Under the pieces are notes generated by a model. The model saw only the letters and a program-made list of their open reading frames with translations. It did not search any database and was not told the origin of the DNA. A DNA stretch of 35,957 nucleotides. Source: a virus. Location: the IMG/VR virus record IMGVR_UViG_3300009285_001051, positions 1-35,957 of that record; one strand, 5' to 3'. Below, in pieces: positions 1 through 35,957 of the stretch. The translations under genes and the position numbers were made by a program. Position 1 is the stretch's first letter. Each line of letters begins with the position of its first letter.

Positions 1-438
1 CTTGCTCTAGCCCCCCTCTGGTGGTATCATTATCACACGTTACCTAGATGGCTACTTATCGGACTTGTCGTTGCGACCATAGCTTTTCCCTTTGTATCGG
101 AGGCAATGGTAGTCCCGCCGAGAACTGATAGAGCGACAATCTTAAAATACGCGGAGTGGTATTCCGACTTTTATCACGTTTCTGACAGATTGCTTTTCGC
201 CATCATAGATGCCGAGAGCGGGTGGAACGCGGGCGCGAGGAGCGTTTCGAGTAGTGCAAAAGGTCTCCTGCAATTCCTCGACGGAAGTTGGAAGTACCTG
301 AAATGTGAGGGAGATGTATTCAATCCCGCTCATTCCATCGAGTGCGCGGCGAGGACGATAGCAAACGGCGGTCTTTCCCATTGGCTCGTGGCGCCTGATA
401 CCGCCCGGAAGATTTTACCGCTCCTCTCCTCCCGATGA
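1..438 (+). CDS. Lytic transglycosylase-like lysozyme, N-terminus cut by window edge
   Basis: The frame is open from the first base. The 35 codons before the first ATG (106) encode a hydrophobic segment (WLLIGLVVATIAFPFV), which looks like a signal peptide or membrane anchor, so the true start lies outside the window; no ATG, GTG or TTG occurs earlier in frame. The following ~110 residues look like a compact SLT/goose-type lysozyme fold: a DAESGW segment with the likely catalytic Glu, then SSSAKGLLQF, then a helix ending in ARTIANGG. Family members cleave the glycan strands of peptidoglycan. With its anchor it may act at entry or in lysis. A second transglycosylase domain sits at the far end of the window (33589-34875). 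The domain call is from motif recognition only. Confidence 0.72.
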   Translation, partial: LALAPLWWYHYHTLPRWLLIGLVVATIAFPFVSEAMVVPPRTDRATILKYAEWYSDFYHVSDRLLFAIIDAESGWNAGARSVSSSAKGLLQFLDGSWKYLKCEGDVFNPAHSIECAARTIANGGLSHWLVAPDTARKILPLLSSR

Positions 439-481
439 GGTGCCTCACTCGAATTCTCGCGCTCACGGATCGTCTGCTCGC

Positions 482-510
482 TAGAATCCGGCGCCGAAAA
501 ATGCTACAAT
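482..510 (+). promoter_or_regulatory. Sigma70-like promoter, leaderless start at GTG 517
   Basis: A -35 box TAGAAT (482-487), a 17-nt spacer and a -10 box TACAAT (505-510), with TG one base upstream of the -10 (extended -10). The GTG start lies 6 nt after the -10, so transcription should begin at the start codon. The same layout recurs before at least six other genes here. Confidence 0.6.
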
Positions 511-516
511 GTTTCC

Positions 517-693
517 GTGGCTATACCGCGAACGAATTGCAAACATTGCGGAATTTTCTTAGGCGAACTAAACGCCACGAGCCGGAAAACAACCTGCTGG
601 GATTGCAGGATGAATGGAATGAGGATACGGGGACGGGAACGTGCGCGGAGGTTGCACCCTGGATGGAAGGTCAAGGCGGGGGTGAAAAAGTGA
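517..693 (+). CDS. Small zinc-ribbon protein (58 aa)
   Basis: GTG start placed 6 nt after a good -10 box. The product begins MAIPRTNCKHCG and has two CxxC knuckles (CKHC and CWDC, about 20 residues apart) followed by a basic tail rich in Arg and Lys, as in small phage zinc ribbons that bind nucleic acid. A longer ORF in another frame (435-701) covers it, but that ORF has no recognisable pattern, whereas this frame has paired cysteines. Function beyond metal and probable nucleic-acid binding is not predictable. Confidence 0.68.
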   Translation: MAIPRTNCKHCGIFLGELNATSRKTTCWDCRMNGMRIRGRERARRLHPGWKVKAGVKK

Positions 694-710
694 GGAAATG
701 AGTGGTTATT

Positions 711-741
711 TTGACTCTTGCTTTCTATAACCGAGTATGAT
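711..741 (+). promoter_or_regulatory. Putative promoter before the 848 gene
   Basis: TTGACT (711-716) and TATGAT (736-741) separated by 19 nt, longer than the 17 nt seen elsewhere in this phage. Transcription would start near 748, giving a leader of about 100 nt to ATG 848. The first AUG of that transcript (748) is followed after one codon by UAG, a minimal two-codon upstream ORF. An alternative -10, TATAAC (726-731), lies 5 nt before ATG 737, which would open the longer ORF. Confidence 0.4.
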
Positions 742-803
742 AGTATTATGGGGTAGGAAACAGCACAACTTCCGCGCCGGACTTGTAGTGGGTCGGACGC
801 AGG

Positions 804-841
804 AATTTCCCCAGATTCTCCACTACGAAGGTGGGGAAATT
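804..841 (+). promoter_or_regulatory. Leader hairpin covering the ribosome-binding region
   Basis: AATTTCCCC (804-812) and GGGGAAATT (833-841) form a perfect 9-bp inverted repeat with a 20-nt loop, ending 6 nt before ATG 848. The purine-rich candidate Shine-Dalgarno (AAGGTGGGG) lies partly in the 3' arm, so the folded RNA could hide it. If translation starts at 737 instead, the repeat is inside the coding sequence. Confidence 0.45.
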
Positions 842-847
842 TCTTTT

Positions 848-1141
848 ATGAGCAAAGGAGGATACAAAAAATCACCATACGTCAAACAGTTTCTCAACGC
901 CATTCTTGGCGAACTCCCTCGTAAGGAGATAGGGGAATTTGTTTTGAAGCGGAATGATGCTGTTGGTGGTATTACTTTGATTACAAAGGAGCGTGAAGCG
1001 TTAGACGTTGAGGGAAAGGGCGCGTCTGTTGAAGATAGGATGAAGATGCGCGAAAAAGTCGCGGCGACGAAATTCGCGCCGATTACTGATGAAGAACTGG
1101 GAGACGCATTTGGAGAAACGAACACAGCCGGGCAGGACTAA
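848..1141 (+). CDS. Hypothetical protein (97 aa)
   Basis: Begins MSKGGYKKSPYVKQF and is hydrophilic and charged, with a C-terminal stretch rich in Asp, Glu and Lys. I recognise no family. ATG 848 was chosen because an AAGGTGGGG stretch precedes it and the upstream leader is structured. The frame is open back to ATG 737 (134 aa), which sits 5 nt after a TATAAC box and could be a leaderless start instead. No membrane segment or signal peptide is visible. Confidence 0.55.
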   Translation: MSKGGYKKSPYVKQFLNAILGELPRKEIGEFVLKRNDAVGGITLITKEREALDVEGKGASVEDRMKMREKVAATKFAPITDEELGDAFGETNTAGQD

Positions 1142-1146
1142 CTCCT

Positions 1147-1411
1147 GGTCGGTTGTGCTGTTTCTACAACATCATAGAAAGCGGTTTTATTGGCACGGTT
1201 ATACCGAAGAAAAAACCGGCCCGGAAAGAGTGGTGTGTATATTCGTGGCTCTGCATTCCCATCCCAGCATCCACGTCAAGTCCAAGGGGTGCAATAAGAA
1301 GTCTCGCTAATAACGAGGGAATTAAAACAACTTCTTATTGTCCCCCGTGGAATGCACATCACTTTTACCACCTCGCAAGAGGCAAAAGGTTGAATGTCCC
1401 ATCAGGGTGGT
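1147..1411 (+). ncRNA. Structured non-coding RNA region, unknown class
   Basis: The 368-nt gap 1142-1509 has no credible gene but many inverted repeats. GGTCGGTT (1147-1154) can pair with AACCGGCC (1214-1221), or CGGTTTT (1182-1188) with AAAACCG (1212-1218); these are alternatives. TTTCTA (1161-1166) pairs with TAGAAA (1175-1180). TGCATTCC (1252-1259) pairs with GGAATGCA (1349-1356) and encloses CAATAAGAAGT (1292-1302) paired with ACTTCTTATTG (1330-1340), an 11-bp stem. CCTC-GCAA-GAGG (1371-1382) is a GNRA tetraloop hairpin. ACCACC (1367-1372) can pair with GGTGGT (1406-1411), overlapping that hairpin. It may be read from the promoter at 711. Group I core motifs are absent; I do not recognise the class. 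Confidence 0.5.
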
Positions 1412-1452
1412 CTCCATTCTCCCTCTCTATGATGCACATACTGGTTTGACTG

Positions 1453-1464
1453 CTACCTAGGTAG
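1453..1464. repeat. 12-bp perfect palindrome, possible operator
   Basis: CTACCTAGGTAG is its own reverse complement and lies 45 nt before the methyltransferase start at 1510, in non-coding DNA. Such a site would suit a dimeric DNA-binding protein, for example the HTH protein at 3168, but nothing ties the two together. Confidence 0.35.
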
Positions 1465-1509
1465 GATGCAGGGAGGGATAGCTTTAGGGTGAATCTAATC
1501 GCCGCGAAC

Positions 1510-2618
1510 ATGGAAACAAACAAGATATACTGCGGTGATTCTCTAGAAGTGCTTCGCGCGTTTCCCGATGAGAGTGTAGATTGTTGTATTACTTCCCCCC
1601 CTATTGGGGACTTCGGGATTATGGTGTTGAGAGACAACTCGGCCTAGAAAAGACACCAGAGGAGTATGTTTGCCGAATGGTTGAGGTGTTTCGTGAAGTA
1701 AAACGAGTTTTGAAAAAAGATGGGACACTCTGGTTGAACCTCGGGGATTCATACGCTGGCTCTGGCCGTGGTAGGGACGCCGATGGAACGTGGAACCAAG
1801 GCAAAGGTGGGTCAAAACAGGAAACAAACGTGGGTTCTATTACTGGACGAGTGGTAAATCATAAATCATTCAGCAAGAAAGCGATTGAGGCGGGGGTGAT
1901 TGGGAATGAGTGGGTGAAACCACCACCCGGACTAAAGCAAAAAGACCTTGTTGGTATTCCGTGGATGGTTGCGTTTGCTCTTCGTGCCGATGGCTGGTAT
2001 CTCCGGCAGGATATTATATGGGCGAAGCCAAATCCGATGCCCGAGAGCGTGAATGATAGGTGTACCAAGAGCCACGAGTATATTTTCTTGATGAGCAAAC
2101 AGCCGAAGTATTATTTTGACAACGAAGCCGTGCAAGAGGTGGCGGTTACCGATGAAAATAGACCAAGCGGTGTAGTAAGAGAAAGAGAATACGGATATAA
2201 TAGCAAACAGAAAATAATCCGCAGTATGTGGAAGGAAAAAGCGACTAGTGAAGGTTCTGTACATGTCCACAAAAAAGGTAACAAAATGGACGGAGTAAAA
2301 GATGACCCTCTATATGCAACAAAACCACAGAGAAATATGGTAACGGGCGCATTTAGGAATCGCAGAAGCGTTTGGACAGTAACAACCCACCCCTTCAAAG
2401 ACGCCCATTTCGCCACCTTCCCAGAAAAACTTATTGAGCCAATGGTGCTCGCTGGATGCCCGAAAGGAGGAATTGTTCTCGACCCATTTTTTGGCGCGGG
2501 AACCACCGGAGTCGTTTGCAAAAAACTCGGACGAAACTATATCGGCATAGACCTAAATAAGCAATACTGTGAAATGTCAGAGAAGCGTATCGCCGCCGCG
2601 CCACAGCCGTTTATCTAG
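1510..2618 (+). CDS. DNA methyltransferase (N4-C/N6-A, beta-class order), interrupted by a -1 frameshift
   Basis: ATG 1510 opens METNKIYCGDSLEVL and runs to TAG 1645-1647 (45 aa). At a run of seven C (1595-1601) a -1 shift joins it to the rest of the gene, which restores TSPPYW, the catalytic motif IV, at residues 28-33 of a 369-aa protein. The SAM-binding motif I (DPFFGAGTTG, about residues 325-334) follows near the C-terminus, so the order IV...I is that of beta-class DNA modification methylases. Family members methylate cytosine N4 or adenine N6, and in phages they usually protect against host restriction. No restriction nuclease is adjacent. The frameshift could be a sequencing error, phase variation, or ribosomal slippage; as printed, the catalytic part is out of frame. 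Confidence 0.8.
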
Positions 2619-2624
2619 TGGAAT

Positions 2625-3128
2625 ATGAATATGAAACCACCGCTTATACAAGGCGCAAGTAATGATTTTCAGACCCCACCCCAAGCATTGAATCCGCTTC
2701 TGCCATTTCTTAAAAAGGATTGGCTGATTTGGGAGTGCGCTTCTGGGAAAGGAAATCTTGTGGATGGTTTGAATAGTGAGGGATTTCTTGCTGTCGGCAC
2801 CGATATACTGACTGGACAAGATTTTCTTTCATGGAAACCAGAGCGGTTTGATTGTATCGTAACTAACCCGCCATTTTCCCTCAAAGAGAAATTTTTGGAG
2901 CGAGCATATTTTCTTGGGAAGCCGTTTGTGTTTTTGCTTCCGCTTACTACTTTAGAAGGAAAGACCCGGCAGGCACTGATGCAGATGTATGGCGTGGAAA
3001 TCATTTTATTCGACAAACGAATCAATTTTGAGACACCTTCAGGAAAAGGTAGCGGTAGTTGGTTTGCAACGGCGTGGTTTACAAATGGATTGAACATTGG
3101 CAAGGAACTAACTTTTGTGAAGTATTAG
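2625..3128 (+). CDS. Phage-type adenine-specific DNA methyltransferase
   Basis: 167 aa. An N-terminal NDFQTPPQAL segment resembles the substrate-side motif of phage DNA N6-adenine methyltransferases. A SAM-binding region follows (WECASGKGNL, about residues 35-45; TDILTG near 60), then the catalytic TNPPF motif near residue 84. It starts 6 nt after the first methyltransferase, so the two are probably co-translated and give two modification specificities. The length is close to other short phage Dam-like enzymes. It could also begin at the second ATG (2631). Target sequence unknown. Confidence 0.78.
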   Translation: MNMKPPLIQGASNDFQTPPQALNPLLPFLKKDWLIWECASGKGNLVDGLNSEGFLAVGTDILTGQDFLSWKPERFDCIVTNPPFSLKEKFLERAYFLGKPFVFLLPLTTLEGKTRQALMQMYGVEIILFDKRINFETPSGKGSGSWFATAWFTNGLNIGKELTFVKY

Positions 3129-3132
3129 TAAG

Positions 3133-3161
3133 TTGCAAATAGGTGCCTATAGGTGTATACT
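3133..3161 (+). promoter_or_regulatory. Sigma70-like promoter, leaderless start at ATG 3168
   Basis: TTGCAA (3133-3138), a 17-nt spacer and TATACT (3156-3161), then 6 nt to ATG 3168. The predicted transcript begins at the start codon of the HTH gene. Confidence 0.68.
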
Positions 3162-3167
3162 TATCTT

Positions 3168-3326
3168 ATGTCAAAACAGGTAAAATGGGACAGGGTCGAG
3201 AAGGTGCGCCAGCTTGCCTCCGAGGGCAAATCATATAGGGAAATAGCGCGTATTTTCGGTGTTCACCACACCACGATTTTGAGGGACTTTCATAGAAAGA
3301 AGGTTATCCACAGGAGAGCGGTTTGA
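3168..3326 (+). CDS. Small helix-turn-helix DNA-binding protein (52 aa)
   Basis: ATG follows the -10 box by 6 nt. The product is almost entirely one HTH domain: a first helix (WDRVEKVRQLASEG), then SYREIARIFGVHHTTILRDF, which matches the homeodomain-like HTH of resolvases and small transposase or repressor proteins, then a basic tail ending HRRAV. It has no catalytic domain. It probably binds phage operators, and the next promoter (3323-3350) overlaps its stop codon. Targets are unknown. Confidence 0.72.
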   Translation: MSKQVKWDRVEKVRQLASEGKSYREIARIFGVHHTTILRDFHRKKVIHRRAV

Positions 3327-3350
3327 TTGGTGGTGCGTATGTGATACAAT
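3323..3350 (+). promoter_or_regulatory. Promoter with structured 5' leader for the 3448 operon
   Basis: TTGATT (3323-3328), a 16-nt spacer and TACAAT (3345-3350) with TGA just before it (extended -10). Unlike most promoters here, the nearest credible start is about 90 nt downstream (3448). The leader can fold with GGGC...GGGT against ACCC...GCCC (roughly 3390-3425), so expression of the recombination genes behind it may be controlled at RNA level. The stretch 3327-3447 holds no convincing gene. Confidence 0.5.
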
Positions 3351-3447
3351 ATCATCAGGTAAAGGTCGAAAACAAAACGTGTACATTTCGGGCGCTGGGT
3401 GTTCCGTACAGGTTTACCCCGCCCCCGGAATCAGGAATCAAAAACAA

Positions 3448-3564
3448 ATGTACATCCAAGAACCAAAAAAAGAAAACGTCGTGTGGTATGTCGTATTCTT
3501 TGTGAGTTTGCTCGGCGTGCTGTTTCTCTGGGGGTTTGTATTCTGGGGGTTTGTATTAAACTAA
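3448..3564 (+). CDS. Small single-pass membrane protein (38 aa)
   Basis: A hydrophilic start (MYIQEPKKEN) is followed by one strongly hydrophobic segment from VVWYVVFFV to the end. A GTG upstream (3379) would extend the frame by 23 residues, but that part looks like leader RNA. The second half contains a perfect 15-bp tandem duplication (3528-3557) that repeats five residues inside the membrane segment. Small membrane peptides of this kind in early regions may target host functions; no function can be assigned. Confidence 0.5.
   Translation: MYIQEPKKENVVWYVVFFVSLLGVLFLWGFVFWGFVLN
3528..3557 (+). repeat. Perfect 15-bp tandem duplication
   Basis: CTGGGGGTTTGTATT occurs twice back to back (3528-3542, 3543-3557). 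It is in frame, adding five residues (about one and a half helical turns) to the membrane peptide, so copy-number change would alter the length of the segment without breaking the gene. Confidence 0.9.
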
Positions 3565-3565
3565 C

Positions 3566-3751
3566 ATGAACAAAACACAATTCGATATGCCGTTCGATAA
3601 GGATTGGTTTCAGAACCCATCGCTGTACAAAGAGTTCAACTTCAACTCGGTGATTGCGAAGATGAATAACATTAACGAGGCAATTTACGGCGTGCGGCCG
3701 TTCGTAGAAAGGGACGAGGAGCGCGACGAGGATACGGATGAGGGTCAATAA
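3566..3751 (+). CDS. Hypothetical acidic protein (61 aa)
   Basis: Starts 1 nt after the preceding stop. The N-terminal half is aromatic (MPFDKDWFQNPSLYKEF) and the C-terminal tail is highly charged (RDEERDEDTDEG). It ends directly before the nuclease start, and its last codons supply the GAGGG used as that gene's ribosome-binding site. No family recognised. Confidence 0.6.
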   Translation: MNKTQFDMPFDKDWFQNPSLYKEFNFNSVIAKMNNINEAIYGVRPFVERDEERDEDTDEGQ

Positions 3752-3752
3752 T

Positions 3753-4553
3753 ATGCGTATAGAAATAATCAAAACCAAGTCGCCGGGAATCGTGCAATGC
3801 ACGACGCTGGATGAGCGTTGGTATTCTAGGGAGGTTGCAGAAGTATCCGAATATCGCCCCTCCTCGACGTGGATTGCTGGATGTTACCCGAAGGGCGTCC
3901 AGTTCTACAAATGGCTCGCGGAGAAGGGCTGGGATGAAGCGGAAGCAATCAAGATTGCCGCCGGAGAGAAGGGTTCAAAAGTCCATAAAGCGTGCGAGCA
4001 GTTGATGAGTGGTGAGAAGGTGAAGATGGATGACAAGTTTGTGAATCCCCGGACGGAACAGCCGGAGGAGCTAATGGTAGCGGAGTGGGAATGTATTATG
4101 TCGTTTGCTTCGTGGTGGAATCAATTTGTAGAGGAGCACACGGTGGAAATCCTCGCAATCGAGCAGGTGATATTCCCTGACGGATTGCCGTATGCCGGAA
4201 CTCTCGACTACCTGCTCAAAGTAGATAAAAAGCTTGTCGTCCTCGACCTCAAGACCTCGCAGAATGTATGGACGGAGCATGAGCTTCAAATCTCCTCTTA
4301 CGCGGTCCCCTCGAATGCCGACCTCGCATGGATTCTCCAAATCGGCTACAAGCGAAACAAGGTGGGGTGGAAGCTGACCGAGTTCTCCAAGGAGGAAATC
4401 GCCACGAACTTTACGACCTTTATGTCCGTCGCGTATGAAATCTGGAAGAAGGAGAATCCCGACGCAAAGCCGAAGCAGAGGGACTACCCGACCGAATTAA
4501 AACTTACTATTCCGCCAAAGGTCGTGGACAAAGTGAGGGGTGAAAAAAAATAA
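3753..4553 (+). CDS. PD-(D/E)XK (RecB/Cas4-like) nuclease
   Basis: 266 aa. Core motifs in order: GSKVHKACEQ around residue 75 (the conserved His of RecB-type nucleases), a helix with Glu and Trp, GTLDYLL around 150 (acidic metal ligand), LDLKTS around 165 (the D...E/DxK element), and QISSYA about 15 residues on. Start 3753 has GAGGG 8 nt upstream; the frame is open to ATG 3738. Phage enzymes of this type act as exonucleases in replication-linked recombination. The neighbours, an SSB-like protein and a NinG-like HNH protein, fit a recombination module. Confidence 0.83.
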   Translation: MRIEIIKTKSPGIVQCTTLDERWYSREVAEVSEYRPSSTWIAGCYPKGVQFYKWLAEKGWDEAEAIKIAAGEKGSKVHKACEQLMSGEKVKMDDKFVNPRTEQPEELMVAEWECIMSFASWWNQFVEEHTVEILAIEQVIFPDGLPYAGTLDYLLKVDKKLVVLDLKTSQNVWTEHELQISSYAVPSNADLAWILQIGYKRNKVGWKLTEFSKEEIATNFTTFMSVAYEIWKKENPDAKPKQRDYPTELKLTIPPKVVDKVRGEKK

Positions 4554-4557
4554 AACC

Positions 4558-5058
4558 ATGTCATTCAAAGACGAAATCTACAAGGTAAAGCAAGAGGCAG
4601 AAGCAAAGAAGCCGTTTAAGGTGTCCGAGGGCGCGAACCGAGTTCGCATCCTCCAAGAGCCGATTCGCCACGACGGGAGCTACAACGGCCGCCCGACGGT
4701 AAAGTGGCTTACGCGAGTGCTTGACCGAAAGGACGGGAAAATCAAACTCTGGTTCATGCCCTCGATTATCAGCATGAGCATAGGCGAGATGATGGGGTCG
4801 GATGATTGGGGCTTCGAGGAGTTTCCGATGCCCTATGATGTAACCATAAACGCAAAGGACGCGGGAAAGAAGGAGGTTGAGTATACGCCCATGCCTTCAC
4901 CGAAGCGTGAGAAGGTTGATGAGGATATTATTCTTCAGCTCGAGGGGTTGCCGAAGCTCACATATATTCGGGAGAAGCTACAGGAGAATCAATCAGAGAA
5001 GCAACCGATATACGAAAGGTTGCATGAGGAGGAACCGCCTACGCTGGAGGACTATTAA
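4558..5058 (+). CDS. Putative single-stranded DNA-binding protein
   Basis: 166 aa. The start reads MSFKDEIYKVKQ followed by PFKVSEGANRVRIL, a pattern typical of phage gp32-like SSB proteins where an OB-fold begins after a short Lys-rich arm. The C-terminus is acidic (HEEEPPTLEDY), as expected of SSB tails that recruit partners. I chose ATG 4558; a GTG at 4540 overlapping the nuclease gene would add six residues. No Cys-rich zinc insert is present, unlike T4 gp32. The family assignment is inference from pattern and position. Confidence 0.5.
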   Translation: MSFKDEIYKVKQEAEAKKPFKVSEGANRVRILQEPIRHDGSYNGRPTVKWLTRVLDRKDGKIKLWFMPSIISMSIGEMMGSDDWGFEEFPMPYDVTINAKDAGKKEVEYTPMPSPKREKVDEDIILQLEGLPKLTYIREKLQENQSEKQPIYERLHEEEPPTLEDY

Positions 5059-5060
5059 GA

Positions 5061-5474
5061 ATGACGCGCCGCCCGAAAGACAGAGCGAAATGGAAGCCAA
5101 CGCACTGGATACGGTATCTCGATGAATTGTTTAGTAGGGCGGTGCGGTTGCGGGGAAAGTGCGAGCGATGTGGAAAGAAGCTGGGCGTGCAACTTCAGAC
5201 AAGCCATATTTATAGCCGAGCGAATAAGGAGGTACGGTGGTGTTTCTTGAATGCAACCGCTCTCTGCGCGCGTTGCCACATGGATTGGCACTCCAATCCT
5301 GTGAATGGGATTTTGTGGCTCACCGATTATTATGGAGATGAAAATATGGCAATTCTGCGAAACATGAGCCGAAAAACTCGCCAGTGGTGGCGGGGAGAAT
5401 ATGAAAAAGTCGAGAAAACATTGCTTGATGAGATAGAAAAATATGCAACAGGAAGCGGGCTACCAAAGCGATAA
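5061..5474 (+). CDS. NinG/HNH-like recombination endonuclease
   Basis: 137 aa, start preceded by GGAGGA at 9-10 nt. A zinc knuckle CERCG (near residue 35) is followed by QTSHIYSR, where the His lies where the first His of an HNH motif is expected, then NATALCARCHMDWH, completing a second Cys pair and the final His. This layout matches the lambda NinG/Rap family, structure-selective endonucleases acting on recombination intermediates. It lacks the NUMOD motifs of homing endonucleases and lies within a replication/recombination operon, which favours a housekeeping role. Confidence 0.65.
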   Translation: MTRRPKDRAKWKPTHWIRYLDELFSRAVRLRGKCERCGKKLGVQLQTSHIYSRANKEVRWCFLNATALCARCHMDWHSNPVNGILWLTDYYGDENMAILRNMSRKTRQWWRGEYEKVEKTLLDEIEKYATGSGLPKR

Positions 5475-5613
5475 AAAATTGTATCTCTGCGTTCACTGCG
5501 GCGAGGAGATTGGATTTATCAAGAAACAGTTTTGCAAGTTTTGCGTGACAAAAGAAAAGCGCGAAACGATGGATGCGGAGAATGTGGAAATCATGCAAAC
5601 ATGGAACAAGTAA
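5443..5613 (+). CDS. Small zinc-ribbon protein (56 aa)
   Basis: Starts inside the end of the HNH gene in another frame (32-nt overlap) and overlaps the next start by 13 nt. Begins MQQEAGYQSDKK, then CVHC and CKFC spaced as a zinc ribbon, then a charged helix to MQTWNK. The paired cysteines and the tight fit between neighbours support it despite its length. Role unknown; small zinc ribbons in such operons often bind DNA or partner enzymes. Confidence 0.62.
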   Translation: MQQEAGYQSDKKLYLCVHCGEEIGFIKKQFCKFCVTKEKRETMDAENVEIMQTWNK

Positions 5614-5939
5614 CTCTCGAAAGCATCATAGACGGGCTGAAAGTGAAGATTCAGGAAGGAGGAATGCCCGACCCGAAGCGCTGGCTTGATGAGGCGTTCA
5701 AAATGACTGTTTTGACCGCCGAGGCGAATGCCGAGCTTGCGAAGCTGGAGCAGGAAGTGGCGCAGATGAAACTTGACGCGATGAGCGAGCAGGAAAATAT
5801 CAATGTCTCGGCGGTGCGGATACAGATTGACGCGACGGATGCGTACCGGGAGCTGAAGAAGAAACGGGCGATGATAAAATCGGCGGAGGAACTTATCAGA
5901 GTCGCGAAGAAAATGTCGGACCGGGAAAGTGGTTTTTAG
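5601..5939 (+). CDS. Hypothetical helical protein (112 aa)
   Basis: Begins MEQVTLESIIDGLKVKIQEG. Most of the sequence is heptad-friendly helix (LTAEANAELAKLEQEVAQMKLDA), then a second helix ending EELIRVAKKMSDRE. This pattern is widespread in phage early regions, and I know of no assigned function. ATG 5601 was chosen because residues upstream in the open frame are the shadow of the zinc-ribbon gene. Confidence 0.62.
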   Translation: MEQVTLESIIDGLKVKIQEGGMPDPKRWLDEAFKMTVLTAEANAELAKLEQEVAQMKLDAMSEQENINVSAVRIQIDATDAYRELKKKRAMIKSAEELIRVAKKMSDRESGF

Positions 5940-5941
5940 CT

Positions 5942-6238
5942 ATGAGCGACCAATGTCGTAAAATAGTGGAGATGTGCCGAGACGGACAGTTCCATTGCCA
6001 AAACGAGTTTCGCGCGAGGTTCATTTTCTCCCCGCACAAACGGAGGATTGAAATCGAGGGGCGCAGGAATAGAAAGGAACTAGTAACCGGCCCGTATGAG
6101 TTCGAGACGAGGAAGTGCATACATGGATTCAAGAACGAATACGACTACCGAATGTTCCCGAATCCCCTCTATGTTCCCTCGAAGGTCGAAACGAGAGATG
6201 AGGCAGAGAATAGATTATTACAGCAAGCGATATTATGA
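5942..6238 (+). CDS. Hypothetical protein (98 aa), early region
   Basis: Begins MSDQCRKIVEMCRDGQFHC. Notable are MCRDGQFHCQNEF near the start and a basic central block (KRRIEIEGRRNRKE). The N-terminal part resembles small winged-helix-like phage proteins of unknown role, which I offer only as a possibility. Overlaps the next gene by 4 nt (ATGA), so it is translationally coupled. Confidence 0.6.
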   Translation: MSDQCRKIVEMCRDGQFHCQNEFRARFIFSPHKRRIEIEGRRNRKELVTGPYEFETRKCIHGFKNEYDYRMFPNPLYVPSKVETRDEAENRLLQQAIL

Positions 6239-6534
6239 CCAAAACAATCACAGGAAAAACAATCAGAAAAGCAATAGCGGACGGAGACATAAAGGTCGGC
6301 GACTTCGTGAAGGTGGATAGATATGTAACCTGCCATTGGCACGAAGGGGTGAAAATCCTATCAATTACCGACGACCAGTATGATGGAACGGTAGCTGTTG
6401 TACATAGTAAGAGCCGATGTTGTTGTTCTGCTGCCCAATTCGCCAAAGGTCTTACGATAGAGGTAACAAGGGAGGAGTCCCCCGAAAGGACACATTCAGC
6501 GAACGAGAAGATTGCCGAGGAGGAGAAGGAGTAG
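6235..6534 (+). CDS. Hypothetical protein (99 aa)
   Basis: ATGA overlap with the upstream gene. Begins MTKTITGKTIRKAI; the middle (GDFVKVDRYV, VKILSITDD, TVAVVHSK) looks like a small beta-barrel. Three adjacent cysteines (RCCCSAAQF) sit near residue 63, and the C-terminus is Glu-rich and probably disordered. No family recognised. Confidence 0.58.
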   Translation: MTKTITGKTIRKAIADGDIKVGDFVKVDRYVTCHWHEGVKILSITDDQYDGTVAVVHSKSRCCCSAAQFAKGLTIEVTREESPERTHSANEKIAEEEKE

Positions 6535-6546
6535 CTCTTTATGAAC

Positions 6547-6689
6547 CTTGGTAGGGGGTGGAATGAGGGGAGTGGGGTTACCCTATTGTCGGTTGTGGGT
6601 ATTAAATCTGGCTAGCTTTAAGGTTTAAGAGAAGCAACCGACGGGGAAAATCTAACCCGAACGCTCCTCTCACTCTGCCCCGTACCAAG
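6547..6689 (+). ncRNA. 143-nt rod-like RNA hairpin, unknown class
   Basis: The 178-nt gap 6535-6712 is almost filled by nested stems: CTTGGTA (6547-6553) with TACCAAG (6683-6689); GGGG (6555-6558) with CCCC (6678-6681); GAGGGGAG (6565-6572) with CTCCTCTC (6664-6671, one G-U); GGGTTA (6575-6580) with TAACCC (6653-6658); GTCGGTTG (6588-6595) with CAACCGAC (6635-6642); TTAAA (6602-6606) with TTTAA (6617-6621) at the tip. The arms are collinear, giving one long rod with internal loops. It lacks a trailing U tract, so it is not a simple terminator. The shape resembles 6S-like RNAs, but no homology can be claimed. Confidence 0.6.
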
Positions 6690-6712
6690 ATGCCGTGTAA
6701 GCAAACAAATCT

Positions 6713-6928
6713 ATGAGCGCAAACGACAAAATCATCGTATACAGGAAAGACGGTGTTTATACCGCCAAGCATATTGACGTGGATACAGGGGGCGGCGTGG
6801 TCATTGCGACGGGAACGACAATAGAGCAAGTTCGAGCTGGAATAAAACTATGGGAAGAGGAAAATCCGTACCCCGTCGAGTATGGAACGAGTTACCTTGA
6901 TAGTTGCTTCGAGGAAACAAAACTATGA
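6713..6928 (+). CDS. Hypothetical protein (71 aa)
   Basis: First gene after the long RNA hairpin. Begins MSANDKIIVYRKDGVYTAKH with alternating beta-type residues, then a helix (IEQVRAGIKLWEEEN). No Shine-Dalgarno is visible. Ends in an ATGA overlap with the next gene, where base composition drops sharply toward A/T. No family recognised. Confidence 0.58.
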   Translation: MSANDKIIVYRKDGVYTAKHIDVDTGGGVVIATGTTIEQVRAGIKLWEEENPYPVEYGTSYLDSCFEETKL

Positions 6929-7149
6929 AGAAAGAAATAGATTGGAATAAAATTAAAAATTGCTTGTGGGAATTGGAAAATTGTGTTGGGAAACCACATA
7001 CTGACTATGCAATGGAAAAACGTATTGCTGATGGTTTGTTTGAAATTTTGAAATTGCCTATTTGGAAGTTTCTTACTATTAAAAAGTGGGAATGGAAATA
7101 TGCCAAAGCCATTAACAAGCATAAAGATTGTTGTGGTTTAGTTTATTAA
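6925..7149 (+). CDS. Hypothetical AT-rich small protein (74 aa)
   Basis: ATGA overlap with the upstream stop. Begins MKKEIDWNKIKNCLWELENC; Lys- and Trp-rich, helical, with Cys residues at the end (HKDCCG). Its codons are much more A/T-rich than those of the genes before it, the first of a run of such genes up to about 8260, which suggests separate acquisition. Function unknown. Confidence 0.55.
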   Translation: MKKEIDWNKIKNCLWELENCVGKPHTDYAMEKRIADGLFEILKLPIWKFLTIKKWEWKYAKAINKHKDCCGLVY

Positions 7150-7163
7150 CCCCCAATAAAGAT

Positions 7164-7430
7164 ATGAAAAAAGAATTTGAACAAAAAGATATTAGAGGAG
7201 TTTATATTGGTTTTATTTGGGAAGCGACGCAAAGCGATGAAGCAAGAGAAAAATCCTATGATGATATGAGGTGTGTCGGAAAGTTGATAATTGGAGATAA
7301 GAAGGAAGCCGAAGGCGATGACTTAAATGACGCACCCTTTGATTGTAACGGCAGTATTTTTACAGGAAAGAATAGCGGACAAGAAATTCTATTAGAGAAA
7401 GGTAATATAGTCATTGTAATAAAAAATTAA
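7164..7430 (+). CDS. Hypothetical AT-rich protein (88 aa)
   Basis: Begins MKKEFEQKDIRGVYIGFIWE after a 14-nt gap. Acidic, with predicted beta-strands (VGKLIIGD, GNIVIVIKN). No signal peptide, membrane segment or known motif. Part of the AT-rich orphan cluster. Confidence 0.55.
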   Translation: MKKEFEQKDIRGVYIGFIWEATQSDEAREKSYDDMRCVGKLIIGDKKEAEGDDLNDAPFDCNGSIFTGKNSGQEILLEKGNIVIVIKN

Positions 7431-7433
7431 GAT

Positions 7434-7598
7434 ATGAAAGAGGAAATAAAGATAAACTGCTGTGATTGGAGAACGGTTGATGATTGTCCGATTCATAGCT
7501 CAAAGATGTGTGAATACTGCGAACGAATGAAAATGCCACACAAAATAAAAGAGTGTGAATATCACAAGGAAGTAAGAATCAGAGATGCTCAAACCTAA
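7434..7598 (+). CDS. Small Cys-rich, probably zinc-binding protein (54 aa)
   Basis: Starts 3 nt after the preceding stop. Begins MKEEIKINCCDWR and contains CCDW...DCPIH...MCEYCERM...ECEYH, seven Cys plus His residues, enough for at least one zinc site. AT-rich like its neighbours. Function unknown. Confidence 0.6.
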   Translation: MKEEIKINCCDWRTVDDCPIHSSKMCEYCERMKMPHKIKECEYHKEVRIRDAQT

Positions 7599-7601
7599 CC
7601 A

Positions 7602-7949
7602 ATGAATATAGATAAAGACGGGAAATTAGATATACCAAAATGCACCTGTAACTTTCCCGCAGAGACCGCTCGTGAAATCGGGCATTACAAAGATTGTCCC
7701 AGAACCAGGGAAAAGACATGGTGGCAGGAGAAAAGAGAACTAAATATGACTACAGAGCGAGTAAAAGAAATTATGGATTTATTTTTGTCTAAAGTCAGAA
7801 AGCCAGTTTCCCAAGAACAAATTGAATGGGAATTAGATTTTAGAACTCACTTGTTATATGAATTGGAGAGAATGCGAGAGATTATTCGTTGCGAGCGTGA
7901 TGCGGAGCCGATTATATCGCAGAGTTTACCGACGACGGCAGGAAGGTAA
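7602..7949 (+). CDS. Hypothetical protein (115 aa), C-terminus possibly frameshifted
   Basis: Begins MNIDKDGKLDIPKCTCNF; a Cys/His cluster (KCTC...GHYKDCP) is followed by a long helix (VKEIMDLFLSKV, HLLYELERMREII). Another frame is open from 7901 to 8023 and reads like real protein, so the printed C-terminus may be the result of a frameshift near 7895. Function unknown. Confidence 0.5.
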   Translation: MNIDKDGKLDIPKCTCNFPAETAREIGHYKDCPRTREKTWWQEKRELNMTTERVKEIMDLFLSKVRKPVSQEQIEWELDFRTHLLYELERMREIIRCERDAEPIISQSLPTTAGR

Positions 7950-8023
7950 GTCGTCAGGCGGCATGGGATTTTTGGTATTGGCTCGATAAAAAATGTCGCC
8001 CCCTCCCCAAACGGAATAAATAA
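7901..8023 (+). pseudogene. Open segment without a start codon; possible frameshifted end of the 7602 gene
   Basis: Forty codons with no ATG, GTG or TTG, reading through IAEFTDDGRKVS and AAWDFWYWLDKKC to TAA 8021-8023. The Trp/Tyr-rich composition and amphipathic pattern look coding. It runs past the stop of the 7602 gene and fills the gap up to ATG 8025, as a lost C-terminal part would. Equally it could be chance. Confidence 0.3.
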
Positions 8024-8024
8024 T

Positions 8025-8261
8025 ATGGTTATAAACAGAGGAAGATTTATCTTAAAGAGAAAGAAAATTACAGACAACCTATACCACGGACTCGGTTTTG
8101 ATTGGGATGCAGAATTAAATGAGTTGCACGGGAAAGATTTATGGGATACACCCAATGAATACAGTCGTCATGTTAGGAAAATGGTAATTATTGAGTGCGA
8201 AAGAATCGTAGATACGGTGCGAAAGTTGCCGTGGCACAAAAGGTTATTTAATAGATTCTAA
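8025..8261 (+). CDS. Hypothetical protein (78 aa)
   Basis: Begins MVINRGRFILKRKKITDNLY. Basic, with alternating Trp and charged residues and a helical second half (HVRKMVIIECERIVDTV). Separated by 2 nt from the next gene. No recognised family. Confidence 0.55.
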   Translation: MVINRGRFILKRKKITDNLYHGLGFDWDAELNELHGKDLWDTPNEYSRHVRKMVIIECERIVDTVRKLPWHKRLFNRF

Positions 8262-8263
8262 AC

Positions 8264-8461
8264 ATGACCAAAAAACGATGGATTAACTTTATTGTTGTGC
8301 TTCTCGGATTCGCCTACATTGTCTTCATGTTGTGGAACATTATTCGAGAGGAAAAAGAAAACGCCATGCGAGAGGATATGATTCGAGAGTTTATCCAACA
8401 AAGGCCGGACATCTTCGCTCCGAAAGTCGAGCCGATAGAGTATTACGAAGGCAAAGGGTAA
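8264..8461 (+). CDS. Small membrane protein, one transmembrane segment (65 aa)
   Basis: A basic start (MTKKRW) is followed by one membrane segment (INFIVVLLGFAYIVFMLW) and a charged tail (REEKENAMREDMI). The positive N-terminus suggests N-in orientation with the tail outside the cytoplasm. It lies in an early orphan cluster rather than near the lysis genes, so I do not call it a holin or spanin. Confidence 0.6.
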   Translation: MTKKRWINFIVVLLGFAYIVFMLWNIIREEKENAMREDMIREFIQQRPDIFAPKVEPIEYYEGKG

Positions 8462-8462
8462 T

Positions 8463-8648
8463 ATGTACATTCAAAACCTAGTGAAAGCGAGGCGGCCGAG
8501 AAAATCCGAGCTGGAGGAGGAGTATTACGAGGTGTACGGCAAGTATCCCAGCGCCGGAACCATCGAGCTGGAACAGTACCTCGCGGGCAAAAAGGAAAGA
8601 GTCGCGCTCCATAGGATGTTTTCTAGGATAGAAAAACATGACGCTTGA
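8463..8648 (+). CDS. Hypothetical basic protein (61 aa)
   Basis: Begins MYIQNLVKARRPRKSELEEEY, one nucleotide after the preceding stop. Mixed charge and helical, with a GKYPSAGTIELEQYL segment in the middle. No family recognised. Composition returns to the higher-G/C style of the rest of the phage. Confidence 0.52.
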   Translation: MYIQNLVKARRPRKSELEEEYYEVYGKYPSAGTIELEQYLAGKKERVALHRMFSRIEKHDA

Positions 8649-8671
8649 AATAAAAGGGCTATATGGAGGAC

Positions 8672-8700
8672 TTGCTTGAAGGGGAAAAATCGAGTATAAT
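8672..8700 (+). promoter_or_regulatory. Sigma70-like promoter, leaderless start at ATG 8708
   Basis: TTGCTT (8672-8677), exactly 17 nt, then consensus TATAAT (8695-8700), followed by 7 nt and ATG 8708. It drives the membrane peptide and the 243-aa protein behind it. Confidence 0.7.
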
Positions 8701-8707
8701 ACTAGAG

Positions 8708-8803
8708 ATGTCGAGATTGGAGATAGCGATGCAGGTCGCCAAACTCGTATTCGGCGGTGTTGCACTCTATCTTCTCTGGCGTATTTTCCTCGCAATTGCA
8801 TGA
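8708..8803 (+). CDS. Membrane peptide (31 aa)
   Basis: MSRLEIAMQVAK followed by one membrane segment (LVFGGVALYLLWRIFLAIA). ATG 8708 was chosen because it follows the promoter's -10 box by 7 nt; an upstream in-frame ATG (8663) would give 46 aa but lies within the promoter. Its stop overlaps the next ATG (ATGA), so it is likely coupled to the 243-aa gene. Role unknown. Confidence 0.5.
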   Translation: MSRLEIAMQVAKLVFGGVALYLLWRIFLAIA

Positions 8804-9531
8804 AAATATCCACGGAATATGAGTTGATGTTTCCACCGACCAAGATATTTTTGTGTGAGCAAGTTTCATGGGATTGGGACAAACGGGAGTGGCGGATGAA
8901 CGAGTTGGCATCATACGAGTTGCCGGAGGGTGGGGGTATACAGTTCTATCCCAAGCCAGGATTCAAAGCATTTGACGGATTTCCGTTTCCCCGGGCAACG
9001 CAGGATGTTGCGAGCTGGAAGCGTATGGTGATGGCTCATGTGCGACAGATACGGAGAAACCCATTTTTACTACTATTCTATCGTTCATGGTTCAAGGAAT
9101 TGGAAGAGGTTGCGTCTGTTGGACTTTTCCATTTTTACCTCAAACCCCAGTATTATTGTCGCCCAATGCGTGAGATGTTTCGGATTTTAACTATTGTAGG
9201 TACCCCAGAATGGCTTACACACTGCATTTGCTCCGTGTTTCAATGGGATACCGGCTACCGATTTCCACTTCAACACTACGTTGGAAGCATGAGTAAACAC
9301 CTTCTGATGAATAATCCCGCAATGGAAATACGGAATATGCTTGCATTTGCCGAGAATACGAACACCAATGACCGGGTAGTGGCAAGTACAAACACCATTG
9401 CACACCTATTCGTTTTCCTCTGGGTGTTTTCGAGGAAGTTTCGCAGAATTATTAAGAGAATAGCGGAGGAAATACGAATCGAGGAATTTCAATTAAGCGA
9501 GGATGACGCCGCGTATGCGTATAAGGGTTGA
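8800..9531 (+). CDS. Hypothetical protein (243 aa)
   Basis: Begins MKISTEYELMFPPTK. Rich in Phe, Trp, Arg and His with several helical stretches (VASWKRMVMAHVRQI, TIAHLFVFLWVFSRKF). One of these could associate with membrane, and the preceding membrane peptide may partner with it. The C-terminus is acidic. It sits immediately before the terminase promoter, so it is the last gene of its operon. I do not recognise the family. Confidence 0.6.
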   Translation: MKISTEYELMFPPTKIFLCEQVSWDWDKREWRMNELASYELPEGGGIQFYPKPGFKAFDGFPFPRATQDVASWKRMVMAHVRQIRRNPFLLLFYRSWFKELEEVASVGLFHFYLKPQYYCRPMREMFRILTIVGTPEWLTHCICSVFQWDTGYRFPLQHYVGSMSKHLLMNNPAMEIRNMLAFAENTNTNDRVVASTNTIAHLFVFLWVFSRKFRRIIKRIAEEIRIEEFQLSEDDAAYAYKG

Positions 9532-9556
9532 AATCATAGGTTTTGTGTAGTATAAT
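9528..9556 (+). promoter_or_regulatory. Promoter of the terminase operon, leaderless start at ATG 9564
   Basis: TTGAAA (9528-9533), 17-nt spacer, TATAAT (9551-9556), then 7 nt to ATG 9564. The -35 overlaps the stop codon of the upstream gene. This is one of the strongest matches in the window and marks the start of the packaging genes. Confidence 0.75.
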
Positions 9557-9563
9557 GAAAGTT

Positions 9564-9944
9564 ATGGAAGGAACACAGCGACAGAAAAAACTTATCGCGC
9601 TGATTATTCGGAACCTTGGAACGCCGAATAATACAAAAACGATGGGGGAGTTGATGCTTGAGGCGGGATATTCTGAGTCGCAGTCGAGATACCCCTCAAG
9701 AATCTTTAAAAGTCCGGTAGTGCAAGACGGAATATCGGATTTTGTGGGTAAGCTAGACGACAAGCGAAAACAGGCAGTTACACACATCACAGAGACGAAA
9801 TTAAAGAAGTCATCAGGAAGGGATTTAGCGTACATTACCGACATTCTCACAAAAAATCATCAGTTACTTACGGGAGGTTCAACGGAAAAGGTAAGTATTG
9901 TTGAGGTTTCAAAGGAAGTCGCTGAAAAGAACGGACTGGCGTAG
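9564..9944 (+). CDS. terS: Terminase small subunit-like protein
   Basis: 126 aa from the leaderless ATG; earlier in-frame starts fall inside the promoter. An N-terminal HTH-like segment (KTMGELMLEAGYSESQSR) matches the DNA-recognition domain of terminase small subunits, followed by a helical oligomerisation region (DDKRKQAVTHI). It directly precedes the large subunit with no gap. It would bind the pac or cos site and hand DNA to the motor. Assignment is from the HTH pattern and position. Confidence 0.72.
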   Translation: MEGTQRQKKLIALIIRNLGTPNNTKTMGELMLEAGYSESQSRYPSRIFKSPVVQDGISDFVGKLDDKRKQAVTHITETKLKKSSGRDLAYITDILTKNHQLLTGGSTEKVSIVEVSKEVAEKNGLA

Positions 9945-11189
9945 ATGTTTCTAACTCCTGCACAGGGTACAATAGCGAAGGACTTACATCGCTTTAGGGT
10001 GTTGCGGTGTGGTCGGCGGTTTGGAAAGACATCCCTGATAGTTGAGGAGATAAAAGGTATCGCGCTATCAAGACCGTCGCGGATTGCGTACATAGCAAAT
10101 AACTACCAGCAAGCGAGAGATATTGCGTGGGAGATACTGAAGAAAGAATTACTCGGTGCGGTTATAGACACGAACGAAGCTCGACTTGAAATTAAGGTAC
10201 GGACGATAAAAGGCAACGAGAGCTTGATAGTGCTTCGCGGGTGGGAGAGTGTTGAGAATCTGCGTGGGCAAGCGTTCGATTTTCTCGCGATAGATGAGGT
10301 GGCGCAGATGCGGAACTTCTGGGTGAATTGGCATGAGGTGTTGCGCCCGACACTTACTGACCGGCGGGGAACCGCGATGTTTGCTTCAACCCCGAAAGGA
10401 TTTAACCATTTTTACGACCTTTGTAATCTTGAGTTGATTGACTCGGAGTTCAAGTCGTTCCATTTCACGAGCTATGATAATCCACATCTTCCGAAAGATG
10501 AGATAGACAAAGCGCAGGCCACACTTCCCCCGGAGCGATTTTCTCAAGAATACGCCGCGAGCTTTCAAAAAACGCAGGGACTTGTCTATAAAGAATTTTC
10601 GCGCGAGAAGCATGTATACTATGAATTGCCGGAGTTGAAGGGCGTGTATGAGAAGGTTGGTGGTGTTGACTTCGGGTATCGGAATCCCGCCGCCGTGTTG
10701 GATGTTCGTACGAATGGGGAGGTATTTTATGTTGAGGACGAGTGGTACAAGCGGGAACGCACGGAGATTCAGATTGCCGAGTATGTGAGTGCCTCCAAGT
10801 TCTCCGAGGTGTACCCTGACCCGGAGAATCCGTCAGCAATCGAGGAGTTGCGAAGGAAAAATGTGAATGTGCGCGAGGTGGTGAAGGGTAGGGACAGTGT
10901 TGTGCATGGTATTCAACTGATTAGAGAGTTACTTATTGGCGGGAAATTGAAAGTAAATGCTCGATGTATAAATCTCATTTCCGAGTTTGAGATGTACTCG
11001 AATGATGAAGAGGATGTGGAGAAGAATAATAAGGAGAATCCGATAAAAGCGAATGACCATGCGTTAGACGCTCTTCGGTATGTGGTGATGATGATTCGTG
11101 ATAAGGCGCCGGAGCGTAAAAGTGAGGTGGAGATTCAGATTGAAAACCAGCGTCGTGCGGATGAGCGTCGTAAAGACGTGGGATTGTAA
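9945..11189 (+). CDS. terL: Terminase large subunit (packaging ATPase/nuclease)
   Basis: 414 aa. Walker A CGRRFGKT at residues 22-29, Walker B with FLAIDE near 115, a coupling motif (FASTPKG) near 145, and the RNase H-like nuclease domain beginning VDFGYRNPAA near 236, with a late acidic motif NDHALDALRY near 370. All ATPase and nuclease elements are present, so it should be active. It pumps DNA into the procapsid through the portal (16293-18044). It starts one codon-step after the small subunit, indicating co-translation. Confidence 0.95.
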   Translation: MFLTPAQGTIAKDLHRFRVLRCGRRFGKTSLIVEEIKGIALSRPSRIAYIANNYQQARDIAWEILKKELLGAVIDTNEARLEIKVRTIKGNESLIVLRGWESVENLRGQAFDFLAIDEVAQMRNFWVNWHEVLRPTLTDRRGTAMFASTPKGFNHFYDLCNLELIDSEFKSFHFTSYDNPHLPKDEIDKAQATLPPERFSQEYAASFQKTQGLVYKEFSREKHVYYELPELKGVYEKVGGVDFGYRNPAAVLDVRTNGEVFYVEDEWYKRERTEIQIAEYVSASKFSEVYPDPENPSAIEELRRKNVNVREVVKGRDSVVHGIQLIRELLIGGKLKVNARCINLISEFEMYSNDEEDVEKNNKENPIKANDHALDALRYVVMMIRDKAPERKSEVEIQIENQRRADERRKDVGL

Positions 11190-11212
11190 AAGGTCGCTGA
11201 ATCGTGTATACT
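11184..11212 (+). promoter_or_regulatory. Sigma70-like promoter after terminase
   Basis: TTGTAA (11184-11189, overlapping the terminase stop), a 17-nt spacer and TATACT (11207-11212). ATG 11224 is 11 nt beyond the -10, leaving only a few leader nucleotides and no room for a Shine-Dalgarno. Confidence 0.62.
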
Positions 11213-11223
11213 ATATTCAAACG

Positions 11224-11370
11224 ATGAGAAAAGAGGCAGATAGGAAACAGTGGGAGCGAATGTTTTATTCAATCACGGACGAGGAGGCGCGAGCGAAAGC
11301 GAGACAAGCGGAGAAGAAGCGAAAACGGATGGAGGAAAAGAAATCAGACACCGGATATGTTGAAAGATAA
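11224..11370 (+). CDS. Small charged helical protein (48 aa)
   Basis: MRKEADRKQWERMFYSIT followed by a continuous Lys/Arg/Glu helix (AKARQAEKKRKRMEEKK). Start chosen by the promoter just upstream; the frame is open further into terL. It overlaps the next gene by 14 nt. Possibly a small structural or DNA-binding accessory; unrecognised. Confidence 0.55.
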   Translation: MRKEADRKQWERMFYSITDEEARAKARQAEKKRKRMEEKKSDTGYVER

Positions 11371-11605
11371 GATAATCGAGCTTCAGGTGCTCGCAACGAG
11401 AGTAGAATCCTTACAGAAACAACTTGTCCCACGAGAGACGAGGGCGGCGATACAGGAAGTTCGTGATAGGTATGAGTTTCGCTGGAAGGAGTTGGACAAA
11501 GAGTTTCAGGTAAAGGTACAGGAATTGACTGAAGAGTATGCGGAGAGGGAGTGGCAGGTGAAAAAAGACGCGATGACAAAGGAGTACGAATTACTGAAAC
11601 AATGA
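11357..11605 (+). CDS. Coiled-coil protein (82 aa)
   Basis: Almost all helix with heptads (IIELQVLATRVESLQKQL, KELDKEFQVKVQELTEEY). No other motif. ATGA overlap with the following gene. Located between terminase and scaffold, where small virion accessory proteins are common, but its role cannot be stated. Confidence 0.6.
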   Translation: MLKDKIIELQVLATRVESLQKQLVPRETRAAIQEVRDRYEFRWKELDKEFQVKVQELTEEYAEREWQVKKDAMTKEYELLKQ

Positions 11606-11898
11606 ACATACTATCTTTATTCAGAAACGGACCCCGCAAGATGACCGAGATGGAGCTTTCGGAGCTTCGGGAATTACACAAGGTTGTGGCGATTGAACGT
11701 TTCAAACTCACTGCAGTGAAGGCAAACACTGCGCTTATGCCGAACGGTCAGGCGTGGGTGAGTGCACAGGAGGCGCTTATAACGCTTTTAGAGAACATGA
11801 AGAATCAGCGAGTGGGGCAGGTGCTCGCGGGGTGCGGGTATCCGTCGGGGCAACCTATTTCTGTGAACCTCTCTACGGGGAAAATTCTCAAGCCATGA
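11602..11898 (+). CDS. Hypothetical protein (98 aa)
   Basis: MNILSLFRNGPRKMTEMELSELR: helical N-terminal half, and a Gly-rich C-terminal half (LAGCGYPSGQPISVNLSTGKIL). ATGA overlaps at both ends show a four-gene translationally coupled block. No family recognised. Confidence 0.58.
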   Translation: MNILSLFRNGPRKMTEMELSELRELHKVVAIERFKLTAVKANTALMPNGQAWVSAQEALITLLENMKNQRVGQVLAGCGYPSGQPISVNLSTGKILKP

Positions 11899-12149
11899 CA
11901 CAGGAGATGGCGGTGAAGCTTATGGACTCCGAGTACGGGAAGCAACTAGTGAGCTTTATTGCGTCTGAATGCTTGAAACTGGACACTGTGGACGGGATTG
12001 ATGTAATGGATAAGGGACCGTTCGGTGTTGCGGTTGAGGTTGCGGGGAGGAAGCTCGCCATCAAGACCCTCAAGGGTATTTTGGAGCCGTTGCTTTTGGT
12101 GAATGAACGTGGTAAAATTATAGTGTCGAAAGATGAGTATGTCGCGTGA
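11895..12149 (+). CDS. Hypothetical protein (84 aa)
   Basis: MTQEMAVKLMDSEYGKQLV, mixed alpha/beta with KTLKGILEPLLLVNERGKI near the end. Contains the candidate promoter 12096-12124 in its last codons. Unrecognised. Confidence 0.57.
   Translation: MTQEMAVKLMDSEYGKQLVSFIASECLKLDTVDGIDVMDKGPFGVAVEVAGRKLAIKTLKGILEPLLLVNERGKIIVSKDEYVA
12096..12124 (+). promoter_or_regulatory. Candidate promoter before the 12173 gene
   Basis: TTGGTG (12096-12101), 17 nt, TATAGT (12119-12124). The first downstream ATG (12133) opens only a 10-codon frame; the next real starts are GTG 12146 and ATG 12173. It could also feed the structured RNA and scaffold/capsid genes behind it. Confidence 0.4.
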
Positions 12150-12172
12150 AAAGGTCGCAAACACATAAACCA

Positions 12173-12379
12173 ATGGGTAGACCAAAAAAGGCAGTAGCTG
12201 TGGAGGTTCCCGATGACGCGGTTATTGTCGCCGCGCCGAAAGCAGGGGGATTTGCGGTAGTATATGATAGGAAAGGAGTTGAGGTTCGCAGGTATTCATT
12301 CGCGGCGCATGGCGAGCGGTATGGAGAGATTGCGAAAGGATACGCTATGAAGATCGGCGGTAGTGTTCACGGAATGTAG
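12173..12379 (+). CDS. Small hypothetical protein with AT-hook-like start (68 aa)
   Basis: MGRPKKAVAVEVPDDAVIV: the GRPKK start resembles an AT-hook, followed by beta-rich sequence (GGFAVVYDRKGVEVRRYSF) and a helical end. ATG 12173 was chosen; GTG 12146, overlapping the previous stop, would add nine residues. Perhaps a DNA-binding accessory; not assigned. Confidence 0.5.
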   Translation: MGRPKKAVAVEVPDDAVIVAAPKAGGFAVVYDRKGVEVRRYSFAAHGERYGEIAKGYAMKIGGSVHGM

Positions 12380-12397
12380 CTTTACAACTTCAAACAA

Positions 12398-12461
12398 ACA
12401 TTTCACCGCATGGGGGCATCCTCGATGCTTCCTAGGGTTGCGGTGAAATGTCCCTAGGAAG
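12398..12461 (+). ncRNA. Bistable or pseudoknotted RNA element before the capsid genes
   Basis: ACATTTCACCGC (12398-12409) and GCGGTGAAATGT (12440-12451) form a perfect 12-bp stem. Inside its loop, CTTCCTAGGG (12428-12437) is perfectly complementary to CCCTAGGAAG (12452-12461) just outside. The two stems interleave: either a pseudoknot forms or they exclude each other as a two-state switch; the lack of linker before 12452 favours the switch. A small hairpin GCATC/GATGC (12416-12428) also sits in the loop. It lies in the 162-nt gap before the scaffold and capsid genes, upstream of a terminator-like hairpin. Confidence 0.6.
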
Positions 12462-12469
12462 TATGGAAG

Positions 12470-12497
12470 GTGCTCTCACAAGAGCACTGTTTTGTTA
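12470..12497 (+). terminator. Intrinsic terminator-like hairpin
   Basis: GTGCTCT (12470-12476), loop CACA, AGAGCAC (12481-12487), then TGTTTTGTT. The stem is perfect; the T tract is interrupted, so termination may be partial. Its position 8 nt after the switching stems fits attenuation control of the capsid genes. Confidence 0.55.
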
Positions 12498-12508
12498 GTA
12501 AAAACGCA

Positions 12509-12521
12509 GGGGCAATGCCCC
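12509..12521 (+). promoter_or_regulatory. Short GC hairpin in the scaffold leader
   Basis: GGGGC (12509-12513) and GCCCC (12517-12521) with a 3-nt loop, 20 nt before ATG 12542 and followed by an A-rich unstructured stretch. It may protect the 5' end of a processed capsid mRNA; no function is shown. Confidence 0.4.
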
Positions 12522-12541
12522 ACAAACAAAAAACAATCCAA

Positions 12542-13174
12542 ATGGATGAAAAAATAGTGATAAGCCCCGAGGAGCAAACTGCAGACCTTGAGGCACAACA
12601 GGAGGCGAAAGTAGAGGAGGTTCGTGAAAGTGTCATTGCCGAGTATGGCTTCGACGAGGTGGATGACTCGGAACGAATTGATAAATTGGTCGCTGAAAAG
12701 CTTGAGCACCGAAAGGTTCTCTCGCAGGCAATCGGCCAGAAGGTAAAGTATCGCACCGCCCTCCAAGCAAGTGCGACGCCCCCTCCGAAGGAAACGCCAA
12801 AGGCAAATCCGACGGAAAACCTAGACGAAGAGTTCAATAAGCGTTTCGAGCAGAGGGACTTGGAGTCGCTGGATTACCCAGACGACCTAAAAACAGAGGT
12901 TCAAAAGCTCGCAAAGGTGCAAGGAATCTCCGTCAAAAAAGCCGCGCTCGACCCATATATCCAGTTCAAAAAACAGGAGTATGACAAGGCGCAGAAAGCA
13001 GACGAAGCCGCAATTAGTCGAACACACAAATCAACAGGCGGTAAGGTTGCATTCTCAACGTCGGAGCCACCGGAAGTGGACATGGCATCCGACGATGGGA
13101 GGAAGAAGTGGGACGAGTATTTGGGATGGCTCAAAACACAGCCCGGATACCGTGACTCTGATTCTCAACTGTGA
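12542..13174 (+). CDS. Putative scaffolding protein
   Basis: 210 aa from ATG 12542 (the in-frame upstream region belongs to the structured leader). Acidic and helical: begins MDEKIVISPEEQTADLEAQQ, with a Pro-rich linker (ATPPPKETPKANP) in the middle, and a charged C-terminal part. Lack of conserved catalytic motifs, high charge, coiled-coil tendency and position directly before the major capsid gene are usual for scaffolds. It would guide procapsid assembly and leave before packaging. Assignment is mainly positional. Confidence 0.6.
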   Translation: MDEKIVISPEEQTADLEAQQEAKVEEVRESVIAEYGFDEVDDSERIDKLVAEKLEHRKVLSQAIGQKVKYRTALQASATPPPKETPKANPTENLDEEFNKRFEQRDLESLDYPDDLKTEVQKLAKVQGISVKKAALDPYIQFKKQEYDKAQKADEAAISRTHKSTGGKVAFSTSEPPEVDMASDDGRKKWDEYLGWLKTQPGYRDSDSQL

Positions 13175-13194
13175 CCTGATACGCCAATAAAAAC

Positions 13195-13663
13195 TTGGCA
13201 AATTCTTTAACTAGTGTAGCCCCCTACATTTGGGCGCGTGAGGCGCAACGGTCGCTCTTCGTCGAAAACAAGGCGATGGCGATTGCGAATACCACGCTCC
13301 GAAATCTTGTAGCGGGCGAAGGTAGCTTGGTTTATAGGCAGATTCTGTCATATCCTGCGTCTTCGACGTACACGCCGGGTTCTGACATTACGAACGTGGC
13401 GATTTCGTCTTCATCGGAATCGCTCTCTATCGGCACCTATATCGCTTCCAAGGTGACGGTGGACGACACGGAGAAGCGGCAGTCCATTATTGACCTCGCG
13501 CGAAATATCACGAAGAAGATGATGGCTGACCACAATAACCGTATCGAGCAGGCGGTATTGGGTCAAGTCTCGAATGCGGTGTGGAGCATGGATGACGGTG
13601 AACCTACCGATATTGCCGTCAAAAAATTTGGCTATATGCTGGAACAACTCGTTAAGCTCTTGG
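13195..13663 (+). CDS. Major capsid protein, exon 1
   Basis: TTG start: MANSLTSVAPYIWAREAQRS is the typical opening of P22/HK97-like coat proteins (MANSLT...). The frame continues with RQILSYPASSTYTPG and a helix DLARNITKKMMADHN. About 156 residues in, at LVKLL, the frame enters intron sequence and would stop at 13690-13692. Joined to 14404-15233 it gives 432 aa in frame, reading LLVYDNKMNIGG across the junction. No Shine-Dalgarno precedes the TTG, odd for the most abundant virion protein. The exact 5' splice position is uncertain by one nucleotide. Confidence 0.85.
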
Positions 13664-13731
13664 TAGGTGGATTAAATCCCCTGAAAATCTAAGAGATAGA
13701 GTCAATCAGCAGGAAAGTTCTTTGAAAGTTT

Positions 13732-13760
13732 TTGACAATAGGTGGCACATCTGGTAAGAT
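13732..13760 (+). promoter_or_regulatory. Consensus promoter inside the intron, leaderless start at ATG 13768
   Basis: Perfect TTGACA (13732-13737), 17-nt spacer, TAAGAT (13755-13760) with an upstream TGG (extended -10), then 7 nt to ATG 13768. The endonuclease therefore appears to have its own promoter, independent of capsid transcription. Confidence 0.75.
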
Positions 13761-13767
13761 TTCTTTA

Positions 13768-14355
13768 ATGCCAAAAGGAATACCAGCAAACGGAATAAAT
13801 ACAGGTCAATTCAAAAAAGGACAAATACCTTACAATAAAGGACTAAAACGTCCCGAGATGTCTGGAGAAAACAATCCTTTATGGAATGGAGGAAAAAGGA
13901 AAAAGAAATGTATCGTTTGCGGGAAGGAAATGTTACGAGATAAGTGCCAAATAGAAAGAGCAAAATTTTGTTCACATAGTTGCAAGGCAAAATTCAATCT
14001 TACTGGAGAAAAACAATGGAAATGGAAAGGTGGTATAAGTAAGAATCGAGAAAAATTAAAAGGTTCTAACCTATATCGAGAATGGAGATTAAGGGTTTTT
14101 CAAAGAGATAGATTTACTTGTAAGTTATGTGGACATAGAAGTAGGAAAAGCAAAGCACACGGAGATAAGACTAGTGATATACAAGCTCATCATGTAGAAA
14201 CAATAGAAAAATCTCCGAAACTTTGTTTGAAAGAAGGAAATGGAATAACTCTTTGTATAAATTGTCATAGATTGACCTACGGAAAAGAAGAACAATTTTC
14301 TAAGGTCTTCAAAGAAATCCTCAACGACTACATGCCGAACAATCCGAAAGGATAA
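13768..14355 (+). CDS. Intron-encoded HNH homing endonuclease
   Basis: 195 aa. N-terminal motifs GQFKKGQIPYNKGLKRPEMS and NNPLWNGGK are typical of HNH homing enzymes. Two zinc knuckles CIVCG and CSHSC follow, then FTCKLCG, QAHHVE and LCINCHR, the HNH core with its metal-binding Cys pairs. It would cut intronless capsid alleles and drive intron homing. The last codons (LNDYMP) are the R and P7 sequence of the ribozyme, so protein and RNA core are encoded by the same bases. AT-rich compared with the exons, as expected for a mobile gene. Confidence 0.88.
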   Translation: MPKGIPANGINTGQFKKGQIPYNKGLKRPEMSGENNPLWNGGKRKKKCIVCGKEMLRDKCQIERAKFCSHSCKAKFNLTGEKQWKWKGGISKNREKLKGSNLYREWRLRVFQRDRFTCKLCGHRSRKSKAHGDKTSDIQAHHVETIEKSPKLCLKEGNGITLCINCHRLTYGKEEQFSKVFKEILNDYMPNNPKG

Positions 14356-14403
14356 AGATATAGTCTGAACTAACGGGAGACCGTTAGAAGTAGGCAGTAA
14401 AAG

Positions 14404-15233
14404 TCTACGATAACAAAATGAACATCGGCGGTACTTCGGGGAGCAATATATCCCTGAACACCTCGAACATTCCACAGGTATTCATCGCCGCAGACACGAA
14501 ACTTGACGCGACGGATGCGCCAAAGGCAGGTCGCACGGCGGTTGTCGGCGGGCACTTCCTTGGTCTTCTGAAACTCCAGCAAGCAAGTCGGAATACGGTC
14601 TTTGGTGATGGTGTGAACACGCGTGGCGTGGTCACGAACCTGTTCGGGTGGGACATTCTCTACTCGAACAACCTCCCGTACTCGGCGACGCTTACGATGG
14701 CGACGAAACCGACAACTGGTGATACGGTTACGATTGCAGGAGTTGCGTTTACCTTTACTGCTTCGGCAGTGACGGCGGCACAGCTTTCGTTCTGTTCTAC
14801 GGCGGCAACATGCGTCGCAAACTTCGTGGCGGCGTTGAATGCGCCTGCGACGGACATTGCGAACACGGCAACGACTGGGTATGTAGCGGTCTCATCGGAA
14901 AACGCCTTTTTGCTCCGTGATAAGCGGCGCATCTCGGCGGTAGATGGGACTACGACCATCGCGCTTTCTGGGTACGGAGACATTGTGGTTTCGGAGACGC
15001 TTTCTGCCGCTGCGGACGTATGGAGCGCACAGCTTCAGAAGTCCCTCTTTGCGGTTCGCGGATGCGTTGACCAGATTGTTCAGATTCCTCCAAAGATTGA
15101 GGTTGTGCGCGACCCTGATCAGTTCTCGGACATCGTGAAGTCGCTCCTCGGGTACGGGGTAAAGACCTTTGCGGACGGCGCACGCGAGATGGTCTACGCA
15201 AAAATCAACGCCGGAACGGCAGACTGGTCCTAG
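14404..15233 (+). CDS. Major capsid protein, exon 2
   Basis: Continues exon 1 in frame: VYDNKMNIGGTSGSNISL, then VFIAADTKLDAT, NTVFGDGVNT, and a domain starting near SATLTMATKPTTGDTVTI that looks like an inserted immunoglobulin-like or beta domain, then LFAVRGCVDQ and a C-terminal core strand. Composition (G/C-rich, Ala/Thr-rich) matches exon 1, not the intron. The product should form the icosahedral shell. ATG 14418 could act as an internal start if splicing failed, yielding only the C-terminal part. Confidence 0.82.
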
Positions 15234-15263
15234 TCTGGGTGTTCTCGTGTGTATATCAACAAC

Positions 15264-15830
15264 ATGAAAAACATCCTCATTAGTCTCGCGGTAGCGGTTG
15301 TGGTGTTCTTCGTACTCATGCTCTCCGGGGCGGGCAACCTCCTCAGTGGAGCAGGTATCGGACCGACTCACTACCAAGACGAAAACTTCCTTCAGGGTCT
15401 TCATGCGGGGACTTCGGGGCAGTTGATCGTCTCGAATGCGGGTTTGCTCACTACATCCGGTGGAGTGACGAACACGGGGGCGTTTACGCAGAGCGGTGCG
15501 GTTGCGCTTACAAGCACGTTGACGGTAGGTTCGGGTGGCACGGCGGTAAATCTTTACAAGTGCTATTCGTCTACGACGTTTGACCCCGGTTCAGTTAGTT
15601 CCTCGACGGCGGCGGTTTCGGTTTCTTTCCTTACACCGAGTGTGTCTGCGGGAGATATACTGGTTCCCTCGCTTGCGACGACAACCTCATCGGGTTTGTG
15701 GGCGCTTTTCGCGAATGTATCTGCGGGAAGCGGGTCTGCAACCGCCTCAACGACGCTGTATCTCTATGGCATTGACGGCGCTGCGGTTAACCTTGCTACC
15801 ACGACCGCGAAGGTGTGCGTTATCAACTAA
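15264..15830 (+). CDS. Putative capsid-associated or surface protein with N-terminal membrane segment
   Basis: 188 aa. MKNILISLAVAVVVFFVLML is a signal-peptide-like or membrane segment, followed by Ser/Thr/Gly-rich beta sequence (TSGGVTNTGAFTQSGAVALT). Position just after the capsid gene and the repetitive beta composition suggest a head decoration or minor structural protein, but a hydrophobic N-terminus is unusual there. A GTG at 15249 is an alternative start. Resembles the next protein (15906) in layout, suggesting duplicated roles. Confidence 0.55.
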   Translation: MKNILISLAVAVVVFFVLMLSGAGNLLSGAGIGPTHYQDENFLQGLHAGTSGQLIVSNAGLLTTSGGVTNTGAFTQSGAVALTSTLTVGSGGTAVNLYKCYSSTTFDPGSVSSSTAAVSVSFLTPSVSAGDILVPSLATTTSSGLWALFANVSAGSGSATASTTLYLYGIDGAAVNLATTTAKVCVIN

Positions 15831-15878
15831 CGCCTGTCTCCTCACGCCCTTTATGGGGCGTGGGATGGACGGGTGTTA
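15828..15878 (+). promoter_or_regulatory. Two-tier hairpin between surface-protein genes
   Basis: TAACGCCTGTC (15828-15838) pairs with GACGGGTGTTA (15868-15878) over 11 bp with two G-U pairs, enclosing CACGCCC (15843-15849) paired with GGGCGTG (15856-15862). It starts in the stop codon of the upstream gene. No U tract follows, so it is more likely an mRNA-stability or processing element than a terminator. The G-U pairs on opposite strands suggest RNA-level rather than DNA-level pairing. Confidence 0.6.
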
Positions 15879-15905
15879 GGCAGGTGGTATATAAAACAAA
15901 CAACA

Positions 15906-16289
15906 ATGAAATCATTTTACAGCGCAATAGCATTTATCTTAGTTGGTGTGTTGGTGGGCGGTGGAGTGTTCCTTCTGACGAGCAAATCCGCTCCGAATGT
16001 GGGTGGGTTCTTAACATCTACCGTAACGAGTACCAGTTCTACGATTGGGTTGGCTTCGACTGCGGTGATTGCGGCTGGCGCAAATTTGCAACGGCTTCAT
16101 ATTCTGAATACCGGAGCAACGGCGGCGTGGTGCTCGTTCGGCACGGCGGCATTAAGCGGTGAGGGGCTTCGGGTGTTCGGCAGTTCCTCTGACTATCTTG
16201 CAACTGACATCACCGACGCTAACCTTCTCGGAAAGACGATGAATTGTCTCTCAAGCGCAACGACGACTTTTAGTGTCCTTCGTTATTAA
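15906..16289 (+). CDS. Putative surface protein with N-terminal membrane segment
   Basis: 127 aa. MKSFYSAIAFILVGVLVGGG is a signal or anchor segment, then FLLTSKSAPNVGGFLTST and beta-rich sequence (SSTIGLASTAVIAAGANLQR). Similar architecture to the 15264 protein. Two cysteines (AWCSFG, MNCLSS) could form a disulfide outside the cell. Separated from the previous gene by the hairpin at 15828-15878. Role in the virion is inferred only from position. Confidence 0.55.
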   Translation: MKSFYSAIAFILVGVLVGGGVFLLTSKSAPNVGGFLTSTVTSTSSTIGLASTAVIAAGANLQRLHILNTGATAAWCSFGTAALSGEGLRVFGSSSDYLATDITDANLLGKTMNCLSSATTTFSVLRY

Positions 16290-16292
16290 TCC

Positions 16293-18044
16293 ATGCCCGA
16301 TATTCGCGGAGGATTGCTACGGCAGGTGGAGGATGAAATTCGCGGATATTTGACCGAGACCACACAAATCTCGGAAGGGTATGATTTTTCGCAGGCGAAA
16401 CTTGTGAAGCGAATCTCGATGTTCGAGAATCGCCTATACCCCACGGGGAAATTCGACTCGCAGGGAAACTATAAGTATTGGTACGATATTATTACGCCTC
16501 GGATACACTCCGAGATAAAGAACGTTGATTTTGATTCAAAGGACGTGACGGTAGAACCCCCGCCGAACTCCGGTGCGAAGTACGACCTTCTCTGTCTCAT
16601 TACAAACTTGAAACTTCGGGAATGGATGCGAAACACCGGGCAATCCGAGGAAATAAACTCTGCCATTGAGGAGGGCGCCGGATGGGGGAACATTGTGTGG
16701 AAAAGGGTGAAGGGAGGGTATGAGCGTGTGGATATACGGAATATCTATATTATCAATCAGACAGCGAAATGCCTTGAGGAGACTCCGGTGATTGAGCGGC
16801 ATCAACTTTCCCAGACCGAACTTTTGGCGTATGAGGGAACGTATAAGAACATTCAAGAGGTTATAGATAATTGCAAAAGTGACCGTCGCTCCGCAACCCA
16901 AGAGACGCAAGGAAAAGATACCACGGTTCCGTACTATGACATCTACGAACGGAATGGCGAGGTGTGCGTGCGTGATTTGAAGGAGGCAAAGGGAGAATCG
17001 GTGAGTAAGGGTGATGACAAGAAATTCACGCTGGCGCGAGTCATCGTTGCCGCAAGTAATTCCGAGCAGACAACTTCGCCGAAGATTGAATACATCCTTT
17101 TTTCGGACGAAATTACGAAGATGCCCTACGAGGAGTATCACCGGGGGCGGTACAAGGGGCGGTGGTTCCGAGAGGGACTCTATGAATTGCTTTTTGACAT
17201 CCAGGTTCGCTCGAACCAGATAGGGAATCAGATAGCGCAGGGGCTGGAGTGGGCTTCCAAGACGTTCTTCTTCTCGAATGATAAGATTCTCATTCAAAAT
17301 GTTCTTTCCGATATGGCTAACGGGGACGTCCTGAAAGCGCAGAGTATCGCGCAGGTTCCGGTGCGGATGGAGGGGTTAGATCAACTTATCGCCGAGTGGA
17401 ACCGGCTCATTCAACTCGCAAATGACGTCGCAAACTCACAAGAGGTTGTACAAGGCATCAATCCTCCATCCGGCACTCCACTTGGAACGACGCGACTCTT
17501 GGACTTAAACGCGGGGAAACTATACGACTTTATCCGTGAAAAGTTAGCCATTCCGCTCACAAAGATATTTGAGCGGTGGATAATTTCCGAACTCATTTTA
17601 GATATAAAAGCGCAGGACGTTCTCGCGCTTACCGGGGACTCCACGATGATGGAGCGGTTGCAAAACATGATAGTGGACGATTGGTACCTCCGAAATTTGA
17701 TTGAGATAGGCCCGCACACGAAAGAGATTGCGGATACGCTAAAATTACAGAAACTCGATGAATTAAAAAAGCGTCCGAATCTACTTATGCAGGGGTTGCA
17801 GAAATCATTTGAAGGGTTCAGACCGCGCGCGTCGGTGGTCATTACGGGAGAAAATAGCTCGATGGAGGCGGACTTGAAGTCATTGGGAGAGTTTATATCT
17901 CTAGAGGTTGATCCTGTACGGCGTTCCGCGCTCATTGAGATAGCAATGCGACGCAAGGGCATAGATATTGCCGGACTTCCGAAGACACCTCCAGTCCAGG
18001 TGCAACCAAATCAACCCGCCATGCAACCTGTTGGAGTGAAATAA
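16293..18044 (+). CDS. Portal protein
   Basis: 583 aa. Pattern typical of portals: N-terminal helical start, EEINSAIEEGAGWGNIVWKR (the wing/clip entry strand), IRNIYIINQTAK, a central helical bundle (RSNQIGNQIAQGLEWASK), and a NPPSGTPLGTTRLLDL loop before the long crown-side helices. It forms the dodecameric ring through which terminase packages DNA. Here it follows rather than precedes the capsid gene, a less common order. The Pro/Gln-rich C-terminus (PPVQVQPNQPAMQP) is likely flexible. Confidence 0.75.
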   Translation: MPDIRGGLLRQVEDEIRGYLTETTQISEGYDFSQAKLVKRISMFENRLYPTGKFDSQGNYKYWYDIITPRIHSEIKNVDFDSKDVTVEPPPNSGAKYDLLCLITNLKLREWMRNTGQSEEINSAIEEGAGWGNIVWKRVKGGYERVDIRNIYIINQTAKCLEETPVIERHQLSQTELLAYEGTYKNIQEVIDNCKSDRRSATQETQGKDTTVPYYDIYERNGEVCVRDLKEAKGESVSKGDDKKFTLARVIVAASNSEQTTSPKIEYILFSDEITKMPYEEYHRGRYKGRWFREGLYELLFDIQVRSNQIGNQIAQGLEWASKTFFFSNDKILIQNVLSDMANGDVLKAQSIAQVPVRMEGLDQLIAEWNRLIQLANDVANSQEVVQGINPPSGTPLGTTRLLDLNAGKLYDFIREKLAIPLTKIFERWIISELILDIKAQDVLALTGDSTMMERLQNMIVDDWYLRNLIEIGPHTKEIADTLKLQKLDELKKRPNLLMQGLQKSFEGFRPRASVVITGENSSMEADLKSLGEFISLEVDPVRRSALIEIAMRRKGIDIAGLPKTPPVQVQPNQPAMQPVGVK

Positions 18045-18048
18045 AATC

Positions 18049-18825
18049 ATGCAATATAACGGAGAAGCAAACTCAAACGATCTTGTTTCGGACACTCACT
18101 TCCTCTGTGGAACGGACGCTACTTCGTATCCGGTAAAAGACATTACCCGTAACGCGAACTTTGCGCTTGATAGGGTTACCGCGCTTATTATGCGGTTTGA
18201 TAAACGGTGGCGGTGGGACGACTCAAATAATACGGGTGTTCCCATTGACTACGCGAATCTAGTGTCCGGTACGGCAAGCTATGCGGTGCCGGTTACCTAC
18301 CTTCGATTAGACAAGGTTCGTATCAAGGACTCCGGCGGGAATTGGGTGTCGCTTGAACGGGTAGATCGGGGAGAATTGACTGACGCACAGCTCACCGGCT
18401 CGGATGGAACGCCGACGCGATATTATCTTATTGGGAATTACATATACTTCAATGTCGCGCCGAATTATTCGTCCACGAATGGCATAGAGTACCAGTTCTC
18501 TCGCGCTCCGCGCTATTTTACGTACACGGACACGATTGCAACGCCGGGATTTGCGGCGCAGTTTCATCGGCTCATCTCACTTCACACCTCAAGGGTATAT
18601 TGTGAGGCGAACGATATAGGGGGAAGGTTAGCAAATATCAATGTTGTGATCGGGCGACCGCCGGAAGGTGGCGATCCAGGCACAGGCATGGAAAAAGAAT
18701 TGTGCGAGTTTTATTCTGCGCGAAGCGGCGAGGAGAAACCTTCCATGAAACTCCGACGCGACGATTACGGCGAGGGTGCGTTGGGGAACGATGGTAATTT
18801 CTCTACACACCCCGATGGTTTCTAA
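18049..18825 (+). CDS. Head-tail adaptor-like protein
   Basis: 258 aa, 4 nt after the portal. Features shared with adaptor or tail-tubular-A-type proteins: an N-terminal helix region with ITRNANFALDRVTALIMR, a central YAVPVTYLRLDKVRI strand segment, then GNYIYFNVAPNYSS. Overlaps the next gene by 11 nt. In short-tailed phages such a protein connects the portal to the tail nozzle. The call is from pattern and position and could equally be another connector. Confidence 0.55.
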   Translation: MQYNGEANSNDLVSDTHFLCGTDATSYPVKDITRNANFALDRVTALIMRFDKRWRWDDSNNTGVPIDYANLVSGTASYAVPVTYLRLDKVRIKDSGGNWVSLERVDRGELTDAQLTGSDGTPTRYYLIGNYIYFNVAPNYSSTNGIEYQFSRAPRYFTYTDTIATPGFAAQFHRLISLHTSRVYCEANDIGGRLANINVVIGRPPEGGDPGTGMEKELCEFYSARSGEEKPSMKLRRDDYGEGALGNDGNFSTHPDGF

Positions 18826-20278
18826 AAACAATACATTTTCAGTAACACTCTCCAAGTTTTACCTCGGACAAGCTCCACTCGTGCATCTTGATTCACTCTC
18901 TGAAATGGGTGAGAGTGGACAGTACACGGTTGGAACGAATGTGGATGTTGTTAGCGTCCCCGGCGTTCTTACGCAGGGTCCGGGACTTGCTAACCTGACT
19001 GCCGGAACGCAAGCGGGCGCGGTTACGGAACTCATCAATCATATTCTCGATGTTGCGGTTGCTTCGGATGTTACCTATGGAATAGGGGCAACCAAATTAT
19101 TCAAGATAAGTTCCACGGCGGTTGCGAGCGACGCGACGTGGCCGCACGCCATCACTCTCTGTCTCGATGGTGAGAGTGTGGTGAGTTTGCGGGGAAACCT
19201 TTACTACTTTTTCAATAAGACTGTTGGTTCCGGTGGGGACATCGGGAAGTATGACCTCGCGTCTTCATTCGATGATGATTGGGGTTCTACGGTGCCAAGT
19301 GGGGCTGGGGCACTTCAGTTCGCCAACCACCCCGTTGCAGTTAAGGAAGATATCATGTGCTTTGGGAATGGGAGATACATGGGGACGTATCTTGATGCCT
19401 CGACAACCATCAATCTGACGAAACTTGATTTTGGTATCGGCACTTCAGTTGATGATGTAGTGTTTCACGCGAACCAGTGGTATATCGCGGTGAACTCCGG
19501 TGTAACGGGGACGAATCGGACACGGGGGCAAATTTACCTCTACGACGGCGGGGTAACATCCGCAATCCTCTCCGACGAGACGGCAGTAGGTGTTCAGCGT
19601 ATCGGGTTTCTCTACCCGTTGAATGGCGTTGTCTACGTTGCATATCAAGACCTTTCTTCAACGGGCGGGTACAAGATAGGGTATTTGAGCGGTCGGCAGT
19701 TAAAGACCCTTCGGCACTTCACTGGTTCGCTTCCGAACTTCGCGCAGAAGACCCTGTTTCAGAACACGATACTATTCCTTTCCTCCGGGTCCGTGTGGAG
19801 TTGCGGAGCGGTGATAGACCAGCTTCCGGTGCAAATCAGCCAGCTCGCGGACGGTGGATACGCAACCTGCGGGGCGCTCGCGGCGCCATTTGGGACTCCC
19901 ATGATTGCCTCTACGGACGGAGGTTCAAACTTCAAGCTTGCAAAGTTTTCAGGATATGGCACGGCAAGTTCATGGAAGTCGCTCGTCATCTCGGTAATGC
20001 AGGGGCGGATGCTCGGACTCATTGATGATGTGATTGTAACCACCAAGTCATTGGGTTCCGGCGCGTCTTGCACACTAACTATCGAGACGAATCAGTTTAC
20101 TTCCACCTCTACTCCACAAACTATCGCCACTACGGGGAAGCGTCGGCACGTTTTCAATAATCTCGGACTCCTTGCGTTTGAGGATTTTAGAATTGCTCTA
20201 GATTTTTCTAGTGGATCGGCGACAAACGATTGCGGGATAAAGAAAATACAAATAGTCGGACACTACGTTGAGCGTTAA
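18815..20278 (+). CDS. Putative tail nozzle or beta-propeller-like tail protein
   Basis: 487 aa from ATG 18815, which overlaps the adaptor gene. Beta-rich throughout with repeating blade-like segments (GNLYYFFNKTVGSGG, NQWYIAVNSGVTGTN, NGVVYVAYQDLSSTGG, GSVWSCGAVID), consistent with a propeller-type nozzle of short-tailed phages. No catalytic motif. The end (GIKKIQIVGHYVER) looks like a finishing strand. Equally could be a different tail structural protein. Confidence 0.5.
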   Translation: MVSKNNTFSVTLSKFYLGQAPLVHLDSLSEMGESGQYTVGTNVDVVSVPGVLTQGPGLANLTAGTQAGAVTELINHILDVAVASDVTYGIGATKLFKISSTAVASDATWPHAITLCLDGESVVSLRGNLYYFFNKTVGSGGDIGKYDLASSFDDDWGSTVPSGAGALQFANHPVAVKEDIMCFGNGRYMGTYLDASTTINLTKLDFGIGTSVDDVVFHANQWYIAVNSGVTGTNRTRGQIYLYDGGVTSAILSDETAVGVQRIGFLYPLNGVVYVAYQDLSSTGGYKIGYLSGRQLKTLRHFTGSLPNFAQKTLFQNTILFLSSGSVWSCGAVIDQLPVQISQLADGGYATCGALAAPFGTPMIASTDGGSNFKLAKFSGYGTASSWKSLVISVMQGRMLGLIDDVIVTTKSLGSGASCTLTIETNQFTSTSTPQTIATTGKRRHVFNNLGLLAFEDFRIALDFSSGSATNDCGIKKIQIVGHYVER

Positions 20279-20279
20279 A

Positions 20280-22487
20280 ATGGTAGATATCACTCCTAAC
20301 CTCAATATCCCCACTTCCGAGTTTGAGGTGGTGATTCCGCAGACCGTACAGGATACCCCCGGACAGATAATCGGCGGGTGGGGGGCTTCGTCGGGTCAGC
20401 TTTCGAGCGGGAATGTAATTTTGGATGCAACGCATGAGCAGTTGCGGATAGGCGCCGCCACGTCTCCTACCGTGGGACTGGGGGTGTTTTTAGGGAAAAG
20501 CGGAAGTTACTACCAGTTTCGTGTGGGCGACCCCGCAGGCAATAACATTTTGTGGGATGGAGTAACACTTACGGTGTCTGCTGCTGCCCTTACGGGAAGT
20601 GTGCCTGTTGCCGCATTAAACATTGCGGATAGGGGATGGTCGCAGACGTGTGCGTTTTCGGTTACTGACGCTGATACGGTAGCGTGGGGTGCTGGGACTT
20701 TCACCTCTGCTGATGGGACTGCGTACTCTATTTCTGGTGGGAATACGGGGAACATGGCGGCAAAGACCTACGTCTACCTCGATATAGCAGTTTCTACGAC
20801 TGCGTACCAGACGACCACTACAGGGACGACGGCAGTTGGCGTGGGAAAGGTGATGATTGCGGTTGCTCAAAATGGAACCGGTGAAGCGACCTATCAAGTT
20901 TTAAGCGGACAGGGCGGATTAAATATAGATGCCGCAAACATCGTAGCCGGGTCAATCACGGCGACAGAATTGGCGGATTTAGCAGTGAGCACGGCAAAAG
21001 TAGCGGCTTCAGCGATTACTACTGCGAAAATTGCCGCCGATGCCGTTACTGCCGCGGAAATAGCAACTGGAGCTGTTGGCTCTACGGAGTTGGCGGTGGG
21101 AGCGGTGATTGCGGGAAAAATTACTGCTGGCACCATTGTTTCCGCTGATATAGCCGCTAATACCATTACAGCTGGAAATATTGCCGCACTTACTATTACT
21201 GCTTCAGAAATAGCTGCTGGAGCTATTACAACAAATAAAATCGCGGCTTTGGCGGTTACGGCGGCTGAAATAGCTGCCAATACTATCACTGCTGCGAAAA
21301 TTGTTGCGGGAACAATCACTACTACAGAAATAGCGGCTAATACCATTGTAGCGGGGGATATTGCCGCTAATACGATTACCGCAAACGAGCTTTCAACCTC
21401 CATCACCTACGCGGGTACAATCGTGATTGACACCGCAGGGAACATCCGAAGCGGACAAACGACATTCAACACGGGGACGGGATGGTTTATTGGGAATGTA
21501 GGGGGGACACCAAAATTATCTATTGGGAACCCTGCGGCGAAGTATCTTGCGTGGGATGGTTCCGATCTTGTTATTAACGGATATATTGCCAGTAGTGCGC
21601 TTGGTGGCGATGGTTCCGATGGCGCATTGAGTATTTCCAGTGGAACTACAACGCTTGATTTAGGAGGTGCGAGGGTATTTGTTAAAAACTATTCTTCAAT
21701 TTCAATTACAGGAACCGGAAAATTGGCGTTTTCTAATGCTCATGCGAGTGGGACAATAATTTTCATTCGTTCACAGGGGAATGTAACACTGACCTCTTCG
21801 ACTGCGCCGATGATTGATGCGTCCGGCATGGGCGCTGCGGGTGGTGGCGCGGCATCAGGAACAGGAACGGGGAATGGTGCTAATGGCACCGATGCACTTG
21901 GAGCATTGATAAAATCAAATAAGGGGACTGGTTCAACTACTAGCGCAGTTGGTACTGGTGGAGCGACAACGGCTGTATTTTCGATGGACATTTTTAATTC
22001 GTATCTTGTCCAAAAATACAATCAGATATTTATAGGTGCTGGAGGTGGAGGTGGGAGTATCTCCAATATCAATGGAAATGGAAACAATTACACGGCCGGA
22101 AGTGGCGATGCTGGTGGCGCTTCACTTATCATAGAATGTGGCGGTGCGTGGAATTTTACTACCGCAAGTGGTATTTCAGTTGCCGGTATAAATGGCGGCA
22201 ATGCAGGTACGGATCAGCCGAAATGTGGCGGGGGCGGAGGAGGAGGAGCGGGAGGGCAGTTGCAAGTAAACTATTATTCATTGACTGCAAATACTGGTAC
22301 AGTTGTAACGTCTGGCGGAACTGGAGGATTAGCGGAATGGAATACATCCGGTGTTTCGTATGGTGGTGGAGGTGGTGGAAATCCAATAAATGCCGGTGCG
22401 GATGGGACATCTACTACTATTGATGGGGTAAAAACGGGTGGAGATGGTGGAGCTGGATATTCTACAATTCAGCAATTTAGATTTTAA
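20280..22487 (+). CDS. Tail fibre with degenerate ~10-residue repeats and Gly-rich end
   Basis: 735 aa from ATG 20280. After an N-terminal attachment part (MVDITPNLNIPTSEFEVV), a shaft of repeats of the form ITAxxIAAxT runs about residues 235-375, as in triple-stranded fibre shafts. A later region is very Gly-rich (GAGGGGGSISNINGNG and further runs), possibly a flexible tip or a glycine-rich receptor-binding domain. No chaperone domain is seen at the C-terminus, which ends in STIQQFRF. Likely receptor binding. Confidence 0.72.
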   Translation: MVDITPNLNIPTSEFEVVIPQTVQDTPGQIIGGWGASSGQLSSGNVILDATHEQLRIGAATSPTVGLGVFLGKSGSYYQFRVGDPAGNNILWDGVTLTVSAAALTGSVPVAALNIADRGWSQTCAFSVTDADTVAWGAGTFTSADGTAYSISGGNTGNMAAKTYVYLDIAVSTTAYQTTTTGTTAVGVGKVMIAVAQNGTGEATYQVLSGQGGLNIDAANIVAGSITATELADLAVSTAKVAASAITTAKIAADAVTAAEIATGAVGSTELAVGAVIAGKITAGTIVSADIAANTITAGNIAALTITASEIAAGAITTNKIAALAVTAAEIAANTITAAKIVAGTITTTEIAANTIVAGDIAANTITANELSTSITYAGTIVIDTAGNIRSGQTTFNTGTGWFIGNVGGTPKLSIGNPAAKYLAWDGSDLVINGYIASSALGGDGSDGALSISSGTTTLDLGGARVFVKNYSSISITGTGKLAFSNAHASGTIIFIRSQGNVTLTSSTAPMIDASGMGAAGGGAASGTGTGNGANGTDALGALIKSNKGTGSTTSAVGTGGATTAVFSMDIFNSYLVQKYNQIFIGAGGGGGSISNINGNGNNYTAGSGDAGGASLIIECGGAWNFTTASGISVAGINGGNAGTDQPKCGGGGGGGAGGQLQVNYYSLTANTGTVVTSGGTGGLAEWNTSGVSYGGGGGGNPINAGADGTSTTIDGVKTGGDGGAGYSTIQQFRF
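20980..21390 (+). repeat. Degenerate tandem repeats encoding the fibre shaft
   Basis: About a dozen units of 30 nt (10 residues, pattern xITAxxIAAx) follow one another, diverged at DNA level but regular in protein. Boundaries are approximate. Confidence 0.65.
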
Positions 22488-22489
22488 CT

Positions 22490-22753
22490 ATGAAACAAGA
22501 ATTAAAATGTATATTTTGTGGGTTGGTTACTGGGGAGATAGAAAATGCAATCAAGGAATTGAGCGTAATTGACGTTCGTTGCGACACACATAGAGTTCAA
22601 AAGGGAGAGTTCAAAGACCTTGAACTTCGATGGTTGGCAAAAGGATTGGGAACCAGCGGAGAGTTTTTGAAGTTTCATAATGACACTTTGAAATCTGGGA
22701 AGGATGTACAAACAGAGGTCGAGACTAGAAAAGTACTGAAAATTGTAGTATAA
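22490..22753 (+). CDS. Small protein with N-terminal CxxC (87 aa)
   Basis: MKQELKCIFCGLVTGEIENA: one CxxC near the start and another Cys (RCDTH) near residue 31, which could bind a metal. A helical charged remainder follows. Starts 2 nt after the fibre stop; its end overlaps the promoter 22726-22754. Possibly a fibre assembly factor by position, but nothing in the sequence shows that. Confidence 0.55.
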   Translation: MKQELKCIFCGLVTGEIENAIKELSVIDVRCDTHRVQKGEFKDLELRWLAKGLGTSGEFLKFHNDTLKSGKDVQTEVETRKVLKIVV

Positions 22754-22754
22754 T
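22726..22754 (+). promoter_or_regulatory. Promoter, leaderless start at ATG 22763
   Basis: TAGAAA (22726-22731), 17-nt spacer, TATAAT (22749-22754), then 8 nt to ATG 22763. The same non-standard -35 TAGAAA recurs at 29375. It drives the internal-virion genes. Confidence 0.65.
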
Positions 22755-22762
22755 TTACTCAC

Positions 22763-24502
22763 ATGGCTGGAACTAACACAATCATTGTCGGAGCGAGTGC
22801 GTCGAGAATCCAAGAGGAGCTGGATCGCCTTCGAGCGCAGGGCGTGGATATGAATACCGTATCCGTGGGAAATAATCCCATCGGCGGTGGCTCTACAACC
22901 GTCCCCCTTGCGACCTATCAAGCGACTGGCGGTAAGGAGTACGGCAATCAGACACTCACGACCACGAATAAACCGACGCCCGGACAAGCCAAACCTATTT
23001 CGCAAGCGGATTATCAGGTTCGGCAGGGTGAGACACCCGCGCAATATAATGACCGTATTGCCTTGCTTCGTGGGGACACGGCGGCATACCTAGCAAGTAT
23101 CCAATCACTTACCGCGTCTGCTCTCGGAAACCCCGTAAATCCTCCCGTGTCCGGCGTGAGCACCCCGACTACCCCTACACCGACGGCGGGGAATATATCA
23201 TCGGAGTATTTTGATTCGCTTACACAGACGCTTGCAAACCAGCGTGCCTCCTACGAGAACGCCATCGCGCAACAGAAGGCAGATTTTCAGAAACAGATGG
23301 CGGACAGTCAGGCGAAGATAGATAACTTTACCCAGCTACAGCAGGAGGGCGTACTTACAAACGTAGAAAAATTGACTCAGCCGTTTCGTCAGACACTCGA
23401 AGACGCGCAACGTCAATCCCTTTATGTAAATAAGAACTTCGAGGACAATCAGAAACTCGTAAATGAGTTGGACTCTTTACTTACGCAGGGGAATGAACTC
23501 ATCGCGCAACAGAAGGGTGTAACTGGATTAGGTTCGATTCGAAATCCGAGGATTCAGAAAACGATGGATGATGTGGCGGCGCGTGCGGGTGTCATTCAGG
23601 CGGTGATGTCAGCTCGGAATGGGCAGATAGCGCAAGCGTATAACATGATTGACCGCACTGTTCAGGCAATTACCGCAGACCGTCAAGACCAGATTGATTA
23701 TTTCAAGACGCTTTATAATTTTTATGAGAGTCAGAAAGACGATGAAGGAAGAAAACTTATAGCATTGACTTCTGAACAGCGAAAGTACATTGACGCGCAG
23801 ATAAACATTCTTGGTGATGATTTGAAGCGTGCGCAGGATAATGCCGAGAATCTAAAGAACGCCATGATCGATCCTGAGACGGCACTTATATACGCACAAG
23901 CAGGTATCACCTTGAATGATTCTGTGGAACAACGCGCAAAGAAACTTGCGGATTGGGGACACTCGAAGGAGATTTGGGATATGTCGAATGCGAAAGCAAA
24001 GGAAGGGTACTCCGCACTGCCAATTGCCGGGGTTACGCCGACGCAGACGATTGATTCAAGGGGGGTGGTAAAGAACTGGTACAAGATTCCCGGTACGAAA
24101 GATAGTTCAAATAGTTATTCCATTGCCGACTCTATCATTACAGCAAACCCAAATATGAATTATATGGAATTGAGAAATAAATTGCTCCGTGAAACAGAGC
24201 TCGGTGTGACGGAGATTGATGCACTTCTCGCGAGTCGAGGAAAAACTGCCGCAGGAGAGAAGACGCAGGTATACATGATGGATAGTGATATGCAGGAGGT
24301 GGCAGATGCTATCATTCAGAAGTACGGAGTGCAGGCAGAGCAGTCTATTCAGGCGACGGGTACGGTAGTGGGACCGGATGGTAAAGATGTGAAACTAAGC
24401 ACCGAGCAATTGAGTGCAATTTCACGTATCATTCGGGACAAGCTTGCGTACACACAAGCGAAAAACAATCTTCCGTGGTACAACCCCGCATCGTGGTTCT
24501 AA
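22763..24502 (+). CDS. Putative internal virion (ejection) protein
   Basis: 579 aa, leaderless start. The N-terminus is Ser/Thr/Pro-rich and flexible, a long central helical region is Gln/Ala-rich (QQKADFQKQMADSQAKIDNF, LVNELDSLLTQGNELIAQQ), and the C-terminus ends LPWYNPASWF. No enzymatic motif. A long helical, Gln-rich protein after the tail genes and before a giant protein resembles podovirus ejection proteins that extend the channel during infection. Assignment is by architecture and position. Confidence 0.5.
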   Translation: MAGTNTIIVGASASRIQEELDRLRAQGVDMNTVSVGNNPIGGGSTTVPLATYQATGGKEYGNQTLTTTNKPTPGQAKPISQADYQVRQGETPAQYNDRIALLRGDTAAYLASIQSLTASALGNPVNPPVSGVSTPTTPTPTAGNISSEYFDSLTQTLANQRASYENAIAQQKADFQKQMADSQAKIDNFTQLQQEGVLTNVEKLTQPFRQTLEDAQRQSLYVNKNFEDNQKLVNELDSLLTQGNELIAQQKGVTGLGSIRNPRIQKTMDDVAARAGVIQAVMSARNGQIAQAYNMIDRTVQAITADRQDQIDYFKTLYNFYESQKDDEGRKLIALTSEQRKYIDAQINILGDDLKRAQDNAENLKNAMIDPETALIYAQAGITLNDSVEQRAKKLADWGHSKEIWDMSNAKAKEGYSALPIAGVTPTQTIDSRGVVKNWYKIPGTKDSSNSYSIADSIITANPNMNYMELRNKLLRETELGVTEIDALLASRGKTAAGEKTQVYMMDSDMQEVADAIIQKYGVQAEQSIQATGTVVGPDGKDVKLSTEQLSAISRIIRDKLAYTQAKNNLPWYNPASWF

Positions 24503-24512
24503 GTGGTTCTAA
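24493..24512 (+). repeat. 10-bp tandem duplication at gene junction
   Basis: GTGGTTCTAA occurs twice in direct succession. The first copy ends in the stop codon of the upstream gene, the second fills most of the spacer before ATG 24519, where no Shine-Dalgarno is seen. Confidence 0.85.
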
Positions 24513-24518
24513 TATGAC

Positions 24519-27500
24519 ATGGCATTCGACATCGGAGCATTTCTCAAATCAATTCCCTCGCTTGCTAATACTATTGGCGGGCAATTTAAGGCACTCACTG
24601 AACTTCCCGCGCAGAACAAGAGGGCGGCGCAAGCGGCGGTGACCGCAAAAACAGTGCAGACAAGAGTAGAAGCAAAAACACCACCCCAGACACCCCAGAA
24701 TTTCTATACCGGGTTAGCTATTGCAAACTCTACTCCCGCGATTATTCCTTTCGGTCCCTCCCAACCGACGAGGATTCCGTATGGTACCGCGAAACAGACG
24801 GTTCAATTGGGTGTATCGAATATCTACCCGTTGAATGTTGCGACAGAATTTGCATTCCGAACACCTGAATTTCTAACGAGGGCAGTTGTTGAGGCGTCTG
24901 CGGGAATAAAAGATTTATTGAATCAGGTACAGCAGAAACCGCTTACCGGAGTTACTGTAGCTGTCAAAAAGGAGCGGCTCGGGTATGCACCGGGTGGCGA
25001 TCCGTATAAGGTTGAGTCCGCACAAAAAAGGTTCGGCGATGCGTTCAATAAGGCAAATGCGGAGAATCTTCCAGTAAATCGAACAGAATTGTTAAAGAAT
25101 TTCTCTAAAGCGTTTGTGCATGAGGTGCTTCCGACGATTGCTGATATTGCATTTGCTGGAGATTTCGCGGCGCACGCGATTCCTGCTGCGCTTCTCAAGT
25201 ATTCACAGTATGACCCGATTCTTGACCAGTTCCTTGTGCGGAATGGATTGACGCGGCAGGACTTACAAAGTGCGTTTCGTAGCGGAAATACAACAAAACT
25301 GAAAGACGCTTTCAATCGCACGGTGAAGGCCGCGTATGCCGAGGGTGGTGATGCGTTTGCAAACCAAGTGGTTCAGTACTGGGATAGGACTGGCGCGTAT
25401 ATCTTGAAAACATATCCCGATATAAATGTAAGCGCTCCTACCAATCCGTCAGTCATCAAGTTTCAAACCGCCATGCAACGGGCGGGTGAGGTGCTTTCAA
25501 ACCCAATAGAGAATCTTACCGGCACACGATTGCCAAAGAACGTGCCACCGATTGCTCCAGCAGAAGGTATGCTCCCGGGGTATCGTGCGGTGAATCCCAA
25601 TATGCGTCCTGCCGGTCTTTCCACCGAACCCGTAGAGCGTGTGGGTGGAGTGCCAGAAATTTCCAAAGAACTCCAACCCTTCGCTCAAGAAGCAAGGAAG
25701 TATGGGCTTGATTTTAGTAGGGTAAAGTCTGGTTACGAAAAAGAGGCAATTCAGCAGTTAGAGTTTAGAAAAGCAGAAGCAGAAAGATTAAAAAGTCCTG
25801 ATTACAATGAACAGATAGCGAAAGAATATAAGGAAACCGAAGCAAGACGAAAAGAGGGCATTACATTTCGAGAACATAAAGATGTTTTTCTCTCCTCCAT
25901 CTCCAAAGAACCCCAACCTCTCGTCCAAGAAATTAAGAGGCCATTTTCTATTCAAGAACAAAGCGGATTCAATAGCTTTACTCACTATCCAAAAGATTTT
26001 AACAAGGAATATGAGAACATTGTTAGTCCTATAAGAAAAAAAGTTGAAACTATTTTTGGCAAGGATGTTCCTGACGAGTTGCGAGTTTTGCTAGATGAAC
26101 ACTCAAAAAGGGCAGAACAATACTTACGAGCAGAGGGAGAGCGAATGATTAAAGCCCCTTCTCCTTCTGTTGTTGGCCCTGCCAATTACAATGTTTCAAA
26201 AACTTCAAAGGCTAACCGTGCTTTTGAAAAGAAAACCGAGCAATTTAATAAATTTGAGAGACAACTTGAATCTAAAATAAACCAATTAGCTAAAGTAAAA
26301 GACCGTGCAGAATTTTCAGCACTTTCTGAAACTGACCAATTAAAAGAAAACATTGCCAGTGTAGAAAAGCAGATTGCTAGAATGAATTTCACGAGGGACA
26401 ATTTCTTCATTGAAAAAATGACGAAACAAAAACTTTCTCTAGAAAAGAAATTAACAAAATTACAGGAAGTTAAGCCGGAAATTATCGTACCCGGTCCCAG
26501 AGAAAAAGTATTACCAGAACGAATATCGCTCCCAATACGCCAACAATTTGTTCGTCCGTTGCCATTAGAAGAATTATATTCCATAACGCCTGAAGTTGTC
26601 AAGGGAAAAGAAATCCCCCCGACAAAGAGACCGCCTTCATTGGAAAAACTTGGATTAAGAGAAAGGCCGGAAATGATTACTCGGCGCGAAGATGTTTTAT
26701 TGCGGGCGAGAATACGAAATGAAGCAAGGGGGGCGAAATTCGGAGCGATAGAAGCAAGACGATTAACTCGTCAAGAACTTATAGCAAAATTCAAAGATAG
26801 CCGAGAAAATGTTCGGCAGATTAAGAGTGATTTGATTAAATACATTGATGAAAATTTACCTCAAGAGGCAAAAGGGAAACTGACTCAATCGCTTGTGCGG
26901 GATAATTTAACTCGTAAAAATGCGGCGAGTATTTTTAGTCGTGTTGAACGAATGAAAGAAACATTAACTCGCAAAGAATTAGAAGGCGAGATAAAAGAGA
27001 TATCCGTTCAAAAAGGAAATTTGGCGGGTGATTACCAAAAACAAGTTTCAGAAACTATTGCGGGAATTGACTTAATAAAACCTACCGAAAAAACACTCAA
27101 AAAGTTAAGAGGATTAAAAGATTTTATTCAAAGAGAAGGCGTGCCGTTGAATATCCAATCAAAATACATAGAAAGATTAGACCGACTGACTAAAAAACCC
27201 GCCAGTGAATTATCAACCGCCGAATTAACCGAATTGAAAGATACTCTCAATCAACTCCAAAATCTTGGGAAACTAAAACAAGATTTGAAATATAAATATC
27301 ACGAACGGGAAAGGAGGGTCGCGCTTGATAAATTGCTCGCTTCAACTCAAAACATAGACCCCAAAGTTTCGGGATTACAAACCAAACTGGATACCTACAA
27401 AGTAGGGACTAAAAAAGTATACATGGACACACTTCATACGCCGAGAGTTGCTGACATGATTGATGGATTTAAGGGTTATCGGGGCGAGAATGCGAAACTG

Positions 27501-29285
27501 ATTAAGGGATTGGGGCGAAAAGAAACGGAGGCTAAAATAAATACGAATACAATCGTAAATTCCGCTTTGGAAGAAATCCAAAATTTGGGAATTGAAGAGT
27601 TGACGGAAGACCAGCAACTGCGAATGATGATAAACATTCGATACAGGGAAGGGGCTTTTGACCAAGTAAAAACATTATTGGAAAAGAGTGGATTAAAAGA
27701 AGTCCCTGAACTCACCAATCAGGAAAATGCGGTGATAGAGATATTAAAGAAATATACCAATCAATTTACCGATGATATCGCGGCAGTTTTTGAAGAAATA
27801 GAAAATCAACCATTCCACAAACTTAAAGAGTATATTTTACCAATCAAATACGAAAAAGAATTTAATCTTATTCCTTCACAGACAATAGAACAGGGCAGAT
27901 TTAGGACAACCCAAACCTACAAGGGATTTACTTATGAGAGACAAAAAGGAGTGGAGAAAATTCCCCGCACCGACATATTGGCTATTTTTGAAGAAGCCAT
28001 CAACGCGCAACAATGGTATCTCAATATGCAACCCGAATTGGAAAACATAAAATATCTTGTTAAGAGTGAAGAGTATCTGGTAAAAGGCGGAGAGATGGCT
28101 TCAAATTGGTGGAAAACCGAACTGGATGTGGTGGCTCGCAGGGGCTGGAGTGCTACCGCTCGCTCTAATCCAGTATTAAGACAAACTCGCATCAATCTCA
28201 ACCAGGCAATTTTAGGATATAAAATTTCCTCTATTCTGATGCAACCATTTGCTGTATTCGATGCGATGGCTTATGCTCAATCCCGTTATGGAACGATGGC
28301 AACTCTCCGAATTTTGAAGGAATTTGCCAAAGCATGGATTATTCCCAAATACGCAAAGGACTTTATATCTGAATCCCCGGCGCTTCAATTGAGACAGGCC
28401 GGAGAATTGGCGATAGAAGAAACTCTTAAAAAAGTCGGTAAGACAAGAGGATTGATGAATAGTTTTATTAGGGGCGGAATGTCATTGCTTCAAAAAGCGG
28501 ATGTGATAACCGCCGCCGGAATTGAAAAGGGATTATTGAGAGTTTTAGAGGAAGCCGACATTCCTAACGCAAAAGAAGAAGCGGAATTTTTAATGAATAT
28601 GGTGAGCGGAAGCAATGAAGTGGTTTACAGGCCACATATTTTAGCAAGTGGCGAAGGAGCAAGAACTTGGTTTACTTTTCAAACATTCTTTTTGAATAGA
28701 TGGGGAATTGTAATACACGACTTAATAAGAAGCGGGGTGATAAAAGGAGGTGGAGAAGCGGGGTGGAAGGGTTTATGGAAAAGGATGTCGGCTCTTATTG
28801 GACTTGGCATATTTATTGCCGGTTCAATAGCCGAAAATCAATCAAGGAAAGCAATTTATGAAACAACAACCGGCAAGAAATTACCAGACCAATCAATGTT
28901 AAAAGATGCCGTAATGTTTATTCCCGAACAAGTCCCTTATTTCGGAAATCTTCTCGAGGCGGCTGATAGGGGAGGAGACGCTAACCCGGCAGTAATTAGA
29001 ACGGTTGAAAATATTTTTAGCGGCGGGGCAAGCGTAATTAAGGGTGTAAAGCCAGAAACAAAAATTAGGGGTGGATTGAGAATGGCAGAAGCGGGGATTT
29101 CTCTTACAACGGGTATTCCAGGAACAGCCCAATTTTTCGATTTATTGGAAAGGATATTTTTAGGAGGAGAAAAAAAGGCTGGTTTGGGTCAATCCAATTA
29201 CGCAGACTCAATTTTATTGAAATATGGTATCAGTTCACAAAACGTCGGAGCCAGTTCAATTCTTGAGAAATACGGAATAAAATGA
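24519..29285 (+). CDS. Giant internal virion / large polyvalent-like protein (1588 aa)
   Basis: The N-terminal ~390 residues share the G/C-rich style of neighbouring genes (MAFDIGAFLKSIPSLANTIG). From about residue 390 (near base 25,690) codon use becomes A/T-rich and Lys/Glu-rich, with several long coiled-coil stretches (KFERQLESKINQLAKVKDRA, RARIRNEARGAKFGAIEARR). The C-terminal ~300 residues (QAILGYKISSILMQPFAV, WFTFQTFFLNRWGIVIHDLI, SALIGLGIFIAGSIAENQS) have amphipathic or hydrophobic helices as in large polyvalent proteins that phages deliver with DNA. No protease or nuclease motif was recognised. Probably ejected and membrane-active. Confidence 0.6.
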   Translation: MAFDIGAFLKSIPSLANTIGGQFKALTELPAQNKRAAQAAVTAKTVQTRVEAKTPPQTPQNFYTGLAIANSTPAIIPFGPSQPTRIPYGTAKQTVQLGVSNIYPLNVATEFAFRTPEFLTRAVVEASAGIKDLLNQVQQKPLTGVTVAVKKERLGYAPGGDPYKVESAQKRFGDAFNKANAENLPVNRTELLKNFSKAFVHEVLPTIADIAFAGDFAAHAIPAALLKYSQYDPILDQFLVRNGLTRQDLQSAFRSGNTTKLKDAFNRTVKAAYAEGGDAFANQVVQYWDRTGAYILKTYPDINVSAPTNPSVIKFQTAMQRAGEVLSNPIENLTGTRLPKNVPPIAPAEGMLPGYRAVNPNMRPAGLSTEPVERVGGVPEISKELQPFAQEARKYGLDFSRVKSGYEKEAIQQLEFRKAEAERLKSPDYNEQIAKEYKETEARRKEGITFREHKDVFLSSISKEPQPLVQEIKRPFSIQEQSGFNSFTHYPKDFNKEYENIVSPIRKKVETIFGKDVPDELRVLLDEHSKRAEQYLRAEGERMIKAPSPSVVGPANYNVSKTSKANRAFEKKTEQFNKFERQLESKINQLAKVKDRAEFSALSETDQLKENIASVEKQIARMNFTRDNFFIEKMTKQKLSLEKKLTKLQEVKPEIIVPGPREKVLPERISLPIRQQFVRPLPLEELYSITPEVVKGKEIPPTKRPPSLEKLGLRERPEMITRREDVLLRARIRNEARGAKFGAIEARRLTRQELIAKFKDSRENVRQIKSDLIKYIDENLPQEAKGKLTQSLVRDNLTRKNAASIFSRVERMKETLTRKELEGEIKEISVQKGNLAGDYQKQVSETIAGIDLIKPTEKTLKKLRGLKDFIQREGVPLNIQSKYIERLDRLTKKPASELSTAELTELKDTLNQLQNLGKLKQDLKYKYHERERRVALDKLLASTQNIDPKVSGLQTKLDTYKVGTKKVYMDTLHTPRVADMIDGFKGYRGENAKLIKGLGRKETEAKINTNTIVNSALEEIQNLGIEELTEDQQLRMMINIRYREGAFDQVKTLLEKSGLKEVPELTNQENAVIEILKKYTNQFTDDIAAVFEEIENQPFHKLKEYILPIKYEKEFNLIPSQTIEQGRFRTTQTYKGFTYERQKGVEKIPRTDILAIFEEAINAQQWYLNMQPELENIKYLVKSEEYLVKGGEMASNWWKTELDVVARRGWSATARSNPVLRQTRINLNQAILGYKISSILMQPFAVFDAMAYAQSRYGTMATLRILKEFAKAWIIPKYAKDFISESPALQLRQAGELAIEETLKKVGKTRGLMNSFIRGGMSLLQKADVITAAGIEKGLLRVLEEADIPNAKEEAEFLMNMVSGSNEVVYRPHILASGEGARTWFTFQTFFLNRWGIVIHDLIRSGVIKGGGEAGWKGLWKRMSALIGLGIFIAGSIAENQSRKAIYETTTGKKLPDQSMLKDAVMFIPEQVPYFGNLLEAADRGGDANPAVIRTVENIFSGGASVIKGVKPETKIRGGLRMAEAGISLTTGIPGTAQFFDLLERIFLGGEKKAGLGQSNYADSILLKYGISSQNVGASSILEKYGIK

Positions 29286-29377
29286 AAATCCTCTCTCTAT
29301 TTATTTTCTTTATTACTTTTGGCGCGATACCATTGTTTATCTTTGCGTTTTTAATGTGGACACTCTCTATGGAGTAG
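29282..29377 (+). CDS. Membrane peptide (31 aa)
   Basis: Overlaps the giant gene by ATGA. MKILSLFIFFITFGAIPLF is followed by IFAFLMWTLSME: nearly all hydrophobic, one membrane span. AT-rich like the second half of the giant gene. Translational coupling suggests it works with the giant protein, for example at the membrane. Its stop overlaps the next promoter. Confidence 0.5.
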   Translation: MKILSLFIFFITFGAIPLFIFAFLMWTLSME

Positions 29378-29403
29378 AAACCCAGTCGAAAACATGGTAT
29401 ACT
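29375..29403 (+). promoter_or_regulatory. Promoter, leaderless start at ATG 29412
   Basis: TAGAAA (29375-29380), 17-nt spacer, TATACT (29398-29403) preceded by TGG (extended -10), then 8 nt to ATG 29412. Confidence 0.65.
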
Positions 29404-29411
29404 TATAGAAT

Positions 29412-30248
29412 ATGGAAACCCAGCTGTCGCCAAACGAATCCGTTACGGTTGATTACTACATCACCGATCCGACGGACACAAATACCTATTACGTTCAGGC
29501 AATCGTATACGATGCCCGGACTCACGCCGTCATTGAGACACTGAACCTCACCGATAATGGAAATCGGTGGTTCTCGAAGGCGTGGCAGGTTCCCTCTGGG
29601 GGAGTATACGGGGAAGGGAGGCATATTATCATTATTACGACCGTCTATACCGATTCCGGGTACACTACAAAGGCATCCTATTACGAGGACATGAAGAAAT
29701 ACCTCGTCCAGCAACGTTGGAATCCTACAGCATTCGGTGCGGGAGGCGGGGGAAGCATAGACGAAGAGAAGTTGTCAGAACTTGTAGCAAAAACGATGGA
29801 TTTGAAACTCGGCGGAATGCCACAGCCGGAGAGGTTTCCGATGGAGGAGATGAGAAAAATGATGGACGCGATACCAAAACCAGAGCGAGTGGATATAACC
29901 CCAGTTCTTTCCGCGCTTCAGGAGGTAAATCGCTCGATTCAGAACATACCAAAACCAGAGCGTACAGACCTTTCGTCTGTGCAAAATGGACTAGCCCGCG
30001 TGGTGTCTGCTATTCAGACCCTTGAATCAACCCAGCGGCAGGAGAGTGTAGTGGGAGCAGTCAGAGAAATCAAAGATGCTATCGCGGGGATGGATAACGC
30101 AATGAATACCATGAACGCTCGATATATGAAGACCTCAACCTCATTCCAAAACATCATAGATAAAATGTCGGAACTATTCGGTGGTGAACAAAAGAAGAAT
30201 AAGAGGGATAAATACCTATCAGACCTTTATGCACAATCTCAAACGTAA
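29412..30248 (+). CDS. Putative fibre-base or tail-associated protein with coiled coil
   Basis: 278 aa. The N-terminal ~100 residues look like an immunoglobulin or beta-sandwich domain (VTVDYYITDPTDTNTYYVQA, GRHIIIITTVYTDSGYTT). Residues ~110-120 are a Gly-rich hinge (GAGGGGSIDEEK), then repeated IPKPER segments and a long coiled coil (VVSAIQTLESTQRQESVVGA) to the end. A beta domain attached to a coiled coil before a large fibre gene fits an adaptor that anchors the fibre. Its last 20 nt overlap the next gene. Confidence 0.5.
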   Translation: METQLSPNESVTVDYYITDPTDTNTYYVQAIVYDARTHAVIETLNLTDNGNRWFSKAWQVPSGGVYGEGRHIIIITTVYTDSGYTTKASYYEDMKKYLVQQRWNPTAFGAGGGGSIDEEKLSELVAKTMDLKLGGMPQPERFPMEEMRKMMDAIPKPERVDITPVLSALQEVNRSIQNIPKPERTDLSSVQNGLARVVSAIQTLESTQRQESVVGAVREIKDAIAGMDNAMNTMNARYMKTSTSFQNIIDKMSELFGGEQKKNKRDKYLSDLYAQSQT

Positions 30249-32940
30249 CATTATTATTGCGGTTATTGTTGCTGGAATTTCAATTTCCGCATCTATTAGC
30301 GCCCAGAACCTTACACCGCTAAACCCGTGGAAGTTCCAAGGGACTACTATCGTTCCAAATAATTCCTCTTCGTCGGTACGAATTCCCGTGCTTGGCGCAA
30401 CTGGTTCTCCGTGCGTAGTAGTGAGTTCATCGGGTACGCTTTCAACCACCGCGTGTAGTTCAGGCTCCGCCACCACCACCATCAACGGCGCCAACGGCCC
30501 TACTTTCACCTTCCTCGGCACCACAAACCAAATCACCATCGCATCCTCGGCGCCAGCAACGCTTACCTGGTCCCTCCCCTCGACCATCTCCGTTACCACC
30601 GTCTCCTCGACGAATGTGAACGCGACGAACGTAACTGCAGATACGCTGAATGTTACCTCCATCGCCTCCTCCCCCTTCGTGGTGGGTGGCTCTGCGACAA
30701 CGACCATTTACGGCAACGGCTCGGTGTCCACGTTCGGGGGCGGCATCTCCGCGACCACAGGCGCGTTCTCGGCGACAACTACATTTCCCGGCTCTGGTAT
30801 TTGGACTTCCTCGGGCAACGTCGGCATCGGGACGACTGCGCCCGGCAACAAGCTGGACGTGGCTGGCGGCATCGGGGTGGGGGCCTCCTACGTTGGCACC
30901 TCGACTCCGTCAAATGGGATGATAATTCAAGGCAACGTCGGCATCGGGACGACGAGTCCTGCAGTAAGCTTACACGTTTTAAGCACAACACAGGGCGGAA
31001 CTGCTTTTGGGCAACAATTTAGAATAGATGGGGGCACGGGAGCGGGAGCAGGTCTTGGTTTTTATACAAGTGCTGCGGGGGCAGACAGAAGAAATTGGCA
31101 CATTGGTTCAGAGGGAGTAGATCCTCAGGGTAATTTGGCGATATATATGTCTACGAGCGCTGGTGGTGCACCTAATACTGCTGTTATGTTGTTTAATAAA
31201 GACGGCAACGTCGGCATCGGGACGGCGAGTCCGAATCATCCATTAACAATTAGTTCTGCTACATCGGGTGGGACTGTATTGGGATTGTATACCTCAAATG
31301 TTAACCAAGCTAACGCACGTAATTGGGCTATAACTGCCGACCAACAGGTTTATGGTGATTTTCATATTAGGACAAGCACTGCCTTAGGTGGGAATCCAAT
31401 AAGTGCTGGAGTGAGTAGGTTGGTGATAGATAACAATGGCAACGTCGGCATCGGGGAAGTGGCACCAGGGAGTAAATTAAGTGTCTCTGGAGGTGGAAGT
31501 TTTGGAGCAGGATATGACACGACTGCGGCTCCAACGGGAGGATTAATAATAGAAGGCAACGTCGGCATCGGGACCGTGTCTCCGAGTAGCACGCTGCATG
31601 TGTCCGGCGGCTTCCAGGTCGGGGCGAGTAACCTGTACGTGAGTTCAACCTCGGGCAACGTCGGCATCGGGACGACGGGACCAAGTTTTCCGCTACACAT
31701 TGTGAACGCCGATGGTTCATCTTTCCGTCTGAGAACTGGTGGACAATTTGATGTAGTTAGTACAGACAACAAAGCTGGTTATTTATACTCACGTCCTAGT
31801 AGTGGCAATTTTGAGCTTGGCCCCGTCACTACCGGTGCCGCGCTTCTACTTCAAACCCGTAATGGTACAAATCGTGGTGTGTTTAATGATAGTGGTAATG
31901 TTGGACTCGGCGGAGCAATCACTGATGCTAGCACGCTGGCTGGTTCGAGTGTAGTAATAAGTAGCGGCAACGTCGGCATCGGGACGACGGGGCCTGTGGC
32001 GACTTTGGAGGTAAGCAGTGCGTTAGATGAACCAATGAGAATGAATCATTCACAGCCAGGATATTTTGAAATTAATAGAGCAAGCACTGCCCATGACTCG
32101 CTGATAGCTTGGTCAGACTTAGATGTTAGAAAGTGGTATCTTGGTCAACGTAGCACAGATGGGGATACGTCATTTCATTTGTTCAGCACTGCAAAGACTG
32201 GCGGGGCGGGGGATGTGATGACAGTATTAAACACCGGCAACGTCGGCATCGGGACGACAACTCCCGCCTATACGCTTTCGGTGGTAGGGAACGTGCAATT
32301 TGCCACGCTTGCGACCACCACCGCGACAAATTACCTCACGACGGACTCCACAGGAAAGCTGGTGCTGGCGAGTGGCGCGAGCGCGGGCGTTTCCTCATGG
32401 GGCGGTTCTGCATCCTCTACCCAGACTTATGCGACGGGAACTGCTACTGGTATTGGCTTGAACATCACGACGGCGAACGGGGTACACACCTGGACGCCCA
32501 CAGTAACGAGCGGGTACGAAATACCGACAACTGCCTCAACAAGTGCGTGGAATACAGCAGGCGCAGGTAGCACTGTATTCTTCACAAGACAGGGTAATTG
32601 GAATGTAACTTCCTTTGATGTTCGATATATGAGTCCTTTAGGCGCTTATACTGGCGAGTCACAAGTTTGGTTCATTACCGCGAAAGGGGGGACGATTAAA
32701 AATCTCTATATTAGGGCAGTAAGTCATAGCATGAATAATGGCACTAAATTCCGGGTGAGAGTGAATGGAGTTGACACTAATATAAATGTTGACCTTGCAA
32801 CAAGCGTATTAACAGGAAATGATACTGTTAATACAGCATCTGTATCAGCCGGTGATTATATTACTGTCAAAATAGATACTGCCAGTTCAAGTTCTGGGTC
32901 AATCGGTAATCCGACTGCCGCCTTTGAGATAGCTTTCTAA
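30229..32940 (+). CDS. Large tail fibre with GNVGIG repeats
   Basis: 903 aa from ATG 30229. A signal-like N-terminus (NIIIAVIVAGISISASISAQ) is unusual for a virion protein. The body has eight GNVGIG modules (protein repeats like those of trimeric adhesin heads), each followed by a TxxP...L.VSG-like strand and a variable cassette of 20-100 residues. The C-terminal ~150 residues (STVFFTRQGNWNVTSFDVRY and on) form a distinct beta-rich domain, probably the receptor-binding tip. GC content of cassettes varies strongly while the repeats do not. Probably recognises host surface structures. Confidence 0.75.
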   Translation: MHNLKRNIIIAVIVAGISISASISAQNLTPLNPWKFQGTTIVPNNSSSSVRIPVLGATGSPCVVVSSSGTLSTTACSSGSATTTINGANGPTFTFLGTTNQITIASSAPATLTWSLPSTISVTTVSSTNVNATNVTADTLNVTSIASSPFVVGGSATTTIYGNGSVSTFGGGISATTGAFSATTTFPGSGIWTSSGNVGIGTTAPGNKLDVAGGIGVGASYVGTSTPSNGMIIQGNVGIGTTSPAVSLHVLSTTQGGTAFGQQFRIDGGTGAGAGLGFYTSAAGADRRNWHIGSEGVDPQGNLAIYMSTSAGGAPNTAVMLFNKDGNVGIGTASPNHPLTISSATSGGTVLGLYTSNVNQANARNWAITADQQVYGDFHIRTSTALGGNPISAGVSRLVIDNNGNVGIGEVAPGSKLSVSGGGSFGAGYDTTAAPTGGLIIEGNVGIGTVSPSSTLHVSGGFQVGASNLYVSSTSGNVGIGTTGPSFPLHIVNADGSSFRLRTGGQFDVVSTDNKAGYLYSRPSSGNFELGPVTTGAALLLQTRNGTNRGVFNDSGNVGLGGAITDASTLAGSSVVISSGNVGIGTTGPVATLEVSSALDEPMRMNHSQPGYFEINRASTAHDSLIAWSDLDVRKWYLGQRSTDGDTSFHLFSTAKTGGAGDVMTVLNTGNVGIGTTTPAYTLSVVGNVQFATLATTTATNYLTTDSTGKLVLASGASAGVSSWGGSASSTQTYATGTATGIGLNITTANGVHTWTPTVTSGYEIPTTASTSAWNTAGAGSTVFFTRQGNWNVTSFDVRYMSPLGAYTGESQVWFITAKGGTIKNLYIRAVSHSMNNGTKFRVRVNGVDTNINVDLATSVLTGNDTVNTASVSAGDYITVKIDTASSSSGSIGNPTAAFEIAF
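30814..32253 (+). repeat. Eight identical 18-bp dispersed repeats in the fibre gene
   Basis: GGCAACGTCGGCATCGGG is present without change at 30814, 30931, 31204, 31438, 31555, 31654, 31966 and 32236. A degenerate relative (AATGTTGGACTCGG) lies near 31897. Spacing varies from 99 to 312 nt, and all copies are in the same frame encoding GNVGIG. Confidence 0.95.
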
Positions 32941-32958
32941 TATAAAAACAATAAAAAG

Positions 32959-33291
32959 ATGACCAAAAAACTCCTCATCCCCATCGTTGCGGTTTCCCTC
33001 GCGGGAGCAATTATCCTTATTAGCGAACCTGCAAAATCTGTAAAATCCGCCCCCCTCACCTTCGCGGAGCGGGACGAGGTTATCGCGCTCTACAATTATG
33101 AATTATCAAAGCTCGGCCCCGTAACACTCACGGGAGTTACCAGCGGCAACGTACTCTTGAAATTGAACGAAAAGATATTCCTTCGTGCCGAGACGAAGGA
33201 TGTGGTGATAAAGGGAAAACTCATACAGCAAAAGAATTACGCAAAATATCGGAGCGACCTTCTTACGAAGGCAGTTACCGCAGGAAAATAA
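32959..33291 (+). CDS. Secreted or membrane-anchored hypothetical protein (110 aa)
   Basis: MTKKLLIPIVAVSLAGAIIL is a signal or anchor segment, then LTFAERDEVIALYNYELSKL and a short beta/alpha part ending in Lys-rich sequence. First gene of the lysis end; a periplasmic role such as spanin or inhibitor is possible, but no lipobox or spanin motif is seen. Confidence 0.52.
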   Translation: MTKKLLIPIVAVSLAGAIILISEPAKSVKSAPLTFAERDEVIALYNYELSKLGPVTLTGVTSGNVLLKLNEKIFLRAETKDVVIKGKLIQQKNYAKYRSDLLTKAVTAGK

Positions 33292-33292
33292 T

Positions 33293-33592
33293 ATGATAAA
33301 GGAACTTTTCAAAGACCCTAAAGCACTTACCCCTATTATTGGGTTCATTCTCGCGGGGCTTGCGGGGTATGCGTACTTCACCTCCTCGCAGGCAAACCAA
33401 GCGCGTATTATCGAGGTTGTAGATAAAAACACAACAGCAATGGTTCGTCTTGAGGCCACAACGAATGAGATGCGAGCGTTGCTGATTCAGGTCGTGGGGA
33501 ACAGAAAATCCTCCTCGGAACTCATTGAAGGTATACGCGCGGTCGCGATGTTGAACGCGACAAGGGTGGCGGCAACGAGTACGCAACGATGA
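33293..33592 (+). CDS. Membrane protein with one N-terminal span (99 aa)
   Basis: MIKELFKDPKALTPIIGFILAGLAGYAYFTSS gives one membrane span in residues ~12-30, followed by a helical soluble tail (NQARIIEVVDKNTTAMVRLE). This layout suits a holin-class or i-spanin-like protein, but neither can be proved. ATGA overlap with the endolysin gene indicates coupling with lysis. Confidence 0.55.
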   Translation: MIKELFKDPKALTPIIGFILAGLAGYAYFTSSQANQARIIEVVDKNTTAMVRLEATTNEMRALLIQVVGNRKSSSELIEGIRAVAMLNATRVAATSTQR

Positions 33593-34875
33593 CAACTAAA
33601 CACTACGGATTCGTCCCACCAAAAGAAGTCGAGGAAAAGGAGTTCAAGCTCGGCCAGCTCGCACCTACCGTCCTCCAACCCGATGGCCAATGGACAGATT
33701 TCCTCCCGCTTATGGAAGACCAACGACTTGCCGATGGGTCGGATTCGTATGCGTGTACGGCATTTGGAACTCATAATGCGGTTGAAATACTGTTCAAGCG
33801 AGTATTTAATTTGTCGGTAAATCTTTCTGATAGGTTTCTGGCTATTATCTCAAAGATTACTCCTCCTGGGGCAGACCCGCATACCATTTCACAAAATCTC
33901 CGGCACTTCGGAGCAGTAGACGAGTTTTTACTTTCAAACTTTCCTGCTTGCGCGAACATCAAGGCGTTCTACTTTCCCGATCCACTACCTCGGAATCTCA
34001 CTGATAAGGGAATAGAATGGTTGAATGAGTGGTCATTCGGACATGAGTGGGTTGCCTCTGGGGAGAACCTAACTCCCGACCGTCTAAAGTTTGCCCTCAC
34101 GCTCTCCCCAATTTGTGTGGCTCTCTATGCATGGGCGTCCGACGGCGAGCGGTATTTCCGACCCCCCGGTTCATCGGACACACACTGGGCGACGGTTGTT
34201 GGGTACAAAGATGGCGATTACTGGCTTGTGTTTGATTCTATTGAGGGCGATCTAAAGAAACTTCGTTGGGATTTTAAGTTCTGGTGGGCGAAGCGGTATT
34301 CATTAAAAAAGAACATCACACCAACAGAGCAACTCTCAATCTTTCAAAAAATAGTGGACGCGCTGAAGTCCATTGTCGCTATCTTTGCAGTGATTATCAA
34401 CGAGCCAAAACCACTCCCTCCCCGGTTTGAGCCGATAGACAATGTTCCGCTTCCTGAATTCGACACCTATGTTTCGAACGCGCCAGAAGCGAAGCCGGAG
34501 CCGAAGTATAAATGGGACACGCCTGCAAAAGCGCGTCATTCCGTTCGCGTCATTTGTGATGAGGAAGGATTGAGCGTTGATGACAAGAACATTTTGTGCG
34601 CGGTTGTCGGTGCGGAAAGCGGGTGGGATAACTCGAAAACAAATCGAAACACAAATGGGTCTTCGGATTTTGGTTTATGCCAGTTCAACGATGGCCCACC
34701 AAATGTTTCCTCGGACAAGAAGTGGTGGATTGGTACAGGGAGGGACTTTGCGAACGTTTCCGATGTCGTCAATAATCCTGAACGGGCAGTTCGAGTGATG
34801 ATTCGGGAAATGAAAAAAGGTCGAATTTCGGACTGGACAGCTTACAAGAACAAAAGTTACCTAAATTTCCTATGA
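33589..34875 (+). CDS. Two-domain endolysin: papain-like peptidase plus lytic transglycosylase
   Basis: 428 aa. N-terminal papain-like domain: SDSYACTAFG with candidate catalytic Cys56, then SDTHWATVVGY with His199 and FDSIEG with Asp216. A linker (about 240-320, Pro-rich, with hydrophobic IVAIFAVII) leads to a transglycosylase domain: VVGAESGWD with candidate catalytic Glu343 and SDFGLCQFN. It could cut both peptide and glycan parts of cell wall. It lacks a signal peptide, so release would depend on the holin-like proteins just downstream. The peptidase domain might instead process a protein; the domain pairing favours the wall. Confidence 0.68.
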   Translation: MTTKHYGFVPPKEVEEKEFKLGQLAPTVLQPDGQWTDFLPLMEDQRLADGSDSYACTAFGTHNAVEILFKRVFNLSVNLSDRFLAIISKITPPGADPHTISQNLRHFGAVDEFLLSNFPACANIKAFYFPDPLPRNLTDKGIEWLNEWSFGHEWVASGENLTPDRLKFALTLSPICVALYAWASDGERYFRPPGSSDTHWATVVGYKDGDYWLVFDSIEGDLKKLRWDFKFWWAKRYSLKKNITPTEQLSIFQKIVDALKSIVAIFAVIINEPKPLPPRFEPIDNVPLPEFDTYVSNAPEAKPEPKYKWDTPAKARHSVRVICDEEGLSVDDKNILCAVVGAESGWDNSKTNRNTNGSSDFGLCQFNDGPPNVSSDKKWWIGTGRDFANVSDVVNNPERAVRVMIREMKKGRISDWTAYKNKSYLNFL

Positions 34876-35066
34876 GTCTCACTTATTCAGGTCTCTACAT
34901 CTCTCTCCTCGGCTTTCTTGCACAAGCATTCAAGCTTCCCATCTCTAACGAGGAAATTACGCAGATTGTCACTGGTGCATTGCAGGTTATCGGTATTATT
35001 GTCGCCGCAATCGGACGGTATCGTGCTGGTGGCGTCACTGTGGGAGGGCTTCGGAGGGTTATCTAG
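34872..35066 (+). CDS. Holin-like protein (64 aa)
   Basis: ATGA overlap with the endolysin. An N-terminal hydrophobic helix (LYISLLGFLAQAF), a polar turn (LPISNEEITQ) and a second span (IVTGALQVIGIIVAAIG) end in a basic, Gly-rich tail (RYRAGGVTVGGLRR). This layout, with the RYRxGG tail, is common in phage holins. It would form membrane lesions for lysis. Related in layout to the protein at 35744. Confidence 0.62.
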   Translation: MSLTYSGLYISLLGFLAQAFKLPISNEEITQIVTGALQVIGIIVAAIGRYRAGGVTVGGLRRVI

Positions 35067-35076
35067 GAAAGATATG

Positions 35077-35102
35077 CACCGTTCCCCTCTCGCGGGACGG
35101 TG
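35077..35102 (+). promoter_or_regulatory. Hairpin after the first holin
   Basis: CACCGT (35077-35082) pairs with ACGGTG (35097-35102) and CCC (35084-35086) with GGG (35094-35096), with one bulged T and a 7-nt loop. TGTTG rather than a T run follows, so any termination is weak. It marks the boundary before the HNH gene. Confidence 0.5.
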
Positions 35103-35112
35103 TTGAAGAGAG

Positions 35113-35118
35113 TATAAT
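35113..35118 (+). promoter_or_regulatory. Consensus -10 box before the HNH gene
   Basis: TATAAT lies 9 nt before ATG 35128. No convincing -35 is present 17 nt upstream. The arrangement still resembles the leaderless promoters seen elsewhere in the window. Confidence 0.4.
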
Positions 35119-35127
35119 GGACGATAT

Positions 35128-35733
35128 ATGAAGGGTTTCAAGAATCCGAGACATGTTGGTTATGTGGTAAGTGCAGAAACGAGAAGAAAACTAAGTGAAG
35201 CAAATCGTGGTCATAAACCATGGAATACAGGTAAAACAGGTAGAAAGTATAGCGAAGAAGTGCTGGCTCTCTATCGAACACCTGAATACATTGAAAGATC
35301 TAGAAAAAATGCGTTGAAAAATGGGTTAGGGAAAAGGGGTATCCCAAAATCTGAAGAATGGAAAAGAAAGATGGTCGCTAGTATGAAGAAGTGGCGCGAT
35401 TCATTAACACCAGAACAGAAAATTGAGTTGTTGAAAAAGCGAAAGAGTAATCCAGTTAGGGGTGAGAAAAGCCATTTCTGGAAAGGTGGAATAACTCCAA
35501 TAAACTTAAAAATAAGAAACTCTGCTGAATATAAACTTTGGAGAACATCTGTTTTTGTTCGGGATAATTTTACCTGTATCTGGTGTGGTGTTCGTGGTAG
35601 AGAGCTAAACGCTGACCATATCAAGCCATTTGCTCTTTATCCTGAATTGCGGTTTGCGATAGATAACGGCAGGACATTGTGTCGTAAATGTCATTTATTA
35701 ACAGATACTTTTGGAGGAAACATTATCAAATAA
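35128..35733 (+). CDS. Free-standing HNH homing endonuclease with NUMOD3-like repeats
   Basis: 201 aa. Repeated NUMOD3-like DNA-binding motifs ([43 protein letters not shown]) precede an HNH domain: [26 protein letters not shown]. No group I core motif was found around it, so it appears intronless. AT-rich, inserted between two holin-like genes; it probably moves by cutting a neighbouring site in related phages. Confidence 0.85.
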
Positions 35734-35743
35734 ATTTAAAAAT

Positions 35744-35944
35744 ATGAATTATTCAACAGAACAAGCGGCTAAAATAGCCCAAACAGTCGGATTTTTTTTG
35801 GGAATTTTAAAAATAAATATCGGTTTTGACAATGAACAGATGTCTCAAATAATTGGTGCGGGAATATTTCTTGTCGCCACAGGATACGCTTGGATTAAGC
35901 GTTATCAAAGAGGAGGCATTAAATTTTCAGGAACGAGAATATAG
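35744..35944 (+). CDS. Second holin-like protein (66 aa)
   Basis: MNYSTEQAAKIAQTVGFFLG with hydrophobic segments (VGFFLGILKINIGF, IIGAGIFLVATGYAWI) and the same type of basic tail (KRYQRGGIKFSGTRI) as the holin at 34872. The shared RYxxGG tail and layout suggest paralogues or a holin/antiholin pair. AT-rich like the adjoining HNH gene, so the two may have been gained together. Ends 13 nt from the window edge. Confidence 0.6.
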   Translation: MNYSTEQAAKIAQTVGFFLGILKINIGFDNEQMSQIIGAGIFLVATGYAWIKRYQRGGIKFSGTRI

Positions 35945-35957
35945 AAGTCCGGCAGGA

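Follow-up and report, generated by a model that had tools for sequence, protein, structure and literature searches.

A phage tail fibre assembled from cassettes at DNA-identical 18-bp seams, probably exchanged within a pool shared with Patescibacteria

The tail fibre gene analysed here contains eight exact, in-frame copies of GGCAACGTCGGCATCGGG, each encoding GNVGIG, which divide the central part of the protein into compositionally distinct cassettes of 27-98 aa between seams. The explanation that best accounts for this arrangement as a whole, and which we hold to be probably correct, is that of a trimeric fibre whose cassettes are joined and exchanged at the 18-bp seams and drawn from a pool shared by phages and Patescibacteria. 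The fibre would consist of beta-rich cassettes in series, with a capping loop of the form GNVGIGT-x-x-P-x-x-x-L at the entry to each, and the 18 bp encoding GNVGIG would form the seam that joins them. The short homology between seams (18 to 24 bp) would most likely be used by homologous or annealing recombination, acting inside a single gene as well as between fibre genes brought together by co-infection or carried by the host, so that whole cassettes could be duplicated, deleted or imported in frame. Repeated exchange would keep the DNA of the seams uniform and leave the cassettes with the composition of their sources, the pool being one presumably common to these phages and to the fibre genes of Patescibacteria themselves.

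The window, by which we mean the whole stretch of DNA analysed, comprises 35,957 bases, a single record of a viral collection; its other genes include those for a terminase, a portal-like protein and a head protein, together with long structural genes. The fibre protein was recognised as such by its match to PHROG 9942 and by its position in the late block, where its gene is flanked by structural genes and a lysozyme-like gene; an N-terminal region extending to about 30813 is followed by cassettes 1-8 and a C-terminal region (Table 1), and the Pfam scan assigned no family to the protein. A second fibre-like protein, rich in AANTITAAKI-type repeats and matching tail-fibre families, is encoded at 20268-22487 (+).

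Table 1. Coordinates of the fibre gene, its seams and cassettes, and candidate recombination genes in the window
Feature	Coordinates	Strand	Evidence or remark
PD-(D/E)XK exonuclease, candidate recombination function	3738..4553	+	PHROG 298 exonuclease 2e-25; PF12705 above cut-off
NinG/Rap junction endonuclease, candidate recombination function	5061..5474	+	PHROG 5034 6e-15; PF05766 above cut-off
Tail fibre gene, 903 aa	30229..32940	+	ORF; PHROG 9942 (2.9e-16) and 18345
Seam repeat 1 (18-mer, GNVGIG)	30814..30831	+	exact match
Cassette 1	30832..30930	+	33 aa; GC3 0.73; homologous to cassette 4
Seam repeat 2	30931..30948	+	exact match
Cassette 2	30949..31203	+	85 aa; GC3 0.32
Seam repeat 3	31204..31221	+	exact match
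Cassette 3	31222..31437	+	72 aa; GC3 0.32; partial relatives in L105 (39 aa, 54% identity)
Seam repeat 4	31438..31455	+	exact match
Cassette 4	31456..31554	+	33 aa; GC3 0.21; common to Patescibacteria gene L547, L245, L119, L546/L063
Seam repeat 5	31555..31572	+	exact match
Cassette 5	31573..31653	+	27 aa; GC3 0.78
Seam repeat 6	31654..31671	+	exact match
Cassette 6	31672..31965	+	98 aa; GC3 0.31; contains decayed motif
Decayed ninth motif GNVGLG, GGTAATGTTGGACTCGGC, within cassette 6	31894..31911	+	sequence
Seam repeat 7	31966..31983	+	exact match
Cassette 7	31984..32235	+	84 aa; GC3 0.43
Seam repeat 8	32236..32253	+	exact match
Cassette 8, start of C-terminal region	32254..32505	+	GC3 0.64; end arbitrary, without further motif

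The earlier note on this DNA had claimed that the repeat is unchanged even at its wobble bases and that the cassettes between copies differ in composition, and both claims are borne out. All eight copies are exact and lie inside the fibre gene, and no further copy is found in the window even when one to three mismatches are allowed; 0.02 copies would be expected by chance, and eight were reached in none of 100 shuffles. Measured against the gene's own codon usage with the motifs excluded, the probability of eight copies sharing one 18-mer is 2.5e-20, and both GTC (3 of 38 Val codons) and ATC (3 of 20 Ile codons) are rare in the cassette region outside the motifs. Identity partly continues on the 3' side of the seam, where ACG comes next in six of the eight copies, and not on the 5' side. 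Position 10 of the motif is an invariant proline encoded, from seam 1 to seam 8, by CCC, CCT, CCG, CCA, CCG, CCA, CCT and CCC, each of the four codons thus being used twice, which means that DNA identity is confined to the motif and ends abruptly. The ninth motif differs from the seam in both protein and DNA. The cassettes range in GC3 from 0.21 to 0.78 (chi-square P 9e-11; cassette 1 versus cassette 4, P 6e-5), and cassettes 1 and 4 are identical at 16/33 amino acids and only 46/99 bases, yet are bounded by seams identical at 18/18. Repeats as diverged as their surroundings, which the earlier note had named as evidence against swapping, are therefore not what is found, the seams being invariant.

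At the protein level the motif appears to match the capping loop of trimeric fibres of the mosaic adhesive trimer (MAT) and S74 type. All eight copies read VGIG-x-x-x-P, most of them going on x-x-K/T/S-L, and GNVGIGT-x-x-P-x-x-x-L thus repeatedly fits the MAT consensus V-G-(x)-G/N-x-x-x-P-x-x-x-L, located at beta-helix edges (PMC10769870), the consensus being one position shorter as printed, with a hydrophobic residue taken as missing from the text. The only sequence match in the PDB was a weak one, to the MAT fibre Bd2133 of Bdellovibrio (8OND, E 0.0023). The C-terminal S74 chaperone domain that defines the S74 subgroup is absent from the window fibre according to Pfam, while the related chromosomal gene in L560 carries PF13884; the window fibre may belong to the non-S74 subgroup. 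An AlphaFold2 monomer of cassettes 3-5 was a poor model with few strands (mean pLDDT 64, pTM 0.35). By analogy with such fibres, the cassettes may represent the domains between caps, in which case a swap at the cap would keep the trimer in register. The capping-loop motif and the chimeric make-up, and putatively the trimeric beta-helix modules, are features shared with the MAT proteins of Bdellovibrio (Caulton et al. 2024, PMC10769870) and with S74-type phage fibres; that paper covers protein modularity and tip exchange, whereas searches of its text found no mention of DNA-identical seams or of shuffling at the capping loop.

Cassette 4 is the only cassette of the window with a near match elsewhere. 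Together with its seams (31438-31572) it recurs in a Patescibacteria gene (L547, in genome G244), with 32/33 amino acids and 77/99 bases identical; the identity spans exactly from the start of the upstream 18-mer to the end of the downstream one, and the next 60 bases beyond each seam match at 0.30 and 0.42, which is the level of chance. L245, L119 and L546/L063 carry cassette 4 with the same boundaries, each with other neighbours. The central proposal of the earlier note, that cassettes are exchanged at the repeats, is thus supported in the window itself by a cassette shared motif-to-motif amid unrelated neighbours.

The G244 gene encodes a product of 2273 aa with a signal-like N-terminus and an S74 domain, and adjoins genes which, by our reading of the sequences, are presumably LemA-like and HtpX-like; given these protein features and neighbours, it looks chromosomal rather than part of a prophage. 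A cassette common to a phage fibre and to a fibre gene on a Patescibacteria chromosome points to exchange between virus and bacterium, in a group where surface recognition is almost unstudied, and the viral and bacterial fibres appear to be built from one shared kit of parts. In L546 (genome G405) the cassette between two seams at 6829-7932 is a kelch beta-propeller, so that the seams seem able to carry whole foreign domains. The sharing of cassettes also suggests that this phage may infect a patescibacterium, but matches to its terminase among 380 Patescibacteria genomes were only three, all distant.

Whether the motif marks the borders of exchange more generally was addressed by an all-versus-all comparison of 217 fibre-like genes from phages and Patescibacteria (1448 motifs, near-duplicates dropped), in which a switch was scored where one 30-bp flank of an aligned motif was homologous and the other was not, with controls offset by 30-150 bp. 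At an identity of at least 90%, switches occurred at 42 of 61 motif sites (19 gene pairs; offset mean 0.044, maximum 0.25), and at no less than 80% at 79 of 129 (offset mean 0.087, maximum 0.38), amounting to 61-69% of comparable motif sites versus 4-9% at offset positions; the rate is highest at the motif and drops within about 12 bp. Differences within the motif at switch sites lie predominantly on the non-homologous side (35 versus 13, sign test P 0.001), as expected for a joint inside the motif; this count took in some overlapping loci of the same genomes, without which the switch rates were recomputed, and an earlier, smaller half-motif test had given P 0.11, significance being reached after more genes were added. 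BLAST alignments tend to extend into conserved motifs, so initial breakpoint counts taken from their ends (34% versus 9%) gave way to the flank-identity test and its offset controls.

The products of such events can be read plainly in individual genes. In L321 a two-cassette unit of 582 bp is present in tandem, 100% identical, with a middle motif that is a hybrid of the outer two, L309 similarly carries a tandem duplication of 504 bp with a hybrid middle motif, and in L063 one cassette occurs at least five times amid unrelated neighbours. The concentration of switches at the motif, the hybrid junction motifs and the repeated cassettes thus extend the support for exchange at the repeats to relatives of the window gene.

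Some of these loci deserve separate mention. L321 and L572/L573 (G002 contig 3, 38,547 bases) lie in a Parcubacteria bin, on a head-to-tail dimer of a 19.26-kb element with 30% GC that bears a capping-loop fibre gene and a resolvase-like ORF; the element is probably a circular virus or plasmid. The first cassette on the reverse strand of L063 (about 77-1312) contains an apparent Hint/intein-type insert (ECIVKGS ... VAHN) in the fibre protein. The L063 viral contig and contig 7 of the bacterial genome G405 share the same fibre gene at about 99-100% identity, differing by about 946 bp missing between two copies of one cassette; this looks like a live deletion, with an assembly error also possible, and it was not counted as proof because a 116-bp exact repeat at the joint permits such an error.

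How tail fibres gain modules in frame, by recombination at limited homology or by random joints followed by selection, is a long-standing question, to which these data contribute joints that can be placed with the precision of a motif, simultaneously in many genes and with synonymous sites as an internal control. On the second of these explanations, illegitimate recombination would be followed by selection, joints surviving only at the capping loop, where the trimer remains intact, and the seam DNA would play no part. We consider this unlikely, though it has real points in its favour, since solved fibre structures have the motif as a border element (PMC10769870) and some switches fall at motifs of differing DNA sequence, which also means that full seam identity is unnecessary for exchange. 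It fails, however, to predict the synonymous identity of eight seams beside a random proline codon, and leaves unexplained both the within-gene codon identity, high from G1 to G6 and lower at T8 and P10, and the overrepresentation of a single DNA version in unselected genomes. Selection surely helps by favouring joints at the cap, and selection for domain-border joints could produce part of the pattern without homology, but by itself selection at the cap leaves the synonymous identity unexplained.

The distribution of the motif in other genomes bears on the same point. GGCAACGTCGGCATCGGG is present in at least 117 stretches of viral contigs and at least 117 of prokaryotic contigs, Patescibacteria and other groundwater lineages being frequent among the genome matches listed for it. 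A scan unbiased with respect to synonymous choice found 205 GNVGIG motifs comprising 140 distinct 18-mers, and the protein therefore does not dictate uniform seams; nearly uniform seams are nonetheless found in several genes, low-GC genomes included. Among 287 unselected Patescibacteria genomes searched, with counts taken from the matches listed (141 motifs in 36 genomes), GGCAACGTCGGCATCGGG minus its last base is the commonest version, at 12 of 141 against 1.3 expected on the assumption of independent codons (maximum 6 in 2000 permutations), and its one-step neighbours rank next in abundance. Judged by sequence counts of this kind, one founder sequence looks to have spread and then decayed.

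It could also be argued that the 18-mer is directly selected as a nucleic-acid signal (a protein binding site, a recombinase site or an RNA element), apart from homologous exchange or in addition to it. The persistence of a GC-rich word in low-GC genomes, an element of about 30% GC among them, would fit such a signal, as would its being the modal version in unselected Patescibacteria among the matches listed, and exchange does not fully explain why a GC-rich seam persists in elements of about 30% GC. We nevertheless rate this reading as quite improbable: most GNVGIG genes elsewhere use other versions, as the 140 distinct 18-mers show, so that the word is needed neither for the protein nor generally, in the window it occurs only as a coding motif, and neither an Rfam family nor a recombinase gene turned up alongside it. 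The relatedness of the short cassettes 1 and 4 might suggest recent amplification of one unit whose cassettes then diverged without exchange, which is scarcely credible given that amplification would make all parts equally old, that the cassette bodies are as diverged as unrelated sequence beside seams free of mutation, and that cassette 4 has near-identical partners with different neighbours in other genomes. Resemblance by chance through codon bias, on a motif conserved at the protein level, is likewise contradicted (P about 1e-20, with GTC and ATC rare outside the motif) and can be dismissed with near certainty.

A more far-reaching version of the preferred reading, exchange at the seams, would have GGCAACGTCGGCATCGGG act as a DNA-level 'universal joint', maintained because exchange itself is selected for, and would place phage tail fibres and the chromosomal fibre proteins of groundwater lineages, Patescibacteria among them, in one global cassette pool, within which phage and host trade recognition domains; we put this forward tentatively and regard it as doubtful.

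The closest precedent for exchange at the seams is the gp38 adhesin of T-even phages, in which glycine-rich motifs alternate with hypervariable segments and recombination between motifs swaps specificity (Tetart et al. 1998 and Trojet et al., as cited and described in PMC12529663 and PMC6630733). Both are host-recognition proteins in which conserved glycine-containing motifs alternate with variable segments reshuffled by recombination at the motifs, and here too homology between variable segments breaks at the motif (the 61-69% versus 4-9% given above). In contrast with gp38, a small tip adhesin of T4-like phages, the seams of the window are DNA-identical, each cassette amounts to a whole fibre domain and bacterial chromosomal genes belong to the pool as well; the PHROG matches of the window fibre are to tail-fibre families other than gp38. 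That motifs can guide the swapping of host-recognition segments was already known from gp38, as were modular capping-loop fibres from Bdellovibrio and phages; within the searched literature, the novelty lies in the seam being identical in DNA, in its having spread through Patescibacteria and their phages, and in the mapping of the joints.

Temperate phages are also known for relaxed homologous recombination through Red-type recombinases, Orf and Rap, the last of which strongly increases RecA-dependent phage recombination (PMC3945230). Alike in both is that pieces are exchanged by way of homology, short or diverged, at their borders, with Rap contributing; the difference is that the homologies there are ordinary flanking genes, whereas here they are repeated in-frame seams within one gene, with no Red-beta-like protein recognised. 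The phage's own exonuclease and Rap-like nuclease (Table 1) may take part in the exchange. Comparison of the window proteins with PHROGs and Pfam recognised no annealing recombinase, and of the idea of a built-in diversification system, swapping at the repeats is supported while its being built in is conjectural, no dedicated recombinase having been recognised among these proteins. Two other routes were rejected on the same searches: site-specific inversion, there being no site-specific recombinase among the window proteins and the repeats being direct, in frame and on one strand, and DGR diversification, there being no reverse transcriptase with a template repeat.

Close relatives of the phage were sought with several of its genes. 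Its fibre, the upstream gene and a 1588-aa gene found almost nothing close in IMG/VR; among annotated phages there was no match in DNA, and the protein matches were two, both weak. Terminase relatives were found in 175 stretches (best 71-73% identity); GNVGIG DNA of any kind occurs in only 5 of 42 terminase-relative records, and genes adjoining the window fibre had no match in such records, which are too distant for a test of cassette order. The same cassettes in the same order in all relatives, the second outcome that would have spoken against swapping, were thus not encountered, the closest terminase relative found having different cassettes, but at a distance too great to decide the matter. 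Since no close relative with a comparable fibre was found, exchange in the phage's own lineage was not seen directly; the related genes suggest that the same events occurred there. Judging by the gene family, the cassettes would bind receptors, and swaps might then alter receptor choice.

Several other features of the window may be of interest. The major head protein gene (13195-15233, +) is split into an N-terminal part (13195-13692) and a C-terminal part (14418-15233), between which lies an HNH endonuclease ORF (13732-14355); the region gave no Rfam intron match, and by its sequence the arrangement looks like a homing-endonuclease intron or a similar insertion. Another HNH endonuclease ORF is located near the right end of the window (35128-35733, +), and two adjoining DNA methyltransferase genes are found at 1581-3128 (+).
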